A stretch of DNA of 35,456 nucleotides from a virus. The stretch covers positions 1 through 35,456 of the IMG/VR virus record IMGVR_UViG_3300050821_016589, one strand, 5' to 3'. Both the position numbers and the translations under genes were made by a program. Positions 1-35,456 of this stretch are shown piece after piece. Each line of letters starts with the position of its first letter. Position 1 is the stretch's first letter. Below the pieces are notes generated by a model. That model was not told the origin of the DNA and ran no database searches. It saw only the letters and a list, made by a program, of their open reading frames with translations.

Positions 1-97
1 TTTCCGTTTTTGCGTTTCCCATCAACATGATGAATTACAATCACTCTCATATCGTTGTTGCCGCAGTCATAGCATTTTTTCTCGTAGACTTTCCATG
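1..97. repeat. Terminal direct repeat, left copy
   Basis: These 97 bases are identical to 35360-35456 at the other end of the window. An exact overlap of this size at both ends of a contig is the usual sign of a circular or circularly permuted molecule that the assembler cut open. The HNH gene reads without interruption through the join, which supports closing the circle. A true short terminal repeat of a linear virion genome is possible but less likely, because the repeat lies inside a gene. Confidence 0.93.
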
Positions 98-494
98 CAT
101 TTCGGCGATAACTCCCTGGAGATTGTGCGATTATAGAATTGCGATTCCATTTTTCCAATCTACAAGCATTAGAACAAAATGTGGCGTGATTCGCAGATAT
201 TTTGAGTCTGGAAGGAGTCACATAAAAAGTATTCTTGCATTCCGCGCATTTTCTTTCGATTTTTTTAGATCTGCTTTGCAGGCAGCACAAAGAAGAACAG
301 AATGTTTGTGGTTTTTTGGGAGATTTTTTGGAAATAAATTCTTTAGAACATTTTTTGCAGACATTAATAACTATAGGTTTGGTGCGGTAAATCCCTGCAC
401 ATTTATATCCGCACGTCAAATATCTATTTTTATGGCAAAATGGAATAGAAAAAATCTTTTCACAGACTGGACAAACTTTGTCAATTTTTTTCAC
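1..494 (-). CDS. HNH endonuclease with three zinc ribbons (N-terminal 164 residues)
   Basis: Reading on the minus strand from a GTG at 494 gives a Cys-rich protein that runs off the left edge and continues at 35359 on the circle, ending at 35260 (197 aa in all). Three zinc-ribbon units are seen with Cys pairs at 8/11 and 28/32, 46/49 and 66/70, 83/86 and 107/111. A fourth pair (141/144) opens the HNH domain, with His155-His156 and the partner Asn/Cys residues on the other side of the join. Such free-standing HNH enzymes are DNA-cutting, often homing, endonucleases. The gene opposes its plus-strand neighbours, as expected for a mobile insertion. The start is uncertain: no strong ribosome site precedes the GTG, and the frame is open only seven codons further upstream. 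Confidence 0.82.
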   Translation of the reverse strand, partial: MKKIDKVCPVCEKIFSIPFCHKNRYLTCGYKCAGIYRTKPIVINVCKKCSKEFISKKSPKKPQTFCSSLCCLQSRSKKIERKCAECKNTFYVTPSRLKISANHATFCSNACRLEKWNRNSIIAQSPGSYRRNAWKVYEKKCYDCGNNDMRVIVIHHVDGKRKNG

Positions 495-508
495 ATGAGG
501 ATTGTAAC

Positions 509-700
509 ATGAAAATTAGTAAATGGATACAAAAAGCCATTCCTAAATCACGCAAAGGGATTCTAAGAGAAGAATTAGGAGTTCCAGAAGGAAAAAAGAT
601 CCCTAAAAGTAAGATAAAAAAAGCTGAAAAGTCTAAAAATCCCACTCTAGCCAAGCGGGCGCATTTAGCTGACACGCTCGGAAAATTAAGGAAAAAATGA
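509..700 (+). CDS. Small basic phage protein, 63 aa
   Basis: A lysine-rich, soluble 63-residue protein with no membrane segment or cysteine. The pattern G-V-P-E-G-K-K-I-P followed by an S-K-N-P-T-L...A...A-x-T-L tail resembles a widespread family of uncharacterised tailed-phage proteins that I know only by pattern. The start follows a GAGG about 8 nt upstream. Its stop overlaps the next start by 4 nt (ATGA), so the two are probably translated together as part of the early plus-strand operon. Function unknown; the charge would allow nucleic-acid binding, but that is inference. Confidence 0.7.
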   Translation: MKISKWIQKAIPKSRKGILREELGVPEGKKIPKSKIKKAEKSKNPTLAKRAHLADTLGKLRKK

Positions 701-1020
701 TTGAAGTTCTCCATTATGAAAGAATAAATAAAAACAAAATAATTGGATATGTGGATGTGAAGTTCCCAAAATGGAACAATATGATCATACGTAAAATTGC
801 CCATTTAGAAAGTGAAGGTAAAAGATGGTTCAATCTTCCCTCTTTCCCAAGACAGAAAGCAGACGGTACTCTCGAATATTTACGCTATTGGCAGTTTGAA
901 CTTGATGTTCATACGGCTCAATTATTAGAAAAACTTTCTGATAAAGTAAAAGAATACTGTCTTAAAAATAAAATTCAAGAAATAGAACCATTAAATTTTG
1001 AAAACCCTCTTATTAGTTAG
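697..1020 (+). CDS. Conserved phage protein of unknown function, 107 aa
   Basis: It starts in a 4-nt ATGA overlap with the upstream small gene, a sign of translational coupling. The pattern I-I-G-Y-V-D-V-K-F-P-K-W followed by G-K-R-W-F-N-L-P-S and later Y-W-x-F resembles small phage proteins that carry a SpoVG-like beta-sheet core; this is recognition by pattern, not by search. No catalytic motif, signal peptide or membrane segment is visible. It probably belongs to the early or accessory DNA-metabolism set together with the neighbouring small genes. Confidence 0.68.
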   Translation: MIEVLHYERINKNKIIGYVDVKFPKWNNMIIRKIAHLESEGKRWFNLPSFPRQKADGTLEYLRYWQFELDVHTAQLLEKLSDKVKEYCLKNKIQEIEPLNFENPLIS

Positions 1021-1029
1021 AGATACTTT

Positions 1030-1230
1030 ATGTGCTTCAATATATTTAGGATTAATCGCGATGATTATCAGACGCGACTAGGATGGCAGTGCCCACTCTG
1101 TTTAAGAGTTCATGCTCCTTTTATTTATATGTGCAATCCATGTCGAGACAAAATGCTTGAAGAGGACAAAGAAAATATTTTAAATAAAAAAAAGGAAAAA
1201 AAATGTTCCCCTCCTCTCCTAAAAAAATAA
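1030..1230 (+). CDS. Small zinc-ribbon protein, 66 aa
   Basis: Two CxxC pairs (C-P-L-C and C-N-P-C, 16 residues apart) form a probable zinc ribbon in the middle of the protein, followed by a very charged lysine/glutamate tail. The start is the ATG ten bases after the upstream stop; no clear ribosome site is seen, so the start is tentative. The 3' end overlaps the next gene by 28 nt in another frame. It is likely a small nucleic-acid or protein-binding accessory factor, but nothing more specific can be said. Confidence 0.6.
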   Translation: MCFNIFRINRDDYQTRLGWQCPLCLRVHAPFIYMCNPCRDKMLEEDKENILNKKKEKKCSPPLLKK

Positions 1231-1730
1231 ATGTAATGTTTGATTACTGTTTTAATGAATTTCTAAAGATGGCTGAATATATTCAAGGAAGTTTAGATGC
1301 AGATAAAAAGAAATTTTTGCAGCTTATTACCTATGTATTCAACCAAAAAATAGAGAATGCTGCTCCCTCAGAATTAAAGTCCGTAGAAGAATTTTTATTT
1401 CCCCGTTCTTTCGAAAATTATGACCCCCCTAAACAATCCTCAAAATCCTGCGAAAAAGCCGTCCCTCGGTGCGATTTCTTGCGTAAATATACGGTGCAGA
1501 TTCAAGGAAAGGAGTCCCTTATTATAGACTCATCTCATCTCAGCCGAATGCTCAATAACGACCATAATCTTAGAAAAGAATGTGCCGAAAAGAGAGACGG
1601 GAAATGGTATGTAAGACCCTTCACTTTTTTATATTACATAAGTTCAGAGAAAGGAAACCGTTACCCAATAATTCAGCAAAGAGCTCTTTCTTACTTACAT
1701 AAGCATAAAAGTTCTTCCAACCCTAAATAA
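1203..1730 (+). CDS. Hypothetical protein, 175 aa
   Basis: The ATG at 1203 follows a good AAAGGA ribosome site. The product is soluble, with a helical N-terminal third (about residues 15-65), a serine/proline/lysine linker near 75-95, and a C-terminal half with the pattern D-G-K-W-Y-V-R-P-F-T. I do not recognise the family. It is the last plus-strand gene of this block. A 7-bp hairpin follows the stop directly, and the next two genes are on the opposite strand. Confidence 0.65.
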   Translation: MFPSSPKKINVMFDYCFNEFLKMAEYIQGSLDADKKKFLQLITYVFNQKIENAAPSELKSVEEFLFPRSFENYDPPKQSSKSCEKAVPRCDFLRKYTVQIQGKESLIIDSSHLSRMLNNDHNLRKECAEKRDGKWYVRPFTFLYYISSEKGNRYPIIQQRALSYLHKHKSSSNPK

Positions 1731-1761
1731 GACAGCTTTCTGAGGTTAGAGAAACTGTCTT
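1729..1761 (+). terminator. Hairpin after the early gene block, weak terminator
   Basis: AAGACAG pairs with CTGTCTT (7 bp), with further pairing of TTTCT and AGA/GAAA inside. It begins within the stop codon of the 175-aa gene. Only a weak ATTTT tract follows, so it may end transcription inefficiently or act as an mRNA 3' end. Confidence 0.4.
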
Positions 1762-1798
1762 ATAGAATTTTGGGCAGAGGATTTCATCTTCCTATATA

Positions 1799-1996
1799 TT
1801 AAGAAGAGTCTTCTGATTCGCAGATCTTTGCCGATACTTGAACTATTCTAGGATCGTTTGGATTGTTTGGATCCATTTGATCCCAATTAGGTTCATGCGG
1901 CACGAAATCAGGTGGCCAGAGCTCGCCCGGACACCATCCATACGCTGCAGAAAATGAGATGAGCATCAGTGCTACTAATCGGTAAAATAATGCCAT
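1799..1996 (-). CDS. Small exported proline-rich protein, 65 aa
   Basis: The N-terminus has an Arg and then a hydrophobic stretch (L-V-A-L-M-L-I-S-F-S-A-A-Y-G), which looks like a signal peptide cut near residue 20. The mature part is short, rich in Pro, Asn and Asp, and starts W-C-P-G. There is no proper lipobox, because a Trp precedes the Cys. The start lies inside the 3' end of the upstream small membrane-protein gene (22-nt overlap, different frame). Overlapping a membrane protein gene with a short proline-rich exported protein is reminiscent of spanin pairs (Rz/Rz1), but the missing lipobox and the very short partner make this only a guess. Confidence 0.6.
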   Translation of the reverse strand: MALFYRLVALMLISFSAAYGWCPGELWPPDFVPHEPNWDQMDPNNPNDPRIVQVSAKICESEDSS

Positions 1997-2136
1997 AAGG
2001 TAACCAAGGTATAAATTCCTAAACCAATTACGTAAAAATATACCCTGAACGTATCGAAAAAACCTTCCCTATATTTTTTGTCTAACCTTTCAGGGTTGCG
2101 GGTTAATCTATTCTTTTTGGTCAATTTTCCCAACAT
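1975..2136 (-). CDS. Single-pass membrane protein, 53 aa
   Basis: The ATG at 2136 is preceded by a very good ribosome site (GGAGG, 9 nt upstream). The product has a basic N-terminal half (about residues 4-24) and one hydrophobic segment (about 31-48, V-Y-F-Y-V-I-G-L-G-I-Y-T-L-V), and ends H-Y-F-T-D. The positive N-terminus predicts an N-in topology. It overlaps the downstream exported-protein gene by 22 nt, so the two form a coupled minus-strand pair inside an otherwise plus-strand region. Holin, inner spanin and superinfection-exclusion roles are all possible; none is demonstrated by sequence. Confidence 0.7.
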   Translation of the reverse strand: MLGKLTKKNRLTRNPERLDKKYREGFFDTFRVYFYVIGLGIYTLVTLWHYFTD

Positions 2137-2220
2137 TTATTTTTCTTCCTCCATTTTCTTGCTTCTTTAATCCCGAGTATCTATAACTTCCCTCTTCTCA
2201 TAAACAGATTTTGCTAATAT

Positions 2221-2589
2221 ATGATAAACCAAGAAATGACCTTCCAAGACTGCGAGGAATATCTTATTAACGGAGAGAGAGTTCTCGCAAGACATCTGTA
2301 CGATAAAAATGGGCACCCTATTTCCATAAATAAGTTTTATAAACTCTCAAACTCTGAAGAATATAGAAGAGTAGCTTACGATGAGGTTGGTATTTATGCA
2401 ATCTCTACCGTGTGGGAAGGAATTGATTATAATAAAGGCTATGGGGACCTCGCTATTTATGAAACGATGGTTTTTGTTAATGACGGCCTTTTTTCTGATT
2501 TAGAATGCATTCATTCCGCTACAGAGCAAGACGCTCGAGCTGTTCACCAAAGAATGGTTAAAAAATATTCTAGATTCCCACAAGATTAA
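2221..2589 (+). CDS. Conserved phage protein of unknown function, 122 aa
   Basis: A soluble, acidic protein. The central pattern I-S-T-V-W-E-G-I-D...G-Y-G...Y-E-T-M-V-F and a C-terminal H-S-A-T-E...A...H-x-R-M-V match a recurrent, uncharacterised tailed-phage family that I recognise by pattern. The start is taken as the first ATG; a second in-frame ATG six codons later (M-T-F-Q) is equally plausible because neither has a clear ribosome site. It is the first plus-strand gene ahead of the packaging block, so it may belong to the late operon. Confidence 0.7.
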   Translation: MINQEMTFQDCEEYLINGERVLARHLYDKNGHPISINKFYKLSNSEEYRRVAYDEVGIYAISTVWEGIDYNKGYGDLAIYETMVFVNDGLFSDLECIHSATEQDARAVHQRMVKKYSRFPQD

Positions 2590-2648
2590 AAAACAGACTG
2601 ATTAAATATCTGCTTGCCGTTTTTGTATGACTTCACTATTTGAAAGGA

Positions 2649-3119
2649 ATGCAACAAAGAATTTCATGGAATAGTGAAACGCGGCTCATCTCTGACCTTT
2701 CCCCCTATCCTAAAAATGCCCGCTGCCTTACGGAACAAGATGCTTTTCATCTACAAACTTCCATAAAAAAATTTGGCCTCATTGATAAACCCGTCATCAA
2801 TATCGATAATCAAATCATAGGAGGTCATCAAAGACTGGAAATCCTCAAAAGAATGGGATTCACGGAAATAGAAGTGTTGGTTCCAGATAGACGCCTTGAA
2901 TCGTTTGAAGTGGAAGAACTAAACATACGTCTCAATAAGAATACAGGAGACTGGGATTGGGATAAGCTAGCCAATGAATTTGAGGTAACAGATCTTTTGG
3001 AATGGGGGTTTTCTACAAGTGATCTTGGATTAGGGAAAATTGGAGAGCTTAAAGAAGAGGAAGAAGAAAAAAAGGAAGAAGAGCTTTGTCCAACCTGTAA
3101 CCAAAAAATAAAAAGATAA
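2649..3119 (+). CDS. ParB-like N-terminal domain protein upstream of terminase
   Basis: A 156-aa protein with a ParB/sulfiredoxin-type fold: L-S-P-Y-P-x-N-A-R near residue 17, a K-F-G-L-I-D-K-P helix-turn, and the signature G-G-H-Q-R near 58-62. In ParB proteins this box binds CTP. Many phages carry such single-domain proteins next to terminase genes, sometimes fused to DNA methylases. The C-terminal part has a run of Glu/Lys and a lone CxxC. I chose the ATG at 2649, which has an AAAGGA directly before it; a TTG at 2640 is the alternative. It is unlikely to be a segregation ParB, since no ParA or HTH is present. Confidence 0.78.
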   Translation: MQQRISWNSETRLISDLSPYPKNARCLTEQDAFHLQTSIKKFGLIDKPVINIDNQIIGGHQRLEILKRMGFTEIEVLVPDRRLESFEVEELNIRLNKNTGDWDWDKLANEFEVTDLLEWGFSTSDLGLGKIGELKEEEEEKKEEELCPTCNQKIKR

Positions 3120-3143
3120 ACAAAGGATTTTGAAGTAGACAGT

Positions 3144-3635
3144 ATGGCACGTAAATGCACCGGCAACCCTACAGGAAGACCAGACAAACCTATCGATTGG
3201 AATATGTTCGAACAACTTTGCGGTCTTCAATGCACTCAAGATGAAATGGCAGGATTTCTTCACGTATGTGGACCTACCTTAAGTACACGAGTGGCAGAAC
3301 ATTACGGGGAAGATTATTTAACCGTATATAAAAGATTTACTAGTTCTGGTAAATGTTCCCTGAGAAGGAACCAATTTGTTATGAGCAAGAAGAGCGCTTC
3401 GATGGCTATTTGGCTCGGAAAGCAATGGCTGGGCCAAAAAGATATGTCGAAAGAAGAAATGCACGACATGGTGAAGGAAATCAAAGATGCGATTAAAGAA
3501 AGTGAAGCAGGACCAGGATCTTTCGAAACTCAACAACCCCATTTGGCGTCTGAACAACCTTTACTATATCAAGAGTTCTCAAGGCAAACAACTCAAGTTC
3601 CAGATGAATTGGGCCCAAAGGGACCTATATGCTAA
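3144..3635 (+). CDS. terS: Terminase small subunit
   Basis: A 163-aa protein that would bind the packaging start site and hand DNA to the large terminase. The N-terminal half shows N-P-T-G-R-P followed by an HTH-like helix pair (C-T-Q-D-E-M-A...P-T-L-S-T-R) and a core S-L-R-R-N-Q-F...A-S-M-A-I-W-L-G-K-Q-W-L-G-Q-K-D that recurs in phage small terminases. The last 50 codons overlap the start of the large subunit by 149 nt in another frame, and there the sequence loses family character. Position directly before terL supports the call. Confidence 0.85.
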   Translation: MARKCTGNPTGRPDKPIDWNMFEQLCGLQCTQDEMAGFLHVCGPTLSTRVAEHYGEDYLTVYKRFTSSGKCSLRRNQFVMSKKSASMAIWLGKQWLGQKDMSKEEMHDMVKEIKDAIKESEAGPGSFETQQPHLASEQPLLYQEFSRQTTQVPDELGPKGPIC

Positions 3636-4995
3636 CCTACATAATTTCGACATCATCCTTAAAGCTCGTCAACTTGGCGTTACGACTTTCTTCTGTATCT
3701 ATCTTCTGGATCAAGTTCTTTGGAATGACAATATTCAGGCGGGTATTATTGCCCACACGCTTGATGACGCTCAAAACATCTTTCAAGACAAACTCAAATA
3801 CGCCTTCGATCACTTGCATCCCTCTTTGCGAAAACTATTTCGAACGATGGGAGATTCGGCCAAAGAACTCGCCTTCTCCCATGGATCTGTTATCCGGGTG
3901 GGCACTTCGTTACGCTCTTCCACTCTACAATTTCTTCATATTTCGGAATTCGGCAAAATCTGCGCGAAATACCCTGAAAGGGCGCGTGAAATTATTACTG
4001 GGTCCTTAAATACAGTTCATGTAGGACAGCATATATTTATCGAGTCTACCGCTGAAGGGAAAGAAGGGTATTTTTATGAAATGTGTCAGGAATCTAGTAA
4101 AAAAACAGCCCTTCATACAAATAATCACGAAAATTTAAGTCCCCTCGACTTCAGATTTTTTTTCTTCCCGTGGTGGAAACACGATGAATACACCCTAGGC
4201 GTGCCCGCAAATATTTCCCCAGAACTGGTTGAATATTTTTCGCACTTAAGCAATAAAGGAATATCTTTGACAGATCCTCAAAAATGGTGGTATGCGAAGA
4301 AATCTGAAGTACTCAGAGAAGATATGCGTAGGGAGTTTCCTTCTTATCCTGATGAGGCATTCCAAGCATCTCAAGAGGGAAACTGGTACGCAGTACAGAT
4401 GAAAGAGCTTTGGGATACACAACATATAACTAATGTATCTTACGATCGAGCTTTACCTGTTTATACTGCATGGGATTTAGGACAAGCAGATTATACGGCT
4501 ATTTGGTTTTTCCAGTTAAATCGGTCGGGAGATATCAATGTCATCGATTATTTTCAAGGCAGGGATAAGCCTTTAGACGAGCTTACCCAAATCCTGCACA
4601 ACAAGAAATATACTTATGGGACTTGTATTTGGCCCGCGGACGCAAACGCCAGAGATAGAGCTGGGATTACATTCGTTTCCCAGGCTAGAAATTTTGGATG
4701 GACAGGCCTGGTATTAGAACAGCATGGATTGAGAGATGGTATTAATCTTGTTCGTTCTACTTTAGGACGATGTTGGTTCGATCAGAACCGGTGTAAGGAA
4801 GGGATTGCATGTTTAGAAAACTACAAAAAGAAGTGGTCTCCTGTAATCGGGGGATGGTCTTCGGATCCCCTACATAACGAGTATTCGCACGGCGCAGATT
4901 CTTTTCGTTACCTCTGTTCTGGATTGCCCAGACTTGCCGGAGGCCAAGGATCTGTAGCAAATGATTATAAAGCTTTGAAAAGTTATTGGGGATAG
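3487..4995 (+). CDS. terL: Terminase large subunit (ATPase-nuclease)
   Basis: A 502-aa packaging motor. Residues 59-67 (K-A-R-Q-L-G-V-T-T) form the atypical Walker A of phage terminases, and 147-156 (L-Q-F-L-H-I-S-E-F-G) form the Walker B with catalytic Glu154. A coupling motif S-T-A-E-G follows. The C-terminal RNase H-like nuclease shows Asp330 (W-D-L-G), an aspartate-rich A-D-A-N-A-R-D segment near 385-391, and Asp471 (H-G-A-D-S). The ATG at 3487 has an AAGGA site about 8 nt upstream and lies inside terS. Conserved N-terminal residues (N-N-P...N-L-Y-Y-I) are encoded in the overlap, so the long overlap is real. Confidence 0.95.
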   Translation: MRLKKVKQDQDLSKLNNPIWRLNNLYYIKSSQGKQLKFQMNWAQRDLYANLHNFDIILKARQLGVTTFFCIYLLDQVLWNDNIQAGIIAHTLDDAQNIFQDKLKYAFDHLHPSLRKLFRTMGDSAKELAFSHGSVIRVGTSLRSSTLQFLHISEFGKICAKYPERAREIITGSLNTVHVGQHIFIESTAEGKEGYFYEMCQESSKKTALHTNNHENLSPLDFRFFFFPWWKHDEYTLGVPANISPELVEYFSHLSNKGISLTDPQKWWYAKKSEVLREDMRREFPSYPDEAFQASQEGNWYAVQMKELWDTQHITNVSYDRALPVYTAWDLGQADYTAIWFFQLNRSGDINVIDYFQGRDKPLDELTQILHNKKYTYGTCIWPADANARDRAGITFVSQARNFGWTGLVLEQHGLRDGINLVRSTLGRCWFDQNRCKEGIACLENYKKKWSPVIGGWSSDPLHNEYSHGADSFRYLCSGLPRLAGGQGSVANDYKALKSYWG

Positions 4996-5024
4996 AAACA
5001 GAACTGTAATATGAGAAAGAAAAA

Positions 5025-5312
5025 GTGGAATTACCAGAAGAAGTGTCTAAAAAAATCTCTTTTATAACAAGTGTCCTATGCGATGACTTTTGGGAACAGC
5101 TTGAAGAAGATACAAAAGCTTTTCCTGATACAGCGGATGGAACAGTGTTAAGAGTAACGTGCGCTCAAGGAGCTATCGCTCTTATTATCGCCAACTACTT
5201 ATGTCTTTTTGATCCTTGGGACCGAGAGAGTGCTTTAAAATCAGTTCTCGAGTGCGTTAAAACCTTGTCTTCAGATATTCGCAACAGAAAGAACATGAGA
5301 GATAAACTCTAG
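5025..5312 (+). CDS. Small protein between terminase and portal, 95 aa
   Basis: A GTG start gives an acidic, mostly helical soluble protein with a conserved-looking core (G-A-I-A-L-I-I-A-N-Y-L) and three cysteines. It lies 29 nt after terL and 147 nt before the portal ATG. I do not recognise the family. The position suggests a late gene involved in packaging or head assembly, but that is inferred from context only. Confidence 0.65.
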   Translation: MELPEEVSKKISFITSVLCDDFWEQLEEDTKAFPDTADGTVLRVTCAQGAIALIIANYLCLFDPWDRESALKSVLECVKTLSSDIRNRKNMRDKL

Positions 5313-5363
5313 CTTCTTTTGCCATTGAGATTAAAAAATAACTTTAGGATCATGCGATTATAT

Positions 5364-5399
5364 CTCTATAAAGTTCTATAGAGTCTGGAGGTATTTATC
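5364..5399 (+). promoter_or_regulatory. Hairpin and strong ribosome site upstream of portal ATG
   Basis: CTCTATA (5364-5370) pairs perfectly with TATAGAG (5377-5383) around a 6-nt loop. Four bases later is GGAGGT (5387-5392), the best ribosome site nearby, followed by an in-frame ATC at 5397. No ATG, GTG or TTG lies at a usable distance. The portal frame is open from 5382, so this site may serve a non-standard start that adds 21 codons to the portal. Confidence 0.5.
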
Positions 5400-5459
5400 C
5401 GTAATAACGATCCAATTTTCTTTCCAGGCGAACCAACCGATCTATCCATTCGCCAGCAA

Positions 5460-7487
5460 ATGAATAAGAATTATTCAGATTGCATCAATGTCCTACAAAC
5501 TCAATGGTATCAAGCCGACCTTGATCAAAGATTTTATCTAGGCGATCAGGATCTATGGGGACTTATTTTCCCGGGAGTGGCTACTTATCGTAGAAAAATA
5601 TTCAACTTCAACTTGATTAATGGCGCCGTTCAAATGATCTCTGGTTATCAAAGACGGAATCGAAAATCGACCATCTGCACTCCCATTATGTCCCCTATGC
5701 AGAAAACGTCTGATCAACTTACTAAATGTCTCTACCATATACATAATCAGTCGGGAGCTTACCAAGTTTATTCAGATGCGTTTGAACAAGGGGCTCTTAC
5801 ACAAGGAATAGGATTTATATCTGTGTACAAGGATATGACAGACGATCCGATTTCTGGAGACATCAAGATTCGATATGTAGATTTCAAGTCTGTTCTTTGC
5901 GATCCTTATTTTAGAAAGCATGACCTATCCGACTGTCGATATATGTGGACAAGACAGTTTTTTGATCGTCTGGAAGCAGCCGACCTTTATCCGGATTTTA
6001 GAGATCAGATCTTAGCCCTCCCGAAAGGGACGTATAGAGACGATAAATTTTATTACATGCCCGAGGTTTACCAAATTCAATTTCCAAATTTAATAGCTTT
6101 TGATGAATATTGGTATTTGGCTACGCGTGAAGCCACGTATATCATCGACAAAAAGACTGAGGAAACTCAAGAATTTCAAGGTGATGAAGAAGATTTAAGA
6201 GAGGCAGTCCGCGCTCTCTCAAAAAGAGATCCTGATTACAAAAATCGGATAAAAATTATTAAACGGGCTAAGCCCACTGTACGGAGATCAATAGTATTAA
6301 ATGACAGAGTTCTCGTTGATGAGGCGAATCCTTATGGCCTTGACCGTTATCCTTATGTTCCTGTATTGGGTTATTTTACTCCTGATACTGCCTATTACGC
6401 TTATAAGTTCCGTGGTATTGTTCGCGATATGCGAGACGCTCAATATCTTTTTAATAGGAGGAAAGTGGCTGATCTCGACATCTTGGAGGCTCAGCAGCAA
6501 GGATTAAAAATTAAAAAGGGAGCTCTCGTTACTCCTGATGATGCTCTTAATCAAGGTAATGGTCGAGTACTCTCCATAGATCCTGCCTTCCAAATGAGCG
6601 ATGTAGAACCGATGCCTATTGTGCCTCCTGCTGCTACTATGATTCAGATGGAGGAGATGCTGAAAAGTATAACCATGGAAATCGGCGGTGCCACTGAAGA
6701 ATTAATGGGGTCTGCCGTAGATGATAAGGCTGGTATTCTTTCTATGTTGAGACAGGGAGCCGGGCTTACCCGTCTTCAACGTCTATTTGATCAAATGGAT
6801 GAATCTCAACGCCAAGTCGGCGACATCATGATTGAAATGATTCAGAAAAACTGGACTTATGGAAAAGTTCAACAAGTGATTGGAGAAGATCCCACTCCCG
6901 AATTTGATAATAAGCTCTTTTTTAAATATGGTAGCAAAGTCACAACTGGAGTGCTAACTGAATCCCAACAGCAGTTAGAGCTTCAACAAAAAATCTACCT
7001 CAAAGAGGCAGGTCTTGTGAATTTTACTCAACGGGAGATTCTTGAATCTGTCACCATGCAGAATAAAGAGAAGGTGATGGAGAGATTGGATGCGGAAGAA
7101 AAGGTTCAGGCTCAACAACAACAGCAATTGCAACAACTTCAAATGCGGCAGCTACAAGTTGAAAATGAAACTAAACTTTCCTATGCTCAATCTCAGAAGG
7201 GACTTGCTGCCGAAAGAATAGCCAAGATCGACACCGATAAAGCTATTGCAGTAGATAAACTAAGGAAATCTCGACAGGAAGACACTCATTCTCTTCTTAA
7301 CCTTTTAAAGGCAGCGAAAGAATTAGAAGGGATGGACATTCACCATCTTAAAGAAGGATTAGACGCCTTAAGCGACTTCAAGAATTTATCTACGAACCCT
7401 ACCGATCAAAAAGCAGATGAAATAGCTCAAAGCTCTTCCTTATCCCAGCAGATCTCTCAAAACCCTGAAATTGGACCGCTAGAATGA
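5460..7487 (+). CDS. Portal protein, P22-like
   Basis: A 675-aa protein forming the dodecameric ring through which DNA enters and leaves the head. The length, gene order and N-terminal pattern (W-Y-Q-A-D-L-D-Q-R-F-Y-L-G-D...Q-M-I-S-G-Y-Q-R-R-N-R-K-S) match the P22 gp1-type portal group, whose members are about 650-730 aa. The C-terminal 150 residues are a Gln/Lys-rich coiled coil, like the P22 barrel domain. The ATG at 5460 lacks a ribosome site. The frame is open upstream to 5382, and a GGAGGT precedes an in-frame ATC at 5397, so the true N-terminus may be 21 residues longer (P-G-E-P-T-D-L-S-I-R-Q-Q). The stop overlaps the next gene by ATGA. Confidence 0.93.
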   Translation: MNKNYSDCINVLQTQWYQADLDQRFYLGDQDLWGLIFPGVATYRRKIFNFNLINGAVQMISGYQRRNRKSTICTPIMSPMQKTSDQLTKCLYHIHNQSGAYQVYSDAFEQGALTQGIGFISVYKDMTDDPISGDIKIRYVDFKSVLCDPYFRKHDLSDCRYMWTRQFFDRLEAADLYPDFRDQILALPKGTYRDDKFYYMPEVYQIQFPNLIAFDEYWYLATREATYIIDKKTEETQEFQGDEEDLREAVRALSKRDPDYKNRIKIIKRAKPTVRRSIVLNDRVLVDEANPYGLDRYPYVPVLGYFTPDTAYYAYKFRGIVRDMRDAQYLFNRRKVADLDILEAQQQGLKIKKGALVTPDDALNQGNGRVLSIDPAFQMSDVEPMPIVPPAATMIQMEEMLKSITMEIGGATEELMGSAVDDKAGILSMLRQGAGLTRLQRLFDQMDESQRQVGDIMIEMIQKNWTYGKVQQVIGEDPTPEFDNKLFFKYGSKVTTGVLTESQQQLELQQKIYLKEAGLVNFTQREILESVTMQNKEKVMERLDAEEKVQAQQQQQLQQLQMRQLQVENETKLSYAQSQKGLAAERIAKIDTDKAIAVDKLRKSRQEDTHSLLNLLKAAKELEGMDIHHLKEGLDALSDFKNLSTNPTDQKADEIAQSSSLSQQISQNPEIGPLE

Positions 7488-8080
7488 AATTAATTTTTTT
7501 ATTTTTCTCATCTTTAATATGTGTTTCTACACTTAATGCGCTTCCTTCTTTGCAAACTGGTTATCTGAAAGCTGAAATTGGAGTAAATCTAATCAGCGAT
7601 TCAGCGGTTGAATTTCCTCTAGAATTTGCGCGTGGGTTTTATATCGGGGCTGCCACAGGATTTTATCTTCTTCCCACACTACGCACTGAATTAGAAATGG
7701 GATATAGAAGCAATAAGTTTCAAAAGCCTATCCCTAATGCGAAACCAATGTCTGGGGACCTTTCTGGTTTGAGTGCGCTTGCAAATTTAATTTTAGAGTT
7801 CCCTTGTGGAGATATGTTTAATTTTTCTCTTGGAAGTGGGGTGGGGGCTCAGAAAACTTGGAAGACTCTTTTAGTGCCAGGGGCCGGAGTTCGAAGAGAG
7901 GGCATCTTTGAGTTTTACAATATTTATTGGCATTCTTCTTACATAGTTTTTCAGATTTTAAGCGCAATGGAATTCCGTTTGAAACAGGATTGCTATTTAG
8001 AATTTGATTTTAGAGCTTTAGGAGGAGCAGACTTCGATACCAACTACACATTTTGTAGCGGTATTAAGCTCTATTTTTGA
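7484..8080 (+). CDS. Outer-membrane beta-barrel-like protein in the late operon
   Basis: A 198-aa protein with a signal peptide (K-L-I-F-L-F-F-S-S-L-I, cut near S-T-L-N-A) and an alternating Gly/aromatic pattern typical of small opacity/porin-like barrels (G-Y-L-K-A-E-I-G, G-F-Y-I-G-A-A-T-G-F-Y, L-E-M-G-Y-R-S-N). It ends in Tyr-Phe, the residue type recognised by the BAM insertion machinery. It starts in a 4-nt ATGA overlap with the portal stop, so it should be made with the virion proteins. Phage-encoded barrels such as lambda Lom are known. Its job here (surface change, superinfection exclusion or lysis aid) is not given by the sequence. Confidence 0.75.
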   Translation: MKLIFLFFSSLICVSTLNALPSLQTGYLKAEIGVNLISDSAVEFPLEFARGFYIGAATGFYLLPTLRTELEMGYRSNKFQKPIPNAKPMSGDLSGLSALANLILEFPCGDMFNFSLGSGVGAQKTWKTLLVPGAGVRREGIFEFYNIYWHSSYIVFQILSAMEFRLKQDCYLEFDFRALGGADFDTNYTFCSGIKLYF

Positions 8081-8256
8081 GGTACTATACAGCGAGGAGT
8101 AGAGTGTCCCATAGCCGGGCCTAAAATTGTCACAAGGTTGCTCTCATGAGATTCTTCTTCTATGGCGCCTTTTTCCGCAATGCTATCCGTAGCTTCCTCG
8201 AATTCCTTTTTTATTTTTTCTAAAGAAATTTTTTCGGAATTTTTTTTAATTTCCAT
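8071..8256 (-). CDS. Small charged protein, 61 aa, opposite strand
   Basis: The minus-strand ATG at 8256 follows a good AGAGGAA ribosome site. The product is soluble, with a Lys/Glu-rich helical N-terminal half and a more neutral C-terminal tail. Its 3' end overlaps the 3' end of the beta-barrel gene by 10 nt in convergent orientation. The ribosome site and lack of any competing plus-strand gene here support it. Function unknown. Confidence 0.5.
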   Translation of the reverse strand: MEIKKNSEKISLEKIKKEFEEATDSIAEKGAIEEESHESNLVTILGPAMGHSTPRCIVPQK

Positions 8257-8327
8257 TGTTCCTCTTGTTAAAAATATCCAACTTCATTATTTCTGAGTAA
8301 AAGAATCTCTTAACCTCCGGAGGGTAT

Positions 8328-8525
8328 ATGAAAGAGAAAATGAGTAAAGCTGGTTACGCACAGGGGGATATGAGTCCTCACGTAGAAGATTATCAAAAAC
8401 CTAGTAAAGATTATTCTCAAGAAGGTTTTAGTAAAACAACAGAGTATGTAGAAAGACAAGATAAATTCCAAGCTAGAGAAGCACGTGGAATAGAAAAACA
8501 AGCATACGAAGGACGTTATTCTTAA
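8328..8525 (+). CDS. Small hydrophilic protein, 65 aa
   Basis: It is preceded by one of the strongest ribosome sites in the genome (GGAGGG, 5 nt before the ATG), so it is probably made in quantity. The product is rich in Lys, Glu, Tyr and Gln, with no cysteine and no membrane segment, and is likely disordered. Its stop abuts the next ATG (TAAATG), giving a coupled pair of tiny proteins in the head gene region. No family recognised. It could be a minor head component or an internal DNA-binding peptide, but this is inference. Confidence 0.68.
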   Translation: MKEKMSKAGYAQGDMSPHVEDYQKPSKDYSQEGFSKTTEYVERQDKFQAREARGIEKQAYEGRYS

Positions 8526-8690
8526 ATGAAAAAACAATCTAAAGAAGTTCCCGTTCAAAAAGGAAAGATTGATTCTAATCCTATGACTATGAAACAAATG
8601 AATCAGGATCAAAAAGTACGAGAAAGACGTGAACAGATTAAAGAAAGTAGAAGAGGTCAAACCACAGATTTTCATTCTCCACGAAGATAG
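8526..8690 (+). CDS. Small basic protein, 54 aa
   Basis: The ATG follows the previous stop with no gap. The product is highly charged and methionine/glutamine-rich in the middle (P-M-T-M-K-Q-M-N-Q-D-Q), then R-E-R-R-E-Q and S-R-R-G-Q-T near the end. No membrane segment or known domain. It is the last gene before a rho-independent terminator, which supports its reality. Similar in style to the small basic proteins at 34462-35226. Confidence 0.6.
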   Translation: MKKQSKEVPVQKGKIDSNPMTMKQMNQDQKVRERREQIKESRRGQTTDFHSPRR

Positions 8691-8713
8691 GTTAGCCTTC
8701 CTTACCTCTTCGG

Positions 8714-8754
8714 TAGCCCGTGTCTGAGTTCCTCGGACTGGGCTATTTTTTTTT
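8714..8754 (+). terminator. Rho-independent terminator
   Basis: TAGCCC pairs with GGGCTA, and an inner GTCTGAG pairs with CTCGGAC (one G-U) around a 3-nt loop. A run of nine T follows. It closes the terminase-portal transcription unit in the middle of the head genes, so the genes beyond it need read-through or their own promoter. Confidence 0.85.
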
Positions 8755-8774
8755 AACCCCAAAAATATGAAATT

Positions 8775-9323
8775 ATGCCTAATAAAAAAATTAAAAAGGA
8801 TCCTAAAAAAAGTTTATACGATCAATCGCGCGACACTGTAGGAAAAATCTACAGAGATCTCCATCTCAATAAATCAAACCCGATCATTGAAGTGGGGGAT
8901 ATGACCAATTCTCTCATCCCGGATCTAGTGGATGACATCAATGATGCTTTAAAAGATGGTACTAAAGATTTCGGGGGAAGACCTTTCTATGTTCTCATTC
9001 ATGAGAAAAAAGATCTTCAGATGAAGGATGCTCTTCTTAGAAGAATTTTCAAACAACTTTACCGTCCTTACCCGGAAGATGATACCACTGTTTTTTGGCA
9101 TGACCCAGCGGCTTTCGAAACACGGTTCTGTTGGAGTTTGCCTCACTGGTCAGAAATGGATAATATGCTTAATAGCTATAAGCTCTATGATAATAATCTA
9201 ATCGCAGAGATCCGTGCCTGGAAGAGTTATGATTTATACCATTTCGGATTCGAAAAGGATAATATGGGAAACTGGAAGCCTAATCCGAACTGGAAAGATC
9301 ACCCCCTAAAAAAAGCGTCTTAG
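8775..9323 (+). CDS. Conserved-type phage head-region protein, 182 aa
   Basis: A soluble protein with a basic N-terminus (residues 1-12), a central segment with F-G-G-R-P-F-Y-V-L-I-H-E-K-K-D-L-Q-M and a Trp/His-rich part (F-W-H-D-P...W-S-L-P-H-W-S). Proteins of this kind sit near portal and scaffold genes in several podovirus-like genomes, but I cannot assign a function. It lies between two terminator-like structures, so it may be transcribed as a single gene. Confidence 0.7.
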   Translation: MPNKKIKKDPKKSLYDQSRDTVGKIYRDLHLNKSNPIIEVGDMTNSLIPDLVDDINDALKDGTKDFGGRPFYVLIHEKKDLQMKDALLRRIFKQLYRPYPEDDTTVFWHDPAAFETRFCWSLPHWSEMDNMLNSYKLYDNNLIAEIRAWKSYDLYHFGFEKDNMGNWKPNPNWKDHPLKKAS

Positions 9324-9338
9324 AAGAGCCTCCCTTTC

Positions 9339-9385
9339 AGTTTATCTGATAGCCCGCTGCTTTCTGGAGATAAGTTGTTTTTTTT
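9339..9385 (+). terminator. Terminator-like hairpin with T8
   Basis: AGTTTATCT (9339-9347) pairs with AGATAAGTT (9368-9376), nine pairs including two G-U, around a 20-nt loop. Eight T follow one base later. It separates the plus-strand 182-aa gene from the minus-strand cassette, whose last stop lies in the T run. Confidence 0.6.
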
Positions 9386-9599
9386 AAGTAGATTTCTCCA
9401 AATGAAAATGATCTTCTACGAAATGGTGGATTAATTTCATGATGCTAGGGACTTCTATGTCCTTATCTCGTAGTTCTATGAGCAAATAACAGAAAAATGA
9501 TGTGAGAATTTCTTTCATTTTTTCCTTATAAACGGCGTGTAGCTCGGTTTGATCATCAAACCCTTCTACAAAATCCCTTATCAATTTTTCCTTATCCAT
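9384..9599 (-). CDS. Small helical protein downstream of recombinase, 71 aa
   Basis: The start overlaps the end of the serine recombinase gene by 8 nt, so it is read from the same message. The product is predicted to be almost all helix, acidic, with a His-rich end (I-H-H-F-V-E-D-H-F-H). No HTH signature or membrane segment is evident. No family recognised. Co-expression suggests a partner or regulator of the recombinase, which is inference. Confidence 0.65.
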   Translation of the reverse strand: MDKEKLIRDFVEGFDDQTELHAVYKEKMKEILTSFFCYLLIELRDKDIEVPSIMKLIHHFVEDHFHLEKST

Positions 9600-10167
9600 A
9601 CGAATCCTTTCCCGGCTTTTTTAAATACTTGTAAATACATCCTCGACTTACATTGAATCTCTCGCATATTTCCTTTTTCCTATACCCTTCCTCATCAAGG
9701 CGACGAATTTCTTCAATCTGTTGTTCATTGAAAACTTTTCTGCGTCCTATATAGACCCCACGTTCTCTGGCTAAGCGTATTCCCTCTCTCTGCCTCTCTC
9801 GGATCAGAGAAACCTCGAATTCCGCGAACGCTCCCATCATGGATAGTAGTAAAATGGACATGGGGGAATCGTCTCCAGTGAATATGAGATTCTCCTTAAG
9901 AAACTGGATTTCCGCTTTTTTTTCCGTGATCTGTTTCACCACATTTTTTAAATCCAAAAGATTTCTTGCTAACCTATCCATGCTATGGACATATATCCGA
10001 TCTCCCTCTCGGATATACTGAACCATTTCATTCAAAGCAGGTCTATCTAAAACTTTTCCTGTAAATTTATCAATAAATTTTCTGTCAAGAAGAATTCCTT
10101 CAAGCTGACGATCGGGATTTTGATCCGAAGCGCTAACACGGATATATCCAATTTTTTGTCCTTTCAT
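9592..10167 (-). CDS. Serine recombinase (resolvase/invertase family)
   Basis: A full-length 191-aa small serine recombinase. The catalytic Ser12 lies in I-R-V-S-A-S-D-Q-N; further family motifs are T-G-K-V-L-D-R-P-A-L, D-R-L-A-R-N-L-L-D-L and F-A-E-F-E...L-I-R-E-R. The C-terminus has a Hin-like HTH (Y-R-K-K-E-I-C-E-R-F-N-V-S-R-G-C-I-Y-K-Y-L). Such enzymes resolve multimers, invert segments or move DNA; they are too short to be large serine integrases. No tyrosine integrase is present. It is in a minus-strand cassette between head genes, looking like an acquired module. Confidence 0.93.
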   Translation of the reverse strand: MKGQKIGYIRVSASDQNPDRQLEGILLDRKFIDKFTGKVLDRPALNEMVQYIREGDRIYVHSMDRLARNLLDLKNVVKQITEKKAEIQFLKENLIFTGDDSPMSILLLSMMGAFAEFEVSLIRERQREGIRLARERGVYIGRRKVFNEQQIEEIRRLDEEGYRKKEICERFNVSRGCIYKYLKKPGKDSYG

Positions 10168-10399
10168 GCACTTATCCCCCTATTTATCTAGGATATAAAA
10201 ATTTTATGAGTTATAGGATTCTGGGCTACTCAGTTGCCTATCAAAAATGTGCATGAAGTACTAAGGCTTTTGTGAATTTTTGTCTACAAATTAAATTGTC
10301 ATCCAAAATAACGCAATTTAACACATAAATATTATTTTAATTCAAGTCTACCCTAAAAGTACATGAGTCGGTTACATTTTGTAACCGTCTCAAGAATTT
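10168..10399. other. Gene-free 232 bp upstream of the recombinase, with inverted repeat
   Basis: No gene is seen. At 10364-10392 an almost perfect palindrome reads TGAG, T, CGGTTACA, TTT, TGTAACCG, T, CTCA (12 pairs with one T-T mismatch). It ends 8 nt before the stop of the zinc-ribbon gene and has no T run on either strand, so it is more likely a protein-binding site or recombination site than a terminator. At 10233-10244, GTTGCCTATCAA is identical to a 12-mer in the iteron-like repeats at 32346-32357. The region is a natural place for the recombinase's own target site. Confidence 0.5.
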
Positions 10400-10744
10400 T
10401 CAAAAGATGTATCTATATTTTCTCTTTCTGGTTTTTTTGTTGTTGGCTGCCGTATTATCAAACTTTTTAGGTTGTTCCGAATGATTTTGGCTCAAGACTA
10501 AAGTCCAATGCTTATTCAAGCGTTTCCCTTCTGCAGCACATTCATCTCCACAATAGGTCCATCTTTGATCGGGAAGAGGCAGCTCGCATATCTTGCATAT
10601 CTTTCTCGTGCGCCCGGAAGATCGCATCTCAATATGGGCTACCTTTCTTGCGTAAACACATTTATAGCATTCATCACTACTGTTTACATAGTCCGAATAA
10701 ACTCTACTAACATTACAAAATGAACAAACTTTCAAACTACTCAA
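10400..10744 (-). CDS. Double zinc-ribbon protein, about 114 aa
   Basis: Two Cys-rich units are seen: C-S-F-C with C-Y-K-C, and C-K-I-C with a C-G-D-E-C partner after R-W-T-Y. The second looks like the zinc ribbon often found beside HNH nucleases, but no HNH motif follows; the tail is Lys/Arg-rich. An ATG at 10756 starts the frame, but GGAGG lies 5 nt before an in-frame TTG at 10744, which is the better start. It could be a DNA-binding regulator or a remnant of a homing endonuclease. Confidence 0.65.
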   Translation of the reverse strand: MSSLKVCSFCNVSRVYSDYVNSSDECYKCVYARKVAHIEMRSSGRTRKICKICELPLPDQRWTYCGDECAAEGKRLNKHWTLVLSQNHSEQPKKFDNTAANNKKTRKRKYRYIF

Positions 10745-10873
10745 AATTACCTCCATAACTTTTTTATAGATTAATAAATTTTTCTCGCATATTTATCAAT
10801 GAAAGCTTCCGCTGGCTTTACAGCGTGTATTTTGTTGGTTGAAACGCGTCTTCACCGAACGCAAAAAGGAAAA

Positions 10874-11626
10874 ATGTTTATGGACGAAGTTGAAAATAAC
10901 ATGGCAGTGATGGAGAGCGCCGCTCCTGAAGCTAGTCCCCCGGAAAGTGCTCCTCCTCAGGAAATGCAAATTGATGACCGTAAGGAAAAAAATTGGCGAG
11001 AAATCCGAAGGATCAATGCGGAGTTAGAAAAAAAAGCAAAAGCTCAAGAAGAATTGATTGCGAACCTGCTTAAACAACAGATGAGTTTTCAAAACCCACA
11101 AGCTTCACAAGTAGATGAACTTGATTCCATACCTGACGCTGATTATATCCCGAAAGGAGATGTTAAAAAGCTTCTAAAAAAGGAAAAAGAGGAAATTAAA
11201 AAAGAAGCTAGAGAAGAAGCGCGAAGATATTGGGAAGAGCAGGAAAAAGCTAATTTCCATAACCGTCTTCGTTCAAAATTTTCTGATTTCGACGAAGTAG
11301 TTACTGCCGAGACATTAGAATTATTAGAACAACAAGATCCCGATTTGTCATCTACGATAGCTGAGTTGAAAGATCCTTATAAAATGGGTCTTCAAACTTA
11401 TAAATACATCAAATCCTTAGGTCTTTCTCAAAAAGCTCCAGATCATAGACGAACAAAAGAAGTAGAAAAAAAGATCGAGCAGAACCAAAAAACTGTTCAA
11501 TCTCCGCAAGCTTTTGAAAAACGTCCTATGGCCCAAACATTTCAAATGACGGAGCAGATGAAAAAAGAACTTTGGAAAGAGATGAATGGCTATGCGCAGA
11601 TGGCAGGTGGGGTTCCTAATTTATAA
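10874..11626 (+). CDS. Scaffold-like head assembly protein
   Basis: A 250-aa very charged protein directly before the major capsid gene. It has a Pro/Ser/Ala-rich N-terminus, a coiled coil (about residues 40-75), an acidic D-S-I-P-D-A-D-Y segment, a long Lys/Glu helix (about 90-130) and a basic C-terminal region, the usual composition of scaffolds that direct procapsid assembly. The ATG at 10874 has an AAGGA site; an upstream in-frame ATG at 10799 lacks one and would add an unlikely 25-residue extension. Position is the main support. Confidence 0.82.
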   Translation: MFMDEVENNMAVMESAAPEASPPESAPPQEMQIDDRKEKNWREIRRINAELEKKAKAQEELIANLLKQQMSFQNPQASQVDELDSIPDADYIPKGDVKKLLKKEKEEIKKEAREEARRYWEEQEKANFHNRLRSKFSDFDEVVTAETLELLEQQDPDLSSTIAELKDPYKMGLQTYKYIKSLGLSQKAPDHRRTKEVEKKIEQNQKTVQSPQAFEKRPMAQTFQMTEQMKKELWKEMNGYAQMAGGVPNL

Positions 11627-11635
11627 AGGAAAACC

Positions 11636-12583
11636 ATGACAGTATCAATTTCTACGCTGCCTCCTCAAATTCAGCAGCGTTATAATGCGAAGCTATTGTC
11701 CACTCCCGAAAGAAATTTGGTTCACATGCTTTTTGCTGTACCAGTGGAGTTGCCAGACAATCAAGGCTTCATCGATAGACAATCACGATATGATCGTTTA
11801 GATTTGTTTCCTGTGCCGCTCGATGATGCACAAGTTAATCCCCCCCCCCAACAACTTAATCGTGTTGATGTGGATTGCCGTGTACGTGTTTATGCGACTT
11901 ATATCGTGCTAACACGTCAAGTAACTATTACTAACGAAGATCCTGTCTTGAATTCAGCAGCAGCTCGTCTAGGACAAGCTCTTCGTGAAACTCAAGACGT
12001 TCTCGTTAGAGACCAATTAGAATCCAGCGCTTCTATTATCAACTGCGTCGGGGGTTCCAATGGAGACCTTCCAACTGAAATGCAAATTACAGATGTGGAT
12101 GATGTTGTTGCGACTCTGCAAAACAACTCAGGAGAATACATCACTAACATGATCGAAGGGGAAAACCGTTTCGGTACCTCTCCTATCGGGGATTCTTACG
12201 GTTGTATGTTAACAACTCGCATGATTCCAGTATTGAACAATATCACTGGATTTGTACGTAAATTCCAATACCCAAATATCTCTGAGACATTGTCTACAGA
12301 ATGGGGCGGTGTGGATAACGTAAGATTCTTCGTATCTGAACAGGGTTCTGTAACTCCTTCAGCATCTTTGCTGGGAGCCGACATCGCCAACTGTTTCGTT
12401 GCAGCTAAAGAATCTTATAAAGTTGTTTGGCAAGCAGGAGGAAAAGCTAGGTTTATCTACTTACCCCCTGGTTACAACAATGACCCATGTATGCTCAGAC
12501 ATACAGCTGGTTGCTCTTTCTATCAAGGACAGTGCATCACCAATGACCTGTGGATTCAGAATTTACGTTCAACAGGTATTTAA
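11636..12583 (+). CDS. Major capsid protein, N4-gp56-like
   Basis: A 315-aa shell protein. The N-terminal part (R-N-L-V-H-M...P-V-E-L-P...I-D-R-Q-S-R-Y-D-R-L...P-V-P-L-D-D), the R-V-R-V-Y-A-T-Y-I-V-L-T-R-Q segment and the helix with L-G-Q-A-L-R-E-T-Q-D fit the N4-gp56 group of HK97-fold capsid proteins by pattern. It starts 9 nt after the scaffold stop with an AAAGGA site and is followed at once by a decoration-like gene. Compared with its neighbours it has conservative coding without odd features. Confidence 0.88.
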   Translation: MTVSISTLPPQIQQRYNAKLLSTPERNLVHMLFAVPVELPDNQGFIDRQSRYDRLDLFPVPLDDAQVNPPPQQLNRVDVDCRVRVYATYIVLTRQVTITNEDPVLNSAAARLGQALRETQDVLVRDQLESSASIINCVGGSNGDLPTEMQITDVDDVVATLQNNSGEYITNMIEGENRFGTSPIGDSYGCMLTTRMIPVLNNITGFVRKFQYPNISETLSTEWGGVDNVRFFVSEQGSVTPSASLLGADIANCFVAAKESYKVVWQAGGKARFIYLPPGYNNDPCMLRHTAGCSFYQGQCITNDLWIQNLRSTGI

Positions 12584-12592
12584 GGAGGACCT

Positions 12593-13600
12593 ATGTTACC
12601 ATATCAAATAATTTCAGGTGGTACTTATACCAATCCTGCATCTCCTATTCCTGTAAATATTCCGCTTACAGATTTCCCAGACTTCGTTTGGGTGCGTAAT
12701 AGAACAAATTGGGGAGATACTACCGCCGTCACTTCCATTGAATCACAATGGAGAGAAGGAATGGCTCAAGGGGCTTTCCAAGCTGTTAACCAAACAGTCA
12801 CGACAAATGCGCTCGCATCTGCTGTAGGGGCTACAAATGGATTCTCATTTTTTAGTACAGCAGCTCCTCCTACATTTACAGCGCTAACAGCAACTGCTAT
12901 CAATGGAACTACTTGGGTAGTTTCTATGGCATCTACTGCTGGTATTTTCCCTGGAGATATAGTGAGAGTATATAACTCTACCGGTATGCATCAAGTCGGA
13001 GGTTATGATTTCCAAGTAACTGCTGTAACTACAAATACAAGTATTACTTTGGGAATGATGGCAACATCTGGGATTACAGCTTCTAATGCTACAGCTGCAA
13101 GTATTCTCGAAATTATTCCTTCTCAGTTTTATCCGAGATGGAGATATATTGCGAATATCACAAAAGCCGCTCAAGCAACTGTATACTTCACTGTTGCGAA
13201 TGATTTTACAATCGGTGAAATCGTTTCTTTCCGTGTCTCTTCTGCTTTCGGAATGAGCCAAATTAATAACGTTCCCGCAAGAGTAATCAGTGTAACAAAT
13301 ACATCGTCTAACTCTTCTATCGTTATCGATCTAGATACTTCTGGATTTACAGCTTTTGCTCTACCTACATCCTCCACAGCGGATGCTGGTATTTCTCCTG
13401 CTGTATGTGTGCCTTCAAGTTCTGGTGTAGTTCCTATTGCTGGAACAACCATTACTCAACAACCTCCTGGAACAAACCTATTGGATGCTTTTGATAATAG
13501 AAATCAATACGTCATGCAATTAGGAACCAGCGTGGTGGGTCCTGCAAGCGCAGTCATGGACTGGCTCGCAATCAGATACGATCTCTATAATGGAATGTAA
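12593..13600 (+). CDS. Head decoration-like beta protein with two repeats
   Basis: A 335-aa Thr/Ser/Ala-rich, beta-predicted protein with a good AGGAGG site just before the ATG. It contains two modules of the type often labelled FCCH-like in phage virion proteins: about residues 92-165 and about 185-255 (G-E-I-V-S-F-R-V-S...G-M-S-Q-I-N-N-V-P-A-R-V). The C-terminal half is clearly related to the whole of the 120-aa protein at 14022-14384. It lies directly after the capsid gene, suggesting a capsid-binding or head-fibre protein. Confidence 0.72.
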   Translation: MLPYQIISGGTYTNPASPIPVNIPLTDFPDFVWVRNRTNWGDTTAVTSIESQWREGMAQGAFQAVNQTVTTNALASAVGATNGFSFFSTAAPPTFTALTATAINGTTWVVSMASTAGIFPGDIVRVYNSTGMHQVGGYDFQVTAVTTNTSITLGMMATSGITASNATAASILEIIPSQFYPRWRYIANITKAAQATVYFTVANDFTIGEIVSFRVSSAFGMSQINNVPARVISVTNTSSNSSIVIDLDTSGFTAFALPTSSTADAGISPAVCVPSSSGVVPIAGTTITQQPPGTNLLDAFDNRNQYVMQLGTSVVGPASAVMDWLAIRYDLYNGM

Positions 13601-13610
13601 TTAACCAAGA

Positions 13611-13634
13611 GGGAGGAGAATTTTATCTCCTCCC
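13611..13634 (+). promoter_or_regulatory. Perfect 9-bp intergenic hairpin
   Basis: GGGAGGAGA pairs exactly with TCTCCTCCC around ATTTTA. No T run follows, so it is not a standard terminator. It falls 10 nt after the decoration gene stop and 16 nt before the next start. It may protect the very abundant capsid/decoration mRNA from 3' decay or reduce read-through to later genes. Confidence 0.7.
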
Positions 13635-13650
13635 GTCATTAAAGGAAACC

Positions 13651-14025
13651 ATGCAAGTAATAGAAATTAACGCACAAAAATATAAGTTACCTTCTGAATC
13701 TGAGCGTTCTAAAGCCAAAGAAAAGATGGAAAAACAGAGGAAAGAGGGAGAGAAAACAGTAAAAGGAATGTTCGAATTTTTAGATGCTCAGGGAGGATGG
13801 TTAGATTTTTCTTACAGATTTTTTCCCGGAGAGCCTATTCGGACGGTAAGGATCAATCATGGAGAAATCGTTGATCTTCCTATGATTTTAGTAAAACATT
13901 TAAACAATATCTGGAAAAAAGTCCGCGCCCCTTCCATGGAAATGGGGGAGAGTGGGAAAGTTAAGGCAGTTCCTTATGTCCAGAAAATTTCACGTACACG
14001 TTTTACTCCAATGGATATGATGTGA
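13651..14025 (+). CDS. Hypothetical virion-region protein, 124 aa
   Basis: An AAAGGAAA site precedes the ATG. The N-terminal third is a Lys/Glu coiled-coil-like helix; the rest has the pattern W-L-D-F-S-Y-R-F-F-P-G-E-P-I-R-T-V and G-E-I-V-D-L-P. I recall similar small proteins beside capsid genes in other podovirus-like genomes but have no function to give. The stop overlaps the next GTG start by 4 nt. Confidence 0.72.
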   Translation: MQVIEINAQKYKLPSESERSKAKEKMEKQRKEGEKTVKGMFEFLDAQGGWLDFSYRFFPGEPIRTVRINHGEIVDLPMILVKHLNNIWKKVRAPSMEMGESGKVKAVPYVQKISRTRFTPMDMM

Positions 14026-14384
14026 CAACATCTGTCTTTACTCCATACGTTTTGGGCATAATCGGAATCAGTAATGCGCAACAGGCAGTAGTTACTTTTG
14101 CCTCCGCACATCCATATACACCCGGAGAGATTCTATCTTTTCGTGTTTCAAAACCCTACGGAATGGTAGAGATGAATAATGTCCAAGCCACGGTTTTAAG
14201 CACCACAGAATATACAGTGACCATGGATATAGATACCCTTGGATTTAACGCGTTCGTTTATCCCCCTGTTGGGATTGTTGTTGCTCCATCAGTTTCGGTC
14301 CCAGCAGGCTCAGGGATAATCCCTAATAGTAATCCATCTACAGTAAATTTGTTAGATGTCTTCGATAATCTTCCGGAGAATTAA
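14022..14384 (+). CDS. Paralogue of the decoration protein C-terminal half, 120 aa
   Basis: The GTG at 14022 overlaps the upstream stop (GTGA). The protein aligns along nearly its full length with the second half of the 335-aa protein at 12593: G-E-I-L-S-F-R-V-S-K-P-Y-G-M against G-E-I-V-S-F-R-V-S-S-A-F-G-M, then D-I-D-T-L-G-F-N-A-F against D-L-D-T-S-G-F-T-A-F, and L-L-D-V-F-D-N against L-L-D-A-F-D-N. It is thus a one-domain duplicate, probably another head-surface or head-neck protein. Confidence 0.75.
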   Translation: MTTSVFTPYVLGIIGISNAQQAVVTFASAHPYTPGEILSFRVSKPYGMVEMNNVQATVLSTTEYTVTMDIDTLGFNAFVYPPVGIVVAPSVSVPAGSGIIPNSNPSTVNLLDVFDNLPEN

Positions 14385-15442
14385 TGTCAGCATCAAGTTC
14401 TAATAGAGTTCCTACCCTTCAGATGATCTTCTCGAAGATTCGTCGCCTCACAGGCTCTGCAGACCCCTTTCAATTGCCAGATACTCCGGATCCTACCAAT
14501 GCCAATAGTGTAGGTCTCAGCGATTATGTGAACAGTTTTTATCTATACGATTTTCCTGCGCAATTCCGGTCCTTGAAGCTCAAAGACACCTATACATTCG
14601 ACACAATTGCTGGGATAGATACCTACGCATTCGATTCCGAGCGTTACACTACCGTAGAAATGCCCTGTTACTGCGCTAAAAGGGAAATTGCTCTTTTCCA
14701 AGACTGTTGGTCTTTTTACGGAGTTAACTTTAACTGGCAGTATCAAAATAATTTCACTACTGGAGATGGGACCTCAGGGTCTTATAGCGGCTTCACGAGT
14801 GCAAAGCCTCTCATAAGAAGCGTGAACAATAATCCGGCTAATATTAATTATCCGGTTTCTAGAGTTCAAAACATTTTGATTACTGCCAATATCTCTAATG
14901 GATCTACTCTGAATGTCACTGACGACGGATCTGGAAATTTGATAGGAGATGCAGCCTCAGGAGCCATCGATTATGGCACAGGGGCCATTACAAACCTTGT
15001 TTTCACACAAAACGTTCCCTCAGGAAATCCTATTCAAATTCAATATAATCCGGTCCAATTAAGCATTCCTTTAAGCATTTTATTCTTTCAAAATCAATTC
15101 ACGCTACGCCCTGTACCTGATAGAGGATATACCATCGAACTCACAGCGTACCGTCAGCCCTCTCAAGCTTTGGCTAATACAGCAGCGTTTGCAGGAAACC
15201 CTGAATTGTCTGAATGGTGGGAAGCTATTGCCGTAGGAGCTGCTAAAAAAATATACGAAGATCGCCTAGACAGTGATGGAGTGGCTCTTATGGATAAAAT
15301 GTTAAGAGAGAGATATGCCCTTGCAGATACTCGTACGTATGCACAGATTGGAAATCAGAGAGTAAGTACTATCTTTGCCGATCAACTCACCAATAATTAT
15401 GGAAATAGTGGTGGTTTTGGGGCTGGAAGCGGCGCAACTTAA
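14384..15442 (+). CDS. Head-tail adaptor-like protein with inserted beta domain
   Basis: A 352-aa protein. The N- and C-terminal parts (L-Q-M-I-F-S-K-I-R-R-L-T-G near residue 13; Y-R-Q-P...L-S-E-W-W-E-A-I-A-V-G-A-A-K-K-I-Y-E-D near 265-300) resemble SU10/P22-type adaptor proteins that bind below the portal. Between them, about residues 160-225, is a beta module (A-I-D-Y-G-T-G-A-I-T-N-L...I-Q-I-Q-Y-N-P-V) that also occurs in the 918-aa protein downstream. The Gly/Ser tail is flexible. Its ATG shares one base with the stop of the upstream gene (TAATG). Confidence 0.72.
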   Translation: MSASSSNRVPTLQMIFSKIRRLTGSADPFQLPDTPDPTNANSVGLSDYVNSFYLYDFPAQFRSLKLKDTYTFDTIAGIDTYAFDSERYTTVEMPCYCAKREIALFQDCWSFYGVNFNWQYQNNFTTGDGTSGSYSGFTSAKPLIRSVNNNPANINYPVSRVQNILITANISNGSTLNVTDDGSGNLIGDAASGAIDYGTGAITNLVFTQNVPSGNPIQIQYNPVQLSIPLSILFFQNQFTLRPVPDRGYTIELTAYRQPSQALANTAAFAGNPELSEWWEAIAVGAAKKIYEDRLDSDGVALMDKMLRERYALADTRTYAQIGNQRVSTIFADQLTNNYGNSGGFGAGSGAT

Positions 15443-15476
15443 AAAATAAATACATTTCCATATTTCGGAGGATAGT

Positions 15477-16052
15477 GTGACATTTACCCCAGGTATTCCA
15501 GCTACGGGACAAAGTTTAGGAAGCTCCCGGCTTCAAGTTCTAAATAACTTCGTTTCTCTTAGAAGTACGATATCCAATTCTGCTCAACCAAATCACATCG
15601 ATGTAAATGCTACGGGCGCGGGGAAGCATGTCTTTGTTCAGATGCCGGTTCAGACCCCTGGAGCTGCTAACCTGCCTGCTGCAAATGAGGGGGGGCTGAT
15701 TACTAGAACTTTGAATGGTTCTTCAGAGCTCTATTATGCCCGAGATGCAGTTAACACCTATTACCAATTAACGGGCCCTGTAGTTAACCAGCTAAACCCC
15801 ACCTCGACTATCCTTGCTCAAGGTTCTACTGTTCTTCTTGGGGGTATTATCTTGAAATGGGGACATCTGACATCTCTCCAACTAAATCCGATTCCTTTTG
15901 CGACCCCCTTCCCCAATAATGTCTTTTCTGTTGTGGTGACCCCAATCAATAATCCTCAAATAAAATTTAGCGTCTTCAACATCACACTCTCTGGATTCAA
16001 TTATACCGCAGACACTGCTTCCCAATATAACTACATAGCCATAGGTAATTAA
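15477..16052 (+). CDS. Small tail-associated fibre/knob protein, 191 aa
   Basis: GTG start with GGAGG four bases upstream. The C-terminal 75 residues (I-I-L-K-W-G-H-L...F-P-N-N-V-F-S-V-V-V-T...F-N-Y-T-A-D...Y-N-Y-I-A-I-G-N) match the pattern of the gp53-like C-terminal domain of phage tail fibres, which forms receptor-binding trimers. The N-terminal part is Ser/Ala/Pro-rich. Placed between adaptor and nozzle-like genes, it may form short side fibres or a tail-tip knob. The next gene starts in a TAATG overlap. Confidence 0.7.
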   Translation: MTFTPGIPATGQSLGSSRLQVLNNFVSLRSTISNSAQPNHIDVNATGAGKHVFVQMPVQTPGAANLPAANEGGLITRTLNGSSELYYARDAVNTYYQLTGPVVNQLNPTSTILAQGSTVLLGGIILKWGHLTSLQLNPIPFATPFPNNVFSVVVTPINNPQIKFSVFNITLSGFNYTADTASQYNYIAIGN

Positions 16053-18808
16053 TGGTTCTGCAGCCCATTAACATATTTGGATATGATAAAAACGGTGGTT
16101 TTCAAAACAATAAGAAGCCTTTTCTTTTGCCTGAGTCCGGATTCCAAACTCTTGAAAATGCTTATGCATGGCGAGATAGGATCAAAAAAAGAAATGGGAT
16201 CAAACTGCTCGGAAGACTACAAAGAATCTTTTCCGATTATACTTTGGGACCAAGTGAAGCGTCTCCGTGGACATTCAATCTTTTAACTGTGAGTGGATAT
16301 ATTGTAGATGCTACTCAAGCTAATCCCTGTCAAATAACTACCTCCTATGCCCATAATCTTACGACAGGAGATAAAATTTCTATTTCTCAAGTAGTCGGAA
16401 TGACTCAACTGAATGGAAATACCTATACCATCACTGTGGTAGATTCTCTGCATTTCACTTTAAATGTCGATTCAACTCTTTTTGCTTCTTATATTGGTGG
16501 AGGGGTATGGATTTCTAACCGAAGTTTATCCGCAACTGAACCTGATGCTGAATTAGTTCCTGGTTCTGTAATTATTACTGTGGGAGCTGTTACTTTTTCT
16601 GACGAAGGAAATGGCACTCTATCGAGCGCAACTCTCGGTAATAGCGGCACTATTAATTACATAACTGGCCAAGTAGTTCTCACTTATACTCCAGCGACCA
16701 ACTCTCCAACCACTTTAAATCTGAGCTACAATCCCGTCCTTCCAGTCATGGGGATCCCACAGAGAGAAATTGCGACCATCAATGACGAACAAACTATCTG
16801 GTTTGACACTAAATACGCATATGATTGGAATGGTACTACTTTCCAGGAATTTATCCCTGGAACTACCTGGAATGGCCATGATTACGATCTTTTTTGGACT
16901 ACAAATTATAGAGGAATAGAGCCTCAAGATAGACTTTTTTTTGCCACCAATTTTCTTAACGATGCTGAAGATCCTATCCGATACACAGACGGAACCACAT
17001 GGACCGATTTTTCTCCAGCGGTAGATTCTTCTAATTTTTTGTTTCAGGCTGAAATCATTATTCCTTATTTCGGGCGGCTCCTAGCTCTTAATGTGTGGGA
17101 AGGTCCTTCTGTAGGAGGAGCTGTTAATATATTTAATCGATGCAGGTTTTCACAAATCGGGAATCCGGTTGCAGTCGATGCTTGGAGATCAGATCAATTT
17201 GGGAAGGGAGGGTTTTTAGATGCCCCTACCAATGAATCGATTATAAGCGCGACTTTTTTAAATAATACTTTAATAGTTTTTTTTGAACAAACCACTTGGC
17301 AATTACGTTATGTAGGAGAATATGGGTTACCTTTTATTTGGGAGAGAATCGCTTCCGATTTGGGGAGTGCTTCAACTTTTTCTTCAGTTCTTTTCAATCA
17401 ACATATTTTGGCAGTTGGTGATAAAGCAATCGTTGCTGCTGATTCCAATCGCGTAGAAAGGATAGATTTAGTCATTCCGAATCAGGTTTTCGATATCCAA
17501 AATGAAAATGAGGGCCTTTTAAGAGTTCAGGGAATTAGAGATTTTCAAAAAGAGCTTGTCTACTGGTGTTATCCGGACGGACAGACAGAAGCGGCGCCCG
17601 GAACTCCAACAACGTTCCCAAATAAAGTACTAGTCTACAACTATAGGAACAGCTCATGGGCTATTTTCAGGGACAATGTGACTGCATTTGGGACTTTTCA
17701 ATCAGAAAATGATATCACATGGGATAGTCAAAGTATTTATTGGGACTCTGAAGTCGTTACTTGGGATGATGTAGCCAATCAAGCTCGGTTCCCGTTAATA
17801 GTTTCCGGAAATCAACAAGGTTTTGTCCACTATTATCAAATAGATGGGGAAGGCGGAACTCCGCTAGTGAATGCCAATGAGCAGCCATCATTGACTGTAG
17901 AAGCTATTGCTCTAGTATCCGGAGTTTTAACTATCACCAGTCCTAATCACAATCTTGAAACAGGAGAAATTATCTATCTTTCTGATCTTTTGTTTGTGGA
18001 TAACTCCTCTTTTCTTCCAGTAGCCACCAGTCTAAATGGACTCATTTATAGAGTGACGATCGTTGACGAAAATACTTTCACTCTTTCCTCTTGGAATTTT
18101 GTGAATGATGAATATGTGACTAATTTTTCTTTTACTCCCAATTTGAGTGCGGTTACCTATATCGGAGGCGGTTATATAACTTTGTTTCCTCAACCTAAAA
18201 TTCAAACCATAGATTTCAATCCTTTTCAAACCAAAGGACGGCAAACAAAATTATCCTATATAGATTTTTTAATGGATGTTCCAGGAGATCCGCTCACTGG
18301 AAACATTACTGGTGCGTCTCAATCGAATCCTTGTGTGATTACTAGCATTGATCATGGTTTGATAACCGGACAGAAAATCTTAATTTCTGGCGTTCAGGGA
18401 ATGACACAACTTAATATTAGTATCGTGTATCAAGTCACGGTGATAGATGCGAATAGTTTTTCTATAGGAGTGAATTCAACAAATTTTGCAACGTATGCCG
18501 GTAGTGGAGTGTGGACTTTAGCTTTGGCCGGAGCTGCCGTCGTTCTGTTTTTAAATTCCTCTCCTGCGATCTATGGAAATTTGTTAGTTGGGAATACTCA
18601 ATTTTCTACCAATGGATTGCCTCCCTTTTACGGACCGGGATCAGACTATATTTGGTCCAGATTTTATGCCACGACGGCTGGACAATATTTTAGTATTCTC
18701 TTGACATACGATGATATTTTGATGAATACCTTAACTACCCACCAACAATCTCTCGTTTTGAACGCCATGAATATCTGGGTGAGAGACGGCGGGAAAATTA
18801 TGTTTTAG
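16052..18808 (+). CDS. Large tail nozzle-like protein with three beta inserts
   Basis: A 918-aa protein, the biggest in the genome. The start (G-Y-D-K-N-G-G-F...N-K-K-P-F-L-L-P) followed by N-A-Y-A-W-R-D-R-I-K-K-R-N-G and L-G-R-L is a pattern I associate with short-tail nozzle/tube proteins of the P22 gp10 kind. Three similar FCCH-like modules are inserted: near 87-150 (A-N-P-C-Q-I...G-M-T-Q-L-N-G), near 605-680, and near 750-820 (S-N-P-C-V-I...G-M-T-Q-L-N). Near 172-230 is the adaptor-type beta module (G-T-I-N-Y-I-T-G-Q-V). Residues between resemble a beta-propeller. Confidence 0.72.
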   Translation: MVLQPINIFGYDKNGGFQNNKKPFLLPESGFQTLENAYAWRDRIKKRNGIKLLGRLQRIFSDYTLGPSEASPWTFNLLTVSGYIVDATQANPCQITTSYAHNLTTGDKISISQVVGMTQLNGNTYTITVVDSLHFTLNVDSTLFASYIGGGVWISNRSLSATEPDAELVPGSVIITVGAVTFSDEGNGTLSSATLGNSGTINYITGQVVLTYTPATNSPTTLNLSYNPVLPVMGIPQREIATINDEQTIWFDTKYAYDWNGTTFQEFIPGTTWNGHDYDLFWTTNYRGIEPQDRLFFATNFLNDAEDPIRYTDGTTWTDFSPAVDSSNFLFQAEIIIPYFGRLLALNVWEGPSVGGAVNIFNRCRFSQIGNPVAVDAWRSDQFGKGGFLDAPTNESIISATFLNNTLIVFFEQTTWQLRYVGEYGLPFIWERIASDLGSASTFSSVLFNQHILAVGDKAIVAADSNRVERIDLVIPNQVFDIQNENEGLLRVQGIRDFQKELVYWCYPDGQTEAAPGTPTTFPNKVLVYNYRNSSWAIFRDNVTAFGTFQSENDITWDSQSIYWDSEVVTWDDVANQARFPLIVSGNQQGFVHYYQIDGEGGTPLVNANEQPSLTVEAIALVSGVLTITSPNHNLETGEIIYLSDLLFVDNSSFLPVATSLNGLIYRVTIVDENTFTLSSWNFVNDEYVTNFSFTPNLSAVTYIGGGYITLFPQPKIQTIDFNPFQTKGRQTKLSYIDFLMDVPGDPLTGNITGASQSNPCVITSIDHGLITGQKILISGVQGMTQLNISIVYQVTVIDANSFSIGVNSTNFATYAGSGVWTLALAGAAVVLFLNSSPAIYGNLLVGNTQFSTNGLPPFYGPGSDYIWSRFYATTAGQYFSILLTYDDILMNTLTTHQQSLVLNAMNIWVRDGGKIMF

Positions 18809-18811
18809 TGT

Positions 18812-19321
18812 ATGAGCTTTAGTTCCGATCAAGCCACCTTAGTCAACCAGCTTCCTATTTCTGTAGACTTTCCTAGAGAACAAGAAAAATTCTTAGAAGC
18901 TTTGACTCTTCTTTATAAGAGAATTGCTAATTGTGTAAATACTAAGGAAGGGGGCTTATTCTCAATACAAGAATTATTCAATTCTCAACAGTATTTTACT
19001 CCCGGAATTCCGAATATCTTTAGAAATGTTTATCGCACTACCTTTGATATGATAGCTCTCAATGGAGGTCCCATCGCTCCTGGAGCCACCGTTTCTCAAC
19101 CTCATAATATTGTGGGTATTACTGCTCCTACTCATATCTATGGGGGGGCTGTTAATTCTGATTCTCCCGTAAAATTTCTACCTCTAAATTATGTTTCGGC
19201 GACTACACTGACTGATCAAATCCAAATTTATTTGGATCCAACGAACGTGATTCTTATCAATGGAAGTACGCAGTCTACTCTTACTTCAGCAACCATTGTA
19301 GCTGAATATCTTAAAACTTAG
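18812..19321 (+). CDS. Virion-associated protein, 169 aa
   Basis: Three bases after the nozzle gene. The N-terminal half is helical (R-E-Q-E-K-F-L-E-A-L-T-L-L-Y-K-R-I-A-N-C-V-N-T-K-E-G), the C-terminal half is beta (T-H-I-Y-G-G-A...F-L-P-L-N-Y-V...I-Y-L-D-P-T-N-V). I recall the same layout in tail-region proteins of other podovirus-like phages, probably a minor tail or fibre-attachment protein, but the role is not proven. Confidence 0.7.
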   Translation: MSFSSDQATLVNQLPISVDFPREQEKFLEALTLLYKRIANCVNTKEGGLFSIQELFNSQQYFTPGIPNIFRNVYRTTFDMIALNGGPIAPGATVSQPHNIVGITAPTHIYGGAVNSDSPVKFLPLNYVSATTLTDQIQIYLDPTNVILINGSTQSTLTSATIVAEYLKT

Positions 19322-19327
19322 GTTTTT

Positions 19328-19525
19328 GTGGACAAAAAGGATTTATTGAATTTCATGCATACAGCGGGTTTTGATTGGATCTGTGATCTTGCGCATCAGA
19401 ATGGAATTGAATGGGTAGCAAGTAAAATGAATGATAGTGAAGAATTATGGTGGCGACCTCTTGCTGTCGAAGGTTCCGGATTCACTCAGCTCTTTCAGGG
19501 ATCAATTTCCCAAATGAAAACTTGA
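19328..19525 (+). CDS. Small hypothetical protein, 65 aa
   Basis: A GTG start four bases after the previous stop... the frame gives a soluble Trp-rich protein (F-D-W-I-C-D-L, I-E-W-V-A, E-L-W-W-R-P-L). No known domain. Tight spacing within the late operon supports it as real, but the start lacks a strong ribosome site. Confidence 0.6.
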   Translation: MDKKDLLNFMHTAGFDWICDLAHQNGIEWVASKMNDSEELWWRPLAVEGSGFTQLFQGSISQMKT

Positions 19526-19572
19526 TTTACAAATTTTTCTTAACCAAGATGAAGAAAAAAGATAGGTGAGTT

Positions 19573-20139
19573 ATGGCAGGATTATTTGAAAGTCTGTTTG
19601 GATCTAGAGATAAAGTTCAACAGATGCCGACAAAAACTCCTGAACAACAACAATTTCTTCAGCAATTATTAGGGCTTTTGGGCCAATCACAGGGACCGGG
19701 AGGCTCTTACTCGGGAGCTCAGAATTATCTATCAAGTCTTTTGAGCGGAGATCCCAACGCTTTTTCTCAATTTGAAGCTCCCTACAGACAAGAATTCGAA
19801 CAAAGAACGATTCCAGGGCTTGCCGAAAGATTTGCGGGAGCCAATGCAATGGGAGGGGGTCTTTCTTCTTCTGGGTTTGGACAAGCTTTAGGAGGCGCAG
19901 GAGCTCAATTACAATCTCAGTTGGCTGGACTACACGGCGCGTTGCGTCAAGGAGCTGCTGGCCAAGCTTTGGGGCAATTTAATAACTTGGCAGGACTTGG
20001 TCTAGGAACTAGTAGCTTTGAAAATGTATTGCGTCCTGGACATGGCGGTTTATTCGGGAATGCTCTTTCCGGGCTCTTAGGAGGATTGGGAACTGGTTCA
20101 GGATTAGGATTAATGCGGTTATTAGGATTAGGCGGTTAA
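19573..20139 (+). CDS. Internal virion (ejection) protein, Gly/Leu-rich, 188 aa
   Basis: AGGTGAG precedes the ATG. The N-terminal 35 residues are polar with Q-Q-Q-F-L-Q-Q-L-L-G-L-L-G. The rest is rich in Gly, Ala, Leu, Ser and Gln with membrane-active character (A-G-L-G-L-G-T-S; a hydrophobic G-L-L-G-G-L-G end). P22-type phages encode three ejection proteins here that leave the virion with DNA and form a channel through the cell envelope; size, composition and order fit the smallest of the three. Confidence 0.72.
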   Translation: MAGLFESLFGSRDKVQQMPTKTPEQQQFLQQLLGLLGQSQGPGGSYSGAQNYLSSLLSGDPNAFSQFEAPYRQEFEQRTIPGLAERFAGANAMGGGLSSSGFGQALGGAGAQLQSQLAGLHGALRQGAAGQALGQFNNLAGLGLGTSSFENVLRPGHGGLFGNALSGLLGGLGTGSGLGLMRLLGLGG

Positions 20140-20140
20140 A

Positions 20141-21262
20141 ATGGTTCAGGTTGTTCCCAGATATAATTTAGGATCTCAATTAGGGGCCTCGTTAGGCCAA
20201 GGATTGCAGGCCGGTATTAATCAAGGGATAGAACAAAAATCTTTGCGTGATCAATTGCAATTGAAAAATCAATTAAATTCTGAGGCGGATCTCCAGAAAA
20301 TACTCTTAGAAAGTCAATTGGCCTCTCAGAGAGGAAGTGAGATGAAAAATCTTTTGACTGGGTTAGGAATTCCAGAGGATATTGCTACTTTATATTCTAA
20401 TGCTACAGAAGGGGGAAAGACTTCCATTCTGCAGAATATTCTTGATCTAGAGCAAAGAGGTTTATTAGGAGAAGGAATTCTTTCCGGAAAATCCTCTCGA
20501 CCTCAAAGATCTCAAGGTTTATCCGGAGGAAACGAAGGGGAATTTCAATTTCCAGAACTCCCTTCTTCTAAAGGATTAAAACCCACTGAAGCTGTCAAAA
20601 GGGAAGACTTGAGAGAAAAAACGAATATTCCTTTATACAATGAAACGAATGCTAAGTTGAGAAATTTCGAAAAAGAGTCTATGTCTCTAAAGAGGTTATC
20701 TCAACTAAATCAATCTGGAAAATTACCTACTGGGCTCTCTAAGTTTAATATTAATCCGAAAACTGGGGAAATCGTTTTCCCAGCTTTAGAAAATCCAGAA
20801 ACTCAATTATTTGCTAAAACTATTAATGATTTTACTACAAAAGCAAAAGATTCTTTTGGTTCGCGAGTCACTAATTTCGAGTTGGATAGATTCCTAAAAA
20901 GATTACCTACTTTAGCTAATTCGCCTTCGGGAAGACAATTGATTCTGAATCAAATGCAAGTCATCAACGATTTAGATGCTTTGGAAGAAAAATCGCTGAT
21001 TGATGTGTATGATCATTATGGAGTAGGAAATATAAACGGTCAGGAAGCTAAAAAAGTTGCCAGGGAATATAGATCGACTCAAGAAAGGACTCTCAAAGAA
21101 AAATACGATCAGATCGAGAATAGTTTGAAAGCTATAGAAAATCAAAGCGGAGGATCTGTTCCAAAAGGCTCTGTTTTGCTCTATGATCCGGAAGGAAATG
21201 AGCTTCATGTTCCGCATAATCGCGTACAAGAGGCGCTAAAAAGAGGAGCCGTGCGAAGGTGA
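20141..21262 (+). CDS. Internal virion (ejection) protein, 373 aa
   Basis: Starts right after the preceding ejection protein. Mostly helical and Gln/Leu/Ser-rich: an N-terminal Gly/Ala/Gln stretch (L-G-A-S-L-G-Q-G-L-Q-A-G), coiled coils near 35-65, a disordered middle (about 110-165), and a C-terminal helical domain ending in a basic tail. No enzyme motif, so no sign of the transglycosylase found in some ejection proteins. The order of three such genes before the fibres supports a DNA-delivery role. The end overlaps the next GTG start by GTGA. Confidence 0.7.
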   Translation: MVQVVPRYNLGSQLGASLGQGLQAGINQGIEQKSLRDQLQLKNQLNSEADLQKILLESQLASQRGSEMKNLLTGLGIPEDIATLYSNATEGGKTSILQNILDLEQRGLLGEGILSGKSSRPQRSQGLSGGNEGEFQFPELPSSKGLKPTEAVKREDLREKTNIPLYNETNAKLRNFEKESMSLKRLSQLNQSGKLPTGLSKFNINPKTGEIVFPALENPETQLFAKTINDFTTKAKDSFGSRVTNFELDRFLKRLPTLANSPSGRQLILNQMQVINDLDALEEKSLIDVYDHYGVGNINGQEAKKVAREYRSTQERTLKEKYDQIENSLKAIENQSGGSVPKGSVLLYDPEGNELHVPHNRVQEALKRGAVRR

Positions 21263-22602
21263 GCGCTTCAATTGATCCTTTTGAAGAATGGAGAGTCTCT
21301 CCTACAACTCCTTCTTCCGTTGAGAATCCAAATGAAGATCCTTTTGCTGAATTTCGGCCTCAAGAAGAACAGAAACCCTCTTTACTTAAAGAAACTGGAA
21401 GACATGTAGGAAGATCTTTAGCGAGAGTTTCTGAAACTGTTTTAGGAGCTCCACGGGCTTTAGGAGAGTTTTTAGAAGGGTTTGTTCCCGAGAAAGCTTT
21501 GGTTGCAGGAGCTAAAAAAATCGGAATTGAAAAACCTGTCAGTAAATCTATTGAATTTGCTAAAGAGCATGCTCCTTATAAACTTTTCCCCACTTCTGAA
21601 AATGTTCGAGAATTTAATAAAGCTCTCTTCGGAGAAAATGTAGAAGCCAAAAATTCTAAAGAGAAGCTTTCGGATGATATCATCTCTGATTTTGCGGCAT
21701 TAGCTATCCCAGTTCCTGGGAAAGAAATTAAACTGTTAAAGCCCGCTCTCTTATCTTTAGGAGCAAACACAGCTTCAGAGATAATAGGGAAACTGGGCGG
21801 CACTAATCAGCAGAAAGCTTACACTAAGCTGGGCACTATTCTATTTGGATCTCTAATCAACCCGAAATCTGCACAGAATTTTAAAAATGGATTATACGAG
21901 AAGGCTAGAGAAGCACGCCCTCCGGACGCCTCTGTTTCGGCTTTAAATTTGAAAAATCATCTAAATGATTTCAAAGCTCGTTTAGAAAAAGGAGGATCAG
22001 CCCCATCTAAAACCAAAAGTATAGAGAAAATAAACGAGCTAGAAGGAAAAATCAAAAACAACCGTATTGATGTAGAAGAACTAGAAGAATTCAAAAAAAC
22101 ACTTAATGAAGCACGAGCTGGATTATATACTGAGTATGCGGGGAATAAATATGGAAGAAAGCTAGCAAAATCTAATTTGGACAGAGCTTCTGGTATCGTG
22201 GATGATGCTCTAAAGGAATATGGGCAACAAAACCCTATTTGGGATGATTACTACAGATCTGCTAATGAAGTCCATGGAGCGATCGCGCAAAGCTATAAAG
22301 CGAGAAATCAGATAGGACGAGTAGCAAAAAAATACGGTCTGCACGCTATCTTGCCCGCTTTGGGGTTAGGTCATGCTCTCGGAGCTTCTGCCATCCCAGG
22401 GGCGATTGGGACAGCTGTAGCTGGAGCCGGTCTTTTAGGAGCGGGAGAATTAGCGGTGAGATTTGCTAAAAGCCCAGCTTTAAGAAAGCACTACACCGAT
22501 CTTATAAATTCTGCTATGAAAGAAACAGCCGTTTCTGACGCACTTATCCATGAGCAGTTGAAAAAGTTGAAGAAAGATTTAGAAAAAGAAAATCTTCAAT
22601 AA
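21259..22602 (+). CDS. Internal virion (ejection) protein, 447 aa
   Basis: The GTG start overlaps the upstream stop. N-terminal acidic repeats (D-P-F-E-E-W, D-P-F-A-E-F), amphipathic helices, a long coiled coil near residues 225-305, and a C-terminal Gly/Ala-rich hydrophobic stretch near 365-400 (A-L-G-L-G-H-A-L-G-A-S-A-I-P-G-A-I-G-T-A) that could cross a membrane. This is like the largest ejection proteins of P22-type phages. The C-terminus is a Lys/Glu helix. The last 7 nt overlap a convergent tiny gene. Confidence 0.7.
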   Translation: MSASIDPFEEWRVSPTTPSSVENPNEDPFAEFRPQEEQKPSLLKETGRHVGRSLARVSETVLGAPRALGEFLEGFVPEKALVAGAKKIGIEKPVSKSIEFAKEHAPYKLFPTSENVREFNKALFGENVEAKNSKEKLSDDIISDFAALAIPVPGKEIKLLKPALLSLGANTASEIIGKLGGTNQQKAYTKLGTILFGSLINPKSAQNFKNGLYEKAREARPPDASVSALNLKNHLNDFKARLEKGGSAPSKTKSIEKINELEGKIKNNRIDVEELEEFKKTLNEARAGLYTEYAGNKYGRKLAKSNLDRASGIVDDALKEYGQQNPIWDDYYRSANEVHGAIAQSYKARNQIGRVAKKYGLHAILPALGLGHALGASAIPGAIGTAVAGAGLLGAGELAVRFAKSPALRKHYTDLINSAMKETAVSDALIHEQLKKLKKDLEKENLQ

Positions 22603-22694
22603 TCAGAATAGTCAGATTCTTCCCATGAATCTTTTATATTTGCTATTAATCCCACGAAAAAAAGAGCTAATCCTAGGATTGCAATAATCGTCAT
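22596..22694 (-). CDS. Membrane peptide of 32 aa next to the second beta-barrel
   Basis: The ATG at 22694 follows an excellent ribosome site (AGGAGGA). The peptide has one membrane segment right from the start (T-I-I-A-I-L-G-L-A-L-F-F-V-G-L-I-A) and a short acidic tail (W-E-E-S-D-Y-S-D-Y). It begins 16 nt after the beta-barrel stop, in the same minus-strand message. The strong site makes translation likely despite the size. Possible roles are exclusion, holin-like or envelope stress functions; none is established. Confidence 0.68.
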   Translation of the reverse strand: MTIIAILGLALFFVGLIANIKDSWEESDYSDY

Positions 22695-22710
22695 TTCTCC
22701 TCCTGTTTTT

Positions 22711-23319
22711 TTAAAAACATCTTTTTAAGTTTAAGTTGAATGTGTTGTTTATTTCGGTTGTGGGACCATTCAAAAATCTGTATTCCAAAGAAACTCCCAT
22801 TTTTTCCTCTGAACAAAAATTCATTCCGGCAATAAATTGATAAGCGCCCCCTGAACTTTTTTCCACAACTCTTTCGAATGTGTATCTAACTCCTTTCACA
22901 TTAATTGGATCGAGCTTTGAATTTCTTTCATCCCATTTCCCGCCAATTCCCACCCCACAGTAAGGAACTAAAGAATGATTTTTCAAAGGAATTGCTAGAA
23001 TCCCGTTCGTCATCAAGGTAGTTTTCTTTATGCTTCCTGAGACGGGGAATGAAAAATTATTCATTTTAACATCGGATAAACTATTCCTTCTATAAGCTAT
23101 CTCAGCTTCTAATTTGAAAATATTTGATAGATTGTACCCTATACAAGTCCCTATGACATATCCTGGATTGAAATTGAGCTCGAATTCATCTTGTTTATGC
23201 TTATTTACAAAATTGAGCCCTGAAAATACATCAGCATACACATGCTCTATAGAGAGAGGTTGGCCGAATGCAATAGCATTTAAAAAAAGAAAAGTTATAA
23301 AAATGCAGATTTTTTTCAT
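22711..23319 (-). CDS. Second outer-membrane beta-barrel-like protein
   Basis: A 202-aa protein with a clear signal peptide (M-K-K-I-C-I-F-I-T-F-L-F-L-N-A-I-A-F-G, cut before Q-P-L) and barrel-like strands (D-V-F-S-G-L-N-F-V, G-Y-V-I-G-T-C-I-G-Y-N-L, L-E-A-E-I-A-Y-R-R-N-S, V-P-Y-C-G-V-G-I-G-G-K-W). It ends in Phe, as barrel proteins do. The ATG at 23319 has an AGGAGA site; an upstream in-frame ATG would bury the signal peptide and is rejected. The gene lies opposite the late genes, with its own promoter candidate, like a lysogenic-conversion moron. Confidence 0.82.
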   Translation of the reverse strand: MKKICIFITFLFLNAIAFGQPLSIEHVYADVFSGLNFVNKHKQDEFELNFNPGYVIGTCIGYNLSNIFKLEAEIAYRRNSLSDVKMNNFSFPVSGSIKKTTLMTNGILAIPLKNHSLVPYCGVGIGGKWDERNSKLDPINVKGVRYTFERVVEKSSGGAYQFIAGMNFCSEEKMGVSLEYRFLNGPTTEINNTFNLNLKRCF

Positions 23320-23341
23320 TTTTGTCTCCTTATATCCTACA

Positions 23342-23370
23342 ATGTTAAATGCTTTAGGAATTTCATTCAA
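23342..23370 (-). promoter_or_regulatory. Candidate promoter for the beta-barrel cassette
   Basis: On the minus strand TTGAAT (23370-23365) and TAACAT (23347-23342) are 17 bp apart, a fair sigma70-like match with four matches in the -10 box. The predicted start lies a short distance before the ribosome site of the beta-barrel gene. Confidence 0.35.
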
Positions 23371-23386
23371 ATAGTAAAATTCTTTA

Positions 23387-23417
23387 TTGACGCATACAAT
23401 TTACTCCGTTCTATTAA
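23387..23417 (+). promoter_or_regulatory. Candidate promoter for the fibre operon
   Basis: TTGACG at 23387-23392 and TATTAA at 23412-23417, spaced 19 bp (long). It lies upstream of the GTG at 23444 and back to back with the beta-barrel promoter candidate. Supported only by box similarity. Confidence 0.3.
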
Positions 23418-23443
23418 GGCCATATTCAATAGAGGTAAAAGCC

Positions 23444-24970
23444 GTGTCCACCCAACAAAGAATCACGGGCTATGGGGTAGGCGCTCCAGCGATAAAGCTG
23501 AATCCGCCACCTATAATCTCATCCAGATCTCCGACTGTTAATGATATTAAATATCCTTTAGGTCAACAGTGGATTTATCAGATTACACCTTCTAACGCCA
23601 ATTCCTATACTCTCGGAGGGGTTGCTGGAGGACAAGCTAATTGGATCCTAGAAGGGGGGAGTTCCTCCGCTTTAGCTACTTTAACCGGAGATTCTGGAGG
23701 AGCTATTTCTCCGATTTCAGGAAATATTAATATCTCTGGTGGAAATTTAAATACGTTGGTTGGATCGGGACATACTCTTACTTTAACTCCAGATATAGGA
23801 TCTTATCCCCCTAACCCTTATGTGGTAGGCCCAAGTGGGAAAGCTGGATATCAAACTATTCAATCAGCTTTAGATGCTATTGGCCCGGGAGGAAGTGGCC
23901 AGGTTTGGATTATGCCTGGGACTTATACAGAAAATTTAGTATATCCCAATGGAATTAATGTAACTCTTTATTCAGCTGGAGACGACCACTGTGGGGACGT
24001 GGTTATTATAGGGATGCATACCCCTCCAGATACTGGAAATTTACTAACTTGGAAAATAGGTCTCCATAGCTCTAGCCATATATATAATTCAGCAGCTGCG
24101 GGATCTTGTAATATTCTAATAGGACATAACATCCAAGTATGTAACGGTTACATTTTTAATATGCCTAACTGGACCTCCTCAGGAACATTTACTTTGTTCG
24201 CTACTTCTGACTTTGGTTCTACAAGCGATGGGGTTGTAAATAATACAGGAGGAGTCACAGTCTTCTTGTTAGAATCTTCTGTAGGGGTTGGAAACTCTAA
24301 TCCTATGATTTTGAGCGGATTCTCCTTAATAGAAGTCAATAATATCAGTTGCCCTATTCAGGTTTCAGGATCAGGAGCTTCTATTAATTTCTATGACTCT
24401 AACTTTTTTGCTCCCATCACTTTAGGAGGAGCGACGAATGGATTTTTTGTTAATAGTTATCTTTCTACTGGTGCTTCCGCTGCTCTTACCTATAACTCTA
24501 GCGGAAATACTATTCTAAGTAATGTTGTAATTGCCTCTACAAATAATCCTGCTATTGCTGGTACGAGTGCTGGTCAACTACAGATTGGCTCAGTTACTTT
24601 TATGAATAACTCTGCGATAGCTGGAACAGTTACTACCACTCGCGCAAGTACTTTGGATACCGGAATTATAGCCGCTGGAGGGAATTTAAATTTCCTAACA
24701 GCCGGAAATAAGATAACTGCACCAGCTGCTACAACGACTGTTGCGGGAGCGAATGCTTTCGGGACAGTTGTTTTAGTGGGCGGAACGGCTACAGTTGCGA
24801 CGACAGCCGTCACCGCTAATTCTATTATCCTTCTTACAGCTCAAGTTTTAGGAACTGTTGCGGTTGCTTCAGGATACGCAGTTACATCAAGAACCGCGGG
24901 AACAAGTTTTGTGATTACCGCCAGTGCAGGAATCGATACTTCCACCATTGGATGGCAAATTATTAATTAA
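23444..24970 (+). CDS. Tail fibre/spike with beta-helix domain, 508 aa
   Basis: I place the start at the GTG at 23444 (AGAGG site; M-S-T-Q-Q-R-I-T-G-Y-G-V-G) because it matches the starts of two paralogues; the frame is open further upstream. Domains: attachment-like N-terminus to about 60 (P-P-I-I-S-S-R-S-P...Y-P-L-G-Q-Q-W), a T-L-T-G-D-S-G-G linker, then a pectin-lyase-like beta-helix opening Y-Q-T-I-Q-S-A-L-D-A-I...I-M-P-G-T-Y. The C-terminal 70 residues (T-A-V-T-A-N-S-I-I-L-L-T-A...W-Q-I-I-N) form a trimer-type end module. No depolymerase catalytic residues are identified. Confidence 0.8.
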   Translation: MSTQQRITGYGVGAPAIKLNPPPIISSRSPTVNDIKYPLGQQWIYQITPSNANSYTLGGVAGGQANWILEGGSSSALATLTGDSGGAISPISGNINISGGNLNTLVGSGHTLTLTPDIGSYPPNPYVVGPSGKAGYQTIQSALDAIGPGGSGQVWIMPGTYTENLVYPNGINVTLYSAGDDHCGDVVIIGMHTPPDTGNLLTWKIGLHSSSHIYNSAAAGSCNILIGHNIQVCNGYIFNMPNWTSSGTFTLFATSDFGSTSDGVVNNTGGVTVFLLESSVGVGNSNPMILSGFSLIEVNNISCPIQVSGSGASINFYDSNFFAPITLGGATNGFFVNSYLSTGASAALTYNSSGNTILSNVVIASTNNPAIAGTSAGQLQIGSVTFMNNSAIAGTVTTTRASTLDTGIIAAGGNLNFLTAGNKITAPAATTTVAGANAFGTVVLVGGTATVATTAVTANSIILLTAQVLGTVAVASGYAVTSRTAGTSFVITASAGIDTSTIGWQIIN

Positions 24971-24978
24971 AGGAATTT

Positions 24979-26178
24979 ATGTCTAGTGATCAACAGAGAA
25001 TAACAGGGTATGGAGTAGGAGCACCTACTATCAAATTGAATCCTCCTCCTATTATTTCTACGCGTAATCCCACTTCGGGGGATATTCGGTATCCATTGGG
25101 TCAGGAATGGGTTAATAAAGCTTCGGGAACCATTTTCGCACTAACTGTTGTTACAGCAGGCCAAGCCACTTGGGTGAATTTAGGAGCTGGATCAGGCGAT
25201 TTGACCCAATTAAGCCCTTCTTCAGGAACAAGTCCTGTTTTCCCTTCTGCAGGGAATATTAATATTACTGCTGGATCTGGGATTACGACAACAGGGTCTG
25301 GCAACACGATTACTATCGCTGCTACAGGTTCTGGAGAAGTCGAGACTTTGACTGGAAATAGTGGAGGCGCAATTTCTCCTACAGCTGGAAACATTAACAC
25401 TGTCGGGACAGGATCGATCACAGTTGCTGGCGCAGGGAGTACTCTCACTGCACAATTGACTGGTCTTACAAATCACGCCGTTTTGCTTGGAGCTGGAACC
25501 GCAACTATTAATAATTTGGGGCCTACAGCTACCGCTGGTCAAATTTTACAGTCAGGGGGAGCTGCTGCTGATCCAGCATTTTCTACCGCAACTTACCCTT
25601 CGACTACTTCTCCAAATAATATCTTGTATTCTTCTGCTTCGAATACTGTAGGACAAATAGCTTCTGCTAACTCAGCTGTATTGATCAGTAGTACTTCTGG
25701 AGTTCCATCTTGGAGCGGGACAATGACTAATGGTCAAGTGATCATTGGATCCGGAGCTGGAGCTCCAGCTGCAGCCACTTTGACAGCTGGTACTGGCATC
25801 AGTATCACGAATGGGGCAAATTCGATCACAATTACAAATACCGGTGCGACTTTTAGTTATACAACGACAAATGGTTCGTTGACGATGAACGTCAACACTG
25901 GTTACATCACCTCTTCCAACGCATCTGCCATTACTCTGACTTTGCCATCAGGAGCCACTACTGGCCAGCAAGTTCAAGTTCTCGGAGGGAATACTGGAGG
26001 CTGGATAGTAGCACAACAGGCGAATCAATTTATAAACTTGAATAGTTCTACATCTACTGTAGGGATTGGTGGATCACTTGCATCATCTTCGCAATTTAAT
26101 ACATGCACTCTTGTTTGTACTACTGCTCCCAATGGGTGGACCGTGCTTTCGTCAGAGGGCGCATTAACTCTCACTTAA
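24979..26178 (+). CDS. Tail fibre paralogue, 399 aa
   Basis: AAAGGAA precedes the ATG. The first 50 residues repeat the attachment module of the previous fibre (Q-Q-R-I-T-G-Y-G-V-G-A-P; Y-P-L-G-Q-E-W). The shaft is Gly/Thr/Ser-rich with repeated S-A-G-N-I-N-I-T/T-A-G-N-I-N-T-V-G units. The C-terminal 105 residues (G-Y-I-T...L-T-L-P-S-G-A-T...G-G-W-I-V-A-Q-Q-A-N-Q...W-T-V-L-S-S-E-G-A-L) are shared with the genes at 27457 and 28157. Likely a host-binding fibre. Confidence 0.8.
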   Translation: MSSDQQRITGYGVGAPTIKLNPPPIISTRNPTSGDIRYPLGQEWVNKASGTIFALTVVTAGQATWVNLGAGSGDLTQLSPSSGTSPVFPSAGNINITAGSGITTTGSGNTITIAATGSGEVETLTGNSGGAISPTAGNINTVGTGSITVAGAGSTLTAQLTGLTNHAVLLGAGTATINNLGPTATAGQILQSGGAAADPAFSTATYPSTTSPNNILYSSASNTVGQIASANSAVLISSTSGVPSWSGTMTNGQVIIGSGAGAPAAATLTAGTGISITNGANSITITNTGATFSYTTTNGSLTMNVNTGYITSSNASAITLTLPSGATTGQQVQVLGGNTGGWIVAQQANQFINLNSSTSTVGIGGSLASSSQFNTCTLVCTTAPNGWTVLSSEGALTLT

Positions 26179-26192
26179 AATAAAGGAAAAAT

Positions 26193-27395
26193 ATGGTTAA
26201 AATTAGTGCAAATGATGGATGGCTACCAACACGTTACATCGTAGGGACTCACGGCGCTGGAGTTTATACTACGATTCAGTCTGCTATTAATGACGCTATT
26301 GCAGCGAACAAGACTGCCATTTACATCCAGCCCGGAGTGTATATAGAAAATTTAGATTTTTCTAGCGTTGCTCAATCTATGTTCATATACGGTGGATGTG
26401 GAAATGCAATGTTCAGCAATGAGGCCGGTGTTGCAATTTCAGGGACACATAATATTTCAACTAACGCAAATTTAGTATTTCAAAATATTAGTTTTGCCGA
26501 CAATACCGATATTTTTAATACTACTAGTGCTAGCGGTTCCACTTTAGATTTTAGTGACTGCAGTTTTTCAACAAACGCAGCAGGAACAAGCTTGAATCTC
26601 CCTAACTGGACAGGAGCTGTAAATATTCAAAATTGTTTTTTCACTTCGGCGACTGACTCATGCATAAATTGTACTGCAGCATCTAGAATTAATTTAATGA
26701 ATGTAATTACTTCAGATGCAACTGATCAAATGATCTTAGGAACCAATACCGGAGTTGTTCAGATACTGGAATTACAAGCCGCTGGTCCAGTTTCTGTTTC
26801 AGCCAGTTTTGCCTCAATTGAAGGGAGTGTATTTCTAGGAGGAACTCTTACTTGTAATACAAGTACTGGCTATCTTGATTCCTGTCAATTGGCTGCTGGA
26901 AGCACCACTCCCTCTATCGCACTTACAGGCGGCGAGTTGGTAATTACTAATACTTATGCATGGACTGTAGGCGGAAATCCTGTAATTACTTTTTCAGGAG
27001 GAGCATTAGCGAATGCCTCTGGATTGTTTTGTGTTGACTCAACAATGGGCACAGAAAGTATAACACAACTTGGATCTACTGTTTTCAATAGTGATATCCA
27101 TTTACCGAGTGGGGGAACTCTAGGACTCGTTGAGATCGACGGAACAGCTGCAAATGGAGCTGCCTGTGGATTGGCTACTCTATCATCTGGGACTGTAACT
27201 ATCGCCAATACATTTTTATCTTCTTCTTCAAGAGTTCTTGTAACACGGAGCAGTATTAATGGTTCAACTGGTTTGGGATTCCTTGAAGCGGTACCCTCTT
27301 CCGGAAGTTTAACCATCACTTCTTATACTGGAGCCGCAGGAACGCAAGCCTTAGATAACTCGATTGTATTTTGGATGGCGATTGAGGGACTGTGA
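26193..27395 (+). CDS. Beta-helix tail spike-like protein, 400 aa
   Basis: AAAGGAAA site and ATG. It lacks the attachment module of its neighbours and begins near the beta-helix: Y-T-T-I-Q-S-A-I-N-D-A-I...Y-I-Q-P-G-V-Y-I-E-N-L, like the first fibre. Ladder-like Asn/Ser/Thr/Cys-rich repeats run to about 330. The end (V-T-I-A-N-T-F-L-S-S-S-S-R-V-L-V-T-R...S-I-V-F-W-M-A-I-E) resembles the first fibre's C-terminal module. It could be a spike bound to another fibre. Confidence 0.75.
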   Translation: MVKISANDGWLPTRYIVGTHGAGVYTTIQSAINDAIAANKTAIYIQPGVYIENLDFSSVAQSMFIYGGCGNAMFSNEAGVAISGTHNISTNANLVFQNISFADNTDIFNTTSASGSTLDFSDCSFSTNAAGTSLNLPNWTGAVNIQNCFFTSATDSCINCTAASRINLMNVITSDATDQMILGTNTGVVQILELQAAGPVSVSASFASIEGSVFLGGTLTCNTSTGYLDSCQLAAGSTTPSIALTGGELVITNTYAWTVGGNPVITFSGGALANASGLFCVDSTMGTESITQLGSTVFNSDIHLPSGGTLGLVEIDGTAANGAACGLATLSSGTVTIANTFLSSSSRVLVTRSSINGSTGLGFLEAVPSSGSLTITSYTGAAGTQALDNSIVFWMAIEGL

Positions 27396-27456
27396 TATTT
27401 CCTTATCCTAAAGGATGGGAGAGTGTTGAAAACGAATTAAAAATAAGATTTAATAG

Positions 27457-28155
27457 ATGTCGTCTCAGCCAAGAATAACTGGATATGGAGTAGGGTCTCC
27501 TTCTGTGAAACTCAGTCCAGCTGCAATTGTAGCGGATCGAGCTCCTACCATTAATGATTATAGATATCCTCTAGGGCAACCATGGCTTTATCAAATTAAT
27601 CCCACGGATGCCAATATTTATTTTCTTGGAAGTGTTGCTGGAAATCAGGCTACGTGGCTACTCGCAGGAGGTCCTGGAGATTTTGTCCAGACGCTTACAG
27701 GTAATTCGGGGGGGGCAGTTGGTCCCGATCTTTCAGACAATATCAACCTGGTAGGAACGGGTGGAGTTACTGTTGCTGGAAATCCAGGAACTAATACTCT
27801 TACTATTTCAGGAGGAGGGGGAGGATCTTTTACTTGGTCCTCGATTTCCTCTTCTCAGCCTTTAGCTATTAATAATGGCTATTTCTGTGTTTCTCCTGGC
27901 GGAGCTTTATCATTGACTCTTCCTGCCACTTCTTCCGTTGGGAGTATTATTGAAATAACTTTAGATGGAGCGACATCTTACGAAATTACTCAAGGAGCTG
28001 GACAGCAAATAGTATATGGAAATAGATCCACAACAGCTGGAGTATCTGGAAGTTTAACATCAACACAACAAGGAGATTCTATCAGGATAGTTTGTCAAAC
28101 AGCAAATTTGAGATGGAATACTCTGAGTACAGTAGGAAATTTAACGGTGGTTTAA
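27457..28155 (+). CDS. Tail fibre paralogue, 232 aa
   Basis: A third copy of the attachment module at residues 1-50 (Q-P-R-I-T-G-Y-G-V-G-S-P; Y-P-L-G-Q-P-W-L-Y-Q), a short Gly-rich linker (T-G-N-S-G-G-A-V...G-G-G-G-G-S), then the common C-terminal receptor-type domain (L-T-L-P-A-T-S-S-V-G-S-I-I-E...L-S-T-V-G-N-L-T-V-V). It is the shortest complete fibre. The next gene follows after one base, and its protein ends with the same residues. Confidence 0.78.
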   Translation: MSSQPRITGYGVGSPSVKLSPAAIVADRAPTINDYRYPLGQPWLYQINPTDANIYFLGSVAGNQATWLLAGGPGDFVQTLTGNSGGAVGPDLSDNINLVGTGGVTVAGNPGTNTLTISGGGGGSFTWSSISSSQPLAINNGYFCVSPGGALSLTLPATSSVGSIIEITLDGATSYEITQGAGQQIVYGNRSTTAGVSGSLTSTQQGDSIRIVCQTANLRWNTLSTVGNLTVV

Positions 28156-28156
28156 T

Positions 28157-28753
28157 ATGGTTACAAACAACGCAATTAACTTATCCCAAGCTGGGATTAC
28201 TCATTATGACGGAGCAGGCACTTTTACAGGCCTGACGGTGACAACTCATGCGCCTCTAGTAGGGGGAGCATCTAATACTCTTACAAGTATAGGTCCTTTA
28301 ACAAATGGACAAGTTGTTATAGGATCGACTGGGGTAGATCCAGTAGCGGCAACCCTTACGGCCGGGACCGGGGTCAGCATTACCAATGCAGCAGGCTCTA
28401 TTACAATCGCCTCCAGTGGAGGTGGTTTAACTTGGACTGACGTCACAGGAACTTCCCAAGCAATGGCCGTTAATAATGGATACACGGCAAACAATTCTTC
28501 TCTAGTAACTTTGACTCTTCCTGCGACTGCAGTCTATGGTTCTATTTTAAGAGTATGCGGGAAAGGAACCGGTGGTTGGACAATTGCACAAAATGCAGGA
28601 CAAAGCATTAATTTTGGAAGTGCCGTGACTACCGTTGGTGCTGGAGGATCTCTCTCTTCCACTAACACATTTGATGTCGTAGAAATATTGTGTACAGTTG
28701 CAAACACTACCTTTACGGTCCTAAATTCAGTAGGAAATTTGACAGTTGTATAG
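28157..28753 (+). CDS. Fibre-like protein without attachment module, 198 aa
   Basis: It starts one base after the previous gene and lacks the attachment module. The middle (T-N-G-Q-V-V-I-G-S-T-G...A-A-T-L-T-A-G-T-G-V-S-I-T) repeats a shaft segment of the 24979 fibre, and the last 105 residues are the shared C-terminal domain (G-G-W-T-I-A-Q-N-A-G-Q-S-I...V-G-N-L-T-V-V). It may assemble with another fibre, or be a fragment from recombination that is still expressed. Confidence 0.72.
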   Translation: MVTNNAINLSQAGITHYDGAGTFTGLTVTTHAPLVGGASNTLTSIGPLTNGQVVIGSTGVDPVAATLTAGTGVSITNAAGSITIASSGGGLTWTDVTGTSQAMAVNNGYTANNSSLVTLTLPATAVYGSILRVCGKGTGGWTIAQNAGQSINFGSAVTTVGAGGSLSSTNTFDVVEILCTVANTTFTVLNSVGNLTVV

Positions 28754-28797
28754 AAAATGCTTTACTTAAAGAAATATAATTCTTAAAAGATGATACA

Positions 28798-29874
28798 ATG
28801 GCAAAAATTCAAAATAGTATAAACAACACGATTGGGGCTTCTAATTCTGGAGCCACCAACACCTTAACAGTTCAAAATCCTAGTAACACTGCGTCCTCGA
28901 GCGCCACTACTCTTTTGACGGTGGGGGGAACTTCTTCGGGGAATGTATGGAGCCAGTATACTGTGGGCACCACTCGTTCCTATTCTTTAGGGATCAATAC
29001 CTCTTCTACTACTAATTTCAGTCTTAACACTTCTAATAGTGGGACAGTACAGCCGGGTTCTGGCACAGAGATATTCCGATTTGATCAATCCACTACTCCT
29101 GGCACTTTTATAATTGGTGGTGGGACTGGGCTTCTCTCTGGAGAAACTGTTGGCATTATTCAAAGTAATGTGGGAGGTAATACTTCCTTAGAAGTTGAAA
29201 ATACTGATTCCACTAATAGTTCTTCAGGATCCGTCATAGCTATTAGGACTCATGGGTCTACGGGAGGGAATCCTGAACTCACTTTCGACGTATTTGGAAG
29301 AGCTGGTGCAAACTTTAGCATGGGCATTCTAAATGATACGAGTGGTGTATTTAAGCTTGTCCACGGGACAGGAGATTTAACTGCTTCTGGAATCATGCAG
29401 GCGGATGAAGTCGGTAATGTAACTTTCAGTCTCACCTCAACTACTTTATACTATAAATCATCTGCTAGCGCAAACGTTACGGGAGATGGAACTGTCTATA
29501 CTCTTGTATGTGATACTATGATATATGATGCTCGCGCAAATTACAATTCGTCTACAGGGGTTTGGACGGCTGGTGTAACTGGAAAATATACTTTCAATTG
29601 TCTTATAGAGTTAACGAATATAGGAGCTTCCCATACTGCTTTAGATGTAATATTGACAACCACAAACAGAACTTATTATTTGGATGTTTCCAATCCTTTT
29701 AACATGCAAAATGGGGGGGCTCTCGTCCGGTCCTATAGCGCGGTTTGTGATATGAATGCTGGAGATACAGCCACTTTAACATTGTTCGTAGCAGGAGGAG
29801 CCAAGACAGTGGGAGTTTATGGCGCCGCAGCTCCAGACTCTAGAACATATTTTTCAGGGACGCTATACGCGTGA
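28798..29874 (+). CDS. Tail fibre with C1q-like C-terminal domain, 358 aa
   Basis: The N-terminus (A-K-I-Q-N-S-I-N-N-T-I-G-A-S-N-S-G) differs from the other fibres. Ser/Thr/Asn/Gly-rich beta repeats follow to about 215. The C-terminal 135 residues show the jelly-roll pattern of C1q/TNF-like trimers: V-W-T-A-G-V-T-G-K-Y-T-F-N, a central strand set, G-D-T-A-T-L-T-L-F-V and a T-Y-F-S-G-T-L-Y-A end. Such domains are receptor-binding tips. The stop overlaps the next GTG start. Confidence 0.78.
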   Translation: MAKIQNSINNTIGASNSGATNTLTVQNPSNTASSSATTLLTVGGTSSGNVWSQYTVGTTRSYSLGINTSSTTNFSLNTSNSGTVQPGSGTEIFRFDQSTTPGTFIIGGGTGLLSGETVGIIQSNVGGNTSLEVENTDSTNSSSGSVIAIRTHGSTGGNPELTFDVFGRAGANFSMGILNDTSGVFKLVHGTGDLTASGIMQADEVGNVTFSLTSTTLYYKSSASANVTGDGTVYTLVCDTMIYDARANYNSSTGVWTAGVTGKYTFNCLIELTNIGASHTALDVILTTTNRTYYLDVSNPFNMQNGGALVRSYSAVCDMNAGDTATLTLFVAGGAKTVGVYGAAAPDSRTYFSGTLYA

Positions 29875-29960
29875 GATTTCTGCCTATAGGAATCGCTGCT
29901 CTCCTCATTATTACCATTTTGTTCATTAGCACTTTCATCGGATTTTTATTTTTTTTATAA
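29871..29960 (+). CDS. Hydrophobic membrane peptide, 29 aa
   Basis: The GTG lies in a GTGA overlap with the fibre stop, so translation would be coupled. Nearly the whole peptide is a membrane segment (I-G-I-A-A-L-L-I-I-T-I-L-F-I-S-T-F-I) with one Arg near the start. It is the last plus-strand gene before the convergent recombination operon. Late-operon position and composition would allow a lysis role, but size and lack of family make this tentative. Confidence 0.5.
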   Translation: MRFLPIGIAALLIITILFISTFIGFLFFL

Positions 29961-29996
29961 GAATTGCTGATGCCTTTTTTCTATTTAAAATTTATT

Positions 29997-30674
29997 TTAA
30001 TTATTTTCGTTTAAAGAATCTTTTGCTTTAATTTTATTTTCCTCGGAATAAGGGTTAGGAATTTTATTTCCTTCTTTAATCTTAGATTCCCAAGTATGAA
30101 AAGCTTTTAGGAACGCATCCATATTTTCATTTGCCCTTTTCTTGATTGATTCGACAGAAGTCTTGCTTTGGTTCGCGCTTTGGATGAGATATCTCTCTAC
30201 AGCATTGACATTGATGTGATCGGGAAGGTTCATTTTTACTTCTTCCTGGTCCGGGCTATGCTTTTTTCTATTTCTTTCCATAGTAGATTCTCCATCATCA
30301 TCTTCAGGGCAGACTCCTACCAAGGCAGCTAGAGCGTACCTTCTGCAATAGGTAATAGCTGCTCCCAAAGCCTGAATATCATTCTTAGAGGGATTGATTG
30401 GAATCACGCTTTTGATCCATTGCCCAGACAAATGACCTAAGAGAGAAACTAAACAATTTTGTCCGTTTAAAATCTGCACCGTTTGAATCACGCTTAATCC
30501 ATTCGATGTTAGTGGTTGTCGACACGCTTCCCACACACTTGTTAAATCTGCATATTTTGATTTAAAAAATGGGTTTGCGCTATCTTGAACGGCTCCCATC
30601 ATCTTAGATTGGGCTTTGCATAAAGCATCTAAAAGTTGTGAAATATCAGCACTTTGCATTTCTATACTATTCAT
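29997..30674 (-). CDS. erf: ERF-family single-strand annealing protein
   Basis: A 225-aa recombinase that binds single-stranded DNA and anneals complementary strands, used for genome circularisation and recombination. Family signs: A-L-C-K-A-Q near 17, N-P-F-F-K-S-K-Y-A-D-L near 35, and the signature A-I-T-Y-C-R-R-Y-A-L-A-A-L-V-G-V followed by E-D-D-D-G-E. The ATG at 30674 has an AAGGAAG site; an in-frame ATG 11 codons earlier has none. Last gene of the minus operon, whose first gene encodes the matching exonuclease. The end lies in an AT-rich palindrome (29985-30000). Confidence 0.93.
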   Translation of the reverse strand: MNSIEMQSADISQLLDALCKAQSKMMGAVQDSANPFFKSKYADLTSVWEACRQPLTSNGLSVIQTVQILNGQNCLVSLLGHLSGQWIKSVIPINPSKNDIQALGAAITYCRRYALAALVGVCPEDDDGESTMERNRKKHSPDQEEVKMNLPDHINVNAVERYLIQSANQSKTSVESIKKRANENMDAFLKAFHTWESKIKEGNKIPNPYSEENKIKAKDSLNENN

Positions 30675-30849
30675 TTTCTTCTTCCTTTTTATTGTGTAGT
30701 TTGTCAAATATTTTTTCTAATTCTAATGCGTCCTTGAAGATGGTTCGCCATCTCTTGAAGGGAATATGAGGATTGCTCATGCGGTTAAATTCATAGGAGC
30801 TGTATATAAGCCAATTACATTGCGTCTGATAAAGATCTTGTAAATTCAT
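30667..30849 (-). CDS. Small protein in recombination operon, 60 aa
   Basis: GAGGAG lies before the ATG at 30849. The protein is soluble and helical (F-K-R-W-R-T-I-F-K-D-A-L-E-L-E-K-I-F-D-K) with an acidic end. It overlaps the ERF start by 8 nt and follows the 65-aa gene by 7 nt, so it is translated within the recombination operon. It may be an accessory factor. No family recognised. Confidence 0.68.
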   Translation of the reverse strand: MNLQDLYQTQCNWLIYSSYEFNRMSNPHIPFKRWRTIFKDALELEKIFDKLHNKKEEENE

Positions 30850-30856
30850 AATTTTA

Positions 30857-31054
30857 TTACTCCTCTAAAAATTCTTCTAGATGTTCTTGAATATAGGTAT
30901 AAATCAGATCTTTTATGTCTGAAAAATCGCTTTTATCCTTTTTTCTAAGGATGTTGGAACATATTTCATATATCTTGTCGTTTATGAAGGTGGGCTTTCC
31001 ATATTCTTCCCATTCATCGCAGGGAGGGTCTGTAGGTAATCCATAAGAGAACAT
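30857..31054 (-). CDS. Small acidic protein in recombination operon, 65 aa
   Basis: It starts in a TAATG overlap with the exonuclease stop, using a GGAGGA site located in the last exonuclease codons. The product is acidic, with an N-terminal Pro/Gly part (Y-G-L-P-T-D-P-P-C-D-E-W) and a helical C-terminal half. No motif recognised. Coupling implies equal production with the exonuclease, perhaps as a partner. Confidence 0.7.
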   Translation of the reverse strand: MFSYGLPTDPPCDEWEEYGKPTFINDKIYEICSNILRKKDKSDFSDIKDLIYTYIQEHLEEFLEE

Positions 31055-31686
31055 TAAAATCCTCCTTGTCTATGAAAATAGTCATAGCATTGCAATGCAC
31101 TAGAAAATATTCCCTGGTATGGGATAACGTTCTCGTATTCGATAGCGATCGTTTTGACTTGAAAAGGAGAAGACTGAGAATCGGACTCCTTTTCTTGTTT
31201 TTGTGTGTTTTTAATCTTCTTGAGATGAAGATTGATACAGGTGTTAGCTGTATATCCATTTAAATCGCACAAGTTCTTATAAGCAGCCAGTTGGATAGGC
31301 CATGTTTTCGAAACGTTTGCAGACGTTTTGATATCCAGAAGAGCTATCTTCTGGCTGTTTTTAAGTTTTGCAATCATATCAAATTCTCCTGTGAATTTGT
31401 TTTCGTCATCGTAAAGACGGGTATTTGTATGTAGAAGAGTTTCTATGTTAGTGTCTGCCCATTCTTGAAAGGCAATAACGTAGGGGAGGTATTCTTCCTC
31501 TATTTCTCCCATCCATAATCCGTTCACATAAGCTGCACAGTAATCATGCACTTTGGTTCCTCTTTCGCTTGCTTTCACAAGAATTTCCAAAGGAACCGTT
31601 TTGAATTCTTCTAAGTTTTGCTTCCCTATAATATCACTCACTCTAGGGTAGGTAAGCCTGAGAAAGTCCCTCTCATTCATATCCAT
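31054..31686 (-). CDS. RecB/Cas4-like PD-(D/E)XK exonuclease
   Basis: A 210-aa nuclease with the full active-site set of the family: R-G-T-K-V-H-D (His47), G-E-F-D (Asp103), L-L-D-I-K-T (Asp118, Lys120) and the Q-L-A-A-Y box (Gln132, Tyr136). The N-terminal Y-P-R-V-S-D-I-I-G is also usual. It should resect DNA ends to give single strands for the ERF protein encoded downstream, like lambda Exo/Beta. Start: ATG at 31686 with GGAGGA. Confidence 0.9.
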   Translation of the reverse strand: MDMNERDFLRLTYPRVSDIIGKQNLEEFKTVPLEILVKASERGTKVHDYCAAYVNGLWMGEIEEEYLPYVIAFQEWADTNIETLLHTNTRLYDDENKFTGEFDMIAKLKNSQKIALLDIKTSANVSKTWPIQLAAYKNLCDLNGYTANTCINLHLKKIKNTQKQEKESDSQSSPFQVKTIAIEYENVIPYQGIFSSALQCYDYFHRQGGF

Positions 31687-31735
31687 TTTTCCTCCATCTT
31701 CTATCTCCCGAAGATTTTCGTTCTTGTCCAGCCAT
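31673..31735 (-). CDS. Possible 20-aa leader peptide of the recombination operon
   Basis: The ATG at 31735 has a strong GAGGAA ribosome site; the short frame is very basic (E-R-K...G-D-R-R-W-R-K-N-G-Y-E) and its stop overlaps the exonuclease start region, so ribosomes would unwind and reinitiate there. Too short to be sure that the product itself matters. Confidence 0.4.
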   Translation of the reverse strand: MAGQERKSSGDRRWRKNGYE

Positions 31736-31744
31736 TGTTTCCTC

Positions 31745-31774
31745 TTTACTTAAAGTGATTCGATGGCTTAAAAT
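31745..31774 (+). promoter_or_regulatory. Candidate early promoter for the Cro-like gene
   Basis: TTTACT (31745-31750) and TAAAAT (31769-31774) are 18 bp apart. Transcription would begin near 31781, ahead of the HTH gene at 31819. The motif CTTAAA occurs twice here, once in the spacer start and once over the -10 box, and might be an operator half-site pair. The region is the divergent switch between the recombination operon and the replication genes. Confidence 0.4.
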
Positions 31775-31818
31775 GCATCTTACCAAATGGGAAGATTTAA
31801 CAAAAGCGGAAAAAACAT

Positions 31819-32118
31819 ATGGGAAAAACAAAAAAAGATTTACACGAGCAAATAGAAGAATATCTTTTAGACAATGGGATTCAAAGAAAATGGTTCGCAA
31901 AAAAAATTGGGATGAGCCCTTCTCTTTTTTACAAAGTATTAGGGGGATTTTCTCAATTCCCTAAGAAATATTTTCAGGCTTTAGTTTCTGAAACGAAAGG
32001 GAAAGTCTCATGGAAAGATGTTATTTCTGACTATTTTACGAATATTCCAGGCGTCGAGATAACGTGGAATCCAGAAGAAAATAAATGCGAAATTTATTTA
32101 AAGAACAAAGAGGGTTAA
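31819..32118 (+). CDS. Cro/CI-like HTH regulator, 99 aa
   Basis: A small DNA-binding protein. The helix-turn-helix is at about residues 21-45 (I-Q-R-K-W-F-A-K-K-I-G-M-S-P-S-L-F-Y-K-V), and the C-terminal part is a short beta/charged tail. There is no LexA-like peptidase domain. It is divergent from the recombination operon, with only 132 bp between the exonuclease and regulator starts, so it likely controls both sides of the switch. The start has no perfect ribosome site, but conserved residues begin near the N-terminus. Confidence 0.75.
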   Translation: MGKTKKDLHEQIEEYLLDNGIQRKWFAKKIGMSPSLFYKVLGGFSQFPKKYFQALVSETKGKVSWKDVISDYFTNIPGVEITWNPEENKCEIYLKNKEG

Positions 32119-32180
32119 GGATAAAGGGAAAAAATTCCTTTTAAAAAAAACAGCCTTTTGGTACATGTGTAAATGGATTT

Positions 32181-32221
32181 AAAAAAAAAGGTGTCTAAGA
32201 AAAAATATATTCTTAGACACC
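32181..32221 (-). terminator. Strong rho-independent terminator on the minus strand
   Basis: GGTGTCTAAGAA (32190-32201) pairs perfectly with TTCTTAGACACC (32210-32221), 12 bp, with an 8-nt loop. Read on the minus strand it is followed by nine T (the A run at 32181-32189). No minus-strand gene ends here, so it must stop antisense transcripts. Confidence 0.8.
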
Positions 32222-32234
32222 AGCACAAAGTGAA

Positions 32235-32277
32235 CAATCATTTAGCTCAAATAAAATGATTGAATCGCGCAAGCGAT
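32235..32277. repeat. Palindrome and GNRA hairpin
   Basis: CAATCATTT (32235-32243) pairs with AAATGATTG (32254-32262), 9 bp with a 10-nt loop. Directly after, ATCGC (32264-32268) pairs with GCGAT (32273-32277) around GCAA, a classic stable tetraloop. They may be RNA elements or initiator sites. Confidence 0.55.
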
Positions 32278-32316
32278 CTTGATTAATGAAGGTAAATCAA
32301 AGACCAACATGCGAAG

Positions 32317-32361
32317 TTGCCTAACGCCAGATTGCCTAACGCGAGGTTGCCTATCAATGTA
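32317..32361 (+). repeat. Three tandem 15-bp iteron-like repeats
   Basis: Units start at 32317, 32332 and 32347. The first two read TTGCCTAACGC then CAGA or GAGG; the third keeps TTGCCTA and then diverges. Tandem short repeats just upstream of an initiator gene usually bind that initiator at an origin. Confidence 0.7.
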
Positions 32362-32467
32362 CAGCAGTTCCAAATTAAATCCCAAAACTTTTTTCATCCA
32401 CATGAAACCTTTGAGAAATAGGTCTCTCAACAAAAAAAGGAAACCTAACGAAAGTCCCCATGTGTGC

Positions 32468-32536
32468 CTAGACAAAAAAATGGGAGCCTATAGAAGTAGG
32501 CCGCCAAAGGAACTGAAAATGAATGCTCATGCATTC
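32468..32536 (+). repeat. Duplicated copy of the replication gene's start region
   Basis: This block (32468-32536) is a diverged copy of 32587-32650. Shared parts are the A7 motif, a GC hairpin of different sequence, the stretch AAAGGAAC-GAAAATGAATGCT (one difference at the gap) and CATTC. Thus the ribosome site and start of the initiator gene exist twice. Confidence 0.75.
32474..32505 (-). terminator. Minus-strand terminator-like hairpin, copy in duplicated block
   Basis: GCCTA (32486-32490) pairs with TAGGC (32497-32501), with extra GG/CC pairing beyond a small internal loop. On the minus strand the T7 from 32480-32474 follows a few bases later. Confidence 0.5.
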
Positions 32537-32590
32537 TCTGTACGCCTAAATAAAAAAAGGACCCTAAGTAGGGTCCTTACATGTATCTAA
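32519..32590 (+). CDS. Possible 23-aa leader peptide before the initiator
   Basis: It starts M-N-A-H-A-F, almost the same as the initiator's M-N-A-S-T-F, because its AAAGGAAC site and ATG are part of the duplicated block. It ends at 32590, 42 nt before the initiator ATG. The reading frame runs through the middle hairpin, so its translation would change the fold of the leader, as in plasmid rep leaders. The peptide itself may be unimportant. Confidence 0.45.
   Translation: MNAHAFSVRLNKKRTLSRVLTCI
32552..32578 (-). terminator. Minus-strand terminator, middle copy
   Basis: AAGGACCC (32557-32564) pairs exactly with GGGTCCTT (32571-32578) around TAAGTA. On the minus strand T7 (32558-32552) follows directly. 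No T run exists on the plus strand. Confidence 0.75.
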
Positions 32591-32592
32591 AC

Positions 32593-32651
32593 AAAAAAAG
32601 GGGGCCAATTAAAGCCCCCAAAGGAACCGAAAATGAATGCTTCTACATTCG
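32593..32651 (-). ncRNA. Predicted antisense RNA over the initiator start, about 59 nt
   Basis: From the minus-strand promoter at 32658-32687 transcription would begin near 32651 and stop at a terminator made by GGGGGC/GCCCCC (32600-32605 and 32614-32619) and T7 (32599-32593). The RNA would have a 5' stem-loop (GAATG/CATTC, 32650-32635), a single-stranded linker complementary to the AAAGGA ribosome site, and the terminator stem. It covers the initiator's start codon at 32633. The layout matches antisense controls of plasmid rep genes and lambda OOP. Predicted from sequence only. Confidence 0.6.
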
Positions 32652-33733
32652 ACTTTAATAATAAAGAGTCCATCCATAAAAGGTCAACTATAATTCGCGT
32701 TGTCCACAATCGCGAAAATCCATACGTCCAAATTAATAAAAATTCTATATGGGATTCCAACCTCTCTTTGAAGGCGGTTGGACTGCACGTCCGGTGCATG
32801 TCTTTTCCAAACGATTGGAAATTTTCTGTGGCTCATTTGAGTACGGTATGCAAGGAAGGGATAAAATCTCTTTACGGGGTTATCAACGAATTAATTGAAA
32901 ATAATTATGTCATCCGCTTTCAAAAGCCCAGGCTTGCGAACGGAAGATTTGCAGAATCTAACCTAGAATATATTTTTTTCGAAATTCCTTTAACAGACGA
33001 AGAAAAGGAGCAATACCTAGAGGAATTGAAAAAAAGTTTACCACACATCCCTTTTCGGCATGCCGAAAAGCGGATGCTACTAAAGAATAAGAATACTAAT
33101 CTTCTAAAAAAAGAGAACATACAAGAGAAAAAAAAGGCCCCTCTCTTTTCCAAAAAACAGAAGGAACTTCCCAAAGATCCTCATTTGAGAGATCCGGACC
33201 CAGACCCTATTCAAAATCTAACTACATTATTTTTCCAAGCTCTTTCGGATATCAACCCGAAGATTCTGAAACCAGACCTGAAAAAATGGAAAAAAGAAAT
33301 GAAAGAGATGATTGAGGTGGACGGGCGTTCTTTAAAAGAGGTTAAGGACGCAATAGGATGGCTTGTATTGAACGATAAGCGAGGGGATGGAGTGTTTACG
33401 TGGTCCAAGGCCGTAAATAGCCCACAGAAGCTAAGAAAGCACTTCTCATCGATTTGGCTAGAAATGACGAGAAAAAACCCAGATGAAATCAAAAAAGAAA
33501 AGGAAAAACAGAAGATAGATAAAAGAAAAAATAATAAAGAATGGGCGCGAGAAGTTGTTAAAAGCAATAAAAAACAGATAGATAGTAATAATAATATAAG
33601 AATTGAGATATTAGAAGATATTGTGACTCTAAAAGATTTGAATCGCAGAATAGATGGGAGCGTTTCTTATGATGATTCTGGATTCAAAGAAATAATAGAA
33701 AAGTTTTTAAAAAGCAGAGGATTTGTGGTATGA
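32633..33733 (+). CDS. Replication initiator-like protein (winged HTH)
   Basis: A 366-aa protein. Residues about 30-110 form a winged HTH as in phage O-like/DnaD-like or RepA-type proteins: I-W-D-S-N-L-S-L-K-A-V-G-L-H, F-P-N-D-W-K-F-S-V-A-H-L, then K-S-L-Y-G-V-I-N-E-L-I-E-N-N-Y-V. A Lys-rich linker follows (about 140-190), then a helical C-terminal domain with L-K-E-V-K-D-A-I-G-W-L and F-T-W-S-K-A-V-N-S-P-Q-K-L-R. It likely binds the nearby repeats and recruits host helicase. AAAGGA precedes the ATG; the end overlaps the next start by ATGA. Confidence 0.78.
   Translation: MNASTFDFNNKESIHKRSTIIRVVHNRENPYVQINKNSIWDSNLSLKAVGLHVRCMSFPNDWKFSVAHLSTVCKEGIKSLYGVINELIENNYVIRFQKPRLANGRFAESNLEYIFFEIPLTDEEKEQYLEELKKSLPHIPFRHAEKRMLLKNKNTNLLKKENIQEKKKAPLFSKKQKELPKDPHLRDPDPDPIQNLTTLFFQALSDINPKILKPDLKKWKKEMKEMIEVDGRSLKEVKDAIGWLVLNDKRGDGVFTWSKAVNSPQKLRKHFSSIWLEMTRKNPDEIKKEKEKQKIDKRKNNKEWAREVVKSNKKQIDSNNNIRIEILEDIVTLKDLNRRIDGSVSYDDSGFKEIIEKFLKSRGFVV
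32658..32687 (-). promoter_or_regulatory. Sigma70-like promoter facing backwards inside the initiator gene
   Basis: On the minus strand TTGACC (32687-32682) and TATTAT (32663-32658) are separated by 18 bp; each box matches the consensus at five of six positions. It is one of the best promoter matches I noticed in the genome and points at the initiator's start codon. Confidence 0.6.
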
Positions 33734-33975
33734 GCACGGAGGATTTTATAGAAAAAATGAAAAAAGAGTTGCCAGATATTTGTTCAGTAAAAAATTTAAT
33801 AGAAAAAGGAATTTATAGTACTGTTTCCCAGGCTCTAGCCGCTCGGAAAAACAGATCTGGACCTACCTATTTCCAAGCTGGTAACAGAAAGAGAATTTTT
33901 TATCCTAAAGACTCCGTGATTTCATGGTTAAGAGAGGGGATTCATGAGCATCAAAAAGACACGTACAAATTCTAA
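33730..33975 (+). CDS. Small HTH (AlpA/excisionase-like) protein, 81 aa
   Basis: Coupled to the initiator by an ATGA overlap. The sequence (I-C-S-V-K-N-L-I-E-K-G-I-Y-S-T-V-S-Q-A-L) followed by G-P-T-Y-F-Q-A-G-N-R-K-R-I-F-Y-P-K-D-S-V-I-S-W-L matches the winged HTH of the MerR/AlpA/excisionase group. It may be a replication helper, a regulator or an excisionase; no integrase is present to pair with. It overlaps the nuclease gene by 32 nt. Confidence 0.75.
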   Translation: MSTEDFIEKMKKELPDICSVKNLIEKGIYSTVSQALAARKNRSGPTYFQAGNRKRIFYPKDSVISWLREGIHEHQKDTYKF

Positions 33976-34393
33976 GAAGTCTAGGGTTTATAATAATTCC
34001 CAGGGCTATCGTTTGATAGGAGGGAAAAGGATATTTTTTCGATCTTCTTGGGAGGTGAACGTAGCTCTTTATCTGGAAGCTTTGAAAAATAAAAAAGCCA
34101 TTCGAGAATGGTATTATGAGCCTCAAACTTTTTGGTTTGAAAATATTAAAAGAGGAGTGAGAAGTTATAAGCCGGACTTCAAAGTAATTCGTCCAGAAGG
34201 AAATCACTATTGGATTGAGGTTAAAGGATATATGGATGCCAAAAGTAATACTAAAATTAAAAGATTTGACAAGTATTATCCCAATGAAAACTTACACATC
34301 ATCGATAAGACGTGGTTCATAAAAAATAAAAATGAATGCCCATTTTTATGCGAAGATTGGATCAGCGAATGGACAGAAGGAGATCCTGAATAA
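33944..34393 (+). CDS. PD-(D/E)XK endonuclease (DUF1064/TnsA-like), 149 aa
   Basis: The active-site pattern is complete: Glu37 (S-S-W-E-V-N-V-A-L-Y-L), Asp78 (Y-K-P-D-F) and Glu92-x-Lys94 (W-I-E-V-K-G). The size and layout match small phage endonucleases thought to act as Holliday-junction or branched-DNA resolvases. The ATG at 33944 has a GAGAGGGG site and overlaps the HTH gene. Working with the initiator and ERF proteins, it would process replication and recombination intermediates before packaging. Confidence 0.82.
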   Translation: MSIKKTRTNSKKSRVYNNSQGYRLIGGKRIFFRSSWEVNVALYLEALKNKKAIREWYYEPQTFWFENIKRGVRSYKPDFKVIRPEGNHYWIEVKGYMDAKSNTKIKRFDKYYPNENLHIIDKTWFIKNKNECPFLCEDWISEWTEGDPE

Positions 34394-34461
34394 AAAACTC
34401 TTTTAAATGAAATCCCACTTTGTTAGATGGAATTTAAAAAACAAAAACAGGAGATTTCCTC

Positions 34462-34665
34462 GTGAAGCGTCAATCAAAAGCAGATAAGATGGATGAAATG
34501 CTTGCTATGAAGCATGGAAGAGAAAGTTCAAAAAAACAGTCAATGGCGTCAAGACGTCATGAATCTATGGGAGCACATGAAGCTCATATGCACCATATGA
34601 AACATGCACTCATGCATTTAAAAGCCCTACACAAAATGGCTAAAGGTCATTCTAAAAAGAAATAA
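34462..34665 (+). CDS. His/Met-rich small basic protein, 67 aa
   Basis: GTG start with AGGAG upstream. The C-terminal half is strikingly rich in His and Met ([22 protein letters not shown]), the rest is Lys/Arg/Ser-rich. Such a helix could bind metal or acidic surfaces. Similar short His/Met-rich proteins occur in some marine and environmental phages to my knowledge, without known function. Confidence 0.68.
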
Positions 34666-34673
34666 AAAATTTT

Positions 34674-34868
34674 ATGCCATTGAAAAAAGGAAAAAGCAAG
34701 AAAGTCATCGGCAAAAATATTTCTGAAATGATAGAGAGTGGCCATCCTAGAGCTCAAGCTATTGCTGCTGCCTTAAATACAGCGCGAAAGTCCGGAGCTC
34801 GAATCCCTAAAAAGAAAGTCAGTAGACCAAGTCGGTATGATGCAACATATGAGATGACCGCAAATTAA
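34674..34868 (+). CDS. Small basic conserved phage protein, 64 aa
   Basis: A Lys-rich protein with the pattern [21 protein letters not shown] followed by [10 protein letters not shown], common in phages and prophages. The family is uncharacterised to my knowledge; the charge and helix suggest nucleic-acid binding. It starts 8 nt after the previous stop. Confidence 0.78.
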
Positions 34869-34876
34869 AGGAATTT

Positions 34877-35038
34877 ATGGACAAAAAGATGAGAAAAGTC
34901 ACCTCTAAGATTAGGAAGGCCGAATCTACTCTAAAAAGAGCTGAGAAAGAGAACGAAAAATTGGCCAACTTTGACGAAAAGGTGAGAGACCCCAAGATAA
35001 AAAAATTGTCTAGATTAGAAAAAAAGGGATGTAAATGA
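34877..35038 (+). CDS. Small charged coiled-coil protein, 53 aa
   Basis: AAAGGAA lies before the ATG at 34877. Nearly the whole product is a Lys/Glu-rich helix (K-A-E-S-T-L-K-R-A-E-K-E-N-E-K-L-A), then R-D-P-K-I-K-K-L-S-R-L-E-K-K. It overlaps the next start by 4 nt (ATGA), which supports it. No family recognised. Confidence 0.68.
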   Translation: MDKKMRKVTSKIRKAESTLKRAEKENEKLANFDEKVRDPKIKKLSRLEKKGCK

Positions 35039-35226
35039 CTAGTCAGAAATATTCTGCGGTTTTCTATTCAGACTTTGAGAAGGGGAAAGCAAAAAATTCT
35101 TTTCCTAAAAAAATAGCCATTGAAAAGGTGGTTAAAAAAAAGAAAAAACTTTCTCCTCAGCAGAAGCGTTCCGCCATTCCTGGTAATGAATTGCATATCG
35201 GCGTGGTGGGATATAATAAAATCTAA
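35035..35226 (+). CDS. Small basic protein, 63 aa
   Basis: Begins in an ATGA overlap with the upstream gene. Lys-rich in the middle (K-V-V-K-K-K-K-K-L-S-P-Q-Q-K-R) with a more hydrophobic end (E-L-H-I-G-V-V-G-Y-N). No known motif. It is the last plus-strand gene before the HNH gene on the opposite strand. Confidence 0.62.
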   Translation: MTSQKYSAVFYSDFEKGKAKNSFPKKIAIEKVVKKKKKLSPQQKRSAIPGNELHIGVVGYNKI

Positions 35227-35259
35227 GAAGGAAAAATATAAAGTGAAGAAGAAATAAGG

Positions 35260-35456
35260 TCAGTCTTTTCCTCTATAGGAAGGAAGGCGATTATTTCCAT
35301 TTAAAATTATATGCCGAAGACAATGACAGTTATGACAAACAGGTATCAAATTTTCTATTTTTCCGTTTTTGCGTTTCCCATCAACATGATGAATTACAAT
35401 CACTCTCATATCGTTGTTGCCGCAGTCATAGCATTTTTTCTCGTAGACTTTCCATG
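35260..35456 (-). CDS. HNH endonuclease, C-terminal part across the circular join
   Basis: This piece continues the gene at 1-494 when the circle is closed (35359 joins to 1); 35360-35456 is the duplicated end. It carries the catalytic part: H-H-V-D-G-K (His155-His156), I-E-N-L (Asn168), V-C-H-N-C-H (Cys173, Cys176, His177), the usual HNH order. The stop is at 35262-35260, 33 nt past the last plus-strand gene in convergent orientation. Annotating the window as linear would split or miss this gene. Confidence 0.85.
   Translation of the reverse strand, partial: WKVYEKKCYDCGNNDMRVIVIHHVDGKRKNGKIENLIPVCHNCHCLRHIILNGNNRLPSYRGKD
35360..35456. repeat. Terminal direct repeat, right copy
   Basis: Exact copy of 1-97. 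It marks the assembly overlap of a circular genome of 35,359 bp. Confidence 0.93.

Follow-up and report, generated by a model that had tools for sequence, protein, structure and literature searches.

A minus-strand barrel and micropeptide cassette at a site resembling P22 immI/sieA, a candidate for superinfection exclusion in a tailed phage family

In the record of phage P22, sieA lies on the minus strand from 22 nt after gene 16 and is followed by orf59a, mnt, arc, ant and the tailspike gene 9. Mutations that escape SieA exclusion map to the ejection proteins gp16 and gp20; every prophage sieA gene that was examined had its place between genes 16 and 9 (PMC10883804). The SieA types are about 25 % identical to each other and have the same effect. 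A small outer-membrane barrel encoded by a phage is known from lambda: lom lies on the late-gene strand between the tail gene J and the side-fibre genes. Lom has been reported to be expressed in lysogens and was linked to adhesion (PMC3342100).

We analysed a viral DNA of 35,456 nt, the window in the following, in which two minus-strand genes occupy a comparable place. The first codes for a predicted outer-membrane beta-barrel protein of 202 aa (P0001; 22,711-23,319, minus) with an ATG start and an AGGAG ribosome site 6 nt before it (23,326-23,330, minus). The putative signal peptide MKKICIFITFLFLNAIAFG (23,263-23,319, minus) passed a signal heuristic and presents a K-K n-region, a hydrophobic core and an AFG cleavage-like site (MKK..AFGQ start); the C-terminal residue is phenylalanine (..LKRCF). 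Pfam PF13505 (OMP_b-brl) matched with an E-value of 4.3e-8 and 34 bits, exceeding the gathering threshold of 28.7 bits. An AlphaFold model from only 3 sequences had a pLDDT of 33; several amphipathic 9-mers were the sole fold-related signal. Neither P0001 nor P0002 matched the PADLOC anti-phage defence profiles, a viral single-protein scan with the barrel gave no match, and tblastn against named phages yielded nothing better than E > 1. Sixteen nt behind the barrel gene follows a micropeptide gene (22,596-22,694, minus) for 32 aa, MTIIAILGLALFFVGLIANIKDSWEESDYSDY, with a single predicted transmembrane (TM) segment and an acidic aromatic tail. In its ribosome site AGGAGGAG (22,697-22,704, minus) the AGGAGG precedes the ATG by 4 nt.

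At its stop, the micropeptide gene shares 7 nt (22,596-22,602) with the end of the plus-strand ORF 21,259-22,602. This convergent neighbour, which served as anchor for the site, is a putative ejection protein in the position of P22 gene 16, assigned by gene order only; Pfam and PHROG profiles did not match, nor did P22 gp16 or gp20 in phmmer. On the other side lies the first tail-fibre or tailspike-like ORF (23,444-24,970, plus, open from 23,387), its final 70 residues matching PF24146 K1-lyase_C (E 3.2e-17). GTG 23,444 is probably its real start, because paralogues begin with '..STQQRITGYGVG' or 'MSSDQQRITGYGVG' and a GAGGT site is present. An earlier note on this DNA, made from the letters, had described a barrel with signal peptide and, 16 nt past it, a tiny membrane peptide with a near-perfect ribosome site, the pair opposing the late genes between ejection and fibre genes; all of this was confirmed. 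The promoter candidate it had named fared less well: the divergent gap of 124 bp that separates the barrel gene from the likely fibre start (23,320-23,443) gives room for a promoter, and the scan found 3 sigma-70-like matches where 3.2 were expected, i.e., a result at chance. Across the 7-nt overlap of the convergent operons no terminator-like site was found, so that late transcription would continue across the cassette in antisense.

The portal of the window phage is of the P22 type (PF16510, E 7e-59). Eighty viral contigs encode relatives with 55-75 % identity, named phages reach only 21-24 %, and none of the named phage records searched was close to the family. Homologues of ORF 21,259-22,602 with 26-54 % identity were present in 13 other distinct phages (L083-L088, L185-L188, L191, L192 and L195). 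At the end of this ejection ORF, all 14 distinct phages, the window phage included, had an opposite-strand frame for a peptide of 26-38 aa with one TM segment. The overlap with the stop of the ejection ORF was exactly 4 or 7 nt in 11 phages (window, L083, L084, L085, L086, L088, L185, L186, L187, L188, L192) and longer in L087 (29 nt), L191 (53 nt) and L195 (71 nt). Hence the peptide frame, on whose conservation the earlier note had made its reading depend, is kept in position throughout. As a control, ORFs of at least 330 aa with 415 distinct 3' ends were screened at these ends for an ATG-started TM peptide with ribosome binding site (RBS) at -15 to +5 nt. Outside the ejection gene, a single one of about 405 large-ORF ends had such a peptide (L125), likewise downstream of TM-coiled-coil genes; dropping the RBS requirement added 7 chance-like cases. 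The micropeptide sequences diverge fast among the 14 phages. Nearly all begin with a charge-free hydrophobic part and end in a short acidic tail with many Y/W/F residues; exceptions are L086 and L188 with a positive net charge of the tail.

The genes in front of the micropeptide vary. In most relatives it is the end of a minus-strand operon with HTH and small TM-coiled-coil genes, comprising an HTH_17/excisionase-like regulator (HTH_17 E 1.7e-9), TM-coiled-coil proteins of 57-117 aa and further micropeptides; a P63C/antirepressor-like protein is encoded in the L088 cassette. A TM-coiled-coil profile retrieved many members across the related records; in the window it matched nothing. Among the 14 sites, only the window carries a barrel in the slot. 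The barrel is rare in the phage family as a whole, since PF13505 matched only the window and L014 (43 bits) in 52 whole records; a first search with the window barrel in 50 related records had found no match. With varied operon genes in the relatives and a barrel in the window, the slot is thus a site of exchangeable cargo genes. The earlier reading as a moron, on the minus strand and flanked by the ejection and fibre genes, is well supported by the variable minus-strand genes in the 13 other phages and by sieA, mnt, arc and ant at this place in P22. The constant element of the slot is the putative inner-membrane micropeptide of 26-38 aa, its stop usually overlapping that of the ejection gene; the remaining genes are exchangeable, HTH and TM-coiled-coil genes in the relatives and a Chlamydiota-type barrel in the window.

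Further features of the relatives' cassettes were recorded. A second, well-conserved TM micropeptide of 21-22 aa (MI.I..IGGALLLLWLER..) recurs in the minus-strand cassettes of L083, L084, L088, L118 and L119, with five pattern matches in L227-L231. Tandem paralogous TM-coiled-coil proteins were found in L185 (7,322-8,276), L187 (7,331-7,775) and L188 (7,354-8,505, at least four per cassette); they have a common '..EMKDFHGRLxxIE' tail and no clear Pfam or PHROG match. The exclusion-like cassette of L191 includes a Band_7/SPFH membrane protein (8,124-8,981).

Compared with P22, the likeness is one of place and kind. In P22, sieA is likewise on the opposite strand, 3' end to 3' end with the last ejection gene and before the tailspike gene, and SieA is a small inner-membrane product, as predicted for the micropeptide. 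The relatives' slots resemble immI in their DNA-binding regulators, in an antirepressor-like gene (P63C in L088) and in their variability among relatives. The window cassette has the position that defines the SieA family, between tailspike and gene 16 equivalent on the opposite strand, the equivalent being assigned by position only. The other family features, sequence similarity, the FxRYPxEAxxFNK motif and three TM segments, are absent: SieA has 164 aa and three TM segments, the micropeptide 32 aa and one, and there is no sequence similarity between them. A phmmer search with SieA against all ORFs of at least 40 aa of the record set gave no match, hence membership in the SieA family is not proposed. 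Unlike P22, the window has no mnt-, arc- or ant-like genes, and unlike the window, the P22 slot has no barrel. Exclusion is a known effect of sieA and a proposed one of the window cassette. The fast divergence of the micropeptides is no objection, because SieA types of such low mutual identity share the same effect. The likeness to lambda Lom concerns the barrel, which is also small, phage-encoded and close to fibre genes. However, it is encoded opposite to the late genes, and it matches PF13505, whereas Lom belongs to Ail/Lom; Ail/Lom PF06316 was absent from its Pfam matches up to E 1.

In the best explanation, which we hold with moderate confidence, the two genes form an accessory (moron) cassette where P22 has immI/sieA, with the micropeptide as inner-membrane exclusion factor and the barrel as surface-altering cargo. 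By analogy with P22, the micropeptide is probably such a factor. Once translated, it would insert into the inner membrane with the acidic tail outward and, like SieA, would hinder the conduit formed by a superinfecting relative's ejection proteins. If expressed in the carrier state, the barrel would reach the carrier cell's outer membrane and, like lambda Lom-type genes, may alter the cell surface, e.g., adhesion or the access of phages to receptors. Several observations stand against this explanation: a similarity to SieA or to gp16 and gp20 was not detected anywhere in the record set, the HTH and TM-coiled-coil genes of the relatives are lacking in the window, and the promoter matches are at chance. 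With a peptide of 26-38 aa at a site of known function in P22, the cassette offers a definite candidate for superinfection exclusion that experiments can test. For this phage family, a micropeptide conserved in a slot like that of sieA is new, and the barrel would be an example of how a bacterial surface protein is swapped into such a slot.

The relatives of the barrel bear on its role and on the host. They were found in L014, on a Legionella plasmid (L148) and in a chlamydia-like metagenome-assembled genome (MAG; L196). The PF13505-type barrels of Chlamydiota and Legionella are homologous to the window barrel over most of its length with 21-27 % identity, are located on chromosome or plasmid and have no adjoining TM micropeptide. 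The portal was present in four genome contigs from MAGs with conflicting labels. One portal-carrying MAG, G054 (L144), encodes six TLC ATP/ADP translocases and, beside argR/argH, a chromosomal barrel homologous to that of the window (E 5e-15). The barrel family occurred in 17 of the 62 G054-related genomes (0.8-3.2 Mb), two of which passed the chlamydial OmcB cut-off. G054 is labelled Acidobacteria despite the translocases and the chlamydia-like barrel next to arginine genes; this label is probably wrong. Our best guess for the host, from binning and markers and with one MAG bin labelled Acidobacteria, is a chlamydia-like bacterium. A literature search on Caudoviricetes of Chlamydiae yielded nothing relevant, and tailed phages of Chlamydiota are, to our knowledge, little known.

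This distribution also allows a reading in which the barrel serves the bacterium's own life as a lysogenic-conversion surface protein, e.g., in adhesion to or survival in a eukaryotic (amoebal) host, with no anti-phage role and with an unrelated peptide. It is a tentative alternative, somewhat on the unlikely side. Members of the family lie on the chromosome in chlamydia-like bacteria and on the Legionella plasmid, the adhesion link reported for Lom in lysogens (PMC3342100) points the same way, and two related barrels had sub-threshold matches to the Rickettsia adhesin Adr model NF052636 (E 4e-6 and 5e-5; 18-26 bits against a cut-off of 210 bits). The window barrel itself did not match this model, and the general features are common to small outer-membrane barrels.

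Cassette proteins weakly matched PHROG families of holins, Rz-like spanins and XhlA-type hemolysins, which suggests another function, a lysis or envelope-permeabilising module with a lysis- or holin-like peptide and XhlA- or spanin-like TM-coiled-coil proteins. The scanned window ORFs, a part of all ORFs, included no endolysin, and RNA phages have single-TM lysis peptides of similar size. We regard such a module as unlikely: the holin and spanin E-values of 0.03-0.07 are near chance for TM and coiled-coil sequences, the window is without coiled-coil genes, and the cassette runs against the late genes, headed in the relatives by an excisionase- or repressor-type HTH, unlike a late lysis operon.

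The earlier note had further proposed that barrel and inner-membrane peptide span both membranes as an exclusion system. Exclusion as such is plausible from the P22 position and the SieA biology (PMC10883804), the pairing as one unit is weakly supported, as 13 of the 14 sites carry the peptide without a barrel. A search for the pair in other genomes, also suggested there, found the adjacency repeated in L014 and nowhere else: a related barrel (E 4e-5 to the window barrel) is followed by a 28-aa TM peptide, MISALIFTVGVTIIMVIFYFIFKDDPFE, with overlapping stop and start, at a different genome position near the terminase genes and on their strand. Of 754 gene-like ORFs of these phages, 13 had a TM micropeptide close downstream; for a random gene, the single repeat in L014 would thus be expected with a probability of about 2 %. 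This rarity, the L014 case and the 16-nt spacing in a shared operon would agree with a two-component envelope system for exclusion or for barrel stabilisation across outer and inner membranes. Apart from the barrel-free sites, about 20 chlamydia-like barrels were retrieved, none with a peptide, and a second barrel of the window, directly after the portal gene (7,484-8,080, plus), has no micropeptide close behind it. A two-component system is therefore quite improbable, and a dedicated two-membrane barrel-peptide pair possible but weakly supported. More doubtful still is the wider proposal of a Chlamydiota tailed-phage family with a micropeptide exclusion island at the SieA position, the barrel coupled to the micropeptide in two lineages as a two-membrane exclusion device.

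The remaining reading, a chance ORF, is hardly credible: the frame is short and amino-acid identity is low except among the closest three micropeptides, but position, strand, size and TM segment are alike in all 14 phages, most have the RBS and the acidic or aromatic tail, a KDxWxE-like tail is common to the window, L185 and L186, and the conserved position makes the micropeptide strongly more than chance.

The two barrels of the window, called unrelated in the earlier note, proved to be homologous (E 7e-12 and 24 % identity in the same-genome search, phmmer 1e-10, BLASTP 9e-6), which rules out the second as an unrelated protein. The barrel of the cassette does not resemble a recent copy of the second, as it scores better against some chlamydia-like chromosomal barrels (best to 2e-19) than against the second barrel (3e-13). 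A barrel tree had long branches, was mostly unresolved and did not decide this point.

A small serine resolvase/invertase (PF00239 and HTH_7; 9,592-10,167, minus) lies inside the late region of the window, and the relative L003 has one at 2,752-3,336. Together with an HTH-like ORF, the resolvase is the sole pointer to lysogeny of the window phage and gives a hint at most. In L028 (12,438-13,235), L064 (4,439-5,170) and L068 (12,547-13,188), ParA-like ATPases are encoded just past the portal gene and suggest plasmid-like prophages.
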